64,000 bases of DNA. Source: Warburgia ugandensis (Eukaryota; Streptophyta; Magnoliopsida; Canellales; Canellaceae). Positions 1 to 64,000 of the stretch are shown piece by piece. The stretch is from the NCBI GenBank assembly GCA_035236585.1, contig CP141135.1, positions 8,528,001-8,592,000 of the forward strand, written 5' to 3'. The notes beneath the pieces were generated by a model that saw nothing but the letters and a program-made list of their open reading frames with translations, was not told the origin of the DNA and searched no databases. The first letter of the stretch is position 1, and every line of letters begins with the position of its first letter. The position numbers and the translations under genes are program-made.

Positions 1-500
1 GAGAGATGCGAAGTGGGTTTTGAGTGAAACGATGGAATAAGGAGAAGGGTGCGAGTGAATGGTGATGGTTATTGCGGTAATGGGAGAGAGGAGATGATGG
101 GTTGCTTGGGTATGGTGGAGAAGAGAAAGAGGGGGGTTCGGCTGGTGGGTGTGGTAGGAAGAAGAAGAAAATGAGAGAGAGAGAGATGGGTATAGGAGTT
201 GGTGAGAGACGAGGCGACAGAGAGGGAAAGAGAAGGAGAGGGGAGCAAGGTGTGCAAAAGGAGACAGAGACGGACGAGAGAGAGAGAGCTGGGTGCGTGC
301 GAGAGAGAGAGAGATCAGCCTGCCCCCTCCTAAAAAAACAACCATCCCCCCTTGGAGAAGAAAGAAGAGTCTTTTAAAAGAGAGATAGGGAGAGACGTGT
401 GAAAGAGAAGGAGAAAAAGAGATAGAAGAGAGAGAGAAAAGAAAGGAGAGGGATAAGAGAAAAAGAGATAAGAGAGGAGAAAGAGAAGGAAGAGGAGATA
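1..500. repeat. GA-rich low-complexity sequence
   Basis: Almost pure purine sequence on the + strand, with many GAGAGA runs. The open frames here on both strands (for example 69-257 and 102-377) are runs of Glu/Arg/Gly or Leu/Ser imposed by composition. They have no start context, domain or splice support. No gene is called. The next 400 bases (500-900) show nothing recognisable. Confidence 0.7.
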
Positions 501-904
501 GGTGGGGTCCACTAGAAGTTTAGACTTGCTAGAACTCTGCAAGTCTTAAACTTTGTTCTGTCTTAGGACTCTTCAAAATCCACTTTTTTCCATGAAACTT
601 CATCTAATCTCCATCTTGTATCCTTGATTCGATCTGGAGCGTCCACACCTAAGTTGACCGATCTGCAATGCACATGACCCAATTAGCGCAATCTAAACCG
701 TCCATTAGCTTTAATAGTCATTTAACCACTAAATTTTACAATTCAACGGTTGGATGGCCAATTAAAGCTAAAATGAAATATTTGATGTAAAATCTTAAAA
801 TTAATGGTCTAGATGCTCTAATCAAATACTAAATTAGGGGTATTTTGACCAAAATTAAACACTTAACAGCCAGTGAGAGGGGTCTGTAAGTCATTTGCTT
901 TGAA

Positions 905-1190
905 ATTCTCCGCTTGTACAAAAGTAAAATAAAAATAATAGTAAAAGGGAGACCTCGTACATTAAGCGAGCCCAATGCAAAAAAAAAATGCATGTTGGGT
1001 CTTTGAAACAGTTCGAATCATTTCGATAATAATAAGTTTGGTCTGTTTTTACCGAGAAGGTCTACGGTTCGAGTCCGTATAGCCCTATACATTTTTGCAT
1101 TTTTAGATAGTTTTCATTTCCTCATTAGTGCGTGCTTGTGAATGGCCGGCTGGTCCCTTGAAATGGAATCATTCCCCCATTATTCTTTCT
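905..1190 (+). other. Nuclear plastid DNA insertion (NUPT) with trnV-UAC 3' exon
   Basis: Positions about 1051-1088 read as the 3' exon of plastid tRNA-Val(UAC): anticodon-stem remainder, variable loop, T arm with GGTTCGAGTCC, then an acceptor strand ending TATAGCCCTA. Just upstream (about 968-1050) is sequence that looks like the 3' end of the trnV group II intron, including a hairpin GAGCCCAATGC...TTGGGTC. Downstream sequence looks like the plastid spacer beyond trnV. The 5' exon and most of the intron are absent, so this cannot make a tRNA. The trnV match is from memory of plastid genomes; the outer limits are uncertain. It is an organelle-to-nucleus transfer, and its good preservation suggests it is not very old. 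Confidence 0.65.
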
Positions 1191-1244
1191 GGGGAGGGTC
1201 TAGTCGGGATAGTACAGGCCAAATCAAATTTGGATATAGGAACC

Positions 1245-1410
1245 CATGAGTTGTTCTATCCACTTATGCAGAGTTTGGAGAAGGGGTGGACCCCAAGAGG
1301 TCAATAATAGGCAGTCTTACCTTGCAGTGTAAGAAGTTATTTTCATACCTCGCACCTGTGACCTTGAAGTCACACAACAACAATTATACAGGTGCAGCAA
1401 GGCTCACATT
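1245..1410 (-). mobile_element. Au SINE (degenerate copy)
   Basis: Reverse-complement match to the Au SINE seen many times in this window: GGGGTGGACC, TTACCTTGCA, a B-box-derived stretch (CCTGTGACCTTGAAGTCACACAACAAC) and a terminal CAAGGCTC. It is more diverged than the other copies and I see no clear flanking duplication, so it is probably old. It lies just beside the plastid insertion. Confidence 0.6.
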
Positions 1411-1923
1411 CTTTAATAATAATATAGTACTAACAAAAAGGGGGCGCCTCTCCCATGGTACACTAAGGTAGTGTATATCCAACCCTACAGGGGTTCTATT
1501 AGTGAGCATGGGAGGTTCTTTAAGTATCATTAGTCATCCGCTTGTACCAAACAAGAGTAGAAGAGAATGGGGTTTAGGTTTACCTTTTTTGTAATTCTTG
1601 CATCGATTCAAGTCTTCCATATGATTTGGCTTCAATCACATATTCTTAGCACCAAGCTTATTTCTAATGGAAATATCTAGGGCCTTTTATGATTGGACAA
1701 TGGACGGTGCAAGAGAAAAAACTATCTTACCATCCATTTTTTGTTATAAAAGGCATAGAAATGAGACCTCAAAAATTTTCAATAGAAGTAAGTTTTCATA
1801 CTAAACACATCTGATTGAATCACAATGATATGAACATCTTAGATTGATGAAAAGTACAAAAAGTAAGCTCACACCTCATTTTTCTTCAATACATATTAAT
1901 ACATATATATGAAAGAAATTCTT

Positions 1924-1946
1924 TATATATATATATATATATATAT

Positions 1947-2021
<75 letters not shown>
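1924..2021. repeat. (AT)n then (TC)n compound microsatellite
   Basis: About 27 bp of AT repeat is followed directly by about 70 bp of TC repeat. An open frame across it (1909-2112) is only the repeat translated and is not a gene. Confidence 0.95.
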
Positions 2022-2025
<4 letters not shown>

Positions 2026-2423
2026 ACTTATGGAGATTGCGACTATCTTATCAAATTACTAGAGATTAAGACCCAACACAATGCAAGTGTTCTTCCGGTT
2101 TTGTTAATCTGATGAAGATGAATCAATGCATCCGCTGATTCAATGAAACTCTTAGATGAAAGTCATCTTCTCCGTAGTTTCATAGTTTTATATTGATTTT
2201 CTATCTTATAATTGGTATAAACTTCCCCATGTTTCACATGCAAAGCATATTTGTCACTGCCGGTTAATATAATTAGACCACATACATTCCTACAAAACCA
2301 AGTGGGACTCTTAGGTAAGCAAATCCAACTCGAGTTCAGGATTTGAAAACTACGGCTGTTTTATATGATTTTGCAGAGAAAATGAGTGTGGTAAAGAATG
2401 TGAATAATAAATAACTAAAATAA

Positions 2424-2573
2424 AAAAGGGCAGCCCCAGTGCACAAAGCTCCCGCCTATGCGGGGTCCGGGGAAGGGGCGGGCCACAATGGCCTAAAGTA
2501 GGCAGCCTTACCTTGCATTTTTGCAAGAGGCTGATTCCACGCCTTGAACCCGTGACCTCAAGGCTCCCCTTCA
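2424..2573 (-). mobile_element. Au SINE with internal deletion, 21-bp TSD
   Basis: tRNA-derived Au SINE on the - strand (right end CCCCTT is the element's 5' end). It is flanked by a perfect 21-bp target-site duplication at 2403-2423 and 2574-2594. The stretch between the two CAAGG repeats of the box B region is missing, which fits deletion between short direct repeats. The outer ends are intact, so this was a full-length insertion that lost about 35 bp afterwards. Confidence 0.9.
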
Positions 2574-2704
2574 AATAATAAATAACTAAAATAAGTAACT
2601 AAAAACTGAGAATTTGAGAAGCTAAACTTCTTCCGGTTGACATGTTTTTTGTTTTCCATTTTGCCCCTTTTAAACAGGAAAAGTTGGATGCAATTATGAG
2701 TCTC

Positions 2705-2858
2705 TGTAACGGAAAAAGTTGTTGTCGTGTGACTTTGAGATCACGGGTTCAAAGCATGGAAACAGCCTCTTGCAAAATACGACTTTAGGCCCTTGTGATT
2801 TGCTCCTCCCTGGAACCCTCGCACAGGCGGGGAGCTTCTTGCACCGGGGCTGCCCTTA
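2705..2858 (+). mobile_element. Au SINE, 5'-truncated
   Basis: Starts inside the tRNA-like head (GTAACGGAAAAAGTTG), runs through TCACGGGTTCAAAGC and CAGCCTCTTGCAAAAT, and ends GCACCGGGGCTGCCCTTA. A short internal piece after the CTCTTGC block is lost. No convincing flanking duplication is seen. Confidence 0.8.
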
Positions 2859-3449
2859 TGCATAGGATCTGGTATCTTAGATTTTAAATCCGTTTTGACA
2901 GCACTACCCAACTATTGCACAAAAGGGCCTTACTAGTGAATGATCCGACCTAATTGTACAATGGGTTTCTTCTAAAACAGAAAAAAAGAAAAAGAAAAAG
3001 ATTGGATGTGTTTTTTTTATCAGTAAATTATTCAATTTAATTTTACAAATAAGGAATCACAAAGCAAATAACTCACGCTCTCGTTACATGCACTTTTAAA
3101 CACTAAAGCACTCCAAAACACTAATCCCAGGTGAGGCAAAAAAGAGCGAGTATTTGAACCTGAAAGAAGCATATTTGAAGAGAGATGTCGAGTTGTTTGC
3201 AATCAAATAATGCTATTTTTTGTTGACTTTTAATTGCTTAATTTAGACTGTTGCTTATGCTCTTCCGATGATTAAAGCACGATTATCCACACGTAAAGTC
3301 ATCCAACTCGAGGAGGCATGAACTAGTAGCCGATTGGACCTACCACTTTCCATAATCCTACGGAGAAAAAGAAAGATGAAGAGGGAGGGAGGATGAAAAT
3401 TGACCCAAAACTAACTATATCTATCGACTTTGTCATTGATTTTCATCGT

Positions 3450-5300
3450 CTACTTTCATCTATCTATACGGAGTGTTAATACTAATACCCAAGTTCCAAT
3501 TTCCTGTCCTGCTTCCTTTACAGAGGAGAGCGAGAGCAGGGAGACGAAGTAAGGATGCCCACTTAAAATTTTATTGAATGAATGCAGCTTTCTGTGGTTG
3601 CTCTCTCTCATTCCCTACTTTTTGCCCTTTGAATTTATTGTTATTATCAATTTGGTACGGGTTGGCTTTTTTGTGAAGTTCTGATTTTTATTTTGTTTTA
3701 GGGATATCCATTTTGAGTTGTGTTGCATGGGTCTAGTTGTTTGTTTTTCTGTTCCTTCTCCTCTTTCCATTTGAATTTGATGTTTCTGAGTCATTTATTT
3801 TGTTGGATATTGGTGTATATCTGATTTCCTTTCTGGTTATAAGGTACCCATTTCAATTTCACTATTTACTTTTTGTTCATATGGAGAAAAGGATACATTC
3901 CTGTGTGTCTCCGTTGGAATTTGTTTACATGTTTGATTGTATCAAATATTAATATTGCTTTAGTTAAGATACCTTTGTCATTTCTGTTGATGAATGTTCG
4001 TTAATGCTTGCTAGATAATCAAGTAGTATTATTGTGAGTCCAGTTTTATGTGTTTTGATGATCTTTGAGAGAATGTGTTTATTGTCTTTTGGTAATGTGT
4101 GGGAACTTTAGGTATGTATACAAGTAAAGGATCACGGGCTTGCAAGCGAGTGACAGAGGGTTTAATTAGTGTCAGAAAAAGAAAAAGGATTTTGTTTGAT
4201 CTCTATCTGTTTGCTGTTTTCTTCACTCACCATTCCATGCTCATGATTCCAATCTTGGCTTCTGCCTCACAGTAGGGATGTTCAAGAGCGATGTTGGGAC
4301 CTTCCCTCATTTCTTTGTTAAATGATTTTCATTGTCAATGCTGGCTCACCTCTTGACTACAATAGATGGAGAAGCATGACTAATTGGCTGTTGAGTCAGC
4401 AGAGAAGCATTACTACAACAGAGCCCCCGTTATCATAATAAAGGTTAGATTCTGAAACATGTAAACAGCTATGCTTCTGGACTTTTTTTGACATATTTAA
4501 CATTTCAAGCAAAACTAAAAAGCTACCTAGTTCATGAAAAAAGTTTTAATTTCAGTGGCTTTCTCGAAGGTTATGTACTATAATGCTGACATTGTTATAA
4601 TTTGTCAAAGTAGATATACATTTTGCACTTCCAATGTATCAAATTGAATGATTACAATTGTCCAAAGGAAGATCTTTTGTAGAAGTTTTTCTTATGAATG
4701 AAACCCCAACTGGAATAACAAAGGTCAGCATCTGAAACAGCAAAACAACTATAAAGTGGCCTTTATGTTGCATTTTTAACTTTTCAATCAATGTAAATTA
4801 AATTGCTTGGGTCACAATTGCCAGTGCTTATATAAACTGGTTTATTGTATTGTGCCATAAAAAAGGGCAGCCCCAGTGCATGAAGCTCCCGCCTATGCGG
4901 AGTCCAGGGAAGGGGTGGACCACAAGGGCCTAAAGTACACAACCTTACCTTGCATTTTGCAAGAGGCTGTTTCCACGCTTTGAACCCATGACCTCAAGGT
5001 CACATGACGGCAACTTTTACCATTGCGCCAAGGCTCCCCTTCTATTCCATATAAATCTATCTAAGATAATCCAGCATAATCTGATATATGTATAAGGCTT
5101 GCCAATTGGACCCTTCGTTTATGGTTTTTGAACATCAGTTGCTTGAAGCTGTTTTACTTATTAAGCAGGTTCGTTCATTGAGAATTGGAAAAATTATAGG
5201 TTCACAAGAAATTTTGACAGTGCCAACTCTTGTGACTACACAGGTTTGTTCTTCTGGTGGACTGCTGGTTGTGGTAACATTACATGAACAGCTTCCCAAT
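3450..5300 (+). pseudogene. Segmental pseudogene copy of the DsbA-like gene
   Basis: This stretch aligns in order and orientation with the intact gene at 16484-21909 and its 3' flank. About 3455-3555 matches the end of the signal peptide and the residues after it in exon 1. About 3560-4010 matches the start of intron 1. About 4230-4425 matches the end of intron 3 plus exon 4 (GCTCACCTCTTGACTAC...ATGGAGAAGCAT). About 4430-5300 matches the 3' flank (21900-22520). Exons 2 and 3 and most of intron 1 are missing, and no frame is kept. Because intron and flank are present, it arose by DNA duplication and not by reverse transcription. An Au SINE has since inserted at 4863-5041. A 96-codon frame at 5088-5378 lies in the matching 3' flank and is not considered a gene. 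Confidence 0.75.
4863..5041 (-). mobile_element. Au SINE, full length
   Basis: Nearly complete - strand Au SINE: GGGCAGCCCCAGTGCATGAA at the 3' end, through the TTACCTTGCATTTTGCAAGAGG block and box B (GACCTCAAGGTCAC), to TTGCGCCAAGGCTCCCCTT. It sits inside the DsbA-like pseudogene and so postdates that duplication. The flanks share only a loose CCATA(TA)AA match, so the target duplication is uncertain. Confidence 0.9.
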
Positions 5301-6549
5301 CCCAATCCCAATCCCACCCCCCACCCCATGCCCCAAGGCTTGAATGTAGACAACCAATGGAATCAGCGCTCTAAGTAAATATTTGATTACCATAGCATTT
5401 TGTGCATGAAGAAAGCCTTACGAAGCTTTCTAAGGTCAGTTAGATAAGTATTTTTAATGTTAAGAATATCTACTATTGGAAAGGAGTACAGGTATCATTT
5501 TCCAAAATATTCAGATGAATAGTGAGGAATAGGGGGCTGATATATGTGCCCTTTCTTTTCCCTGCACTGCCCCTCACCGGTATCTAAAGTTTTTGCTGAT
5601 GTGGATTACCGCTTGCAAGTAATGGGGGTTCTAACTGGTGGCTTAGATGGTAATGGTGGAGCCCTAGACGGATATTTTGGAAAATAATGAGTGGTGAAGA
5701 AGAAGGAAATAGCAAATAATTTCATTCTCCAGAAAAACCCATTTCATTTTCATGCTCCAAATCCAACTTATGGAGAGAGGTCAAATTATCCCTTTTGCTG
5801 AAACAATTTCATGCTCATAATCTCCTCATGACACATTTTAATGTTGATTGCTTAAAATACCAGCAGAACCACTTAAAGAGATATGTGGTACATGGTTCCC
5901 TTCAAATTTCTGTGTCTTATCTGTTAAGTGGTTTTTTTCTTCTTCTACTGTCAAGAGCAGACAAACGGTTTCATGAAGGGCTCAACTTGCACATGATTTG
6001 TAGAAAAGTAGGACAAAAAACTGTCCCCTTTGCTGCAGTAATACATGTCAAATAGTTGAGTTTGCCCCCAGATTACTTGAGATCAAGCATGTTATTCATT
6101 AAGTTTGGACAGCATTTCTTAGTTTAAAATTGTAGTTACTCTACAATGAAAATCTTACTAAAAGTAGAAAATGCCAAAAGATGGTATGCTAGTCTATTTG
6201 ATTGACAAGAACATTTTGAACTTCATTGATTTTTTTATGACATTATTGCTTTTTACAAAAAGCTAGAAACTGATTCTACATCTATAACCAATACATAGTA
6301 GTGGGTTCTTTTACCACTCTCAAAATCTCTATATGTATTAGCTTGTTTTGTGGACTTCAATTGGTAAGTTAGTGATTCAAAACTGTGAGGCCTGGGCTTT
6401 TAATACCATAACACTCTCTAATGCCACATGTATTTCCTTCATTTCATATTGCCTATTGGAAATTTCAAAGATGTTTTGTCAATGTTACTATTTTCAGCTA
6501 AAGTGCAATTTCAGAGCCTTCTGCAATCTAAAGCCTTTTTCTTGTGTAG
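5301..6549. other. Upstream region of the FRS gene
   Basis: AT-rich DNA with no supported coding region. The FRS start codon follows directly after a pyrimidine-rich stretch ending TGTAG (6549), a good splice acceptor. At least one 5' untranslated exon and a 5' UTR intron therefore probably lie here, but I cannot place the donor. Short frames at 5795-6055, 6348-6581 and 6428-6652 show no domain. Confidence 0.4.
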
Positions 6550-8622
6550 ATGGATCAATCAACATATGTCTGCAATGGTGATAATGAGGACAGGTCAGCT
6601 TTTATGGCATCCTCTGGCACCGAAGAGGCACAACAATGCACAACTGAGGTAGTTGAAGTGCGTTCCACCACAGTGAAGTCTGCTGCAACTGAAGGAGATG
6701 CAGATGTTGAGCCTCATGTTGGTATGGAATTTGAATCAAGAAAAATAGCATTCTCATGCTATAATGATTATGCTAGGCGCATGGGCTTTGGCATTACAAC
6801 AAGATATAGCACAACATCTAAGAAAAATGGAAAAGTAAATGCCATAGAATATGCATGTACAAGACACGGTTATAGAAGGATCAGTGATAAAGTACAGAAC
6901 CTGCGAGGTACAAAAAAGATAGGATGCAAGGCAAAAATGAATGTGAAGAGAAGAGACGATGACAAATGGGTTGTTGATAAGCTTGTCCTTGAACATAACC
7001 ATGAGTTGGATCCTAAGGCTATGTGTTTCTTTCCATCGCAAAGGAAGACAAGACCTAAAAAGCGTGCCAATTCTCAATCGTACAATTCAGGAGTTCCAAA
7101 GGGTACTATAGTTCCATACGTGGGAAGTAGATATGGTGGCATAGAAATTGTACCCCGTACAGATAGAGATTGCAGATACGAAATTGACAGTGAGCGTAAA
7201 AAATTTATTGAAAGAGGTGATGCTCAAACTCTTTTTGACCATTTCAGAGATCGGCAGAAATTGGATCCAACGTTCTTTTATTCTGTGCAACTGGACGAGA
7301 CAAATCATTTGAAGAGTGTCTTGTGGGTTGATGCAAAGTCTAGGGTGGATTATACTCATTTTGGGGATGTTGTCACTTTTGAGACAACATATTTGACAGA
7401 TGGATACTCAATCCCTTTTGTTCCATTTGTAGGAGTGAACCACCATGGGCAGTCTGTTTTATTTGGATGTGCTTTGATTACAGATGAAACAGTGTCATCA
7501 TTTGTTTGGGTATTTGAGACTTGGCTCTCAGCAATGTTTGGACGCACTCCCAAAGCCATAATCACAGACCAAGATAGAGCTATGAAAGCAGCTATCATGC
7601 AGGTATTACCAAAATCTTGTCACCGCTTTTGCTTATGGAATACTATGCAAAAAGTTCGCAACAAATTGGGTCATCTTTGTGAGAGTGGAAGCAATTTTAA
7701 GAAACAATGGGATGAATGTGTTTATGATTGCATGACGATCATAGAGTTTGAAGAAAAATGGCAAATAATGGTCAAGGAGTATGATCTCAAAGAGAACGAA
7801 TGGATTAACATACTATATGAAGATCGCCATCATTGGGCTCCTCCATACTTGAAGGACACCTTTTTTGCAGGAATGTCTATATCACAACGAAGAGAAAGTG
7901 TAAGACCATTTTTTGATGGATATTTTAATTGGAAGACCACTTTGCAAGATTTTGTACGGAAATACCAGAGTGCTCTAAAAAAAATATATGATAAAGAAGC
8001 AGAAGAGGATTTTATAACATTTAATAAAGTCCCCTCCCTAAGGACAGCAAATCCTTTCGAGAAGCAACTATCAGTCATATACACAAGTGGTATCTTTAAG
8101 AAATTCCAAGCTGAGGTTTTAGGTCTTGCCTCTTGTGTTATAAATGATGTGCAGCATGAAGGGCCAATTAAAATCTATAAAGTGAAGGATTTAGGTGACA
8201 AGATTGATTACAGGGTCATGTGGAATGGAGAAGAAATGAAAGTTTCTTGTGTTTGTTATTCTTTTGAGTTCAGAGGTTATCTCTGTACACATGCACTTCA
8301 GATCCTTTTAGCATCAAGTGTATTTACAATCCCATCACATTATATTTTGAAGCGATGGTCCAAGGGTATGAAAAATCAATATGGCCATAGTCTAAGTTCT
8401 AGTGAGCTGCAAGGCAATCATATCAATTTGAGAGCTGAACGTTTCAATGACCTAATTTACCAATCAATGAAAATTGCGGAGGAAGGGTCACTTTCTGTAG
8501 AGAGGTACAATTATGCTAGATCTGTGCTAGTTGAAGCATTGAAAAAGATTATAGCAGACCCAAGTGAAACATATAAGCATGGAACTATGACTAATGGTAT
8601 TCTTGAGAAAGATAATGAATGA
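6550..8622 (+). CDS. FAR1-related sequence (FRS) protein
   Basis: A single exon encodes 690 residues. In the family these are nuclear transcription regulators descended from Mutator-like transposases (FHY3/FAR1 and FRS proteins, acting in light signalling and other programmes). An N-terminal FAR1 DNA-binding domain lies at about residues 56-145 (GMEFESRKIAFSCYNDYAR, later GCKAKM and LEHNHEL). It is followed by a basic stretch RKTRPKKRA that could be a nuclear localisation signal. The MULE transposase-like domain is about 265-365 (VVTFETTY, ITDQDRAMKAAI, HRFCLWN). The first acidic position reads TFETTY, where active transposases usually have Asp. A SWIM zinc finger lies at about 563-585 (CVC-x-CTHAL). 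Length is usual for the family. The ATG follows a likely 5' UTR splice acceptor. No terminal inverted repeats are seen, so this is a domesticated gene and not a transposon. The subgroup was not resolved. Confidence 0.95.
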   Translation: MDQSTYVCNGDNEDRSAFMASSGTEEAQQCTTEVVEVRSTTVKSAATEGDADVEPHVGMEFESRKIAFSCYNDYARRMGFGITTRYSTTSKKNGKVNAIEYACTRHGYRRISDKVQNLRGTKKIGCKAKMNVKRRDDDKWVVDKLVLEHNHELDPKAMCFFPSQRKTRPKKRANSQSYNSGVPKGTIVPYVGSRYGGIEIVPRTDRDCRYEIDSERKKFIERGDAQTLFDHFRDRQKLDPTFFYSVQLDETNHLKSVLWVDAKSRVDYTHFGDVVTFETTYLTDGYSIPFVPFVGVNHHGQSVLFGCALITDETVSSFVWVFETWLSAMFGRTPKAIITDQDRAMKAAIMQVLPKSCHRFCLWNTMQKVRNKLGHLCESGSNFKKQWDECVYDCMTIIEFEEKWQIMVKEYDLKENEWINILYEDRHHWAPPYLKDTFFAGMSISQRRESVRPFFDGYFNWKTTLQDFVRKYQSALKKIYDKEAEEDFITFNKVPSLRTANPFEKQLSVIYTSGIFKKFQAEVLGLASCVINDVQHEGPIKIYKVKDLGDKIDYRVMWNGEEMKVSCVCYSFEFRGYLCTHALQILLASSVFTIPSHYILKRWSKGMKNQYGHSLSSSELQGNHINLRAERFNDLIYQSMKIAEEGSLSVERYNYARSVLVEALKKIIADPSETYKHGTMTNGILEKDNE

Positions 8623-10822
8623 AGACAGATGGTAATGTTGAACATATAAAAGGTGATGGATCCTCATACCTCAAAAGACAAAAGGTGCTCCTAGGAGACT
8701 GACCATAATCTTGCCACATGCAAAAAGTTGGCCACAGGTCAATCTTTACATATTAGTACTTCTTCATGTTTTACTCACTGTGATGCTGCCCCATTCTGTA
8801 GTTGAAAAGGGCTGTCAGATTTGATTTTTCTTTTAGATTCTTACTCTATGCTTTAATTTGACTTTTCAGTGTATGAAAGAAGAACTTCTGCCAACCAACT
8901 TGGATATCATTGATTCAAATAATAATTACTCTTATTTGCTTCATTGGTTTTCTCCATACAAATAGCAGTAGTTCTTATTTCAGTGAGGTGAAAAGCCTTC
9001 AATTTCATATGCACTAGTATCATGAATTCTATTAATTATTATAGTTGTGTGGATAGATATCAACTGGCCATGTCATAAAATTTCAACTGTTGACTGATCT
9101 GGAATAATGTGAATTGTGCGTCTATCTTGCAAATATCTCAGTAAAGGCCACTTTTTTTCGCTTAAGGAGGCTATAATTTACATCTCAGTAAAGGTCACTG
9201 AATGCATTCTAGTCTCCGTTCTCTCTCTATGTATGGATAAAATCTTATACTGTCTCAAGAACAGTTTTACAGATCAGTTTAAGAAAGCCACTTGCAGAAC
9301 ATAATTCTACAAGTCAGGTATACTTCCAATTGCCAACTTTGTTATTTTGCATTCAGTTTTGGTTGGGTCTTTCAACATGTGGCTCCTTCCAATGAACGTG
9401 GCTTCATATATATTACTGGAATGACCAAATGAGCAACGTAGAGCTTGTTACCAGAATGACTAAATCAGCAACTTATAGTTTGTATTCACGAGCTTGAGAG
9501 AAATTCGCAAGAGCTATTTGGAAGAGCATACCGATATCAAAGCTAGAACTGGAAGTTACAAGAGGATTTCTCGAGCTATGTCTAAAACATTACAAAGCTA
9601 TGATACAAACTTTCTGGAACTTGCATGTTTAACCTAGGTATAACTGGTAGTGTTTTTTATTTTTTGATACCTTGCTTTCATGGCATTTGAAACTTGGCTG
9701 TAGCTTTCAGTTTCCCAATCGCAAGGAATAAAGTCTAAGGGTACTTTAATGCTCCTCAGCCTTGGGTTATTTGTTATGTTGTGTCATGCACTTTTGCGCT
9801 AATGGTCGTTATAAGCCTTGACTGTTGTGCTAAAAATATGCTAGTTGCAGATCATAGTGTCTAATGAGTACAAAATATTTTCTCATAATACTTGCCTGGA
9901 TATAGCTGATCCCTAATCTGGATAAGGCTTTGATGCTGATGATGATTCGTCTGGATGTCCACACTACCAATACATGTTAATTGGTTTTGGCACTCTCACA
10001 GTAGATGCCGTAATTCCATCTATGCTCAATCTCAAAGAATGCATCTAGACTCAATCCCAGCACAAACAAGCTACTAATTTTAATTCACTAGCTAAAACTG
10101 CATATATAAGAAAGTAAATAGATTACCAACCAAATACAGCGATCTCCAGTTCAAACTAACAACTCAAATTGCCTACCTGCATCACCTCTACGAGAAGATA
10201 TCTAAAACATAATTAAAGAACTGCCCGCAGCAAATACAATCCAGCAGCATAAAGAATGGATGAGCAGAAAACTACCAAACATGCTTTGTTTTTGACAAAA
10301 AATACGGCACATCTATTTTCAAACTTAAGTGGACAGATATTTAAAATAAGAAGGGCTGCCAATATCAATGCAAGGAATTGCAGCTGCCATCTTCACAATA
10401 TTGGAAGTGTGCAATTGTTTGAATATGCCTTCCACCCCAAAAACACAAGTTAGTTGATCCATTGCAAATTCTAGAGTGATTCATGAATGGATCTAATATT
10501 TGTCGACAAGTTAAAGGATCTTGGTGGATCTGAACCACCATCTCTTGACATGTTTCAGGTTCAATTTCATCATCCAAGCACTGTACCTATTTGAGGTAAG
10601 ATCCATCAATTTATTCTTAAAAGAGTTTTCATCCTTGCCTGAGCAAACTCCTACAAGCATGAAACCTTACTTGACTGACCAAGCAGCCTGAAGAGACACC
10701 ATGTTTTTGAGGAATTTGCCTCCAAAAATAACTGAGACCAATGAGCAGCATGGTCTGTAGAGTTCAACTGTTGTGTGTCAATTCAGCAATGTTTTGGATA
10801 AACCTGAACATTTTAATTAGGA
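8623..10822. other. Gene-poor region downstream of FRS
   Basis: 3' untranslated sequence of FRS followed by AT-rich DNA. Frames at 9116-9304, 10256-10453 and 10365-10577 have no recognisable domain. The only identifiable item is a short RTE LINE 3' end near 9905-9952. Confidence 0.5.
9905..9952 (+). mobile_element. RTE LINE 3'-end remnant
   Basis: About 45 bp resembling the last bases of the RTE LINEs in this window: GCTGATCCCTAATCTGGAT, then AAGGCTTTGATG and a decayed GATGATGAT tail. It is an extremely 5'-truncated or eroded insertion, older than the copies at 33032 and 38881. Confidence 0.6.
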
Positions 10823-10836
10823 ATCATACTTGAAAA

Positions 10837-11018
10837 GAAGGGGAGCCTTGGCACAATGGTAGAGTTGTCATTGTGTGGCCATGAGGTCACTGGTTCGAGG
10901 CATGGAAAGAACTTTTTGCAAAAAATTCCAGGTAAAAGATGCGTACTATAGACCTTTTTGGTCCTCCTCTTCCTTGGACCCCTCATATGTGGGAGCTTTG
11001 TGCACTGAGCTGCCCTTT
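10837..11018 (+). mobile_element. Au SINE, full length, 14-bp TSD
   Basis: Starts GAAGGGGAGCCTTGGCACAA and ends GAGCTGCCCTTT. It is flanked by a perfect 14-bp duplication ATCATACTTGAAAA at 10823-10836 and 11019-11032. The body is rather diverged (for example AAGAACTTTTTGC in place of the usual CAGCCTCTTGC). Confidence 0.9.
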
Positions 11019-11513
11019 ATCATACTTGAAAATAACATATGATAAAAGACTGGTTTATATTAAATTTTCTTTGTAAGATACACGTGTTCAAGGTATTAAT
11101 TAAGAAAACTAGGTGCCTATGCTGAGAATAACAGTAACATGTACAGAAGTCTAACTCAGCTGAGACCAAATACACACACATGCACACTTACATTTATCAT
11201 TTCTTTAGATTAGAGATATGCTCCATGTGTGCTGACATAGCTAGAGGTCACAAGTTACCAGCAATTGATTGTCGTTTGAGAAATTGAACCACCATTATAA
11301 TGCTGTAATGATCTTGTTTAGACTTTGATCATCAATTCTCTTTTTCTCTTAGGTAGACAAGCGGGATTTTTTTTGGACAACCCCAAACCAATGAGTGCCT
11401 CGAACCTGTGATGGGAGCCCTTCTTGTGCAGCTGCGTTGAAAGGCCCTTGCTCATAATCATGAATCTCCAGATGTGATTAGGACTGGTGATAGGCCATCG
11501 TGAGCCATCCATA

Positions 11514-11988
11514 AGGTCTTGGGCATATGCAGAAAGAGCATAAAAAACCAGGTAGTGTAAGTAACAGTGGTTTAGCTTCTCTTACCAGAAAATACAAGAC
11601 ACCTTGTAGGTCAAGAGGCTAGGATTATCCAATCAATGGTAATGAGTAGGAGTTACAGTCAGCCATTAGATGAATAGATTTGATCACTTACGTTTGACAG
11701 TTCTGGGGCCAAATGATCTTAGAAAATCTCCCATGCTCTCTCTCTCTCTCTCTCGGCTAGAAGGTCTTGGGCATATGCAGGAAGAGCATAAAAAACTAGT
11801 TAGTGGCAGTAAACAGCAGTTTAGCTTATCTTGCCTGAAACACAAGACACTTAGAAACCTTGTAGGTCAAGAGGCTAGGATCATCCAATCAATGGTAATA
11901 AGTAGGAGTTACAGTCAGCCATTAGATGAATGGATTTGATTACTTACATTTGACAGTTCTGGGGCCAACTGATCTTAGAAAATTTCCT
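11514..11988 (+). repeat. Tandem duplication, about 245-bp unit
   Basis: Two direct copies, about 11514-11737 and 11758-11988. They share GGTCTTGGGCATATGCAG, GTCAAGAGGCTAGGAT, GTTACAGTCAGCCATTAGAT and CAGTTCTGGGGCCAA. A few small indels separate them and a short CT run lies at the end of the first. The frames at 11670-11939 and 11926-12114 owe their similar N-termini (MNRFDHLRLTVLGP and MNGFDYLHLTVLGP) to this duplication. No protein family is recognised, so no gene is called. Confidence 0.85.
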
Positions 11989-12031
11989 ATATCAGCGATC
12001 ATTAAGATAGCGCCGTTTTTAGGTGAAAACA

Positions 12032-12032
<1 letters not shown>

Positions 12033-12107
<75 letters not shown>
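12033..12107. repeat. (CT)n microsatellite
   Basis: About 75 bp of uninterrupted CT repeat just after the second copy of the tandem duplication. Confidence 0.95.
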
Positions 12108-12110
<3 letters not shown>

Positions 12111-12534
12111 CTAACATTGTTTTTCTGTGATCCTATGATTCATCATCCTCTTGTGCAGACGATATACCAAACTTGGTTTATAATCTCTACCATGCATTTG
12201 GTGAACATTCCATCCAGTAGATGGGTTATCTAACACCGATCAGTGTTCCTAAGCAATTACTACACTGGCTCTCTCCTCTTAATGATCTATAACTTCTATT
12301 GACTAAACAACATCGTGCTACTCATCAGCTGAATCATGCTATTCTTCAGTATTAATCATGAAAGCATGGTTGAAGTTGCCTCACTGGTGACCAGGTTTAT
12401 GCAATTATGTATAGAATTGAGTTATAAACTGACTCTCAGAGCAGATTCATGATCATGTGTGGAATGAATCACTCATGGTTTTGGTGTATAAAAAACAGGG
12501 AAACTATAAGACATTAATATAGTTTTGTATCTGC

Positions 12535-14430
12535 AGTTTGGAATGGGAAGTGTACTAGAGACAATGAACTAGCATTTGGTGCCAAGCAGTTACACATGCT
12601 AGGAACATTGCTGGGTATTAGTCAATGTTATGTGCATTTCTTGTTACCCAACTTACTTTTTTTTTACGTCAGTCCAACAGTAATCCAGGCAAGATGAAGA
12701 GATCCCTGAGCTGGCTGGAAAGTTCACTCTCTACATCATTCATCAGTTGTTTACTTACGGATTGAATTTTCCAATATGGAAATTGGCACATGCGCATAGC
12801 AATATCATGGTCATGGCCATGGTATGGGTGCTGGAATAGCTTTGGTGTTGCATCTGTTTCTTAAGTTGGCCTTTTGTTGTCTAATTAACGTGCGTCCTGC
12901 TTGGTGCAGCTGCTTCTCTGAAGATTTGACGGTGCATTCTGGTTTTGGGCCAGTTTGCTTATATAGTTACCCCGAACAGCCCGGTTTCTTGGACTGGTTT
13001 CAGTTGGGGGTTGTTCAAAGACTTGGGTGCATTTACATGGCTATCCATAGCTTCTGCTGTTATGATGTAACAAGTATTAGGACCATGAAAGCTGCTCTCT
13101 CTATCTCTCAATACACAGTAGTCTGCAGAATAAATCAGTCTGGTACAGAAGATTTAAAGTATAGGTAGGCTCCATATTTAGGTAATAGGAACCACTCTCT
13201 CTCTAGAAAATATATGGTAATCTCATATCTTTCTATGAACATTTGCGGTATAGTTATCTAAAAGATAAAATATATCATATTCTCACAACTTCGTTTTTTT
13301 ATGCAACCTTGAGTTTTGGTATGACTTGCATCTAGTCATCTTACCAGGCCCAGCTGCAAATGCCAAGATTGCAGTGGCCGCCATGTCCATCTGTAAGTTC
13401 TCTCTATTACATAGTTTGTTGGCATATTTCACTTATGTTCTTCTCTTGGACCCGACCGTCTAACATTCTCCATCTTCACACCCATAGGCAGCATCAATCT
13501 AAGTGGGTAGCAGGTCATGATATTCCTCGGATCAATGCAGCAATCAGGTGATTCACTTTTAACCTACTACTTTCTCTCAGGTTCTTTTATGAACAGAGTT
13601 AAACAATGTAGGAGATGATATGCACCAAATGCTTTGGCATACAGGATTCTTGCACTCACATTGTCTGATCTTAGAACAAATGACTTGCATGTGTATGCCT
13701 AAGATTTGGAGTGTAGTATATGCAGAAAATTTGGATGGTAACAAGACTCGCTAATATAAGGAGTAATGGTATTTGTGAACTAGGCATTTTTCCTTCTTTT
13801 CCATTACAGTGTGAGGAACTCTAGTGGACTCAGGGATGCCAAGGGCAGCCAAATTTTCCATAGCAGTGGTGATGCTACCTTCAGAGTGATGAATTTGTTT
13901 TCCTTGCCCTGGTGTCGGCTCTGAAGGATGTCTTTGCACTGCCATTCACCAACAATAGTGAAGTGGCACAAGCAGTCACCAAGCTTGCAGCTGTTTTTGC
14001 CAGAGTGTTCAACCTGTTTTAACAGGTAAAAACTTAAATCACTATTAAAGCTCCTGTTAGTTGCTTATGGCTCTAACTTGTTAGTTCATCTTATATAAGC
14101 TTGCCACAGGTCAGGCGTGGCCGTTGGAGCTGGCTGGCTGTGGTTAGTTGCTTATATTATCATCAGATGCCATTGCATAGCTGGCCTTCCTCTATCTTGT
14201 TGGGTTCAAAGTTGAATGGATGTAACAGGAAGTTTTGAACTCGGTTTTTATTTGCCCCCACTGCTACTCATGCATTTTTGTTAATTTTGGGTGAAGAGCA
14301 TTCCATGATAAAATCAAGATTAAGGGTCATACATGACCCTCTGATCAGTGAGTGAAAAGTAAGAAGTATGGTAATTGCATTCATAAGCTACCACATTGGT
14401 GGTGTTGATATGAAGATTGGCCTGCATTAC
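12535..14430 (+). pseudogene. MATE (DTX-type) transporter pseudogene
   Basis: Translated pieces in shifting frames follow the order of a plant MATE family efflux transporter, a 12-helix membrane antiporter. About 12535-12600 gives FGMGSVLET and AFGAKQLHMLG. About 12695-12820 gives IPELAGKFTLYIIHQLF, TYGLNFPIWK and NIMVMAM. About 12907-13060 gives GQFAYIVTPNSPVSWTGFSW and LSIASAVMM. About 13335-13392 gives VILPGPAANAKIAVAAMSIC. About 13495-13550 corresponds to the INGWQFMIFLGFNAAIS region. About 13825-13885 gives GMPRAAKFSIAVVML. About 13915-14025 gives LKDVFALPFTNNSEVAQAV and KLAAVF. About 14108-14200 gives SGVAVGAGW, LVAY and GLPL. Stops and frameshifts occur in most pieces, the first exon is not found and no continuous frame exists. 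Intron-like spacers remain, so it is a decayed duplicate and not a retrocopy. The last segment, beyond 14240, is weak. Confidence 0.75.
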
Positions 14431-15577
14431 TTGGCTTTCTTACTGTGTAATTAGCACTCCTCAGAACAGGAGATTGGGGCACTGATGAAATCCCAAGTGT
14501 GGAGCAGAAAGTAGACAGAGGGCACAGAAGCTGAACTTCCACGCTCACAGGTGGAAACTCCACTAGAGAGTTGTTTCTTTATATAGAAGAGTAGTGTTAC
14601 AGCTATCTAGTAATGTAAGAGCATGTTGAGAATTTATTGAATTTGATCACTTAAACCCATCAGATTGTCTTCCAAGCCATCACTGAGGATTCTTTTATTT
14701 CAATATGGTGTAAGGAAGAGCCACTGTTTCAAGGAATTAGCAAGTCTTTGAATTTTCTGAAGCCATTGCCACCTTAGTAGGTATCCAATCTTCAGGTACA
14801 GCAATAGCGAAAGAAACTTTCCAAAAGTAACAGGCTAAGAAGGATGAAGCATAATACAAATGAATGTTTTATGTTATTCCCCTTTTGACTGGTTTGATTA
14901 GAGATAATTAATACTGGGATGATTAGCGAAGTTGGTTTGCAGACATTTATACTAACAGGCATCACAATTGGCACGAACCAGAATAATATCTCTGAGTACA
15001 CGGAAAAAGTGGTTTTAATCTGTACTGTTTTTTTTGTTTTAAGGGAGTAGAGATATCCCATTGTCATTCAGCTTCCAACTAATCAAAATGCCAGGTATTT
15101 TATACTCTAATTTGCCTTTTGTTTGTGGATGTTCCAATGACACAGGGATACTGGTTTCATGGTTTGATAAGAGAGGCCTTCCTCTCCAAGAGACCACAGT
15201 TTTCAACCGTTCTTCTCCCTATTTTGATCTTAGTGGCATTGAGAAAAAGGAGAAGTGCTTGGAAGATGGGCACTTGCTAAAAGAAAGTAAAGTGCAATCA
15301 CACTTTTCTGTTATAACTACCAAGAGCATGTCAGGAAAGTTTTATTCAAAGGAGAAGGTGCCATCATGAAACCAGGAGAAGTCTTCTCTTTGGATGTATG
15401 AAAATCTTCTTTAGCAAGGTAAAGAGTGCCATTATCAAAATGAGGGATTTGTTATAGAACCATTGTGCCATTTGCTTTGTATGGTAATGGTGGTCGCATC
15501 TGCAACTGCATTCTTAGTGGACAACTATTCTTCCAATTGTTGATTCTTTTTAAAGAAAGTCATATCTTGTGAATCTG
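14431..15577. other. Intergenic, no supported gene
   Basis: A 102-codon frame at 15061-15369 has an ATG and a stop but no domain I recognise and no splice or homology support. It is left uncalled. A - strand frame at 14792-15067 looks like chance. Nothing else is seen. Confidence 0.4.
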
Positions 15578-15750
15578 AAGGGGAGCCTTGGCGCAACGGT
15601 AAAAGTTGTCGTCATGTGACCTTGAGGTCACGGGTTCAAGGCGTGGAATCAGCCTCTTGCAAAAATGCAAGGTAAGGCTGCCTACTTTAGGCCATTGTGG
15701 CCCGCCCCTTCCCTGGACCTCGCATAGGCGGGAGCTTCATGCACCGGGGC
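15578..15750 (+). mobile_element. Au SINE, full length, 17-bp TSD
   Basis: One of the best-preserved copies: AAGGGGAGCCTTGGCGCAAC, box B region GGTCACGGGTTCAAGGC, CAGCCTCTTGCAAAAATGC, and a tail ending GCACCGGGGC. It is flanked by a perfect 17-bp duplication CATATCTTGTGAATCTG at 15561-15577 and 15751-15767. The tail lacks the usual TGCCC(T)n ending. The perfect flanks indicate a fairly recent insertion. Confidence 0.95.
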
Positions 15751-15767
15751 CATATCTTGTGAATCTG

Positions 15768-16483
15768 TAAATTGATGTTTAAACATAGAATGACTTGAAT
15801 AATTCAGAAAGCTTTAATTACCGAATTAAACACGTAATTTACCGAGCTAAACAGAATTTTGCAGACAATTAACGGATTTTTTAAAATAGTATTTATAAAT
15901 CTAGTTTACCTTGGCCTTCACAAATTTCTAGCACAATCGTAAGCTTGTTACCAGGGTTTGAGTCATTCTCGATCAACACTATTGATCTTAATATTCTTTC
16001 AGACGTTTGCTCATATAATGTGGATCAAATGTCCACTCTTATGCGGAAATTATCCATTTGGAGGCTGTAGTTGAATATCACCATCTATGGTGGACCCTTT
16101 ACCATCTTACGTGGGCCCGGTTGTGTGGGTGGAGATGGTGACATTCCCACTTAGTTTATTACACACTCAAAAGTTTTGGGCTTTCCGGATGGTCTCGTTA
16201 AGATGTTTATCAGTGGCCTTATCTCAGATGCAATTCAGAATATAACTTCTAATTTCCTTATTAATATGAATCATCCAATGGGTGGGATTTTCTGGGTTGG
16301 TCTAGTTAAAACAAAGCTCAAAGATCAATGGTTCTGATCATAGAATTAGGTATCCCGATTACCAACTTTGGTGCTTAATCTACTCTATTCTGGTCCGTAC
16401 ACTATAAGATAGTGTCTCTCCATAGCGCAGGTATGAGGACGGCCTGAATCATTGGCCCATGTTGAACAAACGGAAGGAAGAAA
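15768..16483. other. Upstream region of the DsbA-like gene
   Basis: No open frame is supported. It should hold the promoter and 5' UTR of the gene starting at 16484, but I see no convincing TATA box to assign. Confidence 0.4.
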
Positions 16484-19400
16484 ATGGCGAGAGTGTTGGA
16501 ACTATCAAAAAACAAACTCTTCTTATCGACTTCTGCGTTGCTTTTGATTCTCCGCTGCTTTTATCTATCTGTAACGAGTGTTAATGCCCAAGTTTCAATT
16601 CCGGCTAAGTTTGATGGCTTCGTTTACAGAGGAGAGCAAAAGCAAGTAGGCGAAGACTCGATCATCATCGAGGCGTTTTTTGATCCTCTTTGTCCATATA
16701 GTAGAGATGCGTGGCCACCGCTAAAAGAAGCTCTTGAATACTACTCTCATCGTGTTTCTCTCATTGTTCATCCCTTCCCCTTACCGTAACTGCTATTTCT
16801 CTCTCACCACATTTTCTGTTCTGAGTTTCGTGATATAGATGGATTATTTGAGGTGGGCTTCGTTGTAGTGTGGGTTTTATCTTTTTCAAGGATACCCACT
16901 TAAATTTATTGCATTAGTCTAGTTGTTTGTTGCTGCTGCTGCTGCTGCTCTCTCTCTCTCATCCCCCTGTTTTCTTTGTATTCAGTATTATAATCTCTTT
17001 TTTTTTAATTTTCTGTAGGGAATTAGTGAATTAGTGATTTTTATTCTGTTTAAGATACCCACTTGAATTTTATTGTGTGAGTGTAATTGTTTGTATCTTC
17101 TCTCTCTCAGTCTCTCCTTTTTCCACCTTTGAATTTAGTGTTATAATCAATCTGTTTATGTTGGATTTTGGTATGTTTCTGACTTTTATTGTGTTCTAGG
17201 GGTACCCATTTGATGTATGAGTCTAGTTATTTGTGTCTGCTCTTCCTTTCACGTATCCCGTTTTCTTTTTCTCATTTGAATTTGGTGTTTTGTTGGGTAT
17301 TGGTGAAGTTCTGGGTTGTTTTTTTTTTTTTTTTAATGTTTTAAGCTATCCATTTGAATTTCATTGTATAGTCGTTCGTGTATATTGGGATCAGATATGG
17401 TAATTTGTTTTTGTCAGGCTTTTGTAATCTACGGAATTGATTTACATGTTTGATTGTATCAAGTGTCAACAGTTCTTTTTAATCAGATGCCCATGTTGTT
17501 TCATTTGATGAATATTTCCGTTGGAATAGAGAACTGGGAGAATAAATTCTTAATTAGTGTTTGCTATAAACGTATGAAGTTCTAGAGAGAGAGAGAGAGA
17601 GAGAGAGACTTATTGACTCTCTCCTTCTAAGAATATTATTGACCACAAAAATTATGAGAACTATAGTTTAAATAGGGAATTATTAGAAACTATTCAAGAA
17701 AGTTCACAATTATGGAGGAATAACATTGTTGCAGTCTTGGTTATCCCCATTCCACATGAGGATTGTCAACTTAATCTGCCTTAAAAGTTGGACGGGGTCT
17801 TCTCGTGTTGTGTATAATTATGTTGTCTTAATTGACAATCAAGTGATAGTTTTTTGGGTTTCTTCTTGCTTAAATATAACCACTTCAATTCCAATTTCAA
17901 GACAGCTTTTTCCCTTTCTGTGAGTAAGTAATTAAGGTAGTTCTTTATGATTTTAAGTTGATTAAGTTTGGTTCTATGATTTGTATTTGTCATTTATAAC
18001 AAAGATATTTCTTTTCTTTAACCTTCCCTAATAATAGATAATCTTTGTCTTTGCCTGTCCATTAAGGTCCTAATTTGGATCTCATTGCATGGACCTAATT
18101 TTTCATGTTGAGTATCAAGAACTAGTTTTCTTGTTTCCCCGTTTCTTAAAAAACCATTTCTTTGTCACTTATGATTTATTTTCTGTATGAATAGCCAAGA
18201 TAAATTTTCATATCAGAGTTAAATGAAGGATGCTAGGGAGAAATGGGTGAAATAGAGAACTGTTTCTGGATTGCTGGAATAAATGGACATATCTTGGAAA
18301 TATCCAATGCTTTTCAGCATATGAAATGGATATTTCTTTCACTAATATCAGTAATCGGGGCTAACTCTCAGTAGCATTCCTCTTAATTAAAAAACTGTGT
18401 GGATTTTGAGTCAAGGTTAACATAGCCAGTTATGTTTTCCCAGTGAAGTTTGGTGTAAACCAAACATTTTTTGTTTGCTCTGTTAATCTTTTACTTGTTA
18501 TTAATGGGTTTAAGTTTTGGCAAATGATATTCAGAGACACATAAACCCGTCCTCCTCTGGAGGGGCATTTTACTTGAGATGCATTGCACCTTAACCCAGT
18601 TAAGTTACCTGGGTTAAGGTGCCACGCATCGCAAAGAAAATGCGCCTCCAAGGGAGGATGAGTTTTTGCATCTCTGAGTATAGTTCCTCTTAAGTTTCAT
18701 GTTGTTTGGAGCACCATTTGTTGCATTTAAGTTTCCTTTAGTTGCTGGTTTGCTACATTAAATCCTCTTTCTTTCTTTCTTTTAACTTTCAATGTGAAAG
18801 TTATGTTGCAATCATTCATTTATTTGAGGAACTATTGTTATTTAACTCCAAGAACATTTATATTTGAGTAATATTTTCTGAGTTGTCTTAAACCTATCTG
18901 GATGAATGCAGTTCTTTTCTTTCTTGATAAATTGGAGTACAGAGACATTGTTTTCTTCATCTTTTTCTGCTGAAGTTTTCCATTATGGTTATATTGGTAT
19001 CCAATTTGGTTTTCCATTTTAGAGCCTCTATTTGATATTTAACCAAAATGAAATAGTCACGTGAAATGTGATCTGGGTTGTTCTGTGTTTTCGGTGCCCG
19101 GTGGCATGATCTGTCTAAGCAAAATATGTTTCATATTTGGCTTGGTCCTGCCTACCAAAAACCTGCTCAAGGTCCACAAATTTTTGTCGTGATGAGATGT
19201 AGATGAGCATCTGTAGAACCTTCAATGTGCTTACTTTTGTTAATGAATTATAAATTGAGTTACATTATCTTCTATGTTGCTTCTGTTTTGATCTTTAATA
19301 GCAAGTGGATGAGCAAAATCAGCCAACCTCTATTATAAGTGTTATATGCTATGTGATGATAACAACGTATTGAATTTTTCTTCAAAAGGATGGATCTATC

Positions 19401-21909
19401 CTCCAATACATACAGGGTAGGGATACTGTCCATGGCATTTAGAAATGCTGAGATCACTCAGGGGTTTGTACTCTCTGAAACCGGCCATTTCTATAGTTGC
19501 TCATAAAGTTACAAGTACAACTCCTGCTTCCCCTTGAGCTCATCTGCAAGATGGATATCTTCTTCAATAAACTTGAATGTAAATTAGTTCTATCTGATGT
19601 TGGATTCCTCCGTGGAGGTTGTCCATCCAAAATTTCACCTGTAATTAAATAATCATCGCTGAGTTTGGGTGGAAGCAAACTATTAGTAACTATTCCCTTT
19701 CACCATGAACAAATAAATGATCCCACTCTCCTGTGTCGCCTCCATAGGTTTAAAGAAAATTCTTACTCTCTCCATATCTAGTTTGGTTACCACTGTCCTT
19801 TCTTGATGAGCCTCAGATCTTCATGCCATCTTTATAGAACATACGTCTTATGCCCATAATGCACTGTACTATTGTATTATTATGGTATATGCCACAGATG
19901 ATTGCATTAGTTCATTGGCATAGCATCGCACAACACCCTGTCCATATCTTTTTTTCCTGTCAAAGAAGCTGTTAGCTCATTCATTACCTTCTTGAACCAG
20001 GCTAGCTTTTAAGGCTAATGGTGCATCTCCATCTTCCTCTGTAATTTATCCACCGTATGTTTTGCTACAATGTTTTCACAACCCTCACCATCTCCTATTA
20101 TATTGCACCTTTCCAACAGCTGCAGAATGAAGTTCACGCTAATCTGCTGCTATTACTCTTTTCCCTTCACCTCCCCTCTACCTTTTAGTTTCTCCTATGA
20201 ATGACTAATGCTTTGATATGATCATTTCATGTGATCTCTTCACCTTCCACCTTGGGATGACATCTTGAGAGGGCTTGCTTTGAGGTTTCCCTGATCCTAT
20301 TTCACCTCTTAGAAAAGTTTCTTAACTTCTGATTTGCTCAACATGAATAAACATACTGAAATTAGAACACTTAAAGAAATGTATGCCGACAAAGTCTAAA
20401 CCCCAAACTTCCTTGCATTGTGTGCATTTCCTTATGGACCACGTGAATCCACTTGAGGATCATTATATTGCGAGGTTTTGTATCAGTTGTTAATTTCAGA
20501 TGTTCCATGAGACTTTTTAATGTGCTGTCTTTCTAATTACTCTTTCTTGAAACTGCAGTTACCATGACAATGCTTATGTTGCTTGCCGTGCATTACATAT
20601 TGCAAATAATCTCAACAAATCTTGGACGTATCCCTTGTTGGAGCTATTCTTTGAGCATCAGGTGGGTTGGGGGGGGGTGGCCTATTCCTCTTTGAAATTT
20701 AGCTTTCAAAGTTCTTTAATTACCAAATTTAAAAGTGTAATCCAGAAGAGCAGTTGCCAGTTCTCCTCCTAAGTATATTACTAAGTTCAATTGTATATTT
20801 GCTGCTAGGATATTTTGTTCTTATGGAAGAATTAAGCAGCACTTATTCATTTTCCCAAGTAGTTTACTTGTTTTTTATGACTAGCGATCTACTTAATGCT
20901 CTAAGGGTCTTCCTTGTACAGAAGTTCTCATCTTTGCGCTGTTTTAATAGTGAAGATATTCCATGTTTCAATGGACAGGTGTGGAGTCTTTGATAACAAT
21001 TGCTCAGCGGTTAGTGAGATTGAGATTTATGGATCTTTATCAAAATTTTGAGCTCTTTACTGGCATGAATTGAAAGTAATCTCACCTGTTTATTAATAAT
21101 CTCCCAAGATGTTTAGTAAGTTTTTATGAATCATGAGAGATGGGGTTAAGAACGCTATTTATTCCTCAGTGATATCTTAAAACTCCGGTAATACCATAGC
21201 TGATCATTTTGGTATTTAACCTACGAGGTGATTATAAACATTGATGGTCTATTGCACAGTACAGTCAAACACTACAAAATCATTCTGTAGTTCAGTTCCA
21301 TATTTTTCTAACTGATAATATTTTTGCATGGGCTGATTCATCATCTAATGCTTGGATTTACTAAGTCAAATTGTAAAGCTCTCGTCATTTCCCGTAGCAA
21401 ATGCAAGTTAGCTAACAATTCTAAATGGTATTTCTCTGGTTTCATTTCCAAATCTTGTTCATACTAAACATGTATATTATGCGTATAAACAGGAGAAGTA
21501 CTACAATCGGCCAACATTCAAAATGTCCAGAGCATCCATTGTTGACCAGGTAACTGAACTTGTGGTAAATGCAGTCGGGAACTCCTCCTTATCTGCAATT
21601 CAATCTGGCTTTGCAGACAGGCAAACCGACCTTATAACAAGGGTTTCCTTCAAGGTGAGTTCCGTGGTTGTGTCAACGCTTGAATTCTTTCTTTACTTAC
21701 CATTTCTATGCTCATGTTTCCAATCATGGGTTGTCTCACAGTATGGATGTTCAAGACGTGTGCTGGGGACACCATCTTTCTTTGTTAATGGATTTCCATT
21801 GCCTGGTACTGGCTCACCTCTTGACTATAACAAATGGAGAAGCATTATTGATCCACTGTTGAATCAACAAATATCAACGAGAGAGGAACCTCTGGATTTC
21901 TTTTTATAA
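16484..21909 (+). CDS. Secreted DsbA/thioredoxin-fold family protein
   Basis: Four exons join in frame: 16484-16785, 20559-20661, 21493-21654 and 21742-21909, all with GT-AG introns, giving 244 residues. A hydrophobic signal peptide (about residues 12-35, LFLSTSALLLILRCFYLSV) points to the secretory pathway. The mature part starts IPAKFDGFVYRG and has the DsbA-like active-site region EAFFDPLCPYSRD. This keeps one Cys followed by PxS instead of a full CxxC. Near the end, GTPSFFVNGFPLPG carries the cis-Pro (TP) of the thioredoxin fold. This matches the small plant family of thioredoxin superfamily proteins typified by Arabidopsis At1g76020. With only one Cys in the motif, oxidase activity is doubtful and the role is unknown. 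Intron 1 is 3.8 kb and holds a hairpin MITE. A decayed copy lies at 3450-5300. Confidence 0.9.
17586..17608. repeat. (GA)n microsatellite in intron 1
   Basis: Short run of GA dinucleotides in intron 1 of the DsbA-like gene. No function is inferred. Confidence 0.8.
18532..18676. mobile_element. Hairpin MITE (foldback element)
   Basis: About 145 bp forming a near-complete inverted repeat. The left arm (18532-18598, starting CAGAGACACATAAAC and ending CACCTTAACCCAG) pairs with the right arm (18611-18676, ending TTTTTGCATCTCTG) around a loop of about 10-12 bases. Mismatches are scattered through the arms, more toward the outer half, while the inner CACCTTAACCCAG pairing is almost perfect. There is no coding capacity. 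It lies in intron 1 of the DsbA-like gene. I could not settle the target-site duplication, so the superfamily is open. The transcript would form a long hairpin, so it could also be a small-RNA source. Confidence 0.7.
19000..20550. other. Rest of intron 1 of the DsbA-like gene
   Basis: AT-rich intron with no supported coding sequence. The - strand frames at 19272-19457 and 19454-19678 have no recognised domain; they may be remnants of an inserted element but cannot be assigned. Confidence 0.4.
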
Positions 21910-22697
21910 ATGTATCCACGACTATAATACTAAAGTTTACTTCTGAAACATGAAAACAGCTATATATTTGGCTTAGTAAGTTTAGAATTTCAAGGAAAAA
22001 AGAAAGAACAAGAAAAAGAAATGCTCAGTTTCTGATAAATAGTTTAATCTCGGTTGTTTCTTGGAGATGTGTACTATTAGGGTGATGTTGGTATAATTTG
22101 TCAGAGCAGAAAGGACTGGATTTTGCATCTCCAGTGCATCAAACTGAAGGATTATGAGTTATGACTGTCCCCAAAGGGAGATTTTTCTTCTGAATGAGGC
22201 CCCTTCCTGAATAACAAAGGTAGTTCTTTGCTGTTCAAGAAAAATGGTATCTGAGACATTATAAGAACTCTGGAACTGGCTTCCTGTCTTGCATTGCAAC
22301 TTTTCAACCAAAGTAATCTAAAGTACTTACTTCATGGTGAATGGTTTGAATATCAGTTACTCCGGCTGAGCTGACTTACTTATTAAGCAGGCTCATTAAG
22401 TGAGAGTTAGAAACTTTCGGGTTCGCGAGAAGTTTTTTGGGTTCAACTTGTGTGACTCGAAGCACCGGGTTGTTATACTGCTGCCTGCACTTGCACAGCT
22501 TACATACTGTTTACACTGCATGAATAGCCTCCTCCTGCTCCAGTGCTTCAGCTCAGACAGGCCATAACAATCAATGTTCTGAAACCAATGTTTGGTTAAC
22601 ATTGCATTTCAGGTGAGTAAAGAAAGCTACTACAATTCTAATGAAGCCATACAGAAGTTCTAACCCTTTCAACATGTTCGGCATCGAAATATTAAGT

Positions 22698-22848
22698 AAA
22701 AAAGTGCAGCCCCAGTACATAAAGCTCCCGCGTATGCAGGGTACGGGGAAGGGGCGGACCATGAGGATCAATAGTATATAGTCTTACCTTGCATTTTGTA
22801 AGAGGCAGTCTTACCTTGCATTTTGTAAGAGGCTGTTTCCATGTATAC
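22698..22848 (-). mobile_element. Au SINE with internal tandem duplication, 11-bp TSD
   Basis: - strand Au SINE, lacking the tRNA-like head. It is flanked by AAATATTAAGT at 22687-22697 and 22849-22859. A 26-bp piece (GTCTTACCTTGCATTTTGTA plus AGAGGC) is repeated directly, at about 22784-22809 and 22810-22835. The exact flanks mean it inserted as a 5'-truncated copy; the duplication could have arisen during or after insertion. Confidence 0.85.
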
Positions 22849-22859
22849 AAATATTAAGT

Positions 22860-23506
22860 GACACAGTTATATTCAATGAACTTGGATGACCCTGACCACT
22901 TGTTTTGCTTCTTTAAGTTTATTAAAAAAAATTGAGGGTCACATTTTTTAATGCAAAAAGACATAAAAACAAAGTATTCAATGGTTAGAATGCTTGAAAT
23001 TTAGGATTAAGTGGATGATAATGCACATAACAAGGGTAAAAATACAAGTGTGCACTTTGATTTATTGGTCCGCCCATGTCTTTATAGCAGCCAATGCGAG
23101 TTAAACCAAATTGCATATACACCAAAATAAAGAAAAATATTTGTGCATAAATATAGTTGTTTTTTCACTCAATTTCCTTGTTACTTGGACAAAATTATTT
23201 CTAGGAACGAGAATGCAGGAAACTAGAATTCAAACTCACCTCCCAAAACTCTGATCTCTCTGCTCACCCAACCGATTGCACCCCAAAATACTGATATGGT
23301 GGTCCCAAAATGAGTACTCAAATTGCCAATTTTCCTTTCCTTCTTTCTTTACTTCTTATTCACGTAAATTTGTTTATTGCTGAAATTTTTATTCATGGAG
23401 TTATCACGAGTGTTAATGATAAAATAGAGAGATAATTTGGTAAAAAAAAATTATGCATTGTGAAGAGAAGAGAGGAAGCAGGAATGGGTATTTTTTCAGT
23501 GCAAAG
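22860..23506. other. Intergenic, nothing recognised
   Basis: AT-rich sequence without supported genes or repeats between two Au SINEs. Confidence 0.4.
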
Positions 23507-23519
23507 TAGTCTTGCTTGT

Positions 23520-23703
23520 GAAGGGGAGCCTTGGCGCAACAGTAAAAGTTGTCATTGTGTGACCTTGAGGTCACGGGTTCAAGGTGTGGAAACAGCCTCT
23601 TGCAAAATGCAAGGTAAAACTGTATACTTTAGGCCATTGTGGTCTGCTCCTTCCCTGAACTCTGCATAGACAGGAGCTTCGTGCACCGAAGCTGCCCTTG
23701 AAA
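23520..23703 (+). mobile_element. Au SINE, full length
   Basis: GAAGGGGAGCCTTGGCGCAA through GGTCACGGGTTCAAGG and CAGCCTCTTGCAAAATGC to GCTGCCCTTGAAAA. The flanks match imperfectly (TAGTCTTGCTTGT at 23507-23519 and TAGTCTTACTCGT at 23705-23717), a 13-bp duplication with two changes. This implies greater age than the perfect-flank copies. Confidence 0.9.
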
Positions 23704-24145
23704 ATAGTCTTACTCGTTCAAGTTCGGAGATATCAAAACCCAGAGAGCTGCTGGCATGTCCCAAACCTCACCGGCTTCTACAAAGGCTGCTAGACTTTCT
23801 TATGCCTCGCAAATGAGTCACAGGTATGTGCTTTTATGAAGATGCAAAAACAAATAAGAAAAAATATACGGATTTACATGGTTTCCTCAAGTATGTTCAT
23901 CGGCTCACACTAGTTTCATAATCTCCACGGTTAAGAAATATATATATATTGCTATTGCTATTGCTAAAGGACATAATTGCCCCCATATTACAAAATAGAA
24001 AATACCTTTTTTTTTCCACCAGTGGGCTCCACATCCTAGACTCGTGGTTTGCAATACAACATAATTTGATATGGGCACAACATGATCAAACCAATCAGTG
24101 TTCATACTAACAAACGTTGCGGTGTTCATATTGACAAATGTTGCC

Positions 24146-24146
<1 letters not shown>

Positions 24147-24199
<53 letters not shown>
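24147..24199. repeat. (TC)n microsatellite
   Basis: About 53 bp of TC repeat at the left side of the possible LTR fossil. Confidence 0.95.
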
Positions 24200-24202
<3 letters not shown>

Positions 24203-25245
24203 CAAAAAAAATCCAAACATTTTCATTTCTAATAAGTCACTAATAGTGAGATTTTCTAGAGAGAATCCTCCCGTGAGTGCCTAAGTGCCCCGTGTGGGTG
24301 AAAGGATGAAAGGGTGAAAGCGGGATTGGAACGCGTCTTTTTGTGAGTGCCTGAGTGCCCTATTGTGAATGAAAGAGTGAAAGTGGAAAGTACTAAGAGT
24401 TGGCCCCACGTTGTCGTAAGTGTATTTGAGACACTCATAGGGCTTGACTGCACACGATATTTTGTTGGTTTTGACATGCATTCATGATGTTCTATGGATA
24501 TCGATTTTCATTATTTTCGTATACGTGCATTTACATATTTTCTCATATTATGTATGTCTTAATACCCAAGATTGATAGCGCTTTATTTATATCATGGATT
24601 TCATGCATTGTTAGTTATGGATTATGATGTTTCGTGCGTATATATTCTTCTTATGGGAATTTCCATGATATTGATATCTTTCAACTTGTGATTTTATATC
24701 ATTTTTGGAAATTGAACGTAAATTACTTACACAAGCATAGCTTACTGAGGCATTGCTTTGTTTTGCAATGCCTCAGATTTGGAGTATGATAGTCAAAAAG
24801 GAAAGTGGGTAGAGTAGCATTGATTTAGACAATGACCTGAGGATTGTCTACTTTTTGTATTCAGAAACATATTAGTGTACGTATCTTAGACTTGTATTAG
24901 ACTTTTGGGACTCTACTTGGATGTTTGTATATTTGGATATATTTGACCCATATCATTGCATAGTGTACGTTTATTTATAGATGTAGTAGCTGTGGTGATC
25001 ATGGATGGAACCTGATGGCTTTTGGACTTGTATTATTATTGTCTTTTCTCAGCTTATGTATTTATCGTTGTTTTAAATCAAGCATGCTCAGAGTATCTGG
25101 ATTTGATTTTATTTATTGTCGCAGTTTTGAAATGTGGTTGACCCTCGAGGTTTTCGTTGTTGGTTAATTCTTTTAAGACTGTGTAAGATTTATAAATCTT
25201 GAGTTTTTGTTTTCAGGGATCCCACCCATTTTTCTTAAAAACATG

Positions 25246-25297
<52 letters not shown>

Positions 25298-25338
25298 GAC
25301 TTTGGAAAAAGGTTTACAAAAACCCAGGGTGTCACACT
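24200..25338 (+). mobile_element. Possible Ty3/gypsy LTR fossil (solo LTR or fragment)
   Basis: A stretch without coding capacity whose right end reads GGGTGTCACA, the form common at the ends of plant Ty3/gypsy LTRs. It is preceded by a TTA microsatellite and a run of LTR-like AT-rich sequence. No matching left end, primer-binding site, internal domains or flanking duplication could be placed, so the left limit is a guess. If real, it is an old broken copy. Confidence 0.3.
25248..25296. repeat. (TTA)n microsatellite
   Basis: About 16 copies of TTA/ATT. Confidence 0.95.
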
Positions 25339-25490
25339 TAATTATTTGAAAAGAAAATTGTAATAAATTAAAAGCTAGTTAGTGGCCTTTTTATGAAAGA
25401 AAAATCTTGAGATAGTATTAAGTGGTTGAGGGTGTAAATTCGATAAGTCACCTGCTATTGTTTTTTAGCTAATCCATGTTATACCTATCT

Positions 25491-25671
25491 AGAAGGAGAG
25501 CCCTAGAGCAGCAGTAAAAGTTGTCATTATGTGACTTTGAGGTCACGGGCTCAAGGATTGGAAACAGCCTCTTGCAAAAATGCATAAGGCTACGTACTAT
25601 AGACCCTTGTAGTCCGCCCCTTCCTCGAACAATGCATAGGCGAGAGCTCTATGCACTGAGGCTACCCTTTT
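25491..25671 (+). mobile_element. Au SINE, full length, 15-bp TSD
   Basis: Starts AGAAGGAGAGCCCTAGAGCA and ends GAGGCTACCCTTTT. The 15-bp duplication ATGTTATACCTATCT at 25476-25490 and 25672-25686 is perfect, although the body has many substitutions from the common sequence. It may therefore derive from a diverged source copy. Confidence 0.92.
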
Positions 25672-25689
25672 ATGTTATACCTATCTAAC

Positions 25690-26278
25690 TTAAGACTAAT
25701 TTGTTCTTTCTCTATAAACAACCACTGGACTGTCAAAAGAAGTAGTGATATTCTAAGTGTGATCCCAACTAAGGTCAGAAATTGAAGTTTACACTTCATT
25801 TTCTAATCCTTGTTAGAGCAGTAATCATGTTATGAATTTGTAATTCAATCAATATGAATGTCACAAATGAGGTGAAATGTATGATATTTTATAGGTAGTG
25901 TCATAGTGCACACCATAGTATTTTCTCTGAATAATTGAAAATTTTTAAAAGAGTTTGATGCCCTAAATTTTTCTCAAACAAATTCAATTTTTTTACTTTT
26001 TCCAATTCGAGAAATTAAAATAAATTTACCCAATAGAACTCAAATCCTCAAATTATTTGCCAAGGTCTCAGCCATTATTTGTCAATCTCATTGACATTCA
26101 AATTAAAAGCTTAAACTCACATATGAAAAATGCTTGTTCCTTATTTTTTCAAAAAATTTCATAAATGTTTGCCAAATTTTTTTTGAGTTTACCTTTCCAA
26201 TTTATTCCCCAATCCAACTTTGTTAGTATGCGTGCACTGTGTTGAGAAAGCAGTCGTATTTTATAATTTGTTGAAAGC
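25690..26278. other. Intergenic, nothing recognised
   Basis: Very AT-rich sequence between two Au SINEs. No gene or repeat can be supported. Confidence 0.4.
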
Positions 26279-26296
26279 ACCTAAATCCTAATCTCT

Positions 26297-26479
26297 GAAG
26301 GGGAGCCTTGGTGCAGCGGTAAAAGTCGTCGTGTGACCTTGAAGTCACGGGTTCAAGGCGTGAAAATAGCCTCTTGCAAAATGCAAGATAAAGCTGTGTA
26401 CTTTAGGCCCTTGTGGTCTCCCCCTTCTCCAGACCCGGCATAAACGGGAGCTTCGTGCACTGAGACTGCCCTTGTTTTT
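26297..26479 (+). mobile_element. Au SINE, full length, 18-bp TSD
   Basis: GAAGGGGAGCCTTGGTGCAG to GAGACTGCCCTTG(T)n. It is flanked by a perfect 18-bp duplication ACCTAAATCCTAATCTCT at 26279-26296 and 26480-26497. A few bases are missing in the head (AAAGTCGTCGTGTG). Confidence 0.95.
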
Positions 26480-27023
26480 ACCTAAATCCTAATCTCTAAA
26501 GAAAATGATAGCCACAAGCATGGCAGTATTTGGCAATTTGTTAAGCAAAAATGGATGAGCGGACTTTAGACTTTAAATTGTAAAATATTTCCCAAGTCCC
26601 CATATAACTTGAAAACTAGGGTTGACATGGACAACTTTCTAAGACATTTGATATTTATATCTAACAACACATTTAATTAATACTTAGAATTCTACATATA
26701 AAAAATGTAAAGATAATAATAAAAACTATACATATACAAGTTTTTCTAAGCAATGAAATAGCTCACATAAATGACGATCATGCACGACCGTGTTTATTTT
26801 ATTGTGAATTAAGTCTCTCTCTCTCTCTATATATATATTTCAGCAAAGAGTTGCAAATATAAAGCATACGTGACATTTGATTGGTCAGAAAAAAGTTTTT
26901 AACTATCGTTTTTTCTAATTTTTTTTGTTTTTTTCAACCAATCAAATATTACCTTCTTATATATATATATATATATATGAAGACAGCCCTGCAACTACTT
27001 TAACAGAAAACCTCTCTCTCTTT

Positions 27024-27190
27024 GAATGGGAGCCTTGGTGCATTGGTAAAAGTTGTCATCGTGTTACCTTGAGGTTAAGGGTTCAAGGCATGGAAACAGC
27101 CTCTTGCAAATGCAAGGTAAAGCTGTATACTTTAGATCCTTGTGGTCCACCCTTCCCTAAAAAACTTTGTGCATTGAGACTGCCCCCTCT
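27024..27190 (+). mobile_element. Au SINE, 13-bp TSD
   Basis: AATGGGAGCCTTGGTGCATT through the CAGCCTCTTGCAAATGC block to GAGACTGCCCC. The 3' part has lost about 15 bp (GCATAGGCGGGAG region). The flanks ACCTCTCTCTCTT at 27010-27022 and 27191-27203 match, but they are CT-rich, so the duplication is less certain than for other copies. Confidence 0.85.
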
Positions 27191-27613
27191 ACCTCTCTCT
27201 CTTCCTCTTATCTTGTATGGATGTAACTTTCGGGTGACACTGTACAAAACAAGAAAAAGAGAGCCAAAAGGAAACAAAAATGTGGCTAAAAAAAATGGAA
27301 AAGGAAAAGTGCATGCCATAGAATCCTAGGGAGCCACGAGCTGATCCCATTTCAATCTCGCAGTTGGTCCCACAATAATTGGATGATCCTACCATCTTCA
27401 TCCTTAAAGGTGCCTTTACTAGAATGCTAACAAAATTTCCATCGCATCTCCACTGTAGGGTGACGATGGCGGATGCTTCCTTCCTCGTTCCTCTGGAACT
27501 CAACTTGGCTAGACGAAGTTATCAGACCGGCATCCCCCAAATTCAAGGGGTGAGATGTATGCAGATTTTATTTTCGTTTTTCCAATCCTGGTCTTTCTAA
27601 CATGTAAATTTAT

Positions 27614-27828
27614 CATTTGATTTATTTCCACTTTTGTGTTGAATTCTAAGTATCAAGTTTAAAATGTCACCTACTGGTCTTACATATTTATGTAGAAATT
27701 TCTAGAAAGGAGGCAGATGTATTTAATTTATTTCCACTTTTGTGTTGAATTCTAAATATCAAGATTAAAATGTCACCTACTGGTCCTACATATTTATGTA
27801 AAAATTTCTAAAAAGGAGGCAGATGAAA
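27614..27828 (+). repeat. Tandem duplication, 107-bp unit
   Basis: Two direct copies, about 27614-27720 and 27721-27828. They share TTTATTTCCACTTTTGTGTT, AAAATGTCACCTACTGGTC and AAGGAGGCAGATG and differ at about half a dozen positions. Not part of a recognised element. Confidence 0.9.
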
Positions 27829-29652
27829 GCATGATAAGATAAGAACAAGTGGGCCACATGTTGGCAAATCTTGAATTCTTTAAGCAAGATCAAACTGTGA
27901 TGAGATAGATGCCCAGCTCGATGTTCTGCTGGGACCCATTATTACATTTGAGACTTATTGACATTCCCCAACACTCTCTCTCTCTCTGCTGGCCCCACTT
28001 ACAGAATTATGTCATTAACCAAATACCAGTCAATTAAGCAAGAAAAGTACAAATGCCATGTGGAAAGATCTTCACCTCCCATTCTCCAATTGAAATTTCG
28101 TTCAATCTTCTTCTACCTAATTGATGCGATGACTGAGTAAATAAATTCCAATCTAAAGCCTTTTATTCGAGGAGTTGAGTCAATTGGGCCCACATTCACC
28201 CATTGACCACTACCTTTGATATGGGTCCCACAGATTCTGATGTCAATTTGAATCCCACACGCAACGTCCTGATGGTTGACGATAGACTTTGTATTGCGTG
28301 GGAAAAATGGTGGGATTTGAGGCCACAAGTGCTAAGTTTGATTACGACACTCCTGATTTTTGTTGGAGACTTTTCATTAGCTGACAATAGCTTTCAGGAA
28401 ATTATAACGGCCTTTGATTGCTTAATCAGGTGGGAATATCATTTTGCCGACCATGTATATGAAGTGCGTTCTAAGTTGATGGTAATTCAGTCATTTGATT
28501 GTTGGTCCAGAAACGACGGCAAGGAAGAAACCGCGGGCCATTTCTTATTTTCACACTTGTTTTCTTTTAGAATAGTCTATGTTGGGCCCCGCTTGGTAGA
28601 AAATCAAGGGTCTAACCACCCACATGTCGGTAATGATCATTAATCTGACTTAATGATCCGCCATTTTCTCTCAATAATCCCCGCTTAAAACGTGGATTTG
28701 CATTGACTTAGGGTTGACTGAAAATCAATGGACTTGATCAATCATGTACTCGGCCGGGTATGCCCTACAGATCGAACGCTTTCTCCTCGTAAGATGATCG
28801 ATCCACGTCTAGCATCCAATGGCTAATATATTAAGTGGAGCGACTTACAAAACACAACCTTATTTTGCATTTTTACAATATGCTGTTTTGCAACTCGAAC
28901 TCATAATCTCTAGGTGACCTTTATCATTGCTTGCACCGTCTGGAACACACAAATTTGGTGCTAGAACCCACTTTATCATAGTGGGCCCAACCTTTGGTTG
29001 ATTTGACTTATTTGATTCTGGGAATTATAGATAACTAATGACCCTAAAACAGCGAGGATTGGATGAATCTAGAAATCAAAAGTGTGCTTTCAATCACAAA
29101 AGTATACAAGTCAGTTGTTTTGGAGGTTAAAATAATCCAATCAGGTTAATTTGTTAGGTTAATTTGTTAGAAAAATCAGATGAACGAGCCTGATCAACTA
29201 AAAGTTGTGCCTACCACGATAAAGCGGGCCATCCATGCTACCAATGTTTAAGACGCTTTCAATGTGACGCAGATCAAGACGTCCATAGGTTCCTTGCCAT
29301 GGCATCAACCGGCTGTTTCCATCAAGATCTGAGTGACGCAACCATCCTGTCCCTACATCTATCTGCACAGCGTCTCTACACAAGTTTCTATACAAACTAA
29401 AGAAAGAGAAACGCAGGAGTAAAGTGGGCCCCACTTCCTTCTACCCGAAAAACGGCCGGTCGTTCGTTTTCTCTCTCTTTGCTAGAAAAGGATGGGGAGG
29501 AGGCAACGAGACCAGTCTACGATCAACTCCCTTCAATCCAACCCTCTAAAATCCTAACCCTAATTCCATCGCCATTTATGTTCCCATGAATTGTTTTCCA
29601 ACAATTCTGGCTCAGTTTCTAGGTTTTGCACCTGAAAGGGAAAGAAGCAGCC
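27829..29652. other. Intergenic; upstream region of the aspartyl protease
   Basis: Contains one decayed Au SINE (28838-28945) and otherwise nothing identifiable. A 146-codon frame at 28203-28643 lacks any recognised domain, is rich in codons typical of chance frames and is not called. The last 200 bases should hold the promoter and 5' UTR of the aspartyl protease. Confidence 0.4.
28838..28945 (-). mobile_element. Au SINE remnant
   Basis: Decayed - strand copy recognised by ACACAACCTTATTTTGCATT, TACAATATGCTGTTTTGCAA, CTCGAACTCATAATCTCTAG and ATCATTGCTTGCACC. These correspond in order to the central block, box B region and head of the Au SINE. Confidence 0.6.
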
Positions 29653-32600
29653 ATGGCTTCTCGCTATGACTTGCTCCTCTTCTTCTTCATCTCATCCCTC
29701 TTTGGCTGCTTTTGGGGCTTGCGGAGTTGCCATGGCGGGACTTTCACCTTCGAGATGCATCACAGCTTCTCCGATCCCGTCAAGAAATGGGCCGCCGGGA
29801 AATCATCGGTATTCCGCGCAGATGAGTGGCCGCAAATCGGTACCGTCGAATACTACAAGGCATTGGCCGATCGAGATCGGGTTCTTCGTGGCCGTGTATT
29901 GGCTGATGAACGGACGCTCACGTTGTCGGAAGGGAACACCACTTTCAAACTCTCCTCTTTAGGATTGTATGATTCAAGACTCCTTCCAAATTCTGGTCTC
30001 TTGATTTTCAGTTCGTTTTCTCTGATTCCTTTTATATCTTTTTGGCGAATTTCAGTTTGCATTACACGTTTGTATCATTGGGAACGCCGAATGTTTCGTT
30101 TCTGGTGGCGCTTGATACGGGAAGCGATCTGTTTTGGGTGCCATGTGACTGCGTCAGATGTGCGCCAACTTCATCTCCTCGTTATGGCTATGTATGTTTT
30201 TTCTTTCCTTTTATGTTTGTTCATTCTGTTATGATTCTTCTTGTGCTATTACTGTATAACCTGTTCATATTCTCTCTGCCTTCTATGTTTCAAGGGAGGG
30301 AAAATTATTGAAAGAGCAAAAGTGAAACAAGATTGCAATTTGGGCAGGGAAATGGGTGTCAGATCATATGTGAAGGGGGTGAATGGTGGAGGGGCTATAA
30401 CTAGTTTTGATAACCCTCTATTGTTCGCTATTTGCTGCTGTTTAATTTTGTTCTCCTCTTTTAATGTGTTTCTGAAAATGGGCTTGATTAGGATAATCGA
30501 GAATTGGATGGATGCATTACTGGGTTTCGTAAAAGACTCGAGCACCCCAAGTGGGGAAGCTTCTCTCTTCTCTAAGATCACTATTTGACCTTTATTATCC
30601 GGATAAGAAACTTAAATAATGATAATAGTTGGCAGGTACTAGGAAAGTGGGCAAGTACCAGGCTTATACATAGATAATAATTTAAGAAGATGTAGAGATT
30701 CTAAGAAACTTATGCGAATGATATCAGTCTGAAAACCCTGTATATGGTTGCAGGAAATATGAGGTGGCCAATTTACAAGATCTTGTATAGATAACAATTT
30801 AAGGGAATCTAGCAATTGTAGTTCTATCCAGCTAGTAGCTATCAACTTCATAGTTGACATATGAGGTTTAAGTAAGAAAATAGTGGGATTTTCAACATTG
30901 TAACTTGGTGTGTTCTGAAATTCCCCTAATAAAGAGGGTGGAGCAATAGCTATTTTGATGTTCTGTTTTTCTGGATTTGGTGGGTTTGGAAGCTACTCAT
31001 GGATACTCTTCACAGTTAAGACTTAGCCTCTATCATACTGGGTAGGTTCTTCTGTAGAAGTTTTGTCCAATATGTGCAAGTTATAACTTGGGCATCAACT
31101 CCCAAAGATAAGAATAAGTATAATTCTATATTATTGTTGCAACAATAAGTTTCTCTCATTTTCTGAAGATAAAGACTTCTTTAGGATAGATCTTCTCGTG
31201 GTTTTTTGCCTGTGATAAACAATGGATAACTTGCGTTATGCTTTAGTTCTTATCTTCGAACTATTCCTTAATCATCTGGTGTCCTAATGAACTTTGAGAG
31301 CAAGTCTGGGCTGTCTTTCTGTTTGCAGATAAAAGTGAAAATATTCTAATTTTCATAGCTTGAGTTGTTTGGTACATGGTGTTCATGACTGCTTCAGGGA
31401 ATCAGTAGAGCTAAGGTGGGTGTAGAGTTTTGGAATTTAAAACAGAATCATTTCAATAGAATTTGAGCTGAATTCGTGCATTTGAATTTTGGACAGAATT
31501 CACTAATTGGAATTCATGAAATTGATGTCTATTATAAGATGTTCAGCTGATGTGATCAAAAGTACAGCTTTCAGATGCTAGAATCATCCAATTAACATGC
31601 TTTTTAAGCTACTAGACATCCAAAGCAAAAACAATATGATGAACAAGCTGGATCATCTAAAGGTGGATGGGGACCTCTTCTTGCAAGTAGAGAATTATAA
31701 AGGTGGCCCCCATACTAATCCTTTCTTTTTTCATGTTTTTCTAGGGACCACAAATGCATGAAGAAATCACTATCCATGGATTACCCAATCCATAGTCAGT
31801 GGTCATGTAAGTGCATGACAATGCTTATTTGAATTGGAATTCAATGATAACATTGACTAGTGGACAGACTAATAGGTGGGGTGAGAGTGGAATATGAACC
31901 TGGTTAAAGGTATCCTGCTGAGCAATAGACTGATTCCACAATGGGGGGAAGAGCACATTGCAATGTAATTGCAGGAGGTAGAGGTTTTGGAGGAAATTGC
32001 AGCAAGAGAGGTGACATCAACACCCGAGACCAGTAATAACTCAAAGGAAAAGAAGATAAAAGATTCATGTATGGTTGGGACTGACATCAATTGAGAATTT
32101 CTTGATGTATTGTCCAGAAATATCTTATTAACTGGAAGCTCTTTCTTTCTAGAAAAACAATAGATCACGGAAGTAATAAGCCATTCCTCAGTGGTCCTTC
32201 AGACCAGTAGCCCCCCTTCTCCATCTTCATTGATATAGTGCCTTACCCACTGTAGAAGGTATTTCACTGCATACAGCAAAATGCATGCGTCAGCAACCCA
32301 TGTATTTTTGTTCTTCCCTTCTTCATTTCTCCATTTCCATTAGTCTACCCTTGATTTTGACTCATGAATGAATGTGAAAAATCAGATGATCTTAACCTTT
32401 TGATAAATGCTTTGGAAGGCTAAAGTTCAATAAACATATTCACTAATCAGATGGGCAAGATTAGAGAGAGAGAGAGAGAGAGACAAAAAATAAAAAATAA
32501 AAAAATTTCTCCCCTTCTGTCAAAATCACTTTTGAAAAGCAGGATTCAAGTTGGACACCAAGGAGTTGTTTTCATGTTGAGGACAAATTCTGTACCTGAA

Positions 32601-35600
32601 TTCCTCCTTAAATTCTGGCAAGTTAAATTCCTAATGTCTACCGACTCAGACACGAATTCTGTACCTAAATTCCTTTAAATTTTAAAAACCTACTGCTAAA
32701 ATACGAATTTAGTCCTCAAATTCTTAATTCTGCCTAATAACAAGGGATTTTGATTATCTCCTCAAGTTGCTGGCATACCCCCCTATTTGATAAAGTCAAC
32801 TGGAAGAATTTTTCCATTTCAAAGCCCTTCATTACAATGATAGAAACTAGCTTCCTGGCTCAGATTCTAAGTATTTGTAGTGGAAATCATCTTCTTGTGT
32901 TGTGTTAATTCATAGAAGGGAAAGGCAAGAGTGATAAGGAGGGCAGACTAGAATATACACAAAATCTGGAGGAATTCATGCTATTGGGTCTCTATGCCTG
33001 AGAAATATTAAGTTTTATATTTAATATATCATATGGCTGACCCCTAATAGGGATAAGATCTTGATGATGATGATGATGATGATGATTTTATATGTCATAT
33101 ATCACTGGATACTGCCAGATAGTGCTAACAATCGTTATGTACCATCTTTACTTGCTCCATAATGGAACTGGGTAATTCAAGCACTTTATGAGGAAGCTGG
33201 ATAATGTAATATCCAGGAATCATTTGGTTGCCAAATCCTTCTAGAAGTTGTCCTCATCCCTTTTTTGTCCAAAACTGCATTCCATGTTCTGTTGAATACT
33301 CCTAAAACCCCTTTGAGCTTCTGTAGAGTATTAACCTAATTGTTGAACAACCAAATTAGATGAAGCAGTCTCAGTCCTCCGTTTGCTTTACTTCTTGTCT
33401 GAAGCTTCCCTAAAGGAGAATTTGGTACATTACTTCTGAAGCATTCTTTCACGTGTCAGAAATATGGGTTGCATAGACGTGGATCCAAAGATTTATGAGG
33501 TAGGAAAATGTGAATTGGAAACTTCCAGATGTATTTATTGATTTTCTGTTTCTTCTTAGGCTAATTTTAGCCACAGTGGGATGCAATTACATGTATGGAG
33601 GTCCAAGAGTTTGCAAGCCAAGGTGCATACAAGATGGGAAAACCGATACTTAGCAATTCCTTGAGGTTTATCTTTTGTCTAACTTTTCTCTTTGAACCAT
33701 TTGACCTGTGCGCGTTTTCAGCATTCCATGTAGTTCCTTCTGCCCTTTGCTTTCGGGTTTATCTTACACTTGGCTTTATTTGGATTAATTTGGCAGATTG
33801 GCTTCAATCAATCTTTGTCAATATCTGGCATGGCAAGATTCATCAAACTAATAACATCTGTATAGCTTAGCTGCAAGCAAGTCCGACTCAGGCCTGATGC
33901 CTAAACCACAAATGATTGAAGGAGTTATTAATAGTTGATATTAAATTTTGAACAAATAGATGTTCCTTTGAATGTGCATGCGCTTCCGTATTTGTTCACA
34001 ATAATCTGCCAATCTCAGTGCATGTTTGTGAATATTTAAACAGTTCGATGAACATCACACAGATCTTCACCTCTTCCCTCTTCTCAAAAACGTTTATTGT
34101 CAGATATATCGTGTCATTTGAATATGTCTTGTGGAGTGTGAATTCCAGCAATGATCCTTATGTATGTGCACCTAGGACACTGAACCAAAAGATTAACAGT
34201 CAGCTTTTTACTTGGCACATTGACTTATTCACTCAATAAAAATGTTACTCTAGATGGATTTTGCATATGATAGAGTTCTTCCTTTCTGATTCCAACCATT
34301 GGAACCGTTTGTTTTCCTTCTCACAAATTTTGCTGCAAATTTTCCTGATAAAATCTAAGAATCTACATCTGTAGAGGTTTCTATTTTTCACAAGTGTGTT
34401 TTCTGCTCCCTGCACTTACTTCCAATCTTATTATTTCACCAGGATTTGGAGCTAAGCATCTACAGTCCAAATGCATCTTCAACAAGCAAAATGGTCCCCT
34501 GCAACAGTAGTGTGTGTGAAACTCGAAGTGACTGTTCTGAAGCAGCTGGCAATTGTCCATACCAAGTTGCATATGTTTCTACTGATACCTCTTCTTCTGG
34601 CGTTTTAATGGAGGATATTATGTACTTGACAACAGATGATACTAAGCATGATGTAGTTGAGACCCGTGTCATATTTGGGTGAGGCTGCTTGCTTAGTTCC
34701 TGATTTTCCTCTTAAGTTTAACTGGAAATTTAATTAATACATATGACAGAGCTTCTTTTTCCACCATCACCTCTTCCTTCATTCAGTTCCTGCTGCTGAT
34801 GGAATGAGTTACCTACCACCGCCCTTGGAGTTGTTTAGGCACTCCAGTGATCTATAATGTTGCTTGCTTTTGTGCAGCTGTGGTAAGGATCAAACTGGTT
34901 CGTTTCTGGACGGTGCAGCTCCTAACGGTCTATTTGGGCTTGGTATGGACAAGATATCTGTTCCAAGCATGTTAGCCACGACAGGCCTCACTGCAGATTC
35001 TTTTTCTATGTGCTTTGGGCCTGATGGCATTGGAAGAATCAGTTTTGGAGACAAAGGTAGTCCAGATCAAGAAGAAACTCCATTTAATCTCAAACCAGTA
35101 GAGTAAGTGCTCACTGCATTTTCTGATTGTTGATCACACTGGTTTAAACAACCTATTAGCTTTTACCATAGTGGCATGCTATTTATTTTTTCCTTAACTG
35201 TTGGCTTTCTTGCCAGTCCGACATACAATATCAGTGTAGTTGGAGCACTTGTGGGGACAAATCTCATAGAAACAAGTTTTAGTGCTCTAATCGATTCTGG
35301 TACCTCATTCACTTACATAGCAGATCCAGCTTATACCCAACTTTCTCAGAGTGTAAGTACTTGAGCTATGAAACCTGATACTATGTCTCAAGTTTATATG
35401 CTAACAAAACATGTGCAATACTCCTTTGCAGTTCCACTCCCAGGCAGCGGATAACCAGTACTCACCTGACTCCAGGATCCCTTTTGAATATTGTTATCGC
35501 ATGAGGTGACTTTTGTTTGGATGGAAGCTTCTAAGTTGTTTCCATTTTTCAACACCAAAGTTGTAACTTCCTATTTGAAATATGCAGTCCAAATCAGAAT

Positions 35601-36573
35601 ACCAGTCTAATACCCAGCATCAGTCTAACTATGAAAGGTGGAGGCCAGTTTTCTGTTTTTGACCCGATAATTACCATCTCTGATGAGGTATACTCATGTT
35701 TTTGCTAGAAATTGTCTCATGTCGCAAGATGTATACTAAACTATTTTCTCCTTTCCTTGTTTGCAGACTGAATTTGTATATTGTTTGGCTGTTATGAAAA
35801 GTCGCCATTTTAATATCATTGGACGTAAGTATGTCAGTTTCAAATTCAAGTAACATTTCAGTGTAACAAGAGTTGAGGATCTCTTGTGCCTACCTGTCTC
35901 TACATTAGTGAATGTTGGTTCATGACGGCACAAAGTGTCAGTAAGATTGCCTTTGCATTGCCATATGTATCTGTTCTAGATTTGATCTAACCCGTATCCC
36001 AATATAGTGTCAGCTTGGGCTGGAGGTGTCTTTTAGCACTGTATCTTGGGTTTTTTCTTTTTCCTTGACTGATCAGTAACTTCAACTTTTTCTGAACTAA
36101 CGTGTTCCCATTCAGCTGTAAAACCTCCCATGCATTCCCTTTCTCTAGCCAAAATTGCTGACGCCACTGATCCCACTTTTGCAGAGAATTTCCTGACTGG
36201 CAACCGCCTTGTCTTTGACCGAGAGAGGTCCGTCTTGGGATGGAAGAAGTTCAACTGTAAGTGTCGTTCTCTCTGAATAGGTGTTCCTCCATGCTTTAAA
36301 TTGATGGGTAATTTGATTCAAGAGATTATTGTGGTCTCCCCAGGTTATGACGTTGAGAATACCACTACATTACCTGTAAACCAGCGTAATTTCACTACGC
36401 CGCCTCCCTCAGATGCCGTCAGGCCGAGCAGTTACACTCCAGAAGCAACAAGAGAGACTGGGAACGATAGCCAGGTTTCAGTGCCACCACCTTTGAGCCA
36501 ATCACCTCCTCTGACATCGAGTGTGAGAAATGCTGCCGTGCTTGTGTTTGTATTTTTATCCGTCATTCTTTGA
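29653..36573 (+). CDS. Pepsin-like aspartyl protease (APF1-like, GPI-type)
   Basis: Ten exons join in frame: 29653-29966, 30056-30191, 34443-34678, 34878-35102, 35217-35352, 35432-35505, 35588-35687, 35767-35824, 36185-36256 and 36344-36573, giving 526 residues. The ATG at 29653 (GCCATGGC context) is preferred; upstream in-frame codons have no ATG. A signal peptide covers the first 30 or so residues. Catalytic motifs are LDTGSDLFWVPCDC early in exon 2 and LIDSGTSFTYI in exon 5, both Asp present. FDRERSVLGWKKFNC closes the A1 fold. The C-terminal tail is Pro/Ser/Thr-rich and ends in a hydrophobic stretch (AAVLVFVFLSVIL), as expected for a GPI-anchored, cell-surface enzyme. It resembles the Arabidopsis aspartyl protease family protein 1 group. 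Intron 2 is 4.25 kb and holds a tiny RTE LINE end. Substrate is unknown. Confidence 0.95.
33032..33085 (+). mobile_element. RTE LINE 3' end, ultra-short copy with TSD
   Basis: About 54 bp: TGGCTGACCCCTAATAGGGA, TAAGATCTTGATG, then GAT repeats. This is the extreme 3' end of the RTE LINE family seen at 39608 and 47778. The flanks at 33013-33031 and 33086-33104 (TTTTATAT then ATATATCA) match with two differences, so this is a genuine, severely 5'-truncated insertion in aspartyl protease intron 2. Confidence 0.8.
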
Positions 36574-38350
36574 TCATTCTTTTTTCGCACGGTTAAGTAT
36601 AGAAGCTGGTAGCCCACCCATGTATCATATATTACCGGATGGGCTCATTCAATCTACACGTAGTAATTTGAAGCATCTCAGGCATTCATGTATTTTTTTT
36701 TCCTGGGGATGCCAGATATATAACATCAGAGGCAGTGGTTGTAAGTATTCTTAAATAAAGTTATTATTACGTTGAGGGAATGATTCAGTTTCAACTTTCA
36801 AGTCGGTAGCTCTCTTCCTTTCCTTCAAACTGGAGTCTGGTGGAATTGTCTAATTTATTCCTTTGATCAAAAGTGTAATTCTCCGGATTGCACACTCTTT
36901 GGGCTACTAGGCATCCAAGGCAGGAGCAATCAAATGAAAGGGTGGGGTCATCCATTGTTGGCTCCCCTCGGAGGGGCAACTCCGGTGCATAAAGCTCCAT
37001 ACGTGCAGTCTTATCTTGCATTTTTTTAAGAGGCTGTTTCACGCCTTAAGCCCTCAAGCCGAAGGTTACACAACAACTTTACCTTTATAAAATTACCACC
37101 TTCGTGTTTAGAGGGTTGAGCCTTGCAAAGGCACGTGCCAATTGAGATACTAGGAACCACAAGATCGTACGGACATGGTGTCAAGTAATGAAAAAACACT
37201 AACAAGATTATAAGATGATTTAAGGGAAAGAATGTGGAGGACTCTCACCGTTGGCTGGCTCTCTAACGAATGCTTATTTTGATTCAACCAGGCGCAATAT
37301 CTTGTCTCAACTGTAGCATAGTGGGCTCGTACTTTAGGGATCTAAACCGTCCGGCGACATTGGATCTAACACATTAAAGCACTAAATCATGATCAAGTCT
37401 GATTTTGCCATCGTTTATCTCCACATCAACCCTCTAAATCATAATAGAGCCTGATTTTGAGATCTTTGAGCCCCTGGATGCCTCAGACAAAGCAAAGGTG
37501 AAGCCACGTTCGTCTTAATTGTGCCTCCTAGTGATACAATAAATTGCAGCTTAAGGGCCCGTCAGGCACTGGAACAATAATCTTTTCCATGCTATTTGCA
37601 GCTCCAAAACCATGAAAATTTTAAGAACAAAAAGGTCCAAGCTTTTAGATGCTGCATTCTCCAGCATCGAATTATCCAACCTTGAATCAGCATCATCCAT
37701 ATCCCAACTATCCACGAGTTCGGAGCTTTTCAGATCAGGGCCCACTTTTGGGAAATTCACAACTCAGCCACCAAGAGGAAGCGATGTGATCATTTACATG
37801 TTGGACTGGAGACACATATCAACGGCCAGGATAGCAAGCCATAGGAGAATGTGGTTCCCGCAATCCTGTGAGCGTCTTCCAGCCGTGTACCTTCTTTTCC
37901 AGTGCTAAAACATTTCTTACTAGCATCTTGCAGTTCCGCCTGTTTACGAGACCCCGAGTTTTTCCGGCAGTTTGCGAAACTACAGACCTCGCGTAGATCC
38001 TCCTAGACTCACTGACTTGGTTCAGTGATCTGGGTTTAGTCCTCTGTTCGATGCCCTAACTCGAATGGTTGAAAACGGGTAATTCACTACTTTTCATAAA
38101 CTATGGTTGGCTTTTCCGCTCTCTTTGGGTCTTTTTTTTTGGTTGAATTTTTTCTGGGTCTTCAATAAAATTATGAAACTCGAAGTAGAATCAAATGGGT
38201 CGATCTTATTAGTGAACTTAGTGCTCTGGTGCTCTTTCGTCACTGGTACTAAATTTGATTTGGTTTTATTTTCTTCTCTGTAGATTTTTCCGCTCTCTAT
38301 AAGCCAGAGACTTGATTTCTGGATGAAACTGGTTTGATTTATCTGCAAAG
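36574..38350. other. Intergenic between aspartyl protease and IF3
   Basis: Holds the protease 3' UTR, a decayed Au SINE (36970-37100) and the IF3 promoter region. A 98-codon frame at 37612-37908 has no recognised domain and is not called. Confidence 0.4.
36970..37100 (-). mobile_element. Au SINE, internally deleted
   Basis: - strand copy: GGGGCAACTCCGGTGCATAA, then directly GCAGTCTTATCTTGCATTTT, AAGAGGCTGTTTCACGCC and ACACAACAACTTTACC. The stretch carrying the GGGGAAGGGGCGGACC block is missing and the head is degraded. No clear target duplication. Confidence 0.75.
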
Positions 38351-41300
38351 ATGGTATTCTGGTGTCGTGTTAGACCGACAAGATTTGAATACTTCTCTTA
38401 TCAATGCAAGAGCTGGTATTATCCGGTGTCGCATGCAACTTCGGTTGATCGTATTATCGATACGAGAATTGCAGTTTGGGAGAAATCTAATGCTTTTATT
38501 CGTCGAAGGCCGAATGAGCAGTATACTGCTTTTAGATTTTTTGCTGCTCCTGTTCAGGTGGTTTTGTAGTACTATTTCTTTTTCCTTTTTAGTGTATCAT
38601 TCTTGCCGGTCAGTTGCTTATAGTGATTTGAATTTCAGGTGAAGCCGAAGCCAGAAGTGAAGGACTCGAATGGGCCTCGGATTAATGCAGCGATCATTTC
38701 CAGTTTTGTCAGGCTTGTTACAGATGAAGGTATGCTTATTGTTATTAGCTGGATGCATGATCTATATTTTCTGATGAAATGCTTTGCCTAGTTCAGTCTA
38801 TTTCAAATGGTTGCTGAATGGATGCCTCTTGTATCTTTTATGGATTTAGCTATTTTGGATCATATTGAAATTTTAGCATTAGAATCGAAAGGATTTAAAA
38901 TTAGCCGAACTAAGACAGAATATATGGAATGTAATTTTAGCAAGCAGAGTAGGAGTGGAGCACCAGTCAAGATTGATAACCAAGAGGTCCCCATGAGAGA
39001 CCACTTCCGATACGTAGGATCATTGATCCATAAGAGTGGAGAGATTGAGAGGGAGGTTACCCAGAGAATCCAAGCGGGTTGGAACAAATGGAGATGTGCA
39101 TCGGGGGTTTTATGTGATCGGCGGGTGCCACTCAAACTAAAGGGAAAATTCTATAGGATGGCTATAAGGCCGGCCATGCTCTATGGATCAGAGTGTTGGG
39201 CAGTTAAGGAACATCATACTCATAGGCTGAGTGTTGCAGAAATGAGGATGTTGAGATGGATGAGTGGTAAGACAAGAAAGGATAGAATTAGAAATGAAAA
39301 TATTAGAAGAAATTTAGGGTTAGCACCAATAGGTAACAAGATGAGGGAGATTAGACTTAGATGGTTTGGACATGTTCAAAGGAGGCCAACAACGGCACCA
39401 GTTAGAAGGAGTGAGGCAATACAAGTTGAAGGTTCTAAAAGGGCAAGGGGAAGGCCCAAAAGAACGTGGATAGAAGTGGTGAGGAAAGATTTAAAAACTT
39501 TGGGACTAAATGAAGCCATGGTATTTAATAGAGTGGAATGGAGGAATAAGATTCATGTGGCCGACCCCTAATTGGGATAAGGTCTTGATGATGATGATGA
39601 TGATGATGATTGAAATTTTAGCATTGAGGTGCGGTAAATACTACAGAAAGATAAGAGAGGCACAACGCCCTGTTGTGAGCTTATACATATAAGAGGAAAT
39701 GGTGATAAAACAGGAAGAAACCACAAGAAATAACTAGGAAATAGGAAGTTCTCAGCCAACACTAAGCTCACCCATATCAAAATTCCTCTTACCTAATGTG
39801 GACCCACATCGTTAGTACTTCTCCAGATGTGGCTGAGAAGCTCTTCCACTGATGAAGGAGGCAACCTTGACAATTTCTATGTAGGGTTCCTAGAATCTGC
39901 ACTGATGGTAGGCTCGATATTCCATGCACTCTTGTATCACAGGTTGTCTTGAGAGCTCCAATGACTGTGCTGTCCGATTACTTACAACATAGTCAATCTA
40001 GAGTGAGAAAACTGGATGATCCTATGACTCTGGAGGATGTATATCTTCAAGAAGTCCAAAAGCTCTTCTATCTAGAAGGATTCATGGGCAATCTGTAACT
40101 AACTTGCTTCAGTTCCTTCCATATGGGAAAAATGTGGTTAGCAAAGCATATTCGTTCCTTCTCCTTTTCGTTCCAAATACCTCACAAATAGGGAGCTTGT
40201 TCCAAAGATTTCTCCTCATATCAGGGTAGCCCTCACTTCGGCTTCAGAAACCATCTTTATGAGGCCTATCCAATGAAGGAAAAATTCTTTAGGTACAGTC
40301 CCTCAAGTCCGCCATCATCTTTTATGCAAGAAAGGTATTCTTTACTTTCTAACACAACCTATACTGGAATTGTTCAACTTTTAGCAATCACTCTTCAACA
40401 AAAAGTCTTCCATGGAGGGAAGTGAACAGGGGCAGGAAGACTGGCCTTGCAAGCTTTGACTTGATGGTTATCTAAGTTGTCTAAAAGAATTGGAGCCACA
40501 CATAATTTATAATGCTTTTGAAGAGTTTCCTTGTTTCAGGTTGTACCTTAGTGAATTACATCCTGCTTGAGCACCATGTATGGTATGTTGGCCAGGTAGT
40601 ACCTTCACGGACACTGGTGGTCTCTTGTTGAAGGGTTTTAGTTTGGGAAGACCACATCCTTAGTTCCTTGTGGTCAGCCTTAGCTGGGTCATCTGAGAGC
40701 TGGTTGAGTATCATGTGTCCAGTTGGCTGTCACAGGGTTCTGCATCTTCTATATTTTACAGGCTGAATTTGCCTAATCATATGCGGTTGCTCCAAATAAT
40801 CATATCATAAGCATCTTTGTAGCTGCAAATGCTTCTGCAAGTTATACTGGGTAAAGACATAAAAAGGTTTTGTATATTAATCACGGTTGCATTTATGTGA
40901 ATGTAATGGGCAAACGATGTTTTTGCTTTTATAAAATATTGTTCCAATGTCCTATTGGAAGTCCTCTAGACTCGAAAGCATGTTATGCTTACTGCCAACT
41001 GTCCTCTCACAGGATTTAGTATCATGCACATGTCTGTTGGCTGCAACCTGCAATTTGATGCCTCTTTGGAGCTGTCAGGAATTCTTCAATAATTATGTTC
41101 TCATGGAAGGTCAACAGATTCACTCAAATGCGTAGATATTGTTAGTAAAGTGTCTTGGTCATCTTTCATCATGGATATTGATACTGAAGGTCAACATAGT
41201 CACTCAAATGTCCCCATCATTGTTCCGTAAATTATTTACATCCTGAACGCTCCAAAAATGCATTTGGTGGTCAAATTGAGACTTTCACAAAATTTGATAC

Positions 41301-43111
41301 CTGCATAGCTAGGAGTTGCATTAGGTTTCTCTGACTTTCCATGCATATTTCTTTTTGTATGTGCGTGGTGAGAAACATGGTTTTAAGCTAGTCCAGCAAT
41401 TTCCTTTTTTTGATCCTTTTATTTTCCCCATGTGCACGGTGCTCGGCATGTTGCAGCATATTCTGTTTTCTCCTGTTTGGAGCCAACGGCTATCCAAATT
41501 TGAGATGAAATTTCACATATTAAATGCATTTTGCTTTGTTTCTTCTTGGGCAAATGATTCATTTCTCTCTTAAGTCACCTCAGCAGAAGGAGAATAACAA
41601 AAGATAGTCATGTTGAGGCCGAATTAATGGTCACTAAGATTGCCATTATGAAACCTTCTACAATGAAATTTGGCAGGGAGGACTATCTGATTCTTTGTGA
41701 ATGATAGTTATCTTTATTTTGTGTTGGTAATTATCTAGATTAGATTGTCAAAGAGGCCAAGTTTAAACAGTTTCTTTATGATTTTTCTGGTGAGAGTCTT
41801 ACACCAGAGCATTTCCATATTGGTTTAGCATATATTGCTCTCTATGGAATTTGGGACTATTTATTGTTAGCAATTATGCTTTTTGCTTGTTGTGCTGTAT
41901 GAAGTATCCAACTTTCCGCTACAGGTTGATTCTTCATGTTTCTGTGGTTTTTATTTAAGTGCAGCTTTGTTGTGTATTTTGATTTTTCTTGCTATTTCAG
42001 TTTTGTTGTTTTGAAGTAAACCTGTCAGGCATAGACCACTAGTTTTGCAGGTAGGGGCAGTGATGAAAGAGTTCTGTGGTATATCAGTTGGAGATGTGGT
42101 TCTAATATCAAACACGGTTGTTTCTAGTACAAGAACTCCGGACAGGCATAGCAAGGTGGTGCTTGCTGCATTCAGACCATATCAAATTAAGTTTTGAAAG
42201 AAGTGGTATACCAGAAATCATTGAAAATCACTTGATGGAGATTTATCAAGTGTACCCATTCGAATAAATGAAAAAGGGGAAAAAGGCTTCGTCAAGATAT
42301 CCATCCAAGTTAATGCTAGTAATTTTGTGTAGGAGGACTAGGCCTTTCTCACTGTTCTTGCATCTTCTAGGAGCTTCTTGCTGGGAGATGATCCACCAGG
42401 ACAGTAAGAGGCAAGTCTAAGGGAATACACGTGCAGGTAAAAGTGTGAACAGACACTAGTTTATTGGTGATTAAACCATTCATTTGTTAGTGCCCTTATA
42501 TCTGCCCAAATCTGAGGTATCCAGCTATACTAGGCATCTATTTATAAGATCTTTTCACCATTGTTTGTTTTTCTTTTCCACTTCCTTAGGAGTCAATTGC
42601 GCCAAAAAAATAAATGCTAGTATCATCCAATGGAGAGGAATTTTGAAGCATATTTATCTGTTGCCTCCTAATTTGTAGTTTAGATTCTAAATAATGTATT
42701 CCATTTTGGACCATATACAAGTAGCTTTCCAGGATTATGAGTTTTAAGTATGACTGGAGAGAGCAGTTCTACAGAAGCTCTCGTGTGACCTTCTTAATCA
42801 TGCTTTGCTTGATGGAAAATGCAGATTTTGAGTTTTGTGTATTTGATTTGATTTCATGGAAACTGAACTGATTTGAACAAATCTTATTGAACATGGAAGC
42901 AAATAACAGTTGCAGCTTCATATCTACTACTTTGCTTCTTTTCTTTGTCTTTTAATAAATTATTTTGTGATTATTTCTGGTGTGGTATTGCAAGAGATTG
43001 TTTGTATAATGGGAGCAATATCAGGGACTTTCTCCCAATGTGAGTGCATGAAAATTTGTATAGCATCGTAACATTTACTTGCTAATTAATATGCCATTTG
43101 TTGAATTTTAT

Positions 43112-43168
<57 letters not shown>

Positions 43169-46100
43169 TAGATAGATAAAAGTTTTAGGCCCTGCTACTT
43201 GTTGATTTTTCTGGATTGCTTTGTTATGAGTTATCCTGCTGTTTTTTCAAGGCACGATCTTAGAATGTAATCTAAGTTTTCAGGTCACAGTGTTGTTTCA
43301 AGGCATGAGGCACTAGATCGCGCAATGAAGCTCAACCTTGATTTAGTCGAGGCAAGTTGTTTGACCAAAGTTGTATTAGTTACATACATTATGTGATACT
43401 CCTGTACATGCAAGAACCAGCAATAATGGAGTGTCTTTAGAGATTTCGTTTCATACTTACTGACTGTAATATGTGATTTTGTGCATTTGTGTTGTCTTTC
43501 ATGCTTTTTCTTTGTACCAGTTTTATGAAACTATTAATTTTTTTTGGGATTATGTTTCAGTTAAGAGGTGTACTTGGAAGGATCACAGATTAGGAGATTA
43601 GAAATTTTTACTGTTCAAAAGAAAAAAGGAAGATACAAAAATTTAGATACTTCAATGACCATTTATTTTCTCGTCGGTGTCTATCCTTGAAATTGTTGAT
43701 GCCAATGTAGCATCCCATATTTCAATTTGGCCTGTTTATGATTTAGTTTTGAATTTTTTTCCTCTACACCTCTCATTGCATCGATTATTATCTTGTTTAT
43801 ACTTGTAAGGTTAACTAAAAGCACTCCTATATTCCATAGGTCGACAAAAATGCAAAGCCTCCTGTTTGTAAGATCATGGACTTCCATAAAGAGAAGTACA
43901 AACAACAAGTAAAGGAAAAGGATCGTTCCAAAGTCAAGGTGGGGTAGACTTTCTTCAACTTTTTATTATTTTCCTCTTTAAGGGAGCTATTATAACAAAA
44001 TTTATTTGACCATGCTATGATTTCTTCAACTTTATCATTTTCCTTTTCAAAGGAAGCTATAATAACAGATTCCAATTGGACCATGGCTGCATGATAGCAT
44101 TCCTGTCTGCTTCTGTTTCTTTGTTCTTTGGAAAATAAACATGAGAAATGCATCGTTGATTGTTGACTATTTGGAACCAGCTGGAATTGGAAGTTATCAA
44201 ATTGATATACATTTTAAACTTCACAACAACCTAAAATGTCACTTTAATAATTACTGTTGTCTCCCAGTTCTCTTCTCCATCAGAATTTGGATTTGTTCTT
44301 TGCAGGTGAACAAAATTAGTATGTCATATATATGGGATCTGCTGTTAGAGCACACTAAGGCATGTATGTAAAATTCAGCTTTTTTAACTATAGATGTAAT
44401 AATGAAAATACATATATGTCTGTGTGAGACATGAATCGATCATTGACATTCCCTCAAGCTAGGGCATCCTTCGTAAGTGACGCGCTACATTGGATCTCGG
44501 GTGTAGTGAAAAATAGGCAAGGGTTGCTAAGGCGTTCTCTCGAAAGTGACGCGCTACATCGGATCCCAAGTGTAGTGGAAAATGGGCAAGGGCTGCTAGA
44601 CTATCCCTTCGGAAGCTACGTGCTGCATCAGAACCCAGGTGCATTGGAAAGTAGGCATAGGTTCATGTCATGGGGGTTAAGAAGTGCATGGGTAAATAGG
44701 CTATCTCAAGAGCATAATATTCGTATCCACATGGAATATAGGGACATTGATAGGTAAGAGTCTGGAGTTAGTAGATACGATGAAATGTAGGAAAATCAAC
44801 ATCGCTTGTATCCAAGAATCCAAGTAAAGAAATCGATGGGGTAGGAAAGGATAATAACAGAAATAACGTAGGAATAGTGGTGGATAAAGAATTACAGGAT
44901 AGAGTTGTAGGTGTTAAAAGAACTAGTGGTAGAATTATAATAATAAAACTTGTTCTAGGAGAGTAGATCATAAATGTTATAAGTGCATATGCACCACAAA
45001 TAGGGGTTAAAAGATATAATCAAGAGATATTTTTGGGAAGATATGGAAGGAGTTATGTAAGAAATTCCCAACACATAAGGGATATTTATAATAGCAAATT
45101 TAAATGGCCATGTAGTAAAAGAAAAGGAAAGATATGATAAGATACATGGAGGATATGATATCGGAGAACGAAATGAGGTAGGGGAAGCAATCCTCGATTT
45201 TGCTTTGGCAGGTAACCTGGGGAAGCCCTGATGCACGAAGCTCCTACCTATGCTAGGTCTGGGGAAGGGGCAGACCACAAGGGCCTTAGCGCAACTGTAA
45301 AAGTTTTTGTCGTGTGACCTTGAGGTCAGGGGTTCAAGAAACAGCCTCTTACAAAATGCAAGGTAAGGCTGTGTACTTTAGGCCCTTTTGGTATGCCCCT
45401 TCCTCAGACCCCGCATAGGCGGGAGCTTCGTGCATTGGGGCTACCCCTTTATATAACCTGGCCCTTGCAAACACATTCTTTAAGAAGAGAGATGATTAAT
45501 AACCTTTAAAATGGACTCCACAAAATCCAAATAGACTTTCTTTTATTGAAAGATCAATGTCTAAGGATTGTAAGGTGATACCCGATAAGAGTTTAACCTT
45601 ACAACCTAGGTTAATGGTTGTGGATATCAACATTAAAAGATGGAAGAAATGAAATGAACTTAATAGATGTTCAAAAACTAAGTGGTGGAACTTAAAAGAA
45701 AAGAAAATAACCTCACTCACAAAAGTTGATAGTAGAAGGAAATTGAATAATAAAACAAAAGTAAACACTATGTGGATTAATATGGCTGAGTCTATTAAGA
45801 AAGTGGCAAAAGATGTCCTAGGAGTATCTAAAGGTAAACAGCAATTAGTAAAGGAAACTTAGTGGTAGAGTGAAACAGTGCAAAAAGTTATTAAAGAAAA
45901 ATGATTGTGTTTTAAAGCATGATAGAAGATTAGAAATAATAAAAACTATGAACAGTATAAAAATGCTAAAAAGGTTGTTAAGAGAATAATAAGTGAGGCT
46001 AAACTCAAGGCATATGATGATCTCTACAATAGGCTAGGATCAAGAGAAAGTGAGAAAAATGTGTTTAAACTTAAAAAAATAAGACAACAAAAGGATAAGG

Positions 46101-48552
46101 ACTTAGACCAAGTTAAATGCATTAGAAGTGATCATCAAAAGGTGCTAGTCTAAGATGACGAGATCAAACAAAGGTGGGAAAGTTACTTTCAAAAATTGTT
46201 AAATGAAAATTGCTATGAGAATATAAGGATTGCAAGTACTGTAAACCTAAATAGCATTGGACATTATAGATACGACTGTAGGATTAGAATACTTGAAGTA
46301 AAAGAGGCCTTGAAAAAGATGAAATCAGGAAAAGCCTTGGGGCCTGATGGTATACTAATAGAGGTTGGGAAGCGTATGGGAGACATTGGAGTAGTTTGGT
46401 TGACCAAATTGTTTAACAAGATTATAAAATCAAAGAAAATGCCAAATGAATGGAGGAAGAGCTCTATTGTACCAATTTATAAGAATAAAGGAGATATACA
46501 GAGCTGTACTAATCATCGGGGGATCAACCTTATGACCCACACTAAAACTTTTTGAAAGAGTGATTGAGAAGAGACTACGGCATGAGACAAGTGCATTAGA
46601 GAATCAGTTTGGTTTCATACCTGAGAAGTTTACCTTGGAATCTATTTTCTTACTAAGACAATTGATAGAGAAATATAAGGAGAGGGGGAAGGACCTCCAC
46701 GTGGTCTTTATTGACTTAAAGAAAGTTTATGATGTCCCTAGAAAGTAAATATGGAGGATGTTGGGCGAGAAAAGTGCTTTGAAACGGTATATAGACATAA
46801 TTAAATATATGTATGAAGGAACAGTAACCAATGTTAAGACCACTAGCGGAGAGACCATTGATTTTCCTATTACTGTAAGATTGCACCAAGGATCGGCATT
46901 TAGCCCATACCTTTTCACGTTGGTTATGGATGAGTTAACAACACATCTGCATGAGAAGATTCCATGATGCATGCTATTTGCAGATGATATAGTTTTAATT
47001 GATGAGACAAGTGAGGGCGTAAATACAAAGCTAGAGTTATGGAGAGAAGCATTAGAACATAAAGGATTTAAAATCAGCCAAATTAAGACAAAGTATATGG
47101 AATGCAATTTTAGCAATAAGAGGAGCAGGAGTGAAGCACCAGCAAAGATTGACAACTAAGAAGTCCCAATAAAAGACCACTTTTGGTACTTATGATCGAT
47201 GATTCATGAGAGTGGAAAGATTGAGGGGAAGGTTACCCAGAGAATCTAAGCGGGTTGGAACAAATGGGGATTTGCATTTGGAGTTTTGTGTGATCAGCCA
47301 ATGCCACTCAAACCAAAATGGAAAATTCTATAGGATGGCTATAAGGCTGGCCATGCTCTATGAATCAGAGTGTTGGGTAGTTAAAGAACATCATATCCAT
47401 AGGATAAGCATAGCAAAAATGAGGATGTTGAGATGGATGAGTAGCAAGACAAGAAATGATAGAATTAAAAATGAAAACATTAGAGGAAACTTAGAGGTAG
47501 CACCAATAGGTAACAAGATGAGGGAGATTAGACTTAGATAGTTTGGACATGTCCAATGCAGACCAAAAACAGCACCAATTAGGAGTGAGGCAATGCAAGT
47601 AGAAGGTTCTAAAATGGCAAGGGGAAGAGTCAAAAGAACGTGATAGAAGTGTTGAGAAAAGATTTAAAAACTTTGAGACTAAATGAAGCCATGTTACTTA
47701 ATATAGTGGGATGGAGGAACAAGATTCATGTGGCCGACCTCTAATTGGGATAAGGTATTGATGATGATGATGATGATGATATATGTCAGAGCGTATATAT
47801 ACATCTAGACTTATATTAAGAGAACTCCACCTAGATGACGAAAGACCAAAAACAGAAATTATTAGTCAATGGGTAGTCCTAAAACGAAGGAAAAAGGTTC
47901 TAATCTAAGAGAAGTAGGGCATGTTGGGTAAAGCTGAGCCAATTGATCCAGTGGCCTTCCTCTACTTTGAACCAAGACCCTTCTTTGGATTGAGGTTCTC
48001 CATCTTCAATTCTCGAGGCCTTCAACCTCTCAACTGATGCACTCTACTTTGTTTTTCTGTTAAGAGGTTTGTATCAATTGATGTCTGTGTCTACTTCCCA
48101 CAAGCCATTTCTGTCTGCAGAACCACTACTTCTCTAGAAAAGTGGATAGAGGGCTCCATGTTGACCAATGGATCTATCAAGGTTTTAAAGTGCATATGAA
48201 GAGTGGCTCTAGGATGATCAAGCTGTGCTATCTAGTAGAAAAGTTTTTTCTTATGAAAACAAACATAAGCTATTCTTAATAGAGATTCAGAATCAAAAGT
48301 CTTGAATCAAGAAATAAAAATTGGACGAAGGCAATGGGTGATGAAAGAAGGGCAAACCATAAGAATGAAAGATGGGAGTCCATATTGTGGGTTTACTAGT
48401 TATACATGTCAAACATCCCCATTCTAAAACATTCACTTACCAAAGGCAAAAGGGGCTACCAGGCCGAGACATCTGAGCAGAATGCTTGGCCTCCTATGCT
48501 GGAAGTGAAACCCAAAGAGTGAGCATCTGGCAGTTAGCTTCTAGGCTGTAGA

Positions 48553-48639
<87 letters not shown>

Positions 48640-51600
48640 CATTTGCACATGGCCTTTCCTAGTATATATAATATGCATAGACATGATGTATTATAATAAA
48701 GAGAGAGACTAATTTATTCTATAACATTAGCTTAACCTGTTGTTCTGCTACAATAGAGACAAGTATGTCCTAAACTTTCATTAGAGTGTAGACAATGCTT
48801 ATGTCTAGTCAGGCAGCAAATTGTTCATGACTTTTGATCTTAAAATTTTAATTTTTGGCAGTAGTCCTATGCAAAATCATAACAAATTTCATTTATGATG
48901 TAGTCTGAAGTGACTCTACGCAAAGGGGATTGCAAAGAAGTCCGTTTTACTGGAAAAATTGTAAGTTCTTTTTTGTCTTCTGCTTCATTTTTTAATGAGT
49001 TGTTATATGATGGAAGCTCATATTTACCCTTAAAGGACATAAGTCTTTAATGATGAGTGAAATCTACTCGGTTAATAGTTAAAACCATTTTTTCTGCTAG
49101 GCCATGCTGTGGATAAGTTATGCAAGTAAGTTTCACCCCCATCTGATATTTGGAACTCTCATTTGTGGCTTTAAAAGGATGGTGAGAAAATAAAATTACA
49201 ATGTCTGTTTCCGTTGGAAAAGCTCCACAAATCTAATGTGTACTATTGTCTTACCTTCGAGAGGTATAATCCATGGTCAATCCAAAGCAAGGCCTAGCTA
49301 ATCAGCTAATCAATGTTTCAATCATTGAATGAGTGGGTTCTAATTGGATTTGTGACTGCTAATATTCTTCCTTAAAATATATATATATCCATCCATCATA
49401 TAATGGCCTTATTTTATTGGGTTTGAATCCAAAAAATGACCTGCTTTGCTAATAAAGAAGAAGGTCAGAGTTTTACATTGGTGCCCTAGAGTTGTCACAT
49501 TGTCCCATAGAAGGTCCTTATATTTAAAAGTAACCAAAGAAGTCCACATAGTTGTTACAACATACACCTGCAATCCAAAATGGATAGACCATTAGCTTTA
49601 TTGATGGAAACCTGTCATTTGCAATTTCTAAAGGGTATAATTGAAAACTAGGATATTTTGTTTTACAAATGAAAAAACCTACAAAGAGAAGGTGTCAGTA
49701 TCAATGAAAAGGTAAAGTTGGAATGGAAAAGATGGTGCCAATATCAATTTCTCTCTTCTTCTTCTTATCCAAAAGTGAGTTTCAGATAAACAAAAATACA
49801 ACAATCCATGTGGGTTTAAGAAGAAGCTGAAATCTCTCCAACCACAATGGTTTATGCTTCTTAACTTTGTTCCCCGGACCCCGCATAGGCGGGAGCTTTG
49901 TGCACCGGGGCTGCCCATTTTATTAAACTTTGTTCCCCCTCTCTTTTCAGACTCTTTACATTCCCTTCAGCAATGCCATCTCTTAATTCTTCCAACAATC
50001 TATTACTACTGTAATCAACTGCATCAACCTTTTCAATGTTTATATTAAAATGATGCTGCTCTTTCTCATTGATAATTTGACGTAGAAGTTTTCAATCTAG
50101 CAGCTGTTTCAGTAGCTTTTTAACCAAATTCTCAATTTTTTTCAATTGAATTTTTTGCCTAACAGAAAGATCCAAGTTTTCAACCAAATTCTTGTGTTGG
50201 TTTTGGTGTTTTTTGAATCTAGCAACTTGTAAGAGAGGCTTCCTTCTTCCAAGCTTTCCCAAGTTGGAATAAGAAGAAACAAAAACCAGACCAATCACAA
50301 CAAAACCCAATCTTGGCTCGTCCAATTCATGATCATTAATCATAATCTTATCTCATTTTCTGGAAACATCCAAAAAAACCCAGATGGATTGTTGTGTTTT
50401 TGTTTACCTGAAACCCCTTTTTGTAGAAGATGTAGAAGATGAGAGAAATTGATATTGACATCCTCTTTCCCCTTTCAAGTTTAACGTTTTCATTGACATT
50501 GACACCCTGTCTCTTTAGGGTTTTTTTTATTTAAATAAAATACCCCCAATTTTTATTATATCCTTCAAAAATTGAAAGTGAATGATGCATGACGGGTTTC
50601 TATGAAGTTAACGGACCATATGTTTTTGGTCTGCGGATGTACATTTTGACCACTATATGGACATTTTTTGGTACTTTTAAACGTTTGGCCCTTCTATGGG
50701 ATGATGCAAGAACTATAGGCACTAATGTGAAAATTTTCCCTTTTATTCCTACTGTTATTCTTCCTCGTGATGTTGAGTTGCGGATCTTTTTTTCGTATAA
50801 TGAATATTACCTTTCAAAGAAAAAGAAGCTCATAGGCTGAAGGAACAACTTTTCTTTGGATAGTGGAGTCCTGCAATAAGTTAGGTGATGTGGGTTTGAG
50901 TCTATAGCTCAATCTGTGAAATATTTTGCGTCAGCCTTGAAGTTTAGGATCAAATTTCAAACCTAGCTTACTTAGTAGAGTAAAAAATTGCTTGCTACTT
51001 GTTATCTTGCTTTGTAATAGAAGGTTTTTGAAGTTTAAGAGTCATGCGTGGAAACAAACATGATCCTCATGGAAACAAATAACATCTCTTTTTTCCTCTT
51101 TTTTACTTCCTTTCTCTTTTCAAATATAAGTTCGTGATTATTTTTTATTAGCGAAAGAAGCAAGCTACAGTGCTGACTGGGATGGTTGATTTCCTTTTCT
51201 TCCATAAGAGTTCTGCTAACTTTAAGAGGGTTTGTAACTTGAAGCCTTATTGGGTTTTTAGCATTGATATTTGTATTATTTTTTATCCTGTTATGTTGCA
51301 TAAACAAGCAATAGTATATTGATGTACATTCTGTTGTTCATAGCTCTGGCAGTATTTTCTCCACCACTCTGTCAAGGGACTAACATTTGGAATTTTGGCC
51401 AATGCTACTGTGGCCAGCTTTTGAATGAAGGCCTTAATGCTGATTTGCAACATTGTAGTCTGGAGTCTACCTAATAGATACCCTCATAGAGGCGACCTGT
51501 CATGATGTAAATACTGTGCACTGAGGCGAGTCCCACTAGAAATTGTTTAATTCGTAGGGGACACCATCTACTAATCACATAGTTCACTTGCTTGAGTAAC

Positions 51601-54600
51601 TGTCCTAATGTTATGTTCTTGTATCCATATTTTTCTTAATAATCCTATATAGGGGGTTTTCTGCTCCAAGAACATTTTATTGTGACATTCTATGGCTTTG
51701 CCTTTTAAATGACAGGTGTTAATTTAATCTACTGGGGCTTGAATCTATAGTAATGTGGAGTGTGTGCACACTCATTCTATCATCAGGGAAACTGATTTTC
51801 TAACTAATTAATTTTACTGTCAGGAACAAAAAGACCTCCAAATGAAAGCAGATACCATAAAGAGACTGATGGATCGTGGTTATAGGGTGAAGGTATTGCA
51901 ATTTCCTGTCTTTGAATATGCTTGGATGATATCAATGCTTTTTGTAACTTTGTGTACCTTAGCATTTTCATACTTTTTCTGTGACTGAAAGTTGATAGAA
52001 GCATTGCCCATTAATGTGTATATTTTACTTTCAAATCATTAGAAGGAATTACTTGTTACCCCAAATTAATTTCTTTGTGGTATATTCTTTAGAGGAAAAC
52101 TAAGAAGGGTGGGGGGGAAGGATTGTGCAATGGGTATTAGTTACCGTAAGGTTGCAAGTAGTACATGCATTCAGAATTAAGGGAATAAGAAGCTTACCAG
52201 GAATTACATTTATTACCAGTGAATTCAATTACTTGATTCTAGTTACGTTTATTAGTTTCATCCCAGTGTAAGTAATACCATAGGCACAACTAAACCAGCC
52301 CCCCTCTCCCTCCCCCCTACTCCACCACACCTACCAAAACTAAACTTCAACTCAGTTGCCTTATTATTTGGATGGGTACAGCATAGACTTTGACTTAATT
52401 GTTCCAATAAAACAACTGTTTTTTGGTGTTGGGGTTGTGGTTTTGTTGAGGGGTGGTGCAGAGCAATGGGACAATATTCCAACAAAACAACTTATTCAAT
52501 GAAACATAAATTTCACACTAAGTGAATTGCCAAATACCATAATGGTTGTTCCTAGTCTTCACAGGATATACTTTTCTAGTAATGCTTGTTTTTGCATCTT
52601 CTAGGATTGGAACTGTTAACTTTGTAGACTAAAAGGATGTCACAGCAATAATTTTTTAGGAGGCACTTTGTATCTGTTCCCATTGAACTTGAAACCCTCT
52701 AGATATATCCAAAAGAATTTATCTTGGCACACCTTTAGGCATCATGAGACTATTCTGAAGGTCTTCTGGTCAAATAAATTTGAATACACAAAGAAGTCCA
52801 TATTGATAGTATAAGCTCAGCACAGTAGCCAGAACCTTCCCCTCCAACCCCCTGCCCGCCACCTATATGGCCAGGCCTATATCTTGTCATCCCTAGCTAG
52901 TGTTTTTAGTTACCTGTTCGTTTGAAAATTGAGTTTTCTATGTTAATGACATTTGTTATTTATCTTAAAAGTTAAAGGAAAAGGAATGTTAAAAGTTTAT
53001 TTTGGTTTCCAGACTATGTTGTGTCTTTCAAGGTCTTTTGATGCATGAAACTGGACTGATGGTCTACCACCTCTAATATGTGAATGACATGCAAGATCTG
53101 GAACATATTACCTTTACTGTGATAGGTTTCATTTTTATCTTCATATTAATTGAGATGTCATTGGTCAATGCTTCCATTTGGAAAAAGGCTCATCAATTAT
53201 AGCAAACAGGATTGCTTGTTATTGAGTAGATTATGGAATTACATGATGTTCAATTAGATATCAGGAGATTATGTACCTTAACATTACTTGCACTTTTCAA
53301 ATGCAGTAGTATATAGTTACTTGGTATGTATTTTAGTAAAATCAAACCAAATGATCACCGTAGTTGACTCTGTGGCTGTATCACTACACTAGTAGTTGAT
53401 TTCCCCATTTGTACCTGGCATTACTGAAGTCAAATTTCATTGTCATTAGCATTGGTTCCTCCCAATGTTACATGCCTGCTTGAATTGACATATGAAATTC
53501 GGGAGCACGTCCAGCATATATCCAATTAGAGTCTGTTAAACTTAGATTATAAGGTTTGCCTTTTACACAGTTCTTTATGGACCATTGAAGAATTTAGATA
53601 TCAGCATTTCTATGGAAGTTGTTCTTAGTGAATATTGTAACAAAAGAACTTTTTGCTGGTAAACTTACAGAGTAATTGCTGTGCCTGAATACAGAATTGG
53701 GCTGATCATTGTATATTTGTAGAAGTAGGTTCTTCATTGTCACTGTTGGCCCTTTTGCAAGCTTCTGTTTGGTGCAGTTAGTGAACTTTATTGTGTGTTG
53801 ATTGACAATATTTGAAGGATTTAACTTGGTTACGCATGCAAAAATCAAACTGGTTTACAATCTGACTGTAACTTTTTCTGTCTTTGCAAGTGTATGGCAA
53901 TGGGTAAAGAAGACGAGGATTTGGGAGGATTGCTATCATGTCTATCAGCTTTGGTGACTGTCTAGATCCTTTTGATTCTTTTAGAATTCTTAGTTGCAGA
54001 ATCATAAAAGAAATTTATTAGCTCTATGTGAATCAGATTCAATTCAATAAGGCTGGAAAAATCACAGCTCCCTTAAAGTGCAATGCACGTACTTTGCTAA
54101 CAGTAATTGATGCATTTTTTTGCAGATAGAGGATGTTGCTTTTGTTGAAAGTGGTCCAAGGGTGGAGAAGAGGCAAGCATTTGTGATAGTCAGGCATATC
54201 AAGTTCGGTCCCCCCAAGAAAAACCCTGGAAAGAAAATTGGCGAGATTATGGAGGCAACAAGTGCTGTAAGCAAGGCAGCTACCACATCATCAATACTGA
54301 ACAGCACAAGTGCTGTTAAGACGCCCATGCAGACTGAAGAATTGGAAGCTGTTGAGTCTGGTTCAGATATGGAAGATGAGTTGCTCTTTGACCAGGATAA
54401 AGTCCACTCTGAATCTTCTTTTGAGACACCTAACTCCACTCCTAAAGAAGTTCCTGATGAAGATATCAGCCCAAAACAAGTTTGGTCATCTTTCACTGAA
54501 ACTGATAATTTTGGGGAAGAATTTAACTTTGATGATGGAAATGGTGGGATTTCCAGTTTTACTGAACCAGATATTTCTGATATCTCAGAACTATTAAATA

Positions 54601-55325
54601 GGAAACATCCTACGGCTTCAGTTGTCAATGGATCTAATAATAAAAACCAAGAGATTGGGAGGAAAGCAAGTGCAAAAGAGAATGTTGTCCCTCCAGCTTA
54701 TAAATCAGTACCTGACTCCATGAAGTCAAAACAAGGATTTGCAAGTGAGAATTTGAACACTGGAAAGATTAATTTGAAGACCAATTTCCAACAAATGAGG
54801 TCAACAGAGAAGAGCAGCAAGGTTGTTGAAGGTGAAAGAGAATCGCCTGCATTTTCTTCTGCAATTGAAATAAACAAAGTTAGCAAGCCTCAGACTGCAA
54901 ATGCACCACCACCGCTACATGACTCAGTTGAAAGCAGGGGGCCAACACAATCTAGTCCTAATGTTGTGGCATCTCCAGAAAAGAAGCTACCAAGTATTGA
55001 CAATTCCTCTATTAGAAACTGGAAGCAGCTCCCACTAAAGGAAAGTAGTAAGCATATTGATGTAAATCAAGAGAAGTCAACCTCAAGTTATGGCATCTTC
55101 AGTGCCCAAACAGTTTCTTCTGGCAAGGAAAGTAGCCCTATTAATTCTGCAAAGCATCTCAATTCAGGTGAAGTGAGTCCTAATCCATATCCACCAAAAT
55201 CAAATGTAGAGTCCCAAAGGGAAGATACTAACAAGACAAAAATGGGGGCGTGGGGTATATTCAGTAGAGACACCTCCAAACCTAGTGATAATTTTGAGAG
55301 TGAATTAAAAGTGCGAAGACAATAG
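38351..55325 (+). CDS. mtIF3: Mitochondrial translation initiation factor IF3
   Basis: Eight exons join in frame: 38351-38557, 38639-38729, 43284-43351, 43840-43938, 48904-48960, 51824-51892, 53891-53953 and 54126-55325, giving 617 residues. IF3 binds the small ribosomal subunit and supports start-codon selection. The Arg-rich N-terminus lacking acidic residues suits import into mitochondria. The IF3 N domain starts near GPRINAAIISSFVRLVTDEG and includes AKPPVCKIMDFHKEKYKQQ. The C domain covers SEVTLRKGDCKEVRF, MDRGYRVKCMAMG and LIEDVAFVESGPRVEKRQAF, ending at VRHIKFGP. About 345 further residues are acidic and Ser/Asn/Pro-rich with no fold visible. They contain two short similar motifs, YGIFSAQ and WGIFSRD; plant mitochondrial IF3 proteins commonly have such a tail. 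Intron 3 uses a GC donor. Introns 2, 4 and 5 are 2.9-5 kb and carry transposons. Confidence 0.93.
38881..39608 (+). mobile_element. RTE LINE, 5'-truncated, 17-bp TSD
   Basis: A 728-bp 3' fragment of an RTE-type LINE in IF3 intron 2. The flanks ATTGAAATTTTAGCATT at 38864-38880 and 39609-39625 are a perfect 17-bp duplication, and the 3' end is a run of GAT repeats. It keeps an open frame of about 230 codons for the end of the reverse transcriptase ORF (GFKISRTKTEYMEC, MLYGSECWAVKEHH, MRMLRWMSG, RLRWFGHVQRRP, WRNKIHVADP). The 254-codon frame starting at 38807 is this piece plus intron sequence read upstream. The intact frame and perfect flanks make it the youngest LINE here, but with no endonuclease or RT core it cannot move itself. 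Confidence 0.95.
39626..43283. other. Rest of IF3 intron 2
   Basis: Intron DNA with no supported gene. Sequence around 40100-40500 has a somewhat coding-like feel on the - strand but no domain can be named. A CA microsatellite lies at 43115-43166. Confidence 0.4.
43115..43166. repeat. (CA)n microsatellite
   Basis: About 26 copies of CA followed by three GATA units, in IF3 intron 2 about 120 bp before exon 3. Confidence 0.95.
44456..44660 (+). repeat. Three 69-bp direct repeats in RTE LINE 5' UTR
   Basis: GTGACGCGCTACAT recurs at 44477 and 44546 and as GCTACGTGCTGCAT at 44615, a steady spacing of 69 bp. Each unit also carries a (G)TAGTGGAAAATGGGCAAGGG-like stretch. Repeated 5' units of this sort often act as LINE promoters; here that is inference. 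Confidence 0.85.
45220..45452 (+). mobile_element. Foldback (inverted-repeat) Au SINE in the RTE LINE
   Basis: The left part (about 45220-45284) is the Au 3' region in reverse orientation: TGATGCACGAAGCTCCTACC, GGTCTGGGGAAGGGGCAGAC, CACAAGGGCC. It joins directly to a + strand Au SINE starting CCTTAGCGCAACTG and ending GGGGCTACCCC (45285-45452). The first 65 bases are complementary to the last 65. One short duplication, TAACCTGG (45212-45219 and about 45460), seems to bracket both halves, suggesting a single insertion of a foldback molecule. Two independent nested insertions are possible but less economical. Confidence 0.75.
47788..48903. other. Rest of IF3 intron 4
   Basis: No supported gene. 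Apart from a compound CT/CA microsatellite nothing is recognised. Confidence 0.4.
48555..48637. repeat. (TC)n(AC)n compound microsatellite
   Basis: About 50 bp of TC repeat continuing into about 32 bp of AC repeat, in IF3 intron 4. Confidence 0.95.
49463..50740 (-). mobile_element. Mutator-like element (Pack-MULE-like) in IF3 intron 5
   Basis: A 1.28-kb unit with long terminal inverted repeats. The left arm 49463-49817 matches the reverse complement of 50376-50740 at most positions. Paired landmarks include CCCATAGAAGG, TTTAAAAGTA, GAAACC(C/T)GTCAT, AATATCAATTTCTCTC and AAACAAAAA(T/C)ACAACAATCC. Arms of about 355 bp, a non-coding rim and an inner coding-like piece fit a non-autonomous Mutator-like element. 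The core (about 49930-50350) reads on the - strand as an open frame of 83 codons (50343-50092). Coding-like sequence continues after a frame change, with Lys/Leu-rich helical text. It may be a captured host gene fragment that I cannot identify. There is no transposase. A 9-bp target duplication could not be confirmed. A 50-bp Au SINE end is inserted at 49876-49925. Confidence 0.75.
49876..49925 (+). mobile_element. Au SINE 3' end only, 13-bp TSD
   Basis: Only the last 50 bases of the SINE (GGACCCCGCATAGGCGGGAG to GCTGCCCATTTT). They are flanked by AACTTTGTTCCCC at 49863-49875 and 49926-49938. This is a genuine but severely 5'-truncated insertion, lying inside the Mutator-like element and therefore younger than it. 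Confidence 0.85.
50741..54125. other. IF3 introns 5 (right part), 6 and 7
   Basis: Apart from IF3 exons 6 (51824-51892) and 7 (53891-53953), no gene, RNA or element is recognised. Frames at 50589-50840, 51035-51307, 52258-52485 and 53594-53848 have no domain. Confidence 0.4.
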
Positions 55326-57080
55326 ATATATGTTCCTTAGTTTATTTGTTACTTTTATACTGAGTTCCTTGGGATCATAAGATGAAGCTCAGAGTATTTT
55401 CCCTTTGTTTTGTTGCTGAGTCAAAAAAAACTACAGAAGTTTTTAGAGGATTCTGCAATAAGTTTCAATCTTGGTCCAAATTCATCTTCTTATTTAGAAT
55501 AAATTCGTTGTACTTCTCAAACTGCTTCTTGGCTTAAAAAAAGTTAGCCCATTTCATGAAGCTCTCACCTGTTCGAGTCCAGTGAAGGGGCAGACCATGC
55601 ACCTCGAACCAGCAACTCAGGTTACATGGACCACAAGCTACTTCATGGAGACTTGGTGGAAATTCTTCCTTTTTTTGTTTTGTTTTGATCCTTTTCTTTT
55701 CTTTTGTTGAAGGCTTGTAGTAACAAACTAATTACATTTATGGTAGAGACTGTCCCACATACATCTGAAGGACATCAATTCCTCTTTTGGCACAATTGAG
55801 GTTATCTAAGTGGGTAGCTTGTTTCGTTCCCATGGATGTTGGGAGTTTTTATCACATATAGGTAATGCACCACTTATCAACTTGAGTAAAATGAATGGCT
55901 TAGAAAGCTAAAAAAGAAAAGGTTCAAAAAGTATCACGAGGAATCATAGCATAATGCTTGGTGTAGTGTGACCTACTTTTGATTGATTGGCCCCACCATC
56001 CGAAGATCCAGGAATTTAAAATCAGAAATAAAATACCCTTGATAATTGAACATGAATAGCAGAAAATAATTGATCTTACATTTTTTTTTTCCTTGTCTTT
56101 AATTTTTTTTCTATGATTTTAAAATAAAAAAAGAAGTACATTATTATATCCTATCATAAGAACCAATGCTGCAAATCACTTATATAGAAAGTGATTGATC
56201 TTAAAATTTATTTTGTCTGCCTCTTCAATTTTTTCAAACATGTTTTGATGCCTCAAAATTCTCTATCTCATCCAAATGAGTAGTAGTTGGAGGATCTAAT
56301 GATACTTTTCCTTCTACAAAACATCAGATTAAATAACCTTTGTGCATACTTCTTTGGATGTTAAGTTATATCCACTACTTTTTACAACTAAGAATCCTAG
56401 AGGTTAGAAACCTCTGTGTCATGGTTTTTGGTATGTAGCTTCTATAAGAGAAGGGCAAAATGATGAATGACTAGGATAAAAAACTAAGTCTTATATGCTT
56501 TTTTTGGTCTTTTAGTGCATTTTGTGTAGAATAGCTCATCGAGTCAAAAACACAAAATTAAAGTTTCTTTCACAACTAAAAAGCATGAATGATTCAAAAA
56601 AAGCTAGTAGTTAAAACAATACCTTTACTTCGGTTACCTCCAACATCTTAATTTTGTCTCTAGGAATAAGAAGAATGCAAGGTTTTCAAGTTCTCCATTT
56701 TGATGTTCAAGATTGAGAAGAATGTCAATACCTTTAAGATTGGAACACCAAAATAAAGTTCAAAAATTGTATAAGTTCGTAGAAATAAATTAGAGTAAAA
56801 GAATGTTTATGAAATTTTCATGTGATTCTTAGTGAAACATGCATGAATTGATCATTCCAAATGTGTGACAAGATATAACAACTGAAACAAGAATGCTTTA
56901 GAGGAAAGTTAAATGATGGATGTATACTTCACTATAAAAATATGTGAGCCTGAAACACAAGTGGGGTACAAACTTATTGATTCCATTATTCATATGCTGT
57001 GTATGACCAATGAGCTATGCACCAAAAGTCGAACCCGTTTGATACAAGGCCTAGTTTTGGTTTTTAGGCTAATGACTCGT
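55326..57080. other. Intergenic after IF3
   Basis: IF3 3' UTR followed by AT-rich DNA with one decayed Au SINE (55548-55640). No gene is supported. Confidence 0.4.
55548..55640 (-). mobile_element. Au SINE remnant
   Basis: Decayed - strand copy: CATGAAGCTCTCACCTGTTC, GAAGGGGCAGACCATGCACC, TCGAACCAGCAACTCAGGTT. The order matches the Au 3' half and box B region with a large internal loss. Low-identity old copy. Confidence 0.5.
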
Positions 57081-58690
57081 AAACAAAAAGGTAGTTATCC
57101 ACATTTGTCTTGCATTGATTCCTTTCCTTGCTCTTATTTTGGGCTATCTCTGTCTTGTTGACCCTAGTACTTCTCGTTGGAATCCTATTAATGAAAGAGT
57201 GAATCATAGGCTTGTAGGGTAGAACAGGAGTTGTCTTTCTAACGGAGATAAGTTGACTCTTATTAAGGCTACACCTTCCAGTTTACCTCTCTATTTCATG
57301 TCAGTAGTTCGGTGTCATGCATCATTGATTAAGGAGCTTAAAAGAGAAAGTATCATCTTGCGAGATGGTCTGATGTGTGCTTTCTAGAGGAGGAAGGAGG
57401 ACTTGGAGTCAAAGATCTTACTTCATCGTTGTGAGAGTGGAGCAGAATAAGGATAGCTTATGGTCCCAGACCATTAACGCTAGACATGGTTCACAGAGTT
57501 TTTGGAGTTTGAACAGTGAAACATTGATTTCAAGAACAAATTAATGTTGTTTTTGACATCATATTGGGGTAGTGATCAGTTTATGAAATCTAAATATGAC
57601 AAAGTATTTAAGCTTCCAATAAAAAAGATTGTTTGGTGAAGGATAAGCTTGTCATGGTACTTGCTTGTGTTAACGACAGAGTGATCTTTCAAAGAAATAT
57701 TTACAATTTTAAGCAGGATGAATATCGAAAACTTGCGAGGGTTCTTCAGTTCTTTGATCTTACTAAAAATGTGTTGGAAGCCCACTTTCTTGGGCATTTT
57801 ACCCGTTGAATCTGCTTGCCCTCTATAGTGCATTAGAAGGAAGCCTAGTGCTAAAGCTAAGATTACTTGGGATCTAGTTTACCCACTAAAATTTCCTGTT
57901 GCACTTGGACTACATCTATTCCAATGACCATGAAACAGTCAACCACATCATGCTCAGTTGTGATTCTACTACTTTCATGTGGAAGTTTTGTGCTGATCTG
58001 CTTGAAGTTGGATGTCCGCTTCCTATTTCGATGGAGCTGTTGTTAGCTTAATGGAGGAATTTTAAGACAAACGAAAGGAATGCTTTGTTACAGAGCTGTG
58101 GATCATGTGGCAAGAAATGAACTTCATATGCTTTTAGAATAGATATGCCGCAGATGAAGTCATCAAGAACAAGGTTTTCCATAAGATTTGTTCATGGGCC
58201 GCTTCTTCAAAAGCTATTTTCTCAGATTATTTGAGGGAAATGATGAGGAATTGGAAGGAAATTAGGCTCTCTTCATCAGTTAAAGCTAAGATGATTCTAA
58301 AGTGGATGCCTCCTCGAACAGGGCTGTTTAAACTGGATTTTGATGCAGCACGCAAGGGCCATCCTGGCTTTTTTCTTTATTTGGTGGTCTTGTGAAAGAC
58401 TAAAATTGTTGGTGGCGTTTCAGCATGGTTTGATGCCTAATTTCATTGAAGGAGACTAAGAATGCAATTGGCTGGTTCAGTGCTGACTTCCCCATGCCTT
58501 GGAGATTTTGGGATCATATTGATGAACTTAAAAGTTAGGCTTGCCCCATCTTTTCCCTCTGTCTGTCATGTATGGAGATCAGCCAATGCTGATGCTAATC
58601 TCCCTGCTAGAGGAGGCATGCTTCTACCCTCTATTGAGAGGTGTATTTTGTTTTTGTTTTCTATTCTCCTTGGGTCCTGATTTTATGCTT
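57080..58690 (+). mobile_element. L1-type LINE 3' portion with RNase H, decayed
   Basis: Translated pieces follow the C-terminal half of plant L1 polyproteins. About 57140-57330 shows the end of the reverse transcriptase (YFGLSLS, then LSNGDKLTLIKATPSSLPLYFMS split by frame changes). About 57860-58010 matches the zinc-binding zf-RVT region. About 58240-58360 reads RNWKEIRLSSSVKAKM, LKWMPPRTGLFKLDFDAA, the start of the RNase H domain found in many plant L1 elements. About 58565-58620 gives HVWRSANADANLPAR, its end. Many stops and frameshifts are present and the 5' half is absent. No target duplication was found. An Au SINE lies just downstream. Confidence 0.75.
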
Positions 58691-58762
58691 CGTTGCTCCT
58701 CATGGAGTTCTCGTATAAGTTGTTTTTGGCTTGATCTTCTACCATGGCCTTTTTGCTCACAG

Positions 58763-58881
58763 TATAGGGTCAATAGTACGCAGCCTTACCTTGCATTTTG
58801 CAAGAGGCTGTTTCCATTGCTTGAACCCATCACCTCAAGGTCATATAATAACAACTCTACCATTGAGCCAAGGCTCCCCTT
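58763..58881 (-). mobile_element. Au SINE, lacking the 3' tail
   Basis: - strand copy: AGGGTCAATAGTACGCAGCC, TTACCTTGCATTTTGCAAGA, CACCTCAAGGTCATATAATA, ACCATTGAGCCAAGGCTCCC. The head is complete, but the 3' part (the GGGGAAGGGGCGGACC end and beyond) is missing. That is unusual, since SINEs normally lose the 5' side, so deletion after insertion is likely. Confidence 0.85.
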
Positions 58882-60394
58882 CAATATATAGTAAAATAAA
58901 AATAACAACAACAATAATAATACGAGAAATGTAGTGAGTAACATGTAGAAAACTATACGGACACATTGGTAGTTTAACGAGTTACCTTCTGACTATCAGG
59001 AGAAAGAATATCTTTATTTGGTAGACAATTTTTAAGACATAATTACAGAGGTAGTTGTAATTATATTGGAGTTTGTAAGATACTTGAGGACATTTTTATA
59101 ACCTTTTGGATCGTAAATGAATGTCTACAAATCCCCAAATATTGTGGTCTTCTCCAAATTAGATCACAAGATTTTGCATACCAGGATTTGACTCTACTTG
59201 GATCTATCTAATCACAACCTTAATTTCATGTCCTAATCTAATCAGAATGGATCCAGTGGATTGTTTGGAACCATAAGCAGCCCCATAAACGAAAGGTGGA
59301 ACCTTGATTTTTGTTGGACTTCATGTTGCAGAGGGGGACATGCTGTTTACCGAAGGACCCAAAACATTGTCATTTTCTCATGCTAGTGGGCAAAGTTCAG
59401 TTTTAGGCTAGATCTTGCCGCTAATGGTGTTTGTTCATGGTTAGTATTCATAGGGGTAGTGCCTCCATGTTCTTAAGCAATGGAACACTGCCATCATCTC
59501 CTTCTCCTTGACTGTATGCTTTGTCTCATTCAGCTTTCAGCATTCATAGGCAATAGGGTGGCCTTCCTGTTCCAAGACTCCTCTAATTGCAAAATCAAAA
59601 GCGTCAGTGTGTACTTCAAAAGATTTAGTGTGATCCACCAACCTGAGAACTAGTTTAGCTGCCACTGGCTCTTTGAGTTCCTCAAAGGTCTCTTGACATC
59701 TTTCAGTCAAGAGTTATTCTTCCTTAGCAAATTTGTTAATTGAGCCTTTTCTCAACATCTAAACTAATTATCTTTAGGGTTGGTCATTTATGTTATAGAC
59801 TGGCAATGCGAGGATAAGATAACTATACATGAATAGTTTGATCCATGATTTTGTCATCCGCATGCTCAAAAAATTCCAGCTTGTCACTTTTGGGTCCCAT
59901 ATATGCTGGACGGATGAGATTGCAATTAGAGTCCCAGTAGAGTCCCTGCTCAAAAAGTGTGAAAGAATTCTGCAAACTTGTTGGGCCCCGCATCTTAATT
60001 TTTTGAGTGATCCAACTCATTCATTACATCTGAGTCCTTTAAGATAGGTGAATAATAAAACTCTCATCCAATAAATACTTGTAGCAGGTCGCTTTAATTG
60101 AAATATATACCGTATTAAGAATAAACACAATTCCATCCATATTTCAAAGGGAAGAACAAACAAGAGATGCATCTGTTGCGTGAGATTATTGGTACCACCC
60201 ATCTTGAGGGGCCACTAATTCTATTCCATAAAGGAATTGGATCACACATGATCAGCCGTTTATCTTGTAGGCTTCAGCACAGGAGGGTGAGCAAGTTTTT
60301 AAAATCAACGGTGTCGATTGATCCAAATGATAAGAAGGATATTTCAGTAAATTAAAAATATGCGCTTTTCTGAAACTGGAAATAACGTAACCCC
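58882..60394. other. Intergenic upstream of fibrillarin
   Basis: Contains a small Ty3/gypsy fossil (59380-59770). Otherwise no gene is supported; frames at 59823-60355 have no domain. A TGGGCC element occurs at about 59981. Confidence 0.4.
59380..59770 (-). mobile_element. Ty3/gypsy fossil, RT-RNase H fragment
   Basis: The - strand translation shows the junction of reverse transcriptase and RNase H typical of plant Ty3/gypsy elements (HTDAFDFAI, then GHPIAYE and CLRTWRHY). Only this internal fragment is recognised. No LTRs, gag or integrase are seen around it. It is broken and old. Confidence 0.7.
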
Positions 60395-60413
60395 AAAACC
60401 CTAAACCCTAAAC
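60395..60413 (+). promoter_or_regulatory. Telo-box motifs upstream of fibrillarin
   Basis: AAAACCCTAAACCCTAAAC lies about 110-130 bases before the fibrillarin ATG. Telo boxes (AAACCCTA) are frequent in plant promoters of ribosomal and nucleolar protein genes, close to the transcription start. Here the motif is tandem. The function is inferred from position and gene type. Confidence 0.65.
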
Positions 60414-60523
60414 ACTTTCACTATAAGTATTCCGCACAACCTCGTGGAATACTACCCCTCTCCGGTAGCCAGTCTCTGCAGGAATTTCACTGCAAGCGTA
60501 GTTCTTTCCAGTCAGCCCGAGAA

Positions 60524-61983
60524 ATGAGGCCTCCGAGAGGTAAATCTTTCGATTATTTCATTTGATTCATTAGTTGAAGTTTCTGTCTTTGTGCAATCTT
60601 TCTCTAAAAATCTTTTAATCAAAATGTTGTTTGCTGTTTCGTTTGATTTCAGGTGGTGGGGGATTCAGAGGAAGAAGTGATGGAGGAGGAAGAGGGGGGA
60701 GAGGAAGAGGTGGAGGTGGAGGTGGAGTTGGAGTTGGAGGTAGAGGAGGAAGAGGCCGTGGTGGTGGTGGCAGAGGTGGAGGAAGGGGCCGTGGAGGTGG
60801 AAGAGGTGGTGGAATGAAGGGAGGGAGTAAGGTTGTTATTGAGCCCCATCGCCATGAGGGAGTTTTCGTTGCGAAGGGAAAAGAAGATGCTTTGGTTACT
60901 AAGAATATGGTTACTGGAGAGAGTGTTTATGGAGAAAAGAGGATTGCTGTTCAGGTAATTTGTTATCTAGATGCAAAGATGTATTTATTGTTTTGCTTTT
61001 TGGGTTTTTGTTTACGTTAGTACTTGCCCATTTATATGGCAGAAATATAAGTGAAAATTACATATCATTAATCTGGTTTCAGGTAATTGCTCATCTGTCA
61101 GAAATACTTGTCATTATATTGAGATTTATTTATTATGTATTGCTGTTATATAAGTAAAGATTACATATATTGATTTAACTTTTTGCAGAACGAGGATGGT
61201 ACAAAGGTTGAATACAGGGTCTGGAACCCATTCAGATCAAAGTTGGCAGCTGCTATTCTTGGTGGCGTTGACAATATCTTTATTGTGAGCATTCTTTCTT
61301 GTCTCAGCGATGTTTAACATTTATTGTGGTTTACCCTGTTGCTTATAATATGAAGACATCATATTTCTCTGTTCTTTGCTTGAGAATTTCAGGGTATTTT
61401 ATATTTAAACAACTATCTGTTTTTGTTTATGCGGGGACACATCAGAGGATATTGTTCATTATTATAAAGTTTTGTCGTTTAATTTCATCTGAAACCATTC
61501 ATGTAGGGAAAACCTGTTTTTCCTCCTGATAAAGTGCCTGCTGAATTTCATTGCAGTTTCACTGTATCGTTTGTTGAATATCTCCTGAACTGTATACTCA
61601 CTGCTTTCAGACTCCTGGAGTCAAAGTCCTTTACCTTGGAGCTGCTTCTGGAACTACAGTCTCTCACGTTTCTGACATTGTTGGACCTGTAAGTTGACCG
61701 TAAGCTAAAGTGTTGTCATAATGCGGTGTGCTGTCCTTCTAGGAAGCATGCCTATTCATTATATTGTTACACTGATATTCTTTCTTATGCTGGTTTGTTC
61801 TGATAGACGGGTATGGTCTATGCTGTGGAGTTCTCTCATAGAAGTGGTAGGGACTTGGTTAACATGGCAAAGAAAAGAACAAATGTCATTCCCATTATTG
61901 AGGATGCTCGACATCCTGCCAAATACCGAATGTTGGTTAGCATGGTGGATGTCATATTCTCTGATGTTGCTCAGCCCGATCAG
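60524..61983 (+). CDS. FIB: Fibrillarin, exons 1-5 (3' end outside window)
   Basis: Exons 60524-60539, 60653-60954, 61189-61284, 61611-61688 and 61807-61983 join in frame for 249 residues. The rest (the ARILALNA-type end of the methyltransferase) is not in the window. Fibrillarin is the nucleolar 2'-O-methyltransferase of box C/D snoRNPs, acting on rRNA. After MRPPRGGG comes a Gly/Arg-rich (GAR) domain to about residue 62. Then [20 protein letters not shown], the N domain, and the AdoMet-binding start [20 protein letters not shown], followed by [13 protein letters not shown] and [12 protein letters not shown]. All are at the expected places. The tiny first exon (16 nt) is as in Arabidopsis FIB genes. 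Exon 5 ends in a GT donor, and intron 5 is at least 2 kb and carries two snoRNAs. The absence of later exons within 2 kb is explained by the window edge; truncation of the gene cannot be excluded. Confidence 0.95.
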
Positions 61984-62737
61984 GTCTGTGTTCTATGCCA
62001 CTTGTGTTAGTTTTGCTGTTTAGATGATAACTGTTGTTTTTAATTTTATTTGGACGGGAAATATAATGTAGCGAACTTGAGGTTACATCTAGTAGCTGTG
62101 CTGACTGCCAAATGCCATATGTTAATGTTTAGGATGTTGATTTTGTTTCGTGTTGAGTACTTTATGTCATTGTTGTTGTAACGTTTTAACCTTTTTTCTG
62201 GATTCTTCATCTGTTGGCCCATTTTATGTCTGTTTTACTCTTTGATTCATCTTTACTTTTGTCACATTGTAACCTTTTTGATATTTAATTTCTTTCCAAT
62301 TCTTTGTTATGTTGCCATTAAATCAATGTATTTACCAATAATTTTGTAAGTACCTAAATTAATTTTTTTTTCCAATCTTTTGATCTTCGACCTTTGTCAA
62401 TGGTTGTATTGACCATTTGATATCTCAAATTCTATTTTCCTGATTTATTTGCCATTGTATGTGATATATATGCACATACATGTTTACTACAGTGCATGTG
62501 TTGTCTGCTTTTGTTGTCTTTTGTTTCACTTGTTTAACTTTTATTACAATTTTCTTTTCTTATCTTAAGATTTAAGATTCAAGTGGAGTTTGAACTGTTA
62601 AAATTTACTTCCATTTCTTATTCTGGGGCCTTGATAATAAGTCACTCGAGAAGGGCATTGCTCTTCTTCTTCTAGAATTTTCAAAATGCTTTGAGGGACC
62701 CCGGTCTAACAGTTTTAAAGGTCCATTTCTACTATCA

Positions 62738-62808
62738 AGCATATGATGAGTCATACTCGGATTCCCCTTCAGGACATCTTGGATGATGCAACCCGAGTTT
62801 CTGATGCA
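62738..62808 (+). ncRNA. Box C/D snoRNA, U60f type, copy 1
   Basis: Box C ATGATGA at 62743-62749, box D CTGA at 62801-62804, an internal C'-like GGATGATG at about 62781, and a short terminal stem (GCAT with ATGC). The stretch ACTCGGATTCCCCTT before the presumed D' position is complementary over about 13 bases to AAGGGGAATCCGA, which I recall from the conserved 3' part of 25S rRNA. That would direct 2'-O-methylation of a G in the GGGG run. Arabidopsis fibrillarin genes are known to carry a U60f snoRNA in intron 5, the same position. It is processed from the host intron. Confidence 0.85.
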
Positions 62809-63135
62809 AAATATATTTTAGAACTTCATGTTCTGAGTGCAAATGTATTTCAATTTATGTATATGTTTTGCTGTCTTTTGCATATATATCCTTAAATCTT
62901 TTAAGATTTATTATCCCATGTGTGTAACTTGTTTGGATACTCCAAGAAAACTTAAAATTGGAACAAGTAAAGGTAAGTAATTATTTGCTTTTTTTTTGTG
63001 ATTATTTTTGCAGTAGATCCAGAAATTATCATATTCAATATAGCGGTTGTTAATCATTTATAACATTCAGTTTTGTGATGTTTATGTGTAAAATTTGAGA
63101 TGAAGCTACTGTCTCTCTTAATGTTGAAAATGTAT

Positions 63136-63208
63136 AAAGCATGTGATGAGTTACTCGGATTCCCCTTCAGGACATTCTGGATGATGTAGATTCGAGTTTC
63201 TGATGCTA
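63136..63208 (+). ncRNA. Box C/D snoRNA, U60f type, copy 2
   Basis: Second copy about 400 bp after the first. Box C GTGATGA at 63143-63149, box D CTGA at 63200-63203, and a clean 5-bp terminal stem AGCAT with ATGCT. The guide ACTCGGATTCCCCTTCAGGA is identical to copy 1, while the spacer before box D differs (GTAGATTCGAGTTT versus GCAACCCGAGTTT). The conserved guide and boxes alongside changed spacers suggest that both copies are under selection. Confidence 0.85.
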
Positions 63209-64000
63209 TTCAATAAAGAGATACACTAACAGTTTTTCTAGCTCATCCATGGAAGTATTTAACGTTTTCTTTTTGTCCTCTTTATGCTTAATGAAGGTGC
63301 ACAATGCTGAAATAGATGGTGCAATTCAAGGGTAGTGTTAATCATTACAGTGGGATGTGTAGCCATTTTGTGGACATGCTTTGATTGTATTTTTTGCCAT
63401 CTGTCAATTTATAGACTGTTATTGCCAGAAGATAGTTTAATCAGAGCAAAAATTTTCATGTATCTTCCGGCCATTGAAGCATGTGGTGAGTGTAAGACGA
63501 TGTAACTAGATTTAATGGATCTGTTGTGGTGAACTGGTGAACAACACTGTTATGTCCTGTGAAGTTAGTGAAACGATTGGAATATAACACTGTTTGTGGG
63601 TCATCATCATCAAGACCTTATCCCAATTAGGGGTCGGCCATATATTAAAAATTGAAACTAAGGAAGGATAGTAATGTTCCTTCGCGATATGAGACTCACT
63701 CTTGTACCACTGCTTCACACTCACACACCCAAAGCAAGGAGTATTGTTATTGCTTCCTTGTTTGAAACTCCTCAAAATGTGTTCCATCATTAAGAAAAAA
63801 CTAGTATTCTAGTTCGCTCTTTATCTTCCTCTTCTCTAACTACTATTTTGGGCTTTACATTTGCAAAATATTATTGACATATTATTCAAAAACTATTAAT
63901 AAAGTCACAAGTGCTACTCTAACAGAAAAGGGAGTGCGGATATGACAATGCAGGAAGAATGTATTAAAAAATGCTTTTACCCTAAAGCTAATGCGAGTTA
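63209..64000. other. Rest of fibrillarin intron 5 in the window
   Basis: Except for a 45-bp RTE LINE end at about 63602-63645, nothing is recognised and no further fibrillarin exon is found. Confidence 0.4.
63602..63645 (-). mobile_element. RTE LINE 3' end, ultra-short copy
   Basis: CATCATCATCAAGACCTTAT, CCCAATTAGGGGTCGGCCAT: the reverse complement of the RTE LINE 3' end (GGCCGACCCCTAATTGGGAT plus GAT tail). Severely 5'-truncated copy in fibrillarin intron 5. The match to the young copy at 39608 is close. Target duplication not identified. Confidence 0.8.

Follow-up and report, generated by a model that had tools for sequence, protein, structure and literature searches.

The fifth intron of a fibrillarin gene of Warburgia ugandensis carries two box C/D snoRNAs of the snoR60 (U60f) type in tandem. 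Very probably they derive from an old duplication, have both been kept by selection and guide methylation of the 25S rRNA. This makes W. ugandensis a further plant genome in which a methyltransferase gene hosts the RNA predicted to guide one of the enzyme's 25S methylations. Both snoRNAs lie close to the end of the window, i.e. the whole stretch of 64,000 bases that was analysed, on the contig called C10 hereafter.

We compared the whole window with Rfam using cmscan. Two matches reached the gathering threshold, both to snoR60 (RF00339, cut-off 40 bits), and each spans the full model, positions 1-72 of 72 (Table 1). This covariance search bears out the U60f-type box C/D identity proposed in the initial annotation, whose coordinates were correct to one base. 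Boxes C (RTGATGA) and D (CTGA) are canonical in the two copies, while box C' is a near match and box D' (CAGG) is degenerate. The 24 bases around the guide (TACTCGGATTCCCCTTCAGGACAT) are identical in copies a and b, and the differences lie outside this block (8 mismatches in 70 aligned columns, with 3 gap columns), in agreement with the initial description of a shared guide between diverged spacers. The same description listed boxes C, C' and D, which are present, and closed terminal stems, which holds in part: these stems are short, and the four pairs of the model are complete in copy b, but the outermost is a mismatch in copy a. A permissive Rfam scan of positions 61984-64000 (E ≤ 10) gave 12 matches, two of them over the cut-off of their own family, and placed snoR60 only at the two known positions.

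The host gene was recognised exon by exon. A search of the genome with the Pfam family Fibrillarin (PF01269) returned 10 matches from 11 candidates, 5 on C10 and 5 on C4. The seven-exon open frame in the window and just beyond it encodes a protein of 304 residues, with MRPPRGG at its start and an N-terminal part rich in glycine and arginine. In window numbering, exon 5 ends at 61983, intron 5 at 64471, and exon 6 starts at 64472. These edges and the PF01269 matches confirm the initial placement of the snoRNAs in intron 5 of the fibrillarin gene. Both copies are on the sense strand of the gene, approximately 750 and 1150 bases into the intron.

Table 1. Features of the fibrillarin gene and its two snoR60 copies (positions in the window).
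Feature	Position	Strand	Remarks
Fibrillarin gene, exons 1-5	60524..61983	+	GT/AG splice sites, open frame; Pfam PF01269 exon by exon
Individual fibrillarin exons	60524-60539, 60653-60954, 61189-61284, 61611-61688, 61807-61983	+	exons 6-7 beyond window end
Fibrillarin intron 5	61984..64000 in window	+	2488 bases in total; ends 471 bases past window end
snoR60 copy a, box C/D snoRNA	62737..62808	+	RF00339, 79.4 bits, E 7.3e-16
Copy a box C (ATGATGA)	62743..62749	+	from sequence
Copy a guide TCGGATTCCCCTT	62757..62769	+	13 pairs with the expected 25S stretch AAGGGGAATCCGA
Copy a box D' (CAGG, degenerate)	62770..62773	+	read from sequence
Copy a box C' (ATGATGC)	62783..62789	+	read from sequence
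Copy a box D (CTGA)	62801..62804	+	from sequence
snoR60 copy b, box C/D snoRNA	63137..63207	+	RF00339, 89.7 bits, E 1e-18
Copy b box C (GTGATGA)	63143..63149	+	from sequence
Copy b guide TCGGATTCCCCTT	63155..63167	+	same 13 pairs
Copy b box D' (CAGG)	63168..63171	+	read from sequence
Copy b box C' (ATGATGT)	63181..63187	+	read from sequence
Copy b box D (CTGA)	63200..63203	+	from sequence

The genome search found two fibrillarin genes, the one in the window and a paralogue on C4. The latter has a full open frame and an intron 5 of 2407 bases. Of 300 aligned codons, 290 specify the same residue in both proteins, and the genes have diverged with Ks ~0.24 and Ka ~0.018. Similarity also occurs ~1.8 kb (C10) and ~2.0 kb (C4) past the stop codons, in line with what a segmental or whole-genome duplication would leave. 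When the genome was searched with RF00339, at least four matches were found, all over the cut-off, two on C10 and two on C4; this number is a lower bound because 61 of the 181,659 candidates were scored. All four are located in the fifth intron of a fibrillarin gene, and each of the two genes holds a snoR60 pair with the copies about 400 bases apart. The doubling reported in the initial annotation is real, but it is not peculiar to the gene in the window, since both fibrillarin genes found carry the pair.

The four copies allow the order of events to be read. Across genes, there are 2 mismatches in 72 aligned bases between the first copies (C10a and C4a) and 6 in 71 between the second copies (C10b and C4b). 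Within genes, copies a and b show 8 mismatches in 70 aligned bases on C10 and 15 in 71 on C4 (gap columns, up to 3 per pair, are excluded from these counts). The two a copies form one group and the two b copies another, and the latter have a two-base gap in common. By this comparison of sequences, the tandem duplication is older than the duplication of the gene (Ks ~0.24), and the snoR60 pair has outlasted the latter. The flanks of copies a and b are no longer alike. No trace of a larger duplicated block is left: within 200-250 bases on each side, copies a and b share only the snoRNA itself and scattered matches of 9-13 bases, and a match of 50-52 bases between the flank stretches is the same DNA contained in both.

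Outside the snoRNAs, intron 5 differs between C10 and C4 at 451 of 2099 aligned positions (~21%). With this rate as the background of a simple binomial test, so few mismatches have a probability of 5.8e-6 in copy a and of 0.003 in copy b. We also scanned the alignment with 2416 sliding segments of 72 bases. Five of them have 70 identities, with starts at 62735-62739, i.e. at copy a. Identities number 66 or more in 67 segments, of which 54 begin at 62707-62760 (copy a), 13 are at the 5' end of the intron and none is over copy b. In these alignments, the conservation of both copies exceeds that of the intron around them, less clearly for copy b, and copy b appears to have been kept, less strictly than copy a. 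Boxes C and D are preserved in each of the four. The copy C4b is changed just after box C and in box C', and a change in its guide turns a C-G into a U-G pair. Given the altered box C' and the G-U in the guide duplex, C4b may be decaying and on its way out.

These patterns matter for the alternative that one copy only is a working snoRNA and the other a decaying duplicate or a snoRNA pseudogene. We regard this as unlikely. The lower constraint on the b copies between genes and the state of C4b are what it would predict, whereas copy b of the window outscores copy a against Rfam (89.7 versus 79.4 bits), has the same guide and undamaged boxes C and D, and every one of the four copies exceeds the Rfam cut-off. 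The four copies are also material for comparing constraint on snoRNA duplicates.

The guide TCGGATTCCCCTT forms 13 pairs with the expected 25S stretch, AAGGGGAATCCGA, with a predicted energy of -24.0 kcal/mol for C10a, C10b and C4a, and of -21.9 kcal/mol, with the G-U, for C4b. With CAGG as box D', a C occupies the fifth position upstream (62765 in copy a, 63163 in copy b) and faces the third G of GGGG, a register that depends on this choice because D' is degenerate. We searched the 14 contigs of the assembly with a 43-base pattern of the expected 25S sequence, allowing up to three mismatches, and found no intact target stretch. There were eight places, all with three mismatches, spread over C9, C10, C12, C13 and C14 (L012-L017 and two further). 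Many of these mismatches are C-to-T or G-to-A, and in all eight places the CpG within the target reads TG (five) or CA (three), changes that methylated copies typically show once they decay. The one place that was run, L013, is a eukaryotic LSU rRNA (2048 bits). Decay aside, the genome's 25S copies agree with the expected stretch, which we take to be the 25S target. Since all copies found are decayed, we infer the intact target sequence of W. ugandensis. The initially proposed pairing with 25S, with a C opposite a G at the fifth position, stands for the expected rRNA sequence, while only decayed copies of it were found in the genome.

In the reading that we favour, i.e. two guides retained from an old tandem duplication, both copies would be released from fibrillarin intron 5 and assemble with fibrillarin, NOP56, NOP58 and the 15.5K protein. 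The guide upstream of D' would then direct the 2'-O-methylation of one G in the 25S stretch (G2125 in Arabidopsis). Expression, processing and methylation in W. ugandensis are all presumed here. The duplication would have occurred inside the intron before the window gene and its C4 paralogue separated, and selection on the snoRNA would keep both copies, with a weaker constraint on copy b and above all on C4b.

Snorna type, host gene and target are all established knowledge; the new detail is the doubling. The Arabidopsis counterparts, U60.1F and U60.2F, presumably belong to the same Rfam family (snoR60, RF00339), and we take the intron that carries them to be the fifth as well; the original paper on these fibrillarin-intron U60F snoRNAs is reportedly that of Barneche et al. 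in 2000. According to PMC8053127, they sit in an intron of FIB1 and FIB2, one per gene named, and target 25S_G2125. This agrees with the single copy per Arabidopsis fibrillarin gene noted at the outset. The same paper reports that the mutant fib1-1 loses U60.1F and has lower methylation of 25S G2125, and that fib2-1 keeps U60.2F and its G2125 methylation is not reduced (PMC8053127). The target of U60.1F is given as LSU-G2114 in PMC6461891, a difference in numbering. The W. ugandensis snoRNAs share with the Arabidopsis ones the fibrillarin host, their predicted target would correspond to G2125, and they differ in being two per gene. As this arrangement also occurs in Arabidopsis, with a single copy in each gene, the W. 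ugandensis pair is an ordinary, slightly expanded example. The raised dosage and the conserved tie between fibrillarin expression and its guide RNA that were suggested initially are conjectural. The link between fibrillarin and its guide was already present in Arabidopsis through intronic hosting, and the pair changes no known mechanism.

Adjacent copies are also familiar in plants. Rice has paralogous snoRNAs side by side, for example U15a-U15b and U36Ia-U36IIa-U36IIb, and paralogues in clusters are common among plant snoRNA families, although U60 or snoR60 is not named in the main text of this source (PMC5122169). Plant snoRNA clusters are usually intergenic and have their own promoter (PMC11028025). 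The W. ugandensis pair resembles them in the adjacency of its paralogous copies and differs in lying within an intron of a protein gene. Among the titles and abstracts of the open-licence literature searched, we noticed no description of two snoR60 copies in one fibrillarin intron. Such doubling may well be common.

A different role would be one mainly in cis, in which one copy, or both, would sense snoRNP protein on the fibrillarin pre-mRNA and thereby serve autoregulation. The precedent is SNORD86, a box C/D snoRNA in an intron of NOP56, the gene of a core snoRNP protein, in mammals (review PMC11028025), and the W. ugandensis snoRNAs likewise lie in an intron of such a gene. Splicing could face competition from two sites of snoRNP assembly within one intron, so that fibrillarin output would track the pool of free snoRNP protein. 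The doubling would then strengthen this loop in a lineage-specific way, and copy b would have been partly released from the constraint of its target. We consider a mainly cis role very unlikely: SNORD86 is an orphan that acts in cis, whereas the snoR60 copies keep an rRNA guide, and the Arabidopsis homologue works in trans, since 25S G2125 is less methylated where U60.1F has been lost (PMC8053127). That copy b in particular is kept as a cis sensor, and not for rRNA dosage, is highly improbable. Chance similarity or an assembly artefact, for which no support was found, has a negligible probability given the E-values of both matches and the presence of the same pair, with diverged flanks, in the paralogous gene on another contig.

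Some minor observations concern other sequences. A possible third, decayed copy at 63477-63491 was rejected: its 15 bases resemble the start of copy b (93% identity, E 0.13), a likeness that is due to chance or unprovable, the aligned C4 stretch is less similar, and neither guide nor box D was seen there. ARAGORN found no tRNA within the window. An earlier version of the 25S target pattern, which included one D' base absent from the expected rRNA sequence, hit five places in the genome, i.e. three snoRNA copies and two loci on C14. These two (C14:21300218 and 21339786, L010 and L011) are separated by ~40 kb, and both include GAAGGGGAATCCGA, which is complementary to a portion of the guide. They were dismissed as snoRNA candidates, with no Rfam match at the gathering threshold; they are similar to each other and probably represent an unrelated repeat. 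An exact 19-base guide pattern gave no match in the collection viral_contigs and occurred in four stretches of genome_contigs (a bacterial and archaeal collection; prokaryote by title).

A last observation concerns the fold of the free RNA, in which ACTCGG (62755-62760), at the start of the guide region, can pair with CCGAGT (62793-62798), just upstream of box D. This pairing overlaps the guide and is absent from the Rfam model. In the predicted folds, it forms in both a copies (C10a and C4a), and in C10b the two stretches are paired inside a longer helix. The predicted fold of C4b differs; by reading, its ACTTG could pair with CGAGT, with one G-U. If formed, the helix could act as a latch that opens on rRNA binding.
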